Origin: a virus
Length of the DNA stretch: 27,764 bases
Virus record (IMG/VR): IMGVR_UViG_3300042519_000691
Span: 1-27,764 of that record
Direction: 5' to 3' (one strand)
Both the position numbers and the translations under genes were made by a program. The stretch's first letter is position 1. Each line of letters opens with the position of its first letter. Below are positions 1-27,764 of this stretch, in pieces. The notes beneath the pieces are model-generated. The model worked only from the letters and a program-made list of their open reading frames with translations. It was not told the DNA's origin and did no database searches.

Positions 1-1
1 A

Positions 2-2092
2 AATCGTGACATTAATAGTAGAATACAACCATCAGAACTACAAAGAAACATAAGCTGGAAACCAATTAAGTTTGATTTCAGTAATATGTTCTCATACGGA
101 GAGAGGAACGTAATCAACTTCGATAAGATAAACGGATTGATGGGATTATTCGCACCAAACGCACAAGGTAAATCATCCCTATTTGATGCAATCTCATTTT
201 GCTTGTTTGATAAGTGTAGTAGGGCTTATAAAGCATCTGCTATTATGAATAATCGTAAATCTGATTTCCATTGCCAATTAGAATTCTCCGTAGATGGAGT
301 TATCTATGGTATTCGTAGGGAAGGTAGAATTATCAATAAGGGAAAGAACGTAAAAGTGGATGTGGACTTTTGGAGAGAGGGAGATAGTGGTAGAGAATCA
401 CTTAACGGAACGGAACGTAGAGACACAAACCAAGTCATTGAAACTTATGTAGGAAGATATGAGGATTTCATTATGACTGCTTTATCTTTACAAGCTAATA
501 ACGCACTATTCATTGATAAATCACAATCGGAGAGAAAGGATTTGATGGCTCAGTTTATGGGCTTGGATATATTTGATAAGCTGTATGATACTGCTACAAA
601 CGACATCAAAGATGTGAATGCACTTATCAGAAATTTCAGAAAGACCGATTTTACTTCGGAGTTAGCTCAAAAAGAAACCGACTTGAATGAGAAGAAAAGT
701 GAATATGATGAATTGGATTCTGAAAAATTGGAATTAGAAAAAAGAAAAGGTGAGATGGACGAACAAATTGTAACACTATCTCAACAAATAATTCCAATTC
801 AAGGTAATTTAGATATTGATGTATTAAACTCAAAATTTAAAACAATTGAAGATGATTTAAAAACTTGGAGTGATACTAAATTTGATAAAACTATAAAGCA
901 TACGGAGGCTAAAGAGTTGGTAAGAGAAGCTAAGGAAATGATTGATTCCAAAGTTACTATAAACGGAACTGATATTGGTGAAGCACAAGTTCAATTGAAT
1001 TTAGTCAAAGGACAAATTAAAGATACCTTACATCAGATTGAATTATTGGAACAAACAATTGAAACCAACAAAGAGAAGTTATCGCACTTAGCAGAGCATG
1101 AGTATGACCCTAATTGTAGTTTTTGTATGAACAATGTATTCGTAAAGGATGCAAAAGAAACTGAAAAGAAATTAGGAGAGCAGGGTAATCAATTAGAAAC
1201 TCTAAACATTTTACATGGTGCTCTTATAAATCAATTGGGTGAATTGGCTGGAGTTGAAGACCAATTCCGTCAATGGAAACAATGGACAAACGAGTATAGT
1301 AGATTAATTACCATTAGAGAAAGATTAGAAGCTGATGGTAAAACTGCGGATTCAAAAATTGAATTATTACAGCATCAGTTAGAAACCACAAAAGCGGATA
1401 TCAAACGATATAATGATAATGTAGAAACAATTACAAAGAATCAGGCATTAGATATTCATATTCAAAATGTTCGTAGGTTAAAACAAGGTGTTGAAAAGCA
1501 AATATCCGATGTGAACAAACTTATGCTACGATTAATGTCAGAGGTAGGTGCAACAAAAACCTACATTGATAATATGGTAGCTAAGATGGAGGAAGTAAAA
1601 GAATTAGAAAGTAAAAACCAATTATATACATTCTACTTAGATGCAGTTAAGAAAGATGGAGTACCTTATGAGTTAATATCCAAAGCACTTCCAGCAATTG
1701 AAAACGAAGTGAACAACATATTAGGACAGGTGGTAGACTTCTCAATATCAATGGATACCGATGGAAAGAACATTAACGCTAGAATCGTTTACGAGGACCA
1801 GGAGTGGGCTCTAGAAATGTGTAGTGGTATGGAGAAGTTTATATCAGGCCTAGCGATTAGAGTGGCTCTAATTAACATATGCAACCTGCCTAGACCTAAC
1901 TTCTTAGTAATTGATGAAGGGTTTGGTACATTGGATGCGGATAATCTATCATCCTTATTTATGATGATGCAGTATCTTAAAACTCAATTTGATTTCATTT
2001 GGGTTATTTCTCACTTAGAACAAATGAGAGATATTGTAGATGGACTTATTGAAATTAAAAAAGTAGATGGGTTCTCTAAGATTAACTTTTAG
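2..2092 (+). CDS. 46: gp46/SbcC/Rad50-like recombination ATPase subunit, 5' partial
   Basis: This is the ATPase subunit of the phage Mre11-Rad50-type nuclease (T4 gp46 with gp47), which processes DNA ends for recombination-dependent replication. The frame is open to the left window edge. The residues before the ATG at 86 read as the first beta strand of an SMC-type head, so the true start lies outside the window and the Met at 86 is probably internal. Counting from that Met, the Walker A is at 23-31 (APNAQGKSS). A long coiled coil is broken by a CxxC zinc hook at Cys344/Cys347. A degenerate ABC signature (CSGMEKF), Walker B (FLVIDEG), D-loop (GTLD) and H-loop (ISH) follow near the C-terminus. 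Oddity: two Walker A glycines usual in SbcC (GPNGAGKS) are alanines. The gp47 partner is not visible and is presumably upstream. Confidence 0.9.
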   Translation, partial: NRDINSRIQPSELQRNISWKPIKFDFSNMFSYGERNVINFDKINGLMGLFAPNAQGKSSLFDAISFCLFDKCSRAYKASAIMNNRKSDFHCQLEFSVDGVIYGIRREGRIINKGKNVKVDVDFWREGDSGRESLNGTERRDTNQVIETYVGRYEDFIMTALSLQANNALFIDKSQSERKDLMAQFMGLDIFDKLYDTATNDIKDVNALIRNFRKTDFTSELAQKETDLNEKKSEYDELDSEKLELEKRKGEMDEQIVTLSQQIIPIQGNLDIDVLNSKFKTIEDDLKTWSDTKFDKTIKHTEAKELVREAKEMIDSKVTINGTDIGEAQVQLNLVKGQIKDTLHQIELLEQTIETNKEKLSHLAEHEYDPNCSFCMNNVFVKDAKETEKKLGEQGNQLETLNILHGALINQLGELAGVEDQFRQWKQWTNEYSRLITIRERLEADGKTADSKIELLQHQLETTKADIKRYNDNVETITKNQALDIHIQNVRRLKQGVEKQISDVNKLMLRLMSEVGATKTYIDNMVAKMEEVKELESKNQLYTFYLDAVKKDGVPYELISKALPAIENEVNNILGQVVDFSISMDTDGKNINARIVYEDQEWALEMCSGMEKFISGLAIRVALINICNLPRPNFLVIDEGFGTLDADNLSSLFMMMQYLKTQFDFIWVISHLEQMRDIVDGLIEIKKVDGFSKINF

Positions 2093-2255
2093 TAACTGGT
2101 AATACATTTTTAGGTGCGTTCTTACTCAAAGAATGCACCTTTTCTTTTATAAGGGTTTCTACTAACCCATTTATCTTATATCCTTTCTCTTTACAAAATT
2201 CCTTTAATACTTGATGTATTTCGGCATCAATTTGTATCATAGCATATTTTTTCAT
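2082..2255 (-). CDS. Small ribbon-helix-helix-like protein (57 aa)
   Basis: This 57-residue reading frame is the only convincing minus-strand gene in the window. It starts MKKYAMIQIDAEIHQVLKEF and ends VLPVTKS. A short beta strand (YAMIQID) is followed by two predicted helices separated by GYKING, which is the layout of Arc/CopG/MetJ-type ribbon-helix-helix DNA-binding proteins; such proteins usually act as dimers, often as repressors. Its last 11 bases overlap the end of the gp46-like gene convergently. The adjacent sequence at 2256-2342 lies between its start and the fibre gene start, so the two are divergently arranged. No clear promoter or Shine-Dalgarno was found. The protein-like composition and fold pattern support a real gene, but the function is inferred from the pattern only. 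Confidence 0.7.
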   Translation of the reverse strand: MKKYAMIQIDAEIHQVLKEFCKEKGYKINGLVETLIKEKVHSLSKNAPKNVLPVTKS

Positions 2256-2296
2256 AATTCTTTAGATTTATTTAGTTTTCTTTAGTTTTTATTATT

Positions 2297-2304
2297 TATA
2301 AATA
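2297..2304 (+). promoter_or_regulatory. T4-type late promoter box TATAAATA
   Basis: An exact TATAAATA lies 38 bases before the fibre gene start. This octamer is the known T4 late promoter -10 element, recognised by gp55-programmed RNA polymerase. It sits in a very AT-rich stretch, so chance occurrence is possible; its position before a late structural gene favours function. Confidence 0.5.
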
Positions 2305-2342
2305 TTAAACACAATATTTATTACTAATTAATAGGAACATAC

Positions 2343-5300
2343 ATGGCAAGAATCAAAAAATATGCGGATAATTTAACGCAAAATTTAACTTATTTTCAAA
2401 CATTTGTAACAGATACAAATCCAAATTCGGATTATTTTAGAATTACTGAATTTAAAGAATCATTTACTGGAGGTAAGAATGGATTTCTAATTGAAGGCTC
2501 TGAGTATTTAAAAGAGAGTACTGATATAAAAATAGAAATATTAGACGTTGAAGGTAATCCAATTTATTTTGAACCAGGTAATGGTGTTCCTGAGTACTAT
2601 GAGGGGTTATCAAAAGTTATAGCTGTTTACATATATGAAGATACTCCAATTGGTAATGCGAAAATTACTATATTGGGAGAATTAAAAACTTATTTGGATG
2701 GGGATGGTATTGCTCAACCAATTCCTAGTGAATGGGCTGGTATATATAACGTTAAGTGGGAAAGAGAATTTAAAGTAAATAGATTACTTTCAAATGAAGA
2801 TAAGGTAAGATTTTATGTAAGACCTGAAGTCACTATTAGTGAAATAGTTAAACCAATATTTTCAAATGTAGTTGCACCAAAAACTCAAAGTGGAATTATA
2901 AATGGTATTGCACAGGTTCCTGTGGCGGGCACTTCATTAACAAATTATACATCACCGAGAACTTATATTTTAGAAACCGTTGGTAATTCGTTTTGGACGG
3001 GTTCTATTGTTGGAACGTATTTAGATACCAACTTATTAGTATCAGATGCAACCTCTCCACTTGGAAGTGCGGCACCACTTATACCATATAAACCACTAGT
3101 AACCCAGGTAATTAATTCAAGAGAAATATTAGTACAGCCACCATATACTGAATATGGCTTAGTAGCTAATACTGAAAATGCAACATATACCGGAATATTT
3201 AATTATACCGAGGGTGTAGATAATTTAAAAACGGCATTAACTGGTTCATTTGCAAAAATAACATTAGCGGATTTGACTACTTTTGTGGGAGATTGTGCTA
3301 GAGTTAAAATATTTAGGAAATCAACGGCAGACTTATCTGATTTTCAATTTGTTCAAGAAATACAATTAGAATCAAATGAAATTTTAGTTGATTTAGCATC
3401 TACTACAAAAAATCAAGAAAATTATGGATTATTTGATAATATCAATTTTAAAGAATATTGGGTAACATCCTCAAACGATTTGGATGCATCATTTGAACAA
3501 TCGTTTTTATTTGATTCTATAAAATTAAACAGTACATCCGGTGTAAATAAATTCTTTACAACAAAATCATTAAATATAAATGAAGGTATTGAATACAGTT
3601 TAAATTTTAATGTTAGAAAAGAAGCAATTGGCAATCGTAGTAATTACATTGAAGCATATTTAAGTGGTTCTAAACAAACAATTGTAAATGGTTCACCTGC
3701 TACACTTCAAGTAAAACAAAGTATTGTAAGATTAGATACTCAAAATTCTTTACTTGAAAAACAAATTATTACTGAAAATATAAAAGCTGAAGAAATAAAT
3801 AATGCTAGATTATATTTCGACATAAAAGGATTTGATTGGCATATTGCCGATGTTAGTTTAAAAGCATCACAAGAAACGGCATTTTCTCCAGATGAAATTA
3901 CATTTATTCAATCAGTACCAAGAAGTTTACCAGTTGAAACATTTATATATCGTTTTGAATTTTACGATATAAATAATAATTATATACCTGTATTAGTTGA
4001 AGAAACAAAAACATTTGATGGAGGAAATTTACAAAGAATACAAAAAGGATTAGTATTTTCACCTAGATCGCTAACATTTCAATTTGATTCGGGTTCAAAT
4101 CCAGTACCACCGACTGTTGTAGGGTTTACGGTGACAAAAAATTTACTAACAGGTTCAGTCAATTATACATCACAATCTTTTGATTTTTTTGGAGATGAGT
4201 TATTTGCTTCAGATTATACCGCATCATTTACCGGCCAAAGATATCCTGGATTACTTAGTGATATTACATCCGATGCTCCTACAATGACTGTTGGTAATTT
4301 CACAGGTTCTAGAGGCGATAAGTTAGTACAAATTGTAAAAATTACTGGAGAAGTTGAAGGATATACTGATACTGTTATATTCACTAAAGTATTAGACGGA
4401 TTTGGTGGGGTAAACTATTTGATTAGACCGTATAGAGGTACTCAGATTAGAAATAGTAGTACATCATCTTTAGAGATTCAGGCTATACGAATAGATGGTG
4501 TAAATGATATTCAATTGAGTAGTTTAACCAAACCAGAAAAAGGTTGGCCTGATAAACAATTACACATCATATCTCGTTCGGCTGATGGAGCTGAGAAATT
4601 TGTAAATTTATCATACGCATCTTCTAGTGGGTATGTTAGAGGATTGATAACTGGTTCTTTGGGTAGTGGTGAAATTAATTATAACGCAATATTCAATAGA
4701 GATTCGATAGATTTTAGAAGAACGATATATTTGATATCATCCGCATCCGCTGCATCTAGTCCGGCATATATAGCATCAGCATCCGTTGTTGCATCACAAA
4801 TATTAGAAGATTTACAAGATGGATTGGATAGTGGTGTTGTAATTTATAACGCAGATTCATTTACAATAAATCCAAGAACAGATAAATTATTTAAACCAGT
4901 ATTTGGATTTGCAACTGCATCATTTGCAAAAAGAGGAACGGCTGCAGCTGAAATCGACGCAGTAACAGCATCATTTCAAGTATACCCATCAATGTCAATA
5001 AATAGAGATTGGGTTCCTGAATATTGGATGTATTATATGACTCAAAGTTTAGACCCAACAATTACTGTTGTTGCTAAAGATGATAATAAAATTTTAATAC
5101 CTTCACAAAAGCCAGAAGGAGTTGAATCATTCTATGTTAGAAGTCCTTTAAATCAAACTAAAAATTTAACACTAACATTTACATATACTGAACCTTGGAC
5201 ATCGGCATCCGTTAGTATTGATAAAACATTTACAATTGTACCGGAAGGTAAGCAAGGAGATGAAAGTATTGTATTTGAAGTAAGTCCAATATCAGTAGTT

Positions 5301-8300
5301 CTTGGCGCAAATTCAAGAGGGATTGTAAATGATTACAGACCATCTATAACCGATATTAGATTAAAGCAAGGTTCTAAATATCTTGCGTTTAGTTCAAGTG
5401 CACATGTGTTGGATAACTTAAATACTCATGGTACATTCTATATAGCAACGGCATCTATAATAGATACCAATGTTACGGCCGGTAATGTTCAATTTACTTC
5501 ATCATTTTTAGTACCATATACTGCATCTTTAATAGTAAGTGCTTCATCAAATATGACAGATTTAAGTGGAAGTATTGAGTATCCCTTAATTATACATCCA
5601 TACTTTACATCTTCGATTTATAGCGCTAGTGTATTTGTAAACTATACAAAGATATTAGAAGGAGCTCCGCCAATTCAAATAATAATATCACCCACATCGG
5701 TAGCATTAACAGCAGATGAAGTTGGATACATTACACCAGGTGGATACTCCGCAGCAAATACAACGATACAAGTAAAAGACGGAGATGATTTTTTAAAATT
5801 AACAACAACTGAATCTTTTGCAAACGCCGATACTAGAAAAGGTACATACACAATTAATTCAATAGCTGCAAATGCTATTCAAGTTACAAAAATAGCATCT
5901 TCATCTTTATCTGGATTAACAGGAACTGTAACTTATAATCGATTTGATTATCCATTTGTTTCTGCAAGTGCACTTTATACACTTCAAGTATATCCTTACG
6001 CATTGGGTGCTGGGCATCAACCTACTTCATCTATTTTTACTCGTACGCAAACATTTACAAAAAATGTAACACCACCTAAAGCTCGTAGTGTAGATTTCAA
6101 AGCATCCGCATATACAGTAAACTATGATAGAAATGGTAGAGTATCGTTAGCATCGCAATCGCCAATTATATTATCAGCAACTGCATTTAATACAACCGCA
6201 TCGGCTGATAAGGTATATATTGTAATATCGGAAATAGCGCAGGATGGTTCTGAAAGTGGTGAATCCGCACCAATACCCGGCGCGGGAAATCCTGTAACAT
6301 TTACATTACCAGATGTAAACTTTGAGGATGTAGCACCCGGTTCAATAAAAACATTTAAAGTTAAAATTACTGATGGAAATCCATACACATCTCCAACTGT
6401 AAATCCATATAGGGCAGAAGCTCAATTAACGATAAGTGGTGTAAAAGCCGGTGCAGACTCATACAAGCTAGTAGCATCAAATGAAAGCACTGCTATAACC
6501 GCTGATTTATGGGGACCTACTATATTTTCTAATACCGGTATGAAAATCACCACATTTAATGGTACTCAACAATTAATAAATGAAACTAGTGCATTACCAC
6601 AAGCCAATTTATTTGATGAAAATTTAGACTTTGAGGGGAATCCGATTGGGGTATTAGGGTATTCATCCGCATCGATAGTTTATAAAGATAATTGGATTGG
6701 ATTAACTGGAGGAACGCCTCCAAAGCTCACAGCATTATCAAACCCCGCTTCAATTGGAGATATAATTAGTTGGACTACGCCAGCTACAAATACATCTGGA
6801 AAAATTGTATATAGAGTAGATTTTGAAGGAGATTCATCTACAACTGACCCATTGGTAAGACCGTTAGCTAGACAAACTCAATTTGTAACTCAATCAATAT
6901 CTGTTCAATTTACACCACCACCTCCGTATGATGTAAAGATGACTAATGAAAATTCATCCGCAGTTTATAAAGTAGCGGGTACGTTATCATTTGCTGGAAC
7001 TGGTACACAAATTAGAGTTTATAGAGGAGGCACTGAATTGGTGAATACGAATTATAATCCATTGGTACCAGGTCCTGATCTTGATGCATACGGAAATTAT
7101 GGATATAAAGATAAATGTAGAATTAGTATAGACTCATATTCATCGGGTATAATTACTTTAGCCGGAACTTTAACTGGAGGTAACCCTGTTCCTGGTGCAC
7201 CCGCAACAATGGGAGATATTATAGGTTGGGCTACACCGGCTTCAAATCCAAGTGCGCAAATAGTTTATGAAATTAATTGTGAAGGTAGGCAAACTTTTTA
7301 TAAAACACAATCCCTATCAATTCAATATGAAGGTAATGTAGGCCCGGGTCTTGTTATGAGAGGTGAGTGGGATGCAACTAAAGATTATTATGGTTCAGTT
7401 GAAAACATAAATGATAGATTGGATGTTGTTACTTACCAAGCCACTTCAGATGATACAAAATATTATGCAGCAATTAGTGGGTCTGGCCCAAACACTTGGG
7501 TAAATCCAACTACATCAACTTTTTATAGAGGAGTATCGCCACCTGCAGGTTTTACTTTTAATGTACTAGCACAAGCACCAACACCAAGTACAACACAAGT
7601 ACCACCAGTAGCATATTGGAGATATTTGGGAACGCAAGATTTCTTTGTGGCAGCTAAGTTGGCAATATTTGAAAAATCATATGTTAAGAATTCTATAAAC
7701 GTTGGTACTAAGGATACCAGTGGTGATTTTGCTAATATTGTAATAAACGGAGGAAGACCGGACCCATATATTGCTTTAGGGCAAGTTGGTAGTACTGCTG
7801 GAACGGCTGGTACATCTGGTACATCAACCACTGGATCTGGTGTTATCGGATATGATAAGCCTGGTATATTTTTAGGAATGTATGAAAATGGTTCTTTCGG
7901 TACAACTGGTAGATTCTCAATAAAAACTACTTCTACTTCTGGAAAGGGAATGTCTTGGGATGGTGATGTTTTAACTATTATAGGGGCAATTAGACAAATT
8001 CAACCGGGTGTTAGTGAGGGTTCGTTAAGGGGAGCTTGGACATCTGGAGATACTTATTACACAAATGATATAGTTTCATACGGAGGACAAAGTTGGAGAT
8101 GTACATCGGCGCAAGCACAAAATTATCAAAACATTGCAACAAACGATACAAATGCATTAACTGGATATCCCGGTTCTGGTCCTTGGGCAATTGCGGCCTC
8201 AGCAGGAACATCTGGAACTTCAGGAGCTCTCGGTGCTACTGGTGGACCCGGTCCTGGTGTAGTTTATAGAGGACCGTGGGCTCAATTTGAATCCGATGGA

Positions 8301-10502
8301 ACTACTGCTAAACAATATTTCAGAGAACCAGCATCACCTGCAGCTGCGACAAGACGTGATGTTGTAAAAGGAAGTGATGGTGCATATTATTTATGTAAGG
8401 TAAATCACACAACCGCAGTAGGTAGTGGGGGTGTTTCAACTAAACCAATTACTGGTGTTGATTATGCAACATATTGGGAATCATTTGGAGCAACATTTAG
8501 TTCAGTAGCAACCGATGTATTATTATCACAGGATGCAACTATTACAAGAGCATTAGTTATGGGTAGTGATGATGATGGTATTGGTATAATACGTTCCGTC
8601 GATGCAACTGCATTTAATGCAGGAGCTGGATTTTTTATGGATAAAACTGGAAGGGCTAGATTTGGAGACCCTACTGGAAATCAAATAAAATTTGATGGTA
8701 CTAATTTTGAAATCACAGGTTCAATAAACGCAACGGACGGACAAATTGGGGATTGGGTTATTGATGCTACTACAAGAGCATTAAGAGATACTGATTCTCA
8801 AATAATACTTGACCCAAATATTCCTGAAATACAATTTTATACTGGTAGTGGTGCTGGTAGGGTAAAAAAAGTAAGTATTTCTCCTGTAAAAGCATTATCA
8901 TCTCCAAGTGCTACACCTATAATATTATATCTTACTGGTTCATATACATTACCAACTCCATCTATAACAACCACAGCGGGCTATACTACTCAAGAAGTAA
9001 AATATTCGGCATATACAACTTCCGGTAGTGTATCGGATGGCGTAAATAATTTAGGTAGATATAACGTTACAGAACTTGGATTTGTACAAGTAACTGCGAA
9101 TATACCTACTTTCGAAGTAGAAACACCACCGAATTCAATATCACATACCACCACCTTTCCATCGTACTTCCCTCAATACTCAGAGCAAAAACACGGAGGA
9201 TACTCTAGTCCACAAACAGCGGTTGCGTATTTGTATTTAGAAGCTGTTAAGGTTAGTGATGATAGTGTAATAGGGCAGTCGTATATTGGTAATTCCAGTT
9301 CAACCGGAGAGTATGATGAGGGTAACTATTATATAGAAGATTTTTACTCCGTTACGGGTGATACTTTAATTATAAATGAATTTGGTGAAAGTATTTACGC
9401 AAAAGATGTTATCGTAGGACAAATTATTACGGCGTGGGATTGGCATAGTTCGTTTAAAAAATACAAAATAGAAAATATCAAAACCAGAACTGTTAATAAA
9501 ATATTCAAAGTATCAGCTGGCGGTAAGGAAGTGAAAGTTTCCGAAACACATGGATTTTGGCTAGACGGTAATGCAGAAATAAAAGTAAGTGATTTAATAC
9601 CGGGTGAAAGTAAAATAAATATAAAAGATGGCAATACTATAAAATTAGTAATTGTAGATAATGTTGAAATTATTGAAAGTGTTCAAACTGTATATACGTT
9701 TGTTGTACCTGTTGCACATAACTACATTTCAAATGATATAATATCACACAATCCTAGTTATTGGGCACTTACCCCTGCAAATACAATATCTGCAGTTTCG
9801 TATCCATTTACCGGTGGAGAAATTACAACCAATATATTCTTAAGTGCTACAGGATTGATAAGATTTAGATATGCATTTTATTTTTACGCAGCAGCGGGCA
9901 CCGCGGTAAGTTTAGGAGCGACTGTCGATAGTTATAGCACTTCAGTTTCAAATTGGACGTTTAATGCGTTTAGTACAATGACAGCACTCGGTGATACAAT
10001 GTCAATACTAGCTCCAGCCAACTTTGTTGAAATTAATGCAGGTGGTTTGCAAGTAATATCGGATTCGGATAAATATGTTAGAATACCAAGAAGAGCTACG
10101 GGAGCGGCTGTTGGGGATTTACTTAAGGTATTCGGTGGAAATATCAGAACGGATAATATACTACCAAATGATACTGGACGAACGGTTGGTTCATCTTATG
10201 AAAAGTATGATTATATGTATTCTGCGCATTACTATGGAACTCCATACGTTGCAGCCACGAACGGATATACATATTTAACAAATGGAATTATATTACAATG
10301 GGGATACCAAGCCTACACTACAACAGCAACACCTGTGGTATTTCCAATAACGTTCCCTAATGCTGTTTATTCAGTACATGTAACAACAAACAGACTCAAT
10401 TCGGGAGCAAATGGATATAATCATGCTGGTAGTCTAACAACAGCAGGATTTAGCGCAGTATTTGATGCAGTAGGTGGATGGTGGTCGGCAATTGGAGCTT
10501 AA
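2343..10502 (+). CDS. Giant tail fibre / receptor-binding adhesin with embedded Hint domain
   Basis: This 2719-residue protein is most likely a tail fibre or tail-tip adhesin. The N-terminal ~900 residues are beta-rich with no family I can name. Ig-like modules follow: three related units near residues 970-1370, then a tandem pair near 1371-1523 and 1529-1664 sharing GDII-W-TPA, IVY and TQS-S-Q. Three segments opening with R-G-x-W (near 1672, 1894 and 1974) resemble short carbohydrate-binding modules. Gly/Thr/Ser linkers (near 1819 and 1954) look collagen-like. A segment around 2060-2150 (GAGFFMDKTGRARFGDPTGN, then an I-TGSINATDG stretch) is typical of tail-tip proteins. A Hint domain occupies 2336-2470. 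The last ~75 residues (IILQWG, FPITFPNAVY) look like a gp53-like fibre tip. The next gene is a fibre chaperone. Composition is strongly Ser/Thr/Asn-rich with very few Cys. ATG at 2343 is preceded by AATAGGAACATAC, without a strong ribosome site. Confidence 0.85.
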   Translation: MARIKKYADNLTQNLTYFQTFVTDTNPNSDYFRITEFKESFTGGKNGFLIEGSEYLKESTDIKIEILDVEGNPIYFEPGNGVPEYYEGLSKVIAVYIYEDTPIGNAKITILGELKTYLDGDGIAQPIPSEWAGIYNVKWEREFKVNRLLSNEDKVRFYVRPEVTISEIVKPIFSNVVAPKTQSGIINGIAQVPVAGTSLTNYTSPRTYILETVGNSFWTGSIVGTYLDTNLLVSDATSPLGSAAPLIPYKPLVTQVINSREILVQPPYTEYGLVANTENATYTGIFNYTEGVDNLKTALTGSFAKITLADLTTFVGDCARVKIFRKSTADLSDFQFVQEIQLESNEILVDLASTTKNQENYGLFDNINFKEYWVTSSNDLDASFEQSFLFDSIKLNSTSGVNKFFTTKSLNINEGIEYSLNFNVRKEAIGNRSNYIEAYLSGSKQTIVNGSPATLQVKQSIVRLDTQNSLLEKQIITENIKAEEINNARLYFDIKGFDWHIADVSLKASQETAFSPDEITFIQSVPRSLPVETFIYRFEFYDINNNYIPVLVEETKTFDGGNLQRIQKGLVFSPRSLTFQFDSGSNPVPPTVVGFTVTKNLLTGSVNYTSQSFDFFGDELFASDYTASFTGQRYPGLLSDITSDAPTMTVGNFTGSRGDKLVQIVKITGEVEGYTDTVIFTKVLDGFGGVNYLIRPYRGTQIRNSSTSSLEIQAIRIDGVNDIQLSSLTKPEKGWPDKQLHIISRSADGAEKFVNLSYASSSGYVRGLITGSLGSGEINYNAIFNRDSIDFRRTIYLISSASAASSPAYIASASVVASQILEDLQDGLDSGVVIYNADSFTINPRTDKLFKPVFGFATASFAKRGTAAAEIDAVTASFQVYPSMSINRDWVPEYWMYYMTQSLDPTITVVAKDDNKILIPSQKPEGVESFYVRSPLNQTKNLTLTFTYTEPWTSASVSIDKTFTIVPEGKQGDESIVFEVSPISVVLGANSRGIVNDYRPSITDIRLKQGSKYLAFSSSAHVLDNLNTHGTFYIATASIIDTNVTAGNVQFTSSFLVPYTASLIVSASSNMTDLSGSIEYPLIIHPYFTSSIYSASVFVNYTKILEGAPPIQIIISPTSVALTADEVGYITPGGYSAANTTIQVKDGDDFLKLTTTESFANADTRKGTYTINSIAANAIQVTKIASSSLSGLTGTVTYNRFDYPFVSASALYTLQVYPYALGAGHQPTSSIFTRTQTFTKNVTPPKARSVDFKASAYTVNYDRNGRVSLASQSPIILSATAFNTTASADKVYIVISEIAQDGSESGESAPIPGAGNPVTFTLPDVNFEDVAPGSIKTFKVKITDGNPYTSPTVNPYRAEAQLTISGVKAGADSYKLVASNESTAITADLWGPTIFSNTGMKITTFNGTQQLINETSALPQANLFDENLDFEGNPIGVLGYSSASIVYKDNWIGLTGGTPPKLTALSNPASIGDIISWTTPATNTSGKIVYRVDFEGDSSTTDPLVRPLARQTQFVTQSISVQFTPPPPYDVKMTNENSSAVYKVAGTLSFAGTGTQIRVYRGGTELVNTNYNPLVPGPDLDAYGNYGYKDKCRISIDSYSSGIITLAGTLTGGNPVPGAPATMGDIIGWATPASNPSAQIVYEINCEGRQTFYKTQSLSIQYEGNVGPGLVMRGEWDATKDYYGSVENINDRLDVVTYQATSDDTKYYAAISGSGPNTWVNPTTSTFYRGVSPPAGFTFNVLAQAPTPSTTQVPPVAYWRYLGTQDFFVAAKLAIFEKSYVKNSINVGTKDTSGDFANIVINGGRPDPYIALGQVGSTAGTAGTSGTSTTGSGVIGYDKPGIFLGMYENGSFGTTGRFSIKTTSTSGKGMSWDGDVLTIIGAIRQIQPGVSEGSLRGAWTSGDTYYTNDIVSYGGQSWRCTSAQAQNYQNIATNDTNALTGYPGSGPWAIAASAGTSGTSGALGATGGPGPGVVYRGPWAQFESDGTTAKQYFREPASPAAATRRDVVKGSDGAYYLCKVNHTTAVGSGGVSTKPITGVDYATYWESFGATFSSVATDVLLSQDATITRALVMGSDDDGIGIIRSVDATAFNAGAGFFMDKTGRARFGDPTGNQIKFDGTNFEITGSINATDGQIGDWVIDATTRALRDTDSQIILDPNIPEIQFYTGSGAGRVKKVSISPVKALSSPSATPIILYLTGSYTLPTPSITTTAGYTTQEVKYSAYTTSGSVSDGVNNLGRYNVTELGFVQVTANIPTFEVETPPNSISHTTTFPSYFPQYSEQKHGGYSSPQTAVAYLYLEAVKVSDDSVIGQSYIGNSSSTGEYDEGNYYIEDFYSVTGDTLIINEFGESIYAKDVIVGQIITAWDWHSSFKKYKIENIKTRTVNKIFKVSAGGKEVKVSETHGFWLDGNAEIKVSDLIPGESKINIKDGNTIKLVIVDNVEIIESVQTVYTFVVPVAHNYISNDIISHNPSYWALTPANTISAVSYPFTGGEITTNIFLSATGLIRFRYAFYFYAAAGTAVSLGATVDSYSTSVSNWTFNAFSTMTALGDTMSILAPANFVEINAGGLQVISDSDKYVRIPRRATGAAVGDLLKVFGGNIRTDNILPNDTGRTVGSSYEKYDYMYSAHYYGTPYVAATNGYTYLTNGIILQWGYQAYTTTATPVVFPITFPNAVYSVHVTTNRLNSGANGYNHAGSLTTAGFSAVFDAVGGWWSAIGA
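9348..9752 (+). other. Hint / intein-like (BIL-type) domain inside the fibre
   Basis: Residues 2336-2470 of the fibre form a 135-residue Hint module without a homing endonuclease. Block A reads SVTGDTLI, with Ser in place of the usual Cys1. Block B is represented by SETH (S/T-x-x-H). Block F reads VYTFVVPVAHNYI, and block G ends IISHN. The residue after the terminal Asn is Pro, not the Cys/Ser/Thr that class 1 inteins need for splicing. Length and motif order match mini-inteins and bacterial intein-like domains. Full splicing therefore looks unlikely; C-terminal cleavage by Asn cyclisation, or a degenerate module, is more plausible. Cleavage there would release a 249-residue tip fragment. Confidence 0.8.
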
Positions 10503-10516
10503 AAAAATAAAAATAT

Positions 10517-10888
10517 ATGATTTACTACGCAACATTTAATGAGACAGGTGATTATACCGGATTCTATACTGAAGAAATACATGGTGATAACATACCAACA
10601 CCAAATGTAGAATTGACAGAAGAGCAATGGAAAGAAGCTACTACTGGTAGATATAAATTAATAGATGGAGTGCACACACATACTCCACTTATACAAGAAG
10701 AAATAGATGCTAACGAATTGGCAATAGTTAAAAGTAATAGAAACAATTTACTTAACCAATCGGATTGGACACAATTGCCAAATAATCCACTAACATCTGA
10801 AAAGCAGGAAGAATGGGCGGTTTATAGACAACAATTAAGGGATATACCGGAAACAATTCCATATGTATTTCCAACTCCTCCACTTTAG
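10517..10888 (+). CDS. Tail fibre assembly chaperone (Phage_tail_APC-like)
   Basis: This 123-residue protein follows the fibre gene by 14 bases, the usual place for a dedicated fibre folding chaperone. The C-terminal half (about residues 72-110) contains RNNLLNQSDWTQLPNNPL and WAVYRQQLRDIPE, the hallmark R-x-x-L-L-x-x-SDW-x-x-x-x-x-x-P and W-x-x-YR-x-x-LRDIP pattern of phage tail assembly chaperones. The N-terminal half starts MIYYATFNETGDYTGFYTEE, like other fibre-assembly proteins that carry a host-sequence adaptor domain. It probably acts in the cytoplasm on the fibre C-terminus and is not expected in the virion. It has no separate promoter that I can see, so it is likely cotranscribed with the fibre. 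Confidence 0.8.
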   Translation: MIYYATFNETGDYTGFYTEEIHGDNIPTPNVELTEEQWKEATTGRYKLIDGVHTHTPLIQEEIDANELAIVKSNRNNLLNQSDWTQLPNNPLTSEKQEEWAVYRQQLRDIPETIPYVFPTPPL

Positions 10889-10922
10889 TATATTAGTATT
10901 CCAGTATAAAAAAATTAAAAAT

Positions 10923-10941
10923 ATATACTTATATATAAATA
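10923..10941 (+). promoter_or_regulatory. Late promoter motif (ATATACTTATATATA overlapping TATAAATA)
   Basis: The 15-mer ATATACTTATATATA at 10923-10937 is identical to copies at 14627 and 18158. It overlaps an exact T4 late box TATAAATA at 10934-10941. The start codon at 10949 begins only 7 bases after the box, so a transcript starting at the usual distance would be nearly leaderless. Confidence 0.6.
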
Positions 10942-10948
10942 CTAACTC

Positions 10949-11233
10949 ATGGCACAAAAGACCGAACAATTACCAAAGGAAACATTAGATACTCTAATAT
11001 CATACCAAACTCAAGCAAACGAATTGATATTAAATTTAGGACAAATTCATTTAAGAATTAGAGAATTGCAATTGGAAATTAAAAAATTGGAATCTGTTAA
11101 GGAAAATATAGAAACCGAATCTGACAAAATTGGATTGGAATTTAATCAAGTTATCAAAGATTTGGAAAACTTATATCCAAAGGGAGAAGTTGATTTGCAA
11201 GAAGGTGTTGTTTTATTTGAATCTGCAGAATAA
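10949..11233 (+). CDS. Small coiled-coil protein, paralogue of the 14663 gene
   Basis: The 94-residue product is charged and predicted to be almost entirely helical, with a coiled coil from about residue 20 to 75. It ends in YPKGEVDLQEGVVLFES. It is related to the 130-residue protein at 14663-15055: both share GQI-LR--E-Q, a central coiled coil, a YP-G--(D/N)LQ-G segment and similar spacing. Each copy is preceded by the same 15-base promoter motif. The function is not recognised. The late-type promoter and flanking structural genes suggest a small virion or morphogenesis component. It has no membrane segment, signal peptide or cysteine. Confidence 0.75.
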   Translation: MAQKTEQLPKETLDTLISYQTQANELILNLGQIHLRIRELQLEIKKLESVKENIETESDKIGLEFNQVIKDLENLYPKGEVDLQEGVVLFESAE

Positions 11234-11238
11234 ATAAA

Positions 11239-11270
11239 TTTGGTGCTTTCAATATAATTTCGTATCTTTG
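11239..11270 (+). promoter_or_regulatory. Bacteroidota-type housekeeping promoter
   Basis: TTTG at 11239-11242 and TATCTTTG at 11263-11270 are separated by 20 bases, matching the -33/-7 consensus (TTTG, 19-21 bases, TAnnTTTG) of the primary sigma factor in Bacteroidota. The glycosyltransferase start codon follows 17 bases later. This is the strongest host clue in the window. Confidence 0.75.
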
Positions 11271-11287
11271 TTACAATTAATAAAAAT

Positions 11288-13465
11288 ATGTTAAAAAAGA
11301 AGTTACTCTATGTTGCTCCCCATTTATCTACCGGAGGACAACCACAATACCTATATAAGCAGGTAAAAGAATTCATAAAAGATTTTGAGATTGAAGTTGT
11401 TGAAATAAACAATAGCGGTGGTGATGCGTTTGTTGTTCAAAAAAATAGAATCAAATCGTTAGTACCTATACATACATTGGGGGATGATAAATCTACGATA
11501 CTAGAGATAATTCAGAAATTTAATCCTGATATTATACATTTTCAAGAAATACCAGAATTTGATTTAGCTCCATTTGTATTAGATAAAATATTTGAAAAAA
11601 ATAGGTCATATTTTATTGTAGCATCTACACATGGTTCATTAACTAACCCATCTGAAATATCTTACCATCCTGATAAATACATTTTAGTATCAGAATGGAG
11701 TAGACAGAGATTTATTGAAACTGGAGTAGAAACCGACATATGGCAATATCCTATTGAAGATTATGTATTTGATAAAGAGGCTGCACAAAAGGAATTAGGA
11801 TTAGACCCAACTTGGAAGCATGTACTTAATGTTGGGTTATTTGCACCAGGTAAAAATCAAGGAGAAATATTTGCAATAGCAACTCAACTACAAAAATATA
11901 AAATTAAATTTCACTTCGTAGGAAATCAGGCCGGAAATTTTGAACATTATTGGGGCCCATTGATGGAGCATGTTCCTGAAAATTGTGTAATATGGGGAGA
12001 ACGAACCGATGTGGATACATTTTATTCTGCAGTAGATATGTTTTATTTTGCATCTAAACTAGAATTAAATCCACTTTCAATAAAAGAAGCACTTTCATAT
12101 AAACTTCCTTGTATATTTAGAAAATTGCATACATATTTGGATACATATGATAATAATCCATTGGTAACTTATATTGATGACGATTTAAAATTAATTAAAA
12201 GAATTATATTAGAAAAACTACAACCGCAATTTAATGAAATACCTGGTTGGTTTTCATACGAAGATATATATAACGATGTAGTTACTTTATTAAATAACGA
12301 AGATACATTTGTTGAAGTAGGAACTTGGTTTGGTAAGTCTACAAATTATATGGCAAGTAAGATTAAAGAATCTGGTAAAGATATAAAATTTACAACCATA
12401 GATACATTCAAAGGAACTGATAATGAAACATTGCATAAAAATATAGTAGATAGTTTTAGTGGAGATATATTTTATGAGTTCATAGATAACACAGTCCTAT
12501 CAAATAATTACGGCTCATTCGATATTATAAAAGACACATCTCATAATGCATCTAATAACTTTTCAAACAATAGTATAAATTATATAATGTTAGATGCTGG
12601 ACATAGTTACGAAGATGTAAAAAATGATATTAATGTTTGGTACAAAAAAGTAAAACCAGGTGGTGTTATTAGTGGTGATGATTATGGAGGAACTTTCTTT
12701 CCTGGAGTTACCCAAGCAGCGGATGAATACTTTTATAAACAATTCAATAGAGGATTTAGAACTTGGTATCGTAAAAAACCTCGTATTCAAATAAAACATA
12801 TGTTGACTAGACCCAATGATATGAGAGAAAGAGTATCTATTCAATCTATTAAACAATTGGAAAAATATGGAATGTATTACGAACCGATTGTAAATCAACC
12901 ATACGAGGGATTTGCACCAGCTGAAAATTGTAGAAGGCCAGAACATATAAGTAAAGATAATAAGCCGGGTGAGTTATACCCTGGTGCAGGTTTAGGATGG
13001 ATGACTGGTAGACACTATGGTTGCTACTTAGCACATAGAATGGCATTGGAAACTATGGATACTGAAAAATTTGATTACACTTTAGTATTTGAAGCAGATG
13101 CATTTATCTATACGGGTTTGGAAGAATTTGTTGAAATAGTACATAAAGCATGTTTCTTATCAGAAAGAGATAATGTTCCATTTATTTCATTTGCAGATAA
13201 CCCATCAAGAGAAAAAACAAAAATTGATGAGTTGTTTTCAAAGACAGCAGCGAATCAAGACCTTGCACATTGTTATTTAATTCCAAATAGAGAAAAACAA
13301 TGGTGGGCCGATAGATTAAAAGATTGTGGTTGGGATGTTGGTGATTTGTGGTTTAATCATGTATTTATCAATCACCCAAGACCAAGATATACAACAAACA
13401 AAATGTATAGTAAGCAAGCAGAGGGATTCTCTTTATTGGATTTAACAGTTAAAACTTGGAGTTAA
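11288..13465 (+). CDS. Three-domain GT4 glycosyltransferase - methyltransferase - GT25-like glycosyltransferase
   Basis: The 725-residue protein appears to fuse three enzymes of glycan assembly. Residues 1-300 are a GT4-type, GT-B fold glycosyltransferase: the start KKKLLYVAPHLSTGGQPQYL is typical, and the E-x7-E donor-binding motif is Glu259/Glu267. Residues about 325-500 are a class I SAM-dependent methyltransferase: motif I is EVGTWFGKS from Glu343, followed by LDAGHSYEDV (Asp436, His439) and PGGVISGDDY. Residues about 505-725 resemble GT25 (LPS-type) transferases: RPNDMRERV at 508, GCYLAHRMAL, and an acidic E-A-D metal-site candidate at 602-604. The stop overlaps the next start by one base, so the two genes are probably translationally coupled. 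A host-type promoter drives the pair. Acceptor and donor sugars are unknown; phage fibre and host surface glycans are both possible. Confidence 0.8.
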   Translation: MLKKKLLYVAPHLSTGGQPQYLYKQVKEFIKDFEIEVVEINNSGGDAFVVQKNRIKSLVPIHTLGDDKSTILEIIQKFNPDIIHFQEIPEFDLAPFVLDKIFEKNRSYFIVASTHGSLTNPSEISYHPDKYILVSEWSRQRFIETGVETDIWQYPIEDYVFDKEAAQKELGLDPTWKHVLNVGLFAPGKNQGEIFAIATQLQKYKIKFHFVGNQAGNFEHYWGPLMEHVPENCVIWGERTDVDTFYSAVDMFYFASKLELNPLSIKEALSYKLPCIFRKLHTYLDTYDNNPLVTYIDDDLKLIKRIILEKLQPQFNEIPGWFSYEDIYNDVVTLLNNEDTFVEVGTWFGKSTNYMASKIKESGKDIKFTTIDTFKGTDNETLHKNIVDSFSGDIFYEFIDNTVLSNNYGSFDIIKDTSHNASNNFSNNSINYIMLDAGHSYEDVKNDINVWYKKVKPGGVISGDDYGGTFFPGVTQAADEYFYKQFNRGFRTWYRKKPRIQIKHMLTRPNDMRERVSIQSIKQLEKYGMYYEPIVNQPYEGFAPAENCRRPEHISKDNKPGELYPGAGLGWMTGRHYGCYLAHRMALETMDTEKFDYTLVFEADAFIYTGLEEFVEIVHKACFLSERDNVPFISFADNPSREKTKIDELFSKTAANQDLAHCYLIPNREKQWWADRLKDCGWDVGDLWFNHVFINHPRPRYTTNKMYSKQAEGFSLLDLTVKTWS

Positions 13466-14613
13466 TGATATACGATAATTTAAAAAAGAACAAAAATAAT
13501 ATAGTTGAGGTACAAAACAAAGTGATAGTTCATTTTGTTAAAGGACCGTATGTAGAAATAAAAGGAAGTAAGGCTTCGGAATATAAAGTTGAATTTATAG
13601 ATAATAAAACCAATAAAATACATTATGCAGCAACTATAAAAAACAATTGTTGGTGTAAATCAAATATTGAATATTTTGTAGAATGGAAAATAAAAATTTA
13701 TGAAAATGATAAATTATGGTATGAGTACATTTATAATGCAAAAGGTAAGCGTGTTTATATAGCAATGGATTCAAAGGCATTAGGGGATTCTTTGGCATGG
13801 GTAGCGTATGTTGAAGAATTTAGAAAAAAACACGAATGTGAAGTAACAACTTCAACATTTATGAACGATATGTTTATACAACAATATCCCAATGTAACAT
13901 TTGTATCACCAGGAACTCCTGTTGAAAATCTTTACGCGATGTATTGTGTTGGATTATTTTACAATGATGATAGTTCTATAAATTTAATGAAAAATCCAAT
14001 AGACCCTAAAACACAAACAATGCAAAAAATGTGTTCCGATATATTGGGATTGGATTTCATAGAAGTTAGAACTAAAATAAAAAAACGAAATATAAAAATA
14101 GACCCAAATCTTAAACAAGTTTGTATTGGTATATTTGGGACCGCTCAATCTAAATTTTGGAATAACCCAACAGGATGGCAAGATGTTGTTAATTGGTTAA
14201 AGGAACGTGGGTATGTTGTAAAATTACTTTCGAGAGAGGGTGATGATTATATGGGAAATAAATTACCAAACGGAATTGTACAACATCCCAATGGACCATT
14301 AGAATTGGTAATGGATGAAATGTTAAAATCAAAAGCATTTATTGGTATTGGTAGTGGATTGAGTTGGTTGAGTTGGAGTTTAAATGTTCCAACTGTATTG
14401 ATTAGTGGATTCTCATACGATTGGGCCGAGATGAAAGATTGTTATAGAGTAGCAGCACCAAAAGGTAAATGTGAGGGATGTTTTAATAGACTTAGATTGG
14501 ATCCTGGTGATTGGAATTGGTGTCCGGACCATAAGGGAACTGATAGACAATTTGAGTGTACAAACTCAATAACATCAGAAATGGTAATAAAAGAATTGGA
14601 AAAATTCTTATAA
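13465..14613 (+). CDS. TibC-like protein O-heptosyltransferase homologue (BAHT/GT9-type)
   Basis: I take the ATG at 13465, which shares its A with the upstream stop (TAATG), rather than an in-frame TTG at 13456. The 382-residue product resembles bacterial autotransporter heptosyltransferases such as TibC, which O-glycosylate Ser residues of strand-loop-strand adhesins. Visible signatures are an N-terminal beta domain (VHFVKGPYVEIKG), SKALGDSLAWVAYVEEFRKK, a late GIGSGLSWLSW nucleotide-sugar loop, and a C-terminal four-cysteine finger. The finger has Cys336 and Cys339 as CxxC, Cys353 in WCPDHKGT and Cys365 in QFEC; in TibC the equivalent cysteines bind iron. These features are rare outside this family. 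Donor sugar is unproven. Its proximity to a huge Ser/Thr-rich fibre makes that fibre a candidate substrate. Confidence 0.8.
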   Translation: MIYDNLKKNKNNIVEVQNKVIVHFVKGPYVEIKGSKASEYKVEFIDNKTNKIHYAATIKNNCWCKSNIEYFVEWKIKIYENDKLWYEYIYNAKGKRVYIAMDSKALGDSLAWVAYVEEFRKKHECEVTTSTFMNDMFIQQYPNVTFVSPGTPVENLYAMYCVGLFYNDDSSINLMKNPIDPKTQTMQKMCSDILGLDFIEVRTKIKKRNIKIDPNLKQVCIGIFGTAQSKFWNNPTGWQDVVNWLKERGYVVKLLSREGDDYMGNKLPNGIVQHPNGPLELVMDEMLKSKAFIGIGSGLSWLSWSLNVPTVLISGFSYDWAEMKDCYRVAAPKGKCEGCFNRLRLDPGDWNWCPDHKGTDRQFECTNSITSEMVIKELEKFL

Positions 14614-14626
14614 AAAATAAAAAACA

Positions 14627-14647
14627 ATATACTTATATATATAAACA
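14627..14647 (+). promoter_or_regulatory. Late promoter motif (ATATACTTATATATA plus TATAAACA)
   Basis: This is the second exact copy of ATATACTTATATATA (14627-14641), running into TATAAACA, one base from the T4 late box. The start codon at 14663 follows 15 bases after the box. Confidence 0.55.
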
Positions 14648-14662
14648 ATAAAAAACAAAATT

Positions 14663-15055
14663 ATGGCAGGATTAGATAACATTCCACAAAAAACAACAGT
14701 TGAGATTGAAATCGTTAAATTAGACGAAAATGTGCTAGAAAGTATTAAAGATTTAAATCAAAAATCTGCAGGTATCATTAATGAATTTGGACAAATCTAT
14801 CTTAGAAAAAAAGAAATCCAAGATGAATTAACCGGATTGGATGATGTTTTGCAAAAAGGTGAAGATGAGTTTAAATCTATTAATTTTCAATTGAAAGAAA
14901 TCATTGAGGCTTTGGATGATAGATACCCACAAGGTAGAATTAACTTACAAGACGGTACAATTCAATATCAACCAGGTGCACCAACTAGAAAACAACAAGC
15001 TGAACAGCAAGCACAACAATCTTCTGGAAGCGGAATGAAAGTAGTAAAACAATAA
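14663..15055 (+). CDS. Coiled-coil protein, paralogue of the 10949 gene
   Basis: The 130-residue product shares GQIYLRKKEIQ, a central coiled coil and YPQGRINLQDGTIQ with the 94-residue protein at 10949-11233, with conserved order and spacing. It differs by an N-terminal extension of about 15 residues and a C-terminal tail rich in Gln, Ser and Gly (from about residue 110) that looks disordered. The two genes flank the glycosylation island and both have the same promoter motif, so they probably arose by duplication, and the island may have inserted between them. Function is not recognised; a small structural or morphogenesis role is an inference from context. Confidence 0.75.
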   Translation: MAGLDNIPQKTTVEIEIVKLDENVLESIKDLNQKSAGIINEFGQIYLRKKEIQDELTGLDDVLQKGEDEFKSINFQLKEIIEALDDRYPQGRINLQDGTIQYQPGAPTRKQQAEQQAQQSSGSGMKVVKQ

Positions 15056-15086
15056 TATCGAATATTTATATAGCAAGAACTATATA

Positions 15087-18000
15087 ATGAACGAATTATC
15101 AAACTTTTTAAGAGAAACAATATTGGGAGAAGCGGCTCAAATGGACAAAGTAGTTGTTGTCTATTCGGGTCGTTTTCAACCATTTCATAAAGGACACTAC
15201 GCAACTTATGATAATTTAGTACGCAAATTCGGTAAGGATAGTGTATATATCGGAACTTCTAATGTTACCGATTCAAAGAAATCTCCATTTAATTTTAAGG
15301 AAAAGAAAGTAATAATGACAACAATGTTTGGTATTCCATCAAACAAAATTGTCAATATTAAAAATCCATATGCGCCTGAAGAAATACTAAAAAAGTATGA
15401 ATCTGATACAACTGGTTTAATAGTTGTAGTTGGAGAGAAGGATGAAAATCGTTTAAGTGGTAAATACTTTACTCCATATAAAGGCAAAGTAGAGAAAGGA
15501 TATTTGGATAAAGGATATGTGTATGCTTCACCTGCTCAATCAAATCCTATTAGTGGTACTGATGTTAGATATTGGTTAAGTGCTGGTAGCTCGGATGATA
15601 GAAAGAAAAACTTTACAAAAGCATATCCAAAGTTTGATTCTCAGATATTTAAATTAATTACTCTTAAGTTAAAGAGTTTAAAAGAATGTATTAACGAAGA
15701 AATTAAACTAAACGTAAAAATTGGTGATACTATTTTAATGGGTAGATTTAAAAATAAAAAAGTAGTTGTAAAAACAATAGGAACTGATGATTGGGGGATG
15801 CCAACAATCAATGGTAAAAAGGTAGCAACGTTTAGAATTCCTAAAAAAGAAAACCTAAAAGAAATTAATCTCGGTGGATACGGTGCAGATCCTGGTGAAC
15901 CTGATACTGGATATATTCCTGATGGAAAAGCTAGAATATTAAATACAACAAAACCAGAACCTTGGTTTAATCAAGGTGGATATACTCAATTACATACTCC
16001 AAAAGCCGATGATATGAGAGGTAAAGGAAAATCAAAAGATACCGAAACTCAATTTAGAAAAGCGTATTATAAAGTTAAAAACGTAACACAAAGTACATTA
16101 AATCCAGCAGATGACCCGCATAAAGTTGAAGATTGGGAAGAAACTAATAGAGATACTCCATTAGAAAAACCTAAAAGATTTTGGGAATTACCTGATAATC
16201 AAAAAAATACAATAATTTCAAAAGAAGATATTAAAGAAATAGTTGAAGATTTTGATTCTATATTAGATGAGATGGGATTGCCGGGTGGAGCTGGTGTGGG
16301 TTTGAGTTTGCCGGGTGGATATATTAATGGAGCACCAAAAGCTGATGATGTTAAGAAGGTTAGTAAAAAACTTAACAACAAAGGAATAAGTGGTTATGAA
16401 GAAATTGATGAAGATAAAATTCCTGGTGGTTTGGCAAATGGTAAAACTTTAATTGATTTGGCTAATAAGTGGGATTCTAAAGGATATTACGAACCAAAGC
16501 AATTTGCAGCAGAATATATTAAACCTAAATTGATAAATGGTATTAGAGTTGAAATGGAGCATACATCTGATATTAGATATGCAGCCGAAATAGCAATGGA
16601 CCATTTATGGGAAGATTTAAATTATTATCAAAAGTTATCAAGTATTGAAGGTGATAGTATAGCTGAAGCAAGTGGTAATGGTGCTTTCTATAATGATGGA
16701 AATGCAACAACTGGTACTCAATGGAATGGTACATGGGATGATTATGATAAGCAAAAATACTATTTAGATAATTTGGAAGGTTGGGATTTCTTTGATGAAA
16801 TACCATCTAAAAGAGAAAAGAAAAAAGCAGTAGACCAAAAATTACCAATAGATAATCATAAAGATACAACTGATAATTACAATCGTATATTAAAGCATGA
16901 TTTAAAATCCCCAATTGATTTTCTTAAAGAATCTTTATTAACTGAAGGTGGTGCGTATGGTCATATGAACCATCCATTTGATATTGAGATGAATCTTACC
17001 TTTGGTGATTTAAAACAAATTGTGGTAAGAGCTCTTAATGGTGATTTAGAATTAGCAAGAGAGAAGACTGATGGACAAGCATTGGCAGTTAGTTGGGTAA
17101 ATGGTAGATTAGTTGCAGCTCGTAACAAATCACACCTAAAGAACAAAGGAACTGGCGCTATGACAATAGGACAAGTAGCAGATAAGTTTGCCGGTAGAGG
17201 TGGATTAACCGATGCATATAATTTCGCTATGAAAGATTTATCCGCAGCAATAGCAGCCCTATCTGAACCTCAACGTAAGAAGGTTTTTAAGGATGGTAGT
17301 TCGTTTATGAACTTAGAAGTAATATATCCAACGTCTGTAAATGTAATCCCCTACAATCAACCCCTATTAGTATTTCATGGTACGTTTGATTATGATATGG
17401 ATGGTACTATTGTAGGTGAAAACCAACAAGCGGCATCTATATTGGGTGGAATGATTAAGCAAGTAAATGCACACGTTCAATCTAAGTACACAATACAGGG
17501 CCCTCCAATTAATAAACTTCCTAAATCAGAACACCTTTCTAAATTGCAAGGAAAGTATTTAGGAATGATTACTAAACTTCAAAATGAGTTTAAGTTAGCA
17601 GATAGTGATGGTGTGGCGGATTATCATCAATCATGGTGGACTGATTTCGTAGAAAAGAAAGCTAAGAAGTTAGATTATCAACAAAAAATAGGATTAATTA
17701 AAAGATGGGCTTTTGGGGACAAAGGTTTCCGTATAGCAGAAATAACTGATGACAAATTAAGAGCATGGGCTGAACAAACCGATAAGCAAGACCAACAAAA
17801 GATATCAAAGCAAAATCTAATGAGATTTGAGGAGATATTCTTAGGAGTTGGTGCGGATGTATTATCGTTTATGGAATCGGTACTTACTGCAAATCCTGAT
17901 AGTGCTAAAAGACAAATGGTAGCACGTTTAGAAACAACAATATCCCAAGTAAAAGCAAGTGGTGACCCTAAGAAGATTGCAAAATTAAAATTAGAATTAC

Positions 18001-18140
18001 AAAGATTAAATGCTTTGGGTGGATTCGAAAAGATTGTACCAAATGAGGGTATTGTATTTGTCTATGGAGGTAACACTTACAAATTAACAGGCGCATTCGC
18101 ACCCCTAAATCAAATTTTAGGTATTTTCTTTGATAAATAA
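15087..18140 (+). CDS. Cytidylyltransferase-like / DUF5661-like / ligase-like fusion protein
   Basis: The 1017-residue protein has at least three parts. Residues 20-200 form a nucleotidyltransferase of the NMNAT/cytidylyltransferase superfamily: SGRFQPFHKGH carries the HxGH motif (His34, His37) and ISGTDVR at 155-161 is the second signature. Around residue 475-505 an EMEHT...EIAMDHLWEDLNYYQKL stretch matches the pattern of DUF5661. Residues about 625-1017 look like a polynucleotide ligase or RNA-ligase-type nucleotidyltransferase: KTDG at Lys660 (motif I), F-M-N-L-E with Glu744 (motif III), EGIVF at Glu987 (motif IV) and Lys999 (motif V), with an unusually long insert between III and IV. A short helical N-terminus ends LGE-AA, and LTE-GG occurs before the ligase-like domain; both fit the T4 prohead-protease consensus. 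Substrates are unknown; NAD or RNA repair are possibilities only. Confidence 0.7.
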   Translation: MNELSNFLRETILGEAAQMDKVVVVYSGRFQPFHKGHYATYDNLVRKFGKDSVYIGTSNVTDSKKSPFNFKEKKVIMTTMFGIPSNKIVNIKNPYAPEEILKKYESDTTGLIVVVGEKDENRLSGKYFTPYKGKVEKGYLDKGYVYASPAQSNPISGTDVRYWLSAGSSDDRKKNFTKAYPKFDSQIFKLITLKLKSLKECINEEIKLNVKIGDTILMGRFKNKKVVVKTIGTDDWGMPTINGKKVATFRIPKKENLKEINLGGYGADPGEPDTGYIPDGKARILNTTKPEPWFNQGGYTQLHTPKADDMRGKGKSKDTETQFRKAYYKVKNVTQSTLNPADDPHKVEDWEETNRDTPLEKPKRFWELPDNQKNTIISKEDIKEIVEDFDSILDEMGLPGGAGVGLSLPGGYINGAPKADDVKKVSKKLNNKGISGYEEIDEDKIPGGLANGKTLIDLANKWDSKGYYEPKQFAAEYIKPKLINGIRVEMEHTSDIRYAAEIAMDHLWEDLNYYQKLSSIEGDSIAEASGNGAFYNDGNATTGTQWNGTWDDYDKQKYYLDNLEGWDFFDEIPSKREKKKAVDQKLPIDNHKDTTDNYNRILKHDLKSPIDFLKESLLTEGGAYGHMNHPFDIEMNLTFGDLKQIVVRALNGDLELAREKTDGQALAVSWVNGRLVAARNKSHLKNKGTGAMTIGQVADKFAGRGGLTDAYNFAMKDLSAAIAALSEPQRKKVFKDGSSFMNLEVIYPTSVNVIPYNQPLLVFHGTFDYDMDGTIVGENQQAASILGGMIKQVNAHVQSKYTIQGPPINKLPKSEHLSKLQGKYLGMITKLQNEFKLADSDGVADYHQSWWTDFVEKKAKKLDYQQKIGLIKRWAFGDKGFRIAEITDDKLRAWAEQTDKQDQQKISKQNLMRFEEIFLGVGADVLSFMESVLTANPDSAKRQMVARLETTISQVKASGDPKKIAKLKLELQRLNALGGFEKIVPNEGIVFVYGGNTYKLTGAFAPLNQILGIFFDK

Positions 18141-18157
18141 TCGTTTTCTTTATTTTG

Positions 18158-18172
18158 ATATACTTATATATA
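18158..18172 (+). promoter_or_regulatory. Late promoter motif ATATACTTATATATA
   Basis: This is the third exact copy of the 15-mer found at 10923 and 14627. It lies 19 bases before the start of the gene preceding the terminase and is a good candidate for the promoter of the packaging and head cluster. Confidence 0.55.
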
Positions 18173-18191
18173 CAAATATATCGTAAGTAAT

Positions 18192-18875
18192 ATGGCAAGA
18201 GAATTCAATAAAAAATTCATGCATCCAACTAGACGAAAGTTGGTAGATATGGTAATGCATGGGGCTGAATATGAAAAGGAATCATTTATTTCATTTTCTG
18301 GAGCAGATAAAGAAAAGGTAAAAAGAACAATTGGTGAAAAATGGACCGATACCGATGGTAGGTCTTGGGAACAATTGGAAGCTGGTAAAATAGAAACATC
18401 CGAATTGGGTGATACTATGGCTGAAGTTAGAGCGTATTTAGATTCATTGAATACTTGTAAATCTGATAATTGCAAAACAATAAAAGTAGGTAGAGTTGAT
18501 AAAAAATTAATATCTAAAACTGGATATTGTTTACACTGTCTTACATTAAGAGAATCTCAAATTAAAGTAGATGGATTGTGGAAAGAATATGAAGATTATA
18601 AAATGTATTCTAATATGATTGCACATGGTAAAGATGTAATTGCACAATTTCAACAAGCGTATGATGATGCAAAACAAACTTATGAAGTAGTTCAAGAAGA
18701 TGGTAAAATTGAAACTTGGAGTATGGAAAGAGATGTTAATGAATTGAAAGCAGAAATAATGACGGATATTGTTAATTTTGAAAAAGAAATAGAACTAGTT
18801 ACAAAATTAAGAAATGAGGCTTACACAAAATTAAAAGATAAAAATTACGATTTAGTAAGACCACTTAAAGATTAA
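18192..18875 (+). CDS. Four-cysteine protein upstream of terminase; positional gp16 candidate
   Basis: The 227-residue product is not recognised by sequence. It has a four-cysteine motif at Cys89, Cys94, Cys113 and Cys116 (C-x4-C, 18 residues, C-x2-C), which probably binds zinc. The C-terminal third (about 120-220) is charged, helical and likely coiled coil. It sits immediately before the large terminase, one base separating the two genes, as the small terminase gp16 does in T4. T4-type small terminases are mostly helical and lack such a zinc motif, so the assignment is positional only. A head or packaging accessory protein is the alternative. Confidence 0.65.
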   Translation: MAREFNKKFMHPTRRKLVDMVMHGAEYEKESFISFSGADKEKVKRTIGEKWTDTDGRSWEQLEAGKIETSELGDTMAEVRAYLDSLNTCKSDNCKTIKVGRVDKKLISKTGYCLHCLTLRESQIKVDGLWKEYEDYKMYSNMIAHGKDVIAQFQQAYDDAKQTYEVVQEDGKIETWSMERDVNELKAEIMTDIVNFEKEIELVTKLRNEAYTKLKDKNYDLVRPLKD

Positions 18876-18876
18876 T

Positions 18877-20472
18877 ATGAGTACTGGTATAACACAAAAA
18901 AAATCGTTAAAAGAGATTATTGCAGAAGAGTACAAAAAATGTGCGGTAGACCCGATACATTTTATGAAAAAGTATTGTATGATTCAGCATCCTGTTAGGG
19001 GTAAGATACCTTTTCAATTATTTCCATTTCAGGAAAAAACTTTAACTCAATTTAAAGATAATAGATTTAACGTAGTTCTAAAATCACGTCAAACTGGCAT
19101 ATCAACACTTTGTGCTGGATTTTCACTTTGGAAAATGATATTCAATACGGATTTTAATGTGTTGGTAATTGCAACAAAACAGGAGGTAGCAAAGAACTTA
19201 GTAACTAAAGTAAGAGTAATGCATGATTTACTCCCAACATGGCTTAAGGGAGGTTCTATGGAAGATAACAAGCTTTCCCTTCGTTTGCAAAATGGTTCTC
19301 AAATTAAGGCTATTGCTTCTTCTCCTGATGCAGGACGTTCTGAAGCCTTATCACTTCTTATATTTGATGAGGCCGCTTTCATTGATGATATTGATGAGAT
19401 TTGGGTATCAGCACAATCTACCCTTTCAACGGGTGGTAGTTGTATTGCACTATCTACTCCTAATGGTGTGGGTAATTGGTTTCACCAAACTTGGTTAGGA
19501 GCTGAGGAAAGTAGAAACCCATTCAATACAATCAGATTACATTGGACAGTGCATCCGGAAAGAGACCAGAAATGGAGAGATGAGCAAGAAAAACTATTAG
19601 GTGTAAAGAAAGCAGCACAAGAATGTGATTGTGATTTTGTATCTTCTGGTGAAACTGTAGTTGAACCCGAAACCCTAATGTTTTATAAAGAAACATATAT
19701 TCAAGACCCAATAGAGAAAGGTGGATTTGATGGAAATCTTTGGAAATGGGAACATCCCGATTATTCTAAATCCTATATGGTAGTAGCCGATGTGGCCAGA
19801 GGTGATGGAGCAGATTATTCTACTTGTCATGTAATTGATATAGTTAATTCGGTTCAAGTAGCTGAATACAAAGGTAAAGTTGATACAAAAGATTTTGGAA
19901 ACTTCTTAGTAGCACTTTCAACTGAATATAACGATGCACTTCTTGTAATAGAGAATGCAAACATTGGTTGGGCAACAATCCAGCAAGTAATTGATAGAGA
20001 TTATAAAAACTTATTCTATATGAGTAAGGATTTGAAATACATTGACGTAGAGAATCAGATGACAAATAGATATAGAGCAGAGGATAAAGGATTGGTAGCT
20101 GGTTTTTCAACTACTTCTAAAACTAGACCTTTAATCATATCTAAACTAACTGATTACTTTAGAGAGAAATCAATTATAATTCGTTCTAATCGTTTGATAG
20201 ATGAACTATTTACATTTATTTATATGAATGGTAGAGCAGAAGCTATGAAGGGTTATAATGATGACTTAGTTATGGCTATATCAATTGGGTTATGGGTTAG
20301 AGATACGGCACTTCGTTTAAGACAAGAAGGTATAGATTTAACCAAACAAGCGGTAAGTGGTATCACATCAAATACATCTCAAGGAATTTATGGTGGTAAT
20401 GATACTATGAATGATAACCCTTGGAAAATGAGAGTTGGTGATGGATTTGAAGATTTATCACAATGGTTGTAG
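18877..20472 (+). CDS. 17: Large terminase subunit (gp17-like)
   Basis: The 531-residue product is the ATPase-nuclease that translocates DNA into the prohead. The ATPase domain carries a deviant Walker A, KSRQTGIST (Lys69-Thr77), in which the lysine stands at the front and the usual GKT lysine is Ile75, as in lambda gpA-type P-loops. Walker B is LLIFDEAA with Asp164/Glu165, and the coupling motif is LSTPNG. The RNase H-like nuclease domain shows Asp305 (VVADVARGD), Glu359 (LVIENANIGW) and Asp462/Asp463 (YNDDLVMA). The length is shorter than T4 gp17 (610 residues), lacking N-terminal sequence. ATG at 18877 follows the preceding stop by one base; a later ATG would cut the adenine-binding region. 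The portal gene comes next. Confidence 0.95.
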   Translation: MSTGITQKKSLKEIIAEEYKKCAVDPIHFMKKYCMIQHPVRGKIPFQLFPFQEKTLTQFKDNRFNVVLKSRQTGISTLCAGFSLWKMIFNTDFNVLVIATKQEVAKNLVTKVRVMHDLLPTWLKGGSMEDNKLSLRLQNGSQIKAIASSPDAGRSEALSLLIFDEAAFIDDIDEIWVSAQSTLSTGGSCIALSTPNGVGNWFHQTWLGAEESRNPFNTIRLHWTVHPERDQKWRDEQEKLLGVKKAAQECDCDFVSSGETVVEPETLMFYKETYIQDPIEKGGFDGNLWKWEHPDYSKSYMVVADVARGDGADYSTCHVIDIVNSVQVAEYKGKVDTKDFGNFLVALSTEYNDALLVIENANIGWATIQQVIDRDYKNLFYMSKDLKYIDVENQMTNRYRAEDKGLVAGFSTTSKTRPLIISKLTDYFREKSIIIRSNRLIDELFTFIYMNGRAEAMKGYNDDLVMAISIGLWVRDTALRLRQEGIDLTKQAVSGITSNTSQGIYGGNDTMNDNPWKMRVGDGFEDLSQWL

Positions 20473-20474
20473 TG

Positions 20475-20514
20475 TTTTGACATTTTACGATATTTATGTT
20501 ATAGAATGTCAAAA
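20475..20514. repeat. Perfect 10-bp inverted repeat between terminase and portal genes
   Basis: TTTTGACATT at 20475-20484 and AATGTCAAAA at 20505-20514 are perfect inverted arms around a 20-base AT-rich loop. The loop contains GATATTTATG, similar to the late promoter motif. It could be a regulatory hairpin, a protein-binding operator or a weak terminator. There is no T-tract on the plus strand, so intrinsic termination is less likely. Confidence 0.5.
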
Positions 20515-20536
20515 TAGAAAACTGATAAAATAAATT

Positions 20537-22318
20537 ATGGCAGAACAAGAATTAGATGATAGTAAAAGTTTTTTTGGTAGACTAAAGAAATTATTTTCAA
20601 CAAATGCTATTGTTACCGTTGATAAAGACGGTAAGCGTAGAGTTGTTGATACGGATGAAAAACAAATGAATACAAATTTTGTAAATCTTAGAGATAGATA
20701 TACAAAATTACAAAGGTCATACTACGAAACAAATCAGGGTGCACAATCAATGGCATACCATCAGGTTCGTAGAGAGTTATTCAGAGATTATGATGCTATG
20801 GATAACGACCCTATTATCGCATCGGCATTAGATATCTATTCAGATGAATCTACAACAAAGAATGAATATGGTGATATATTAACAATCAAATCATCAAATG
20901 AAAATGTAAGTGCAATACTACATAACTTATTTTATGATATTATAAACATAGAATTTAACCTTTGGCCTTGGACTAGAAACTTAGTAAAATATGGTGATTT
21001 CTTTTTAGCATTAGAAATGGCAGAAGGTAAGGGTATTATTAATGTAACTCCATACTCTGTATATAATACGGAAAGATTGGAAGGTACTGACCCAATGAAT
21101 CAAAACTATGTTAAGTTTAAAGTTGAATTAGACAGATTTGGTAAAAAGGAATATGAGAACTATGAAATGGCTCACTTCCGTTTACTTTCGGATACAAACT
21201 TCCTACCATATGGTAAGGCTATGATTGAAAACGGCCGTAGAGTTTGGAAACAATTACAATTAATGGAAGATGCGATGTTAATCCATCGTATTATGAGAGC
21301 TCCTGAAAAGAGAATATTCAAAATTGATATTGGTAACATCAACCCTAATGAAGTTGATAACTATATGCAAAAGATTATCAACAAAATGAAGAAAACTCCA
21401 TTCGTTGATAAAAATACAGGAGATTACAACTTAAAATACAATATTCAAAACCTTACTGAAGATTTCTTCTTACCCGTTAGAGGTGGAGATAGTGGTACTG
21501 CTATTGAAAACTTAGCTGGATTAGAATATTCGGCAGTAGAGGATATTGATTATTTAAAAGCTAAATTATTTGCAGCACTTAAAATACCTAAAGCATTTTT
21601 AGGATATGAGGAAGATGTGAATGGTAAAGCAACTTTAGCAGCACAAGATGTTCGTTTTGCTAGAACAATCGAAAGAATTCAAAGAACAATTGTTAGTGAA
21701 TTATATAAGGTAGCAATTGTACACTTAGCTGGACAAGGTATTGATGATTCTGAAATGACAAACTTCCAACTTACTTTAACCAACGCTTCTACAATATATG
21801 AGCAAGAGAAAGTAAATCTTTGGAGTGAGAAAGTTAGATTAGCAACTGATATGAAAGGGTTGAATATGTTATCTACTGATTGGGTTTACCATAATGTATT
21901 TGGTATGAGTGAAGATGAGATGGACATGGAAAGAGCTAAGATGGTATTAGACCTTAAAGATAGATTCAGATATAACTCAATTGAACAACAAGGACAAGAC
22001 CCAGCAAATCCACCAGAACAACAAAACGTAGAAGAAGAAATCCAAAAGATGAAGCAGGAGATTGTTGATAATAAAGGTGGTAGACCAAGAGAAGGAAATA
22101 CATATGGTAAAGATAAGCATCCATATGGTAGAGACCCACTGGGTAATAAAGAAAACGAGAAAGAAAGAAAAAGAGAAACTCGTACAAACGAATCAAACAA
22201 GAAAATAGCACGTGAATATATTAATGGACTTTCGGCAAAAAAGAAGATTTTAAGTGAAAAAACACAAAAATCTGACCTTTTAGATGAAAATAATCTATTA
22301 GATGACACCAAATTTTAA
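20537..22318 (+). CDS. 20: Portal protein (gp20-like)
   Basis: The 593-residue product is the dodecameric portal at the head vertex, through which DNA enters and to which the neck attaches. T4 gp20 is 524 residues. Typical T4-type portal sequence is visible: MDNDPIIASALDIYSDEST, WTRNLVKYGDFF, RIMRAPEKRIFKIDIGN, PVRGGDSGTAIENLAG and LKIPKAFLGYEEDVNGKATL. The C-terminal ~90 residues are low complexity and rich in Lys, Glu, Asn and Arg (including GGRPREGNTYGKDKHPYGRD). That tail is longer than in T4 and likely disordered or involved in contacts with the core. The order terminase then portal agrees with a T4-like late cluster, although the sheath and tube genes found between them in T4 are absent here. 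Confidence 0.95.
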   Translation: MAEQELDDSKSFFGRLKKLFSTNAIVTVDKDGKRRVVDTDEKQMNTNFVNLRDRYTKLQRSYYETNQGAQSMAYHQVRRELFRDYDAMDNDPIIASALDIYSDESTTKNEYGDILTIKSSNENVSAILHNLFYDIINIEFNLWPWTRNLVKYGDFFLALEMAEGKGIINVTPYSVYNTERLEGTDPMNQNYVKFKVELDRFGKKEYENYEMAHFRLLSDTNFLPYGKAMIENGRRVWKQLQLMEDAMLIHRIMRAPEKRIFKIDIGNINPNEVDNYMQKIINKMKKTPFVDKNTGDYNLKYNIQNLTEDFFLPVRGGDSGTAIENLAGLEYSAVEDIDYLKAKLFAALKIPKAFLGYEEDVNGKATLAAQDVRFARTIERIQRTIVSELYKVAIVHLAGQGIDDSEMTNFQLTLTNASTIYEQEKVNLWSEKVRLATDMKGLNMLSTDWVYHNVFGMSEDEMDMERAKMVLDLKDRFRYNSIEQQGQDPANPPEQQNVEEEIQKMKQEIVDNKGGRPREGNTYGKDKHPYGRDPLGNKENEKERKRETRTNESNKKIAREYINGLSAKKKILSEKTQKSDLLDENNLLDDTKF

Positions 22319-22387
22319 TAAACATTAAAAAGTTTATATTTATATGTGTTAGTTTATGGACAATAGGTTAAATTATAGGGTAAATAA

Positions 22388-23266
22388 ATGAAAAAAATAA
22401 AACATTCCAAAGTTAAGAACACTGGAGTGTTATTTGAATTATTAGTAAGACAAATAACATTAGAAGTTCTTAATGGGGACAAAACGGAGAACGCAAAACA
22501 TATAGTAAAGGAATTCTTTGCAGCTGGGACTGAATTAAATAAAGAATTACGCCTTTACGATTTGTTATTAAAAGAAAAATACAATTCGGAATCAAAAGCC
22601 GAAATGTTTGTTGATACTGTATCACAGGCTCATAGTAAATTAAATGAGACTAAACTTGTAAAAGAGAAGTATAATCTTATTAAACAAATTAATGAAAAGT
22701 TTGAATTAGAGCAATTTCTATCTTCTCCTATAACTAACTATAAAGTATTAGCTTCAATATATAAAGTATTTGAATCTAAGAAGTCCGAAAACTACGATAT
22801 TAAGGATATATTCAATTCAAAGATTACATTGATTGAAAATATCATCTCAAGACCAACCGTAGTTAAAGCTAACAAAACGGATGATACTAAATTGATTGAA
22901 ACCTACAAAAAACAAGATAAAGACCTACGATTATTAACCTATAAGATTCTTGTTGAGACTTTCAATAAAAAATACACAAATTTAGATGAAAAACAAAAGG
23001 GATTGTTAAAAGAATATATTAATAACATGTCTAATACATCTAAATTTAAAGATTATTTAGCGGTAGAACTTCCACAGATTGTGAAAGAACTAAAATCCAT
23101 CAAGTCTAAAATATCAGATAAAGTAACTACAATTAAATTGGCAGAAACTATTTCTGTTTTAGAAAAAATGAAAATTGGTAAAACTGTAACTGATAATAAT
23201 GTTTCATCTATCATGCTTTCTTATGAGTTAATCAAAGAATTAAAATCAAAGGTAAATGTCAAATAG
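22388..23266 (+). CDS. Unrecognised helical protein in prohead cluster
   Basis: The 292-residue product is lysine-rich, almost entirely helical in appearance and lacks cysteines, signal peptide or membrane segments. It begins MKKIKHSKVKNTGVLFELLVRQIT. It lies directly after the portal gene and overlaps the next gene by 11 bases. In T4 this position holds prohead core genes 67 and 68, but those are much shorter, so the assignment would be positional only. It may be a core, neck or head accessory protein. The upstream leader at 22319-22387 contains TTTATATTTATATG, similar to but not identical with the late motif. Confidence 0.75.
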   Translation: MKKIKHSKVKNTGVLFELLVRQITLEVLNGDKTENAKHIVKEFFAAGTELNKELRLYDLLLKEKYNSESKAEMFVDTVSQAHSKLNETKLVKEKYNLIKQINEKFELEQFLSSPITNYKVLASIYKVFESKKSENYDIKDIFNSKITLIENIISRPTVVKANKTDDTKLIETYKKQDKDLRLLTYKILVETFNKKYTNLDEKQKGLLKEYINNMSNTSKFKDYLAVELPQIVKELKSIKSKISDKVTTIKLAETISVLEKMKIGKTVTDNNVSSIMLSYELIKELKSKVNVK

Positions 23267-23843
23267 ACTAAAAGAAATAATCAGAGGTATAGTTAAAGAA
23301 ATCCAAGACGAAAAGGAATTGGAAGAAATGACTGGAACTGGTGCAGTTGCTGGGTATGATACTCCGGCGGCATTTTCTAAACCAGGTCAAACTGCAAAGA
23401 AAAACAAAAGATTAGCTAACGTAACTGGTGGTGAAGTTGTTGATGATTTAGAAGAAGGTAAGGATTGGTTGAAAAACGATGTTCCTGCTAATTCTAAAAA
23501 ACCATTAACAATGAAACCAACAGCAATTAGTTCAGCAGATGCTGGTGGTATTGCTGATAAGAGTGGTATGATATTAGCAAAGGATGATGAGGAAGCTAGT
23601 TTAAATGAAAATCGTTGGTTAGAAATTAAAAACGGAGATGGTTCACCTAAAGCTAAAATGAGTAGAGGTGTAACATCTATCAAACAACAATTAGGTGAGG
23701 TAGAGAAATTTGTTAACTGGTATTCTAAAATAAAGAATGAGAATGGAGTTAAGAGAGGAGATTACTATAAAAGAACAAATAAGAGTTTACATAAGATAAA
23801 AGAAAGGCTAATGAATCTTTCAGAAAAAATTAGAACATTATAA
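23256..23843 (+). CDS. Small prohead-type protein with charged N-terminal helix
   Basis: The 195-residue product starts with an amphipathic charged helix (RLKEIIRGIVKEIQDEKELEE), followed by a Gly/Ala/Pro-rich low-complexity region (TGTGAVAGYDTPAAFSKPGQ) and a lysine-rich helical C-terminus. The N-terminal helix resembles that of the next protein (RLKELVKEVMVEE). Together with its place before the protease gene, this suggests a prohead core or internal head protein. The LEE-M site near residue 25 is only a loose match to the prohead-protease consensus. It overlaps the upstream gene by 11 bases and is separated from the next start by one base, so it is clearly part of a tight operon. Function is not established. 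Confidence 0.7.
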   Translation: MSNRLKEIIRGIVKEIQDEKELEEMTGTGAVAGYDTPAAFSKPGQTAKKNKRLANVTGGEVVDDLEEGKDWLKNDVPANSKKPLTMKPTAISSADAGGIADKSGMILAKDDEEASLNENRWLEIKNGDGSPKAKMSRGVTSIKQQLGEVEKFVNWYSKIKNENGVKRGDYYKRTNKSLHKIKERLMNLSEKIRTL

Positions 23844-23844
23844 T

Positions 23845-24342
23845 ATGAACACATCAATTACAAAATCAAGACTAAAAGAATTAGTTAAAGAAGTAATGGT
23901 AGAAGAAAACGAATATCAAGCATTCTTTGCTAAAGCATTAGAAAAAGCTGGAAAATCTATCCCATCTATGAGTGATGAAGAAAAGAAAGCATTTTTTAAT
24001 AAAGTAGATACTGCTTGGAATGGTAAGGGTGATAAGAATGAAGCATTAGTTGGTGGGCAGAAAAAATTAGATGCTGATAAGGATGGTGATATTGAGGGAG
24101 ATGATTTAGCAGATTTAAGAGCTAGTAAAAATGAAGCAAGAGATGCTGATGGTAATGAATTTCCTGAACTAGATGATTTTAAAGCAGCTATCAAAAAAAT
24201 GATTCAAAATAATGATGTTGAAAAACTTTTAAAAAATAAAGTTGTTTCATATTTACAAAAAGAAAAAAGATTTGATGGCGCCGGTAATACAAATAGTATG
24301 AGATTATACGATAAAGTAATAAATGATTTACTTAAACACTAA
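23845..24342 (+). CDS. Small prohead-type protein with EF-hand-like loop
   Basis: The 165-residue product begins with a helix (SRLKELVKEVMVEENEY) like that of its upstream neighbour. Residues 76-87 (DADKDGDIEGDD) fit a 12-residue EF-hand calcium-binding loop: acids at positions 1, 3, 5 and 7, Gly at 6, Ile at 8 and Asp at 12, followed by a helix (LADLRAS). The remainder is helical and charged. It sits 9 bases before the prohead protease gene. A calcium-binding head or core protein is an inference; no homologue in T4 is recognised. Confidence 0.7.
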   Translation: MNTSITKSRLKELVKEVMVEENEYQAFFAKALEKAGKSIPSMSDEEKKAFFNKVDTAWNGKGDKNEALVGGQKKLDADKDGDIEGDDLADLRASKNEARDADGNEFPELDDFKAAIKKMIQNNDVEKLLKNKVVSYLQKEKRFDGAGNTNSMRLYDKVINDLLKH

Positions 24343-24351
24343 GAATATATA

Positions 24352-24948
24352 ATGAAAGGACTTTTAATAGAAACAAAATTATTTGAGGGAAAGGTACAAG
24401 AAGATGAAGGTGGAAGAACCATTGTTAAAGGTATTCTACAAAGAGCTGGTGCTGAGAATCAAAACGGAAGAATTTATCCGAAAGAAATCTTAATGAGAGA
24501 AGCTAAGAAGTATGAACAATTCATCAAAGAGCGTAGAGCATTAGGTGAATTAGACCATCCGGATTCTACTGTAATCAACTTAAAGAATGTTTCTCATAAT
24601 ATTAGAGAGATTCATTGGGACGGTGATGATTTAGTTGGAACTGTTGAAGTTCTATCTACTCCATCTGGTAATATCTTAAAAGAATTATTGAAGGCTGGTA
24701 TTCTATTAGGTATCTCATCAAGAGGTATGGGTTCTACTCGTAACTTATCTGGAAACAAAGTAGAGGTACAAGAAGATTTTGAATTGATTGGTTGGGATTT
24801 CGTATCTAACCCATCTACACATGGTGCATTTATGGTACCTGTAAACGAATCGGTTAATAGAGGTTTACAACAAATCGGAACTGATGTTTGCGGAGACTTC
24901 TGTAAAGCACAAGACTTAATGAGAGAAATAATAACTGAAATAGCATAA
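24352..24948 (+). CDS. 21: Prohead maturation protease (gp21-like)
   Basis: The 198-residue product is the serine protease that cleaves scaffold and capsid proteins within the prohead (T4 gp21, peptidase family U9/S78-like fold; 212 residues in T4). Visible catalytic motifs are ELDHPDS with His69 and GISSRGMGS with Ser122/Ser123. The region AGAENQNGRIYPKEIL is typical of phage prohead proteases, as is ELIGWDFVSNPSTHGAFMVP. The N-terminal LFE-G near residue 12 fits the L-x-E self-cleavage site expected for such proteases. It is 9 bases after the upstream gene and 2 bases before the next, so cotranscription is near certain. In T4 this gene precedes the scaffold gene 22; here two unrecognised genes and a methyltransferase come between. 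Confidence 0.9.
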   Translation: MKGLLIETKLFEGKVQEDEGGRTIVKGILQRAGAENQNGRIYPKEILMREAKKYEQFIKERRALGELDHPDSTVINLKNVSHNIREIHWDGDDLVGTVEVLSTPSGNILKELLKAGILLGISSRGMGSTRNLSGNKVEVQEDFELIGWDFVSNPSTHGAFMVPVNESVNRGLQQIGTDVCGDFCKAQDLMREIITEIA

Positions 24949-24950
24949 GA

Positions 24951-25496
24951 ATGGCAAAGAATTTTGATATATACGATTTCGTACACAACAATAAGATAAC
25001 CTTAAACGTTGCTGCACCAAAAGGAACAACTGTGCATAAAGCATACAATGATATCCGTAAAACTAACTTGAAAGAAGTAAAGATAGTTAATGGTAAATTC
25101 AGTTTAGCTGAAAACTTAGAAGATAGAAAACTATCAAACGAAGTTAAAAAACACTTCTTAGAGATTATTTCTACTTATAATACTTTCCAAGACCAAATGA
25201 GAAGACAATCTGATTTGACTGAAGTTGCAAATACTTTAGGTGCTATCGTTGAGGCTGCAAAAGAAATGACATTAAGAGAAAGCGGTGATTGGTTTGATGC
25301 AGTGACTGTAAAAAGAAATATGCAAGAATTAGATAAGTTAGGTAAATCGTTTGATAAGTTCGCTGTTGAAGCAAACTCAATGGATGAAAGATTACATTCT
25401 TTATATGAAGATATGGGCCACATCTTAAATCGTTACTATGAAATCGCTGATATCTCTGTAGATACAATGAAAGAAAGATTAGGTAAAAAGAAATAA
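24951..25496 (+). CDS. Unrecognised helical protein after prohead protease
   Basis: The 181-residue product starts MAKNFDIYDFVHNNKITLNV and contains long charged helices from about residue 60 onward (KKHFLEIISTYNTFQDQMRR, LGAIVEAAKEMTLRES, SLYEDMGHILNRYYEIAD). There are no cysteines, membrane segments or known motifs. It starts 2 bases after the protease stop and ends 2 bases before the next gene. The position corresponds to that of the scaffold gene in T4, and its helical character would be compatible with a core protein, but I do not recognise homology. Confidence 0.7.
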   Translation: MAKNFDIYDFVHNNKITLNVAAPKGTTVHKAYNDIRKTNLKEVKIVNGKFSLAENLEDRKLSNEVKKHFLEIISTYNTFQDQMRRQSDLTEVANTLGAIVEAAKEMTLRESGDWFDAVTVKRNMQELDKLGKSFDKFAVEANSMDERLHSLYEDMGHILNRYYEIADISVDTMKERLGKKK

Positions 25497-25498
25497 TT

Positions 25499-26083
25499 AT
25501 GATTCGTTTAGGTGGTTTAATATCTCAAAAAGCATTTGGTAAATTTGAAATGGGTAAAGTTGTTTCTAATCCATTTGCAAACGCATTCATTAAAGAAGGT
25601 GAAGGTGAAGACCATGAAGTTTCTATGGCAAACAATTCATTGGATACCATTATTAAGATGGCAACTGAATTGAAAGCTAAAATGGGTGAGGATGAAAAAC
25701 AAATCCCAGCTTGGATTCAAGACCATATAGCTAAAGCAGAAAACTTAATTTCTCAAGCATCTGGAAACTATCACGAATATGGTGATTCAAACGAAAATAT
25801 TAACGAAGAACCTGTAAAATCAACTGGTGAAAAAATACAAAACCTTAATAATAGAATTAAGGCACTAAAAGATAAGATGGCAGCAACCAAATCATCTGAA
25901 CAAAAAAACCTTATTCAACAAAGATTAAAAAACGCATTACAAACACTATCTAATTACAAAAAACAAAATATTAGTAAAGAAAGTGTGGTAAAAGAAGAAT
26001 CACCTTGTTGGAAAGGATATCAACAAATTGGTATGAAAGATAAGGGTGGTAAGCAAGTTCCAAATTGTGTTCCAAATAAATAA
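25499..26083 (+). CDS. Putative prohead/internal protein with C-terminal CWKGY-VPNCVP motif
   Basis: The 194-residue product has three visible parts. Residues 1-33 end in AFIKE, followed by GEGEDHE; this IKE-G site fits the T4 prohead-protease consensus and would make the N-terminus a removable targeting peptide. The middle includes DTIIKMATELKAKMG, IPAWIQDHIAKAENLI and a lysine-rich helical stretch. The C-terminus (168-194) is a compact Cys/Lys-rich motif: Cys170 in CWKGY, then GMKDKGGK, then VPNCVP with Cys190. I recall this short motif from other phage proteins of unknown function. The gene closes the tight protease operon and is followed by a terminator. Confidence 0.7.
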   Translation: MIRLGGLISQKAFGKFEMGKVVSNPFANAFIKEGEGEDHEVSMANNSLDTIIKMATELKAKMGEDEKQIPAWIQDHIAKAENLISQASGNYHEYGDSNENINEEPVKSTGEKIQNLNNRIKALKDKMAATKSSEQKNLIQQRLKNALQTLSNYKKQNISKESVVKEESPCWKGYQQIGMKDKGGKQVPNCVPNK

Positions 26084-26106
26084 ATAAATTCTAAATAAAT
26101 ATTCTT

Positions 26107-26133
26107 AAAAGCTTGGTTATTCCAAGCTTTTTT
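26107..26133 (+). terminator. Rho-independent terminator after head operon
   Basis: A perfect 10-bp stem (AAAAGCTTGG / CCAAGCTTTT, 26107-26116 and 26122-26131) with a 5-base loop is followed by further T residues, giving a run of six T. It lies 23 bases after the last gene of the protease operon and separates it from the methyltransferase. The 5' arm also supplies the -33 element of the next promoter. Confidence 0.85.
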
Positions 26134-26143
26134 CGTATATTTA
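26113..26143 (+). promoter_or_regulatory. Host-type promoter for methyltransferase, overlapping terminator
   Basis: TTGG at 26113-26116 and TATATTTA at 26136-26143 are 19 bases apart, fitting the Bacteroidota promoter with one mismatch in the -7 box. The start codon begins at 26147, only 3 bases after the box, so the predicted transcript would be leaderless or nearly so. Confidence 0.55.
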
Positions 26144-26146
26144 CAT

Positions 26147-27469
26147 ATGATTAAGCCTTTTTCAATTTTAGATACACGCTCTAAAGAATGGCAGGAGCGT
26201 AAGCGATGGTGGATTAACACCTATAATATTCAATCGGAATTGGGTAGAGAGGATACCCAGTCCAGAGCTCGTTTTTGGGAAGATAATACGGTATCTATCT
26301 TTGATGCAACTCTTTGTGAAAAAATGTATGAATGGTTTTGTCCAAAAGAAGGTAGAGTATTAGACCCATTTGCAGGTGGTAGTGTTAGAGGTATCGTTGC
26401 AACTGAAATGGGATACGTTTATAATGGTATTGACCTTTCGGATGAACAAGTTGAAGCTAATAAAAAACAATCTACAAAACCAACCTGGATTACAGGAGAT
26501 AGTGAATGGGTAATTGATGCTATACATGACAATACTCAGGATTTTGTATTTACTTGTCCACCATATTATGATTTAGAAAAATATACGGATGACCCGGCTG
26601 ACCTTTCAAATATGGATGTAGATTCATTTGATAAAAAATATTACTCTATTCTAAACAAAGCAGCTAGAAAATTAAAAAACGATAGATTCTTTGCAGTAGT
26701 AGTATCCGAAGTAAGAGAACAATCAGTAACCGGAAATTACAAAATCGGAAAGTATAGAGGATTGGTATGGAAAACGATTAGAGCCTGTGAGGAAGCGGGA
26801 TTACACTTCTATAACGATATGATATTATTTAACTCTCAGCATCAGGCATCCAGAGTTGTTGATACCTATTTTGAAAGAAATCGTAAAATAGCATCGGTTC
26901 ATCAAAACATATTAATATTTGTAAAAGGAAACCCAGATATAGCAACTGAGGGTATAGTTAATGGTGATAATTACGTTTGTACTATTGATGGTAATTCATA
27001 TAGAAGTTTTAGAGAAGCTGCGATTACTATAAATCCAAATACATTAGTAGCTACTGAAATTGAAAGAAGATGTCGTTCAACTAAATCCAAATACAAAGAG
27101 TGGCAAATCATTGGTGAGGAAACAAAGCCTGAAATTAAATACGAAGTTGATGGAATTCCTTTTGAGAATCCAAAACAGGTAGCAGAATTGATTGGTGGTG
27201 ATATGAGTGAATCAATGGTTAGAAACTACATAGAATCAAACAATCCCAAATACCGTCATTGGAAGAAAGTAGATGGTTGGGATATTACCTACAACGAAAT
27301 GCAAGATTTGTGGGAAAGAAACATTACATTAGAATTACCTATCATAAGTTGTGATGGTAAAGAATTTTATTCAATTATAGATGCAGCCAACTTCTTTGGT
27401 TGTTCAGATGAGCGTATTCGTCAAAAGCTCAAATCAGATAAACATACTGATTATATTTACATTTTCTAA
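26147..27469 (+). CDS. DNA methyltransferase (N4/N6 type) with three C-terminal NUMOD/IENR1-like repeats
   Basis: The 440-residue product is a SAM-dependent DNA amino-methyltransferase. Motif I is DPFAGGS (residues 73-79). Motif IV is CPPY (137-140) in FTCPPYYDLE, a variant of the D/N/S-PPY catalytic motif. After the catalytic domain (to about 265) come three related units of about 45 residues at 276-322, 330-374 and 398-440. Each has a DG beta hairpin (TIDGNSYRSFREAA, EVDGIPFENPKQVAE, SCDGKEFYSIIDAANFF) followed by a helix-turn-helix-like segment; the first two end in KYKEW/KYRHW. They resemble the IENR1/NUMOD1 DNA-binding modules of homing endonucleases. No restriction enzyme gene is adjacent, so it is an orphan enzyme, perhaps protecting phage DNA. 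Terminator and own promoter isolate it from the structural genes. Confidence 0.85.
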   Translation: MIKPFSILDTRSKEWQERKRWWINTYNIQSELGREDTQSRARFWEDNTVSIFDATLCEKMYEWFCPKEGRVLDPFAGGSVRGIVATEMGYVYNGIDLSDEQVEANKKQSTKPTWITGDSEWVIDAIHDNTQDFVFTCPPYYDLEKYTDDPADLSNMDVDSFDKKYYSILNKAARKLKNDRFFAVVVSEVREQSVTGNYKIGKYRGLVWKTIRACEEAGLHFYNDMILFNSQHQASRVVDTYFERNRKIASVHQNILIFVKGNPDIATEGIVNGDNYVCTIDGNSYRSFREAAITINPNTLVATEIERRCRSTKSKYKEWQIIGEETKPEIKYEVDGIPFENPKQVAELIGGDMSESMVRNYIESNNPKYRHWKKVDGWDITYNEMQDLWERNITLELPIISCDGKEFYSIIDAANFFGCSDERIRQKLKSDKHTDYIYIF

Positions 27470-27657
27470 AGAATTTTTTAGAAAAATTGTGTTTTCTCAA
27501 ACTTTTATATATTTATTCATATAATAACGTATTTTATATGCGTTTTTCTATTGGTAACTGAATACTCACCTCTATGTGTAGTGAAAACACCAATCAAAAA
27601 AATTCTATTTAAGCTCCAAATCTAATAGCTTAAGAAATCCGATAAATAAGGAAACAA
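27470..27657 (+). other. Intergenic leader before scaffold/capsid gene
   Basis: This 188-base gap has no open reading frame longer than 12 codons. Immediately after the methyltransferase stop is a 7-bp A/T palindrome (27472-27478 and 27482-27488), at most a weak terminator. An AT stretch CTTTTATATATTTATTC near 27511-27527 resembles the late promoter motif and may drive the next gene. Arms ATTGGT (27550-27555) and ACCAAT (27589-27594), enclosing TCAC/GTGA, could fold a small leader hairpin. None of these is certain. Confidence 0.4.
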
Positions 27658-27764
27658 ATGGCAAGTTCAAAATTGTTGAAAGAAGCAATTGCTGATGCTA
27701 AAGCTGTACGTGAAACTGCTATCGCTAATGCTAAAATCGCACTAGAAGAAGCATTTACTCCTCG
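27658..27764 (+). CDS. Start of prohead scaffold or major capsid protein (3' partial)
   Basis: Only 35 codons and two bases are inside the window. The peptide starts MASSKLLKEAIADAKAVRET and continues as an alanine-rich amphipathic helix to LEEAFTP. L-E-E followed by A-F at residues 29-33 fits the T4 prohead-protease site (L-x-E, then A or G), so the segment looks like a removable capsid-targeting sequence. In T4 order, the gene after the protease region would be scaffold gp22 or capsid gp23; the helical start resembles gp22 more, but the fragment is too short to decide. ATG at 27658 follows AATAAGGAAACAA, a weak AGGA ribosome site. Confidence 0.65.
   Translation, partial: MASSKLLKEAIADAKAVRETAIANAKIALEEAFTP

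Follow-up and report, generated by a model that had tools for sequence, protein, structure and literature searches.

A serine-initiated Hint domain in phage tail fibres as a probable bacterial-intein-like self-processing module

The stretch of DNA analysed here, referred to as the window, comprises positions 1 to 27,764 of the IMG/VR virus record IMGVR_UViG_3300042519_000691. Family matches to a T4-type portal protein (4.3e-65) and a prohead protease (7.2e-28) identify this 27.8-kb record as a T4-like phage, and the nearest isolates to its large terminase are the Flavobacterium phages 'immuto', with 57% identity. An open reading frame on the + strand (2343..10502) encodes a long tail fibre-like protein of 2719 aa, the C-terminal tip of which (9753..10502, + strand; 249 aa) consists of a beta domain and a Gp53-like_C receptor-binding end (PF21882, 7.4e-13; PHROG tail fibre, 1.8e-11). 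The adjoining gene on the same strand (10517..10888) encodes a tail-fibre assembly chaperone of the Phage_tail_APC type (PF16778, 4.1e-15; PHROG tail fiber assembly, 8.9e-14). Tip and chaperone together bear out an earlier reading of the locus, made from the sequence only, which had placed a Hint/intein-like domain in a phage tail fibre. This domain lies between the tip and an upstream fibre part, the N-flank (8682..9347, + strand), which is variable in alignments, beta-rich by prediction and ends in GNYYIEDFY. In a model of the fibre segment (mean pLDDT 81), beta-rich parts flank the Hint on both sides. The same stretch is present at 100% in three further contigs, so an assembly artefact can be ruled out as the source of the Hint.

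The genes directly 3' of the fibre genes (11288-14613) encode a glycosyltransferase-methyltransferase fusion and a TibC-like protein (a weak match), products that possibly serve in the glycosylation of the virion or of the host surface. Further on, between the fibre and terminase genes, positions 15087-18140 encode a 1017-aa protein with a cytidylyltransferase-like N terminus.

The Hint domain itself occupies 9348..9752 on the + strand (aa 2336-2470, 135 aa), as delimited by Pfam and PDB profile matches, an AlphaFold2 model and structural matches, and carries no endonuclease insert. Codon read-out confirms the previously given limits exactly: the domain opens with Ser1 (Ser2336; 9348..9350, + strand), which aligns to intein residue 1 and is the predicted N-terminal nucleophile, the codon of Asn2470 stands at 9750-9752, the +1 residue is Pro (9753..9755, + strand), and 249 residues remain up to the stop at 10502. 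Likewise, the four intein blocks that had been recognised are all present in the window, namely A (SVTGDTLI), B (VSETHGFW), F (VYTFVVPVAHNY) and G (ISNDIISHN). Within them, the S-x-x-H of block B (domain Ser65 and His68) maps to 9540..9551 and the terminal His134-Asn135 of block G to 9747..9752, both on the + strand, the Asn being aligned to the last intein residue. Taken alone, the window Hint matches the Pfam family Intein_splicing modestly, at 3.3e-05 and under the gathering score; the same family is matched by all 16 relatives scanned (best 5.2e-12), and PT-HINT (Pfam) by one of the 16. A profile of the family, compared with solved structures, retrieves inteins and bacterial-intein-like (BIL) domains with E values down to 1.5e-08.

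The Hint fold that the sequence-only reading supposed is what AlphaFold2 returns for this region, with a core pLDDT mostly above 90. Structural comparison of the model gives Z scores of 15-21 overall with inteins, hedgehog and BIL domains: 20.9 over 141 residues for the Ssp DnaB intein, 19.1-20.2 for BIL domains (19.1 for 2lwy) and 19.0 for hedgehog (1at0). Alignment of the model (residues 26-160) with the Mtu RecA intein (chain 1-440) pairs Ser2336 with the first residue of that intein and Asn2470 with its last. Positions 9348-9752 of the window are a Hint domain.

When viral contigs were scanned with the Hint and, in separate runs, with its flanks, a family of 32 distinct Hints emerged, all at the corresponding site in fibres of uncultured phages. 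The members are 135-150 aa long, none has an endonuclease insert, and their pairwise identity averages 43% (minimum 26%) over a tree length of 15 substitutions per site. Ten positions are invariant in 32/32, i.e., Ser1, Val2, Val64, His68, Phe70, Val115, Asn125, Tyr126, His134 and Asn135, and four of them are the catalytic ones (Ser1, the block-B His and the terminal His-Asn); block-B position 65 is Ser in 30 members and Thr in two. Members that only the flanks recovered share the Ser1, block-B His and His-Asn, so this invariance is not a product of the search patterns.

Block F has fared differently from these four residues. In many inteins the block-F His helps the cyclisation of Asn, and position 4 of the block is often Asp. 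Here the His is kept in only three of the 32 members, the window among them, and position 4 is Thr or Ser in every one. The latter also rules out a class 3 intein, which has Cys at that position. With the block-F His and Asp lost in most members, the rate of processing may be low. The same loss could indicate that the Hint has lost its reactivity and persists as a dead or purely structural decoration, all the more so as a Pro at +1 would block ordinary splicing and a fibre linker can tolerate a 135-aa side domain. However, a structural role needs none of the four catalytic residues, which have stayed fixed over the entire tree while most positions vary, and we consider a dead domain unlikely.

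Rates of substitution speak of the domain as a whole. Of the eleven pairs with a dS of at least 0.049, nine have a Hint dN/dS of 0.11-0.28, and the two pairs with the member L078 have higher values (0.53 and 0.64): the Hint is under purifying selection. The downstream tip often has a dN/dS above that of the Hint, as in the pair formed by the window and L016 (0.74 for the tip vs 0.27 for the Hint). In this pair, identity amounts to 45% in the 100 aa before the Hint, 70% within it and 39% after it. Most pairs similarly have a Hint more conserved than the 100 aa on either side, the exceptions being L064/L089 and L070/L071, in which conservation of the downstream tip equals or exceeds that of the Hint. 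A sharp tip-swap boundary at the Hint, with a constant shaft before it and a variable tip after it, is supported only in part: each flank varies, and the Hint forms a conserved island between the two.

In contrast to the catalytic residues, the residue following the Hint is free to vary. Across the 32 members, +1 is Pro in 14, Val in six, Ser in four (L019, L030, L031 and L072), Thr in four (L057, L058, L064 and L089), Ala in two, and Phe and Asp in one each. Ser, Thr or Cys therefore stands at +1 in 8/32 (25%), compared with a background of 25.1% over positions +2 to +60. After clustering at 70% identity, the 21 representatives have Pro in ten, Val in four, Ser and Thr in two each, and one each of Ala, Phe and Asp; Pro lies far above its own background of 2.1%, an excess from which kinship among the members limits inference. 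On the tree, the +1 residue has changed at least 11 times, with at least six changes between Pro and another residue. One change is seen between L016 and L019, whose Hints are 97% identical: in L019 an AGT codon has been inserted exactly at the junction, turning CACAAT-CCA into CACAAT-AGT-CCA and HN-P into HN-SP. As read from these junctions, a +1 nucleophile is not required across the family, and the free +1 residue together with the L016/L019 insertion argues that canonical splicing is not what selection maintains family-wide. The likeness to BIL domains put forward in the sequence-only reading gains strength here, with catalytic residues invariant and +1 free throughout the family.

The insertion site itself has been found empty once. 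The Hint-less relative L119 (L119:3200-4225) reads GAYYYATANSYSPTGYVWTY where the window has GNYYIEDFY-Hint-PSYW; no Hint occurs anywhere else in its 57.7-kb record, and a tblastn search with this region gave no match. Conversely, nine contigs (L105-L113; L105:3089-3991) have two tandem Hints at this site, identical in all nine. The first is the only Hint with Cys1 at this fibre site and ends in HN before a Val; a 7-aa linker (VKLESFV) leads to a Ser1 Hint with Asp after its HN. The tips downstream of the Hint differ as well, with Gp53-like_C in the window and L005, Peptidase_S74 in L034, L041, L057 and L064, and no Pfam family matched by those of L030, L031 and L039. A relative of the upstream fibre part (L068:438-947) has its frame cut short by a TAG that follows ATYSS, and the sequence continues past this codon.

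Apart from the tandem pairs there is one Hint per record, and no copy outside the fibre was found in the eleven records searched (up to 270 kb). A scan of genome contigs from 84,980 species with a four-member Hint profile found no relative, by a short-pattern method that can miss distant ones, and the Hint-fibre pair was found in no isolate phage of the collection searched. The nearest Hint by sequence (~29%) resides in the terminase of Corynebacterium phages. Two other inserts came to light: L092, L093, L094 and L095 have, in another structural-looking protein, a Cys1 Hint with Thr at +1 (HN before TSSKLS or TLSKLS), which would be splicing-competent judging by its residues, and L045:5001-5477 is an intein-like insert with Ser1 and a Lys-Asn end before Thr in an apparent phage DNA polymerase.

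These data bear on the possibility that the Hint is a canonical class 1 mini-intein that excises itself from the fibre by splicing and that is mobile or was so until recently. The catalytic positions are maintained at both ends of the domain, four members with Ser and four with Thr at +1 have what such splicing needs there, and L119 demonstrates that the flanks can make one continuous fibre. On the other hand, the +1 nucleophile is missing in 24/32, including the window, and is no more frequent than the background, while mobility has left no trace in the form of an endonuclease, a second site or protein, or a copy elsewhere in the eleven records. A spliced and mobile class 1 intein appears to us quite unlikely.

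We rather favour, as a fairly probable explanation, that the module is an active, resident autoprocessing BIL-like Hint with Ser1, situated in the linker before the receptor-binding end of the fibre. Since the residues for cutting are kept and the +1 residue for splicing is not, self-processing of the fibre along bacterial-intein-like lines is probable. Ser1 would form an ester at the upstream junction, and the terminal Asn would cyclise and thereby cut the Asn-Pro bond. With Pro at +1, transesterification to the side chain of that residue is impossible. This Pro is compatible with Asn cyclisation because FlhB self-cleaves between Asn269 and Pro270 (PMC3640470), and by analogy an Asn-Pro cut should be expected in the window Hint. 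As the ester cannot pass to a side chain at +1, processing would mainly yield the shaft of the fibre, the Hint on its own and the 249-aa tip; a tip that is not rejoined may stay on the shaft via the trimeric contacts of the fibre. The cut 249 residues from the end that the sequence-only reading had proposed is therefore allowed by the Pro at +1, but as a single cut it is probably incomplete: the fact that Ser1 never varies suggests activation at the N-terminal junction too. Double cleavage or ligation by aminolysis would be as likely as a single C-terminal cut.

For BIL domains without a +1 nucleophile, the proposed route to splicing is that the freed amine attacks the thioester at the N-terminal junction (PMC4031507). 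Some shaft and tip could be rejoined in the same way, the new N-terminal amine of the tip attacking the Ser1 ester. Such ligation might even dominate, in which case the Hint would remove itself and the tip would be sealed to the shaft, with Pro acting as a secondary-amine nucleophile. An invariant Ser1 is superfluous for a C-terminal cut alone, and the continuous junction of L119 is of similar length. However, aminolysis of oxoesters is slow, and the oxoesters of Ser1 are poorer substrates for it than the thioesters of Cys1 BIL domains. Moreover, the BIL domains known so far yield mostly cleavage products (PMC4031507, PMC7664689). We hold a predominance of ligation to be rather doubtful.

A further outcome of ester formation would resemble that of hedgehog proteins, in that Ser1 would hand over the C-terminal end of the shaft to an outside nucleophile, such as water or a group on the host surface, so that the fibre end is attached or trimmed on contact. 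Hint folds do include hedgehog, as the match to 1at0 recalls, and fibre tips contact the host surface. Yet no acceptor-binding region is apparent beside the Hint, and such a transfer would not demand an invariant terminal His-Asn; this outcome is very improbable.

Most known phage inteins reside in DNA-metabolism and terminase genes and are presumed to be parasites. The non-subscription literature searched for Hints in tail fibres describes inteins only in terminase, ribonucleotide reductase and dCTP deaminase and does not describe tail fibres processed by a Hint; an earlier description may exist elsewhere. In the present family the Hint is instead a fixed part of a host-recognition protein, with its catalytic residues kept and the +1 requirement dropped. 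We tentatively suggest that T4-like phages may keep Ser1 Hints as a self-removing joint between shaft and tip, which would be excised at assembly and either rejoined or left cut by a chemistry free of side chains. If this were true, tip attachment would accept any first residue, leaving tips free to diverge or to be exchanged. The family would offer a natural setting in which to study Ser1-based processing that proceeds without a +1 side chain, and a testable example of self-processing during phage fibre maturation.

Several known systems share features with this family. Class 1 inteins such as Ssp DnaB, Mtu RecA and gp41-1 have the same fold, a Ser1 or Cys1, the block-B His and the terminal His-Asn. 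The window family differs from them in that +1 is not kept as Ser, Thr or Cys, there is no homing endonuclease, the host is not a DNA-metabolism protein, and the block-F Asp and His are mostly lost. Another case is BN7874_136 of Phage NCTB, a tail protein whose Hint, already annotated without a described function, is likewise followed by a non-nucleophile (AVMVAKK after HN), although it has Cys1 and lies at the extreme C terminus, whereas the window Hint stands between shaft and tip. This collagen-like tail protein (L177:1960-3941) ends seven residues after its Cys1 Hint, and a separate 153-aa protein annotated as an intein domain follows it. The Peptidase_S74 intramolecular chaperone, found near the C terminus in L034, L041, L057 and L064, is also a self-processing fibre module, but it is unrelated, sits at the far C-terminal end and is absent from the window fibre. 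The NPTH motif of FlhB/YscU undergoes the Asn-Pro self-cleavage that is proposed for the window Hint (PMC3640470), albeit in another fold and without a Hint domain.

The type-A BIL domains (Clostridium thermocellum 2lwy; Tetrahymena BUBL1 BIL2 6y75, a C1A mutant; MafB) share further features with the family. Both are Hints of about 140 aa without an endonuclease, both have the terminal His-Asn (32/32 in the window family) and no conserved +1 nucleophile, and both lie where an extracellular protein is variable, close to a constant/variable junction, here in a tail fibre. The family differs by its host, a phage tail fibre, and by Ser1 in 32/32 in place of Cys1; to our knowledge, the BIL domains studied so far have Cys at position 1 and form a thioester. 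A-type BIL domains with a His-Asn end occur in hypervariable regions of bacterial proteins (PMC7765530), and in class 1 MafB a BIL domain stands where the constant and variable parts meet (PMC4287609). BIL domains and inteins match the window Hint about equally, and because neither sequence nor fold clearly separates the family from inteins, we speak of a BIL-like Ser1 variant. By analogy, the window Hint would work like a type-A BIL domain, as a Ser1 variant of this kind rather than as a proven member of the type.
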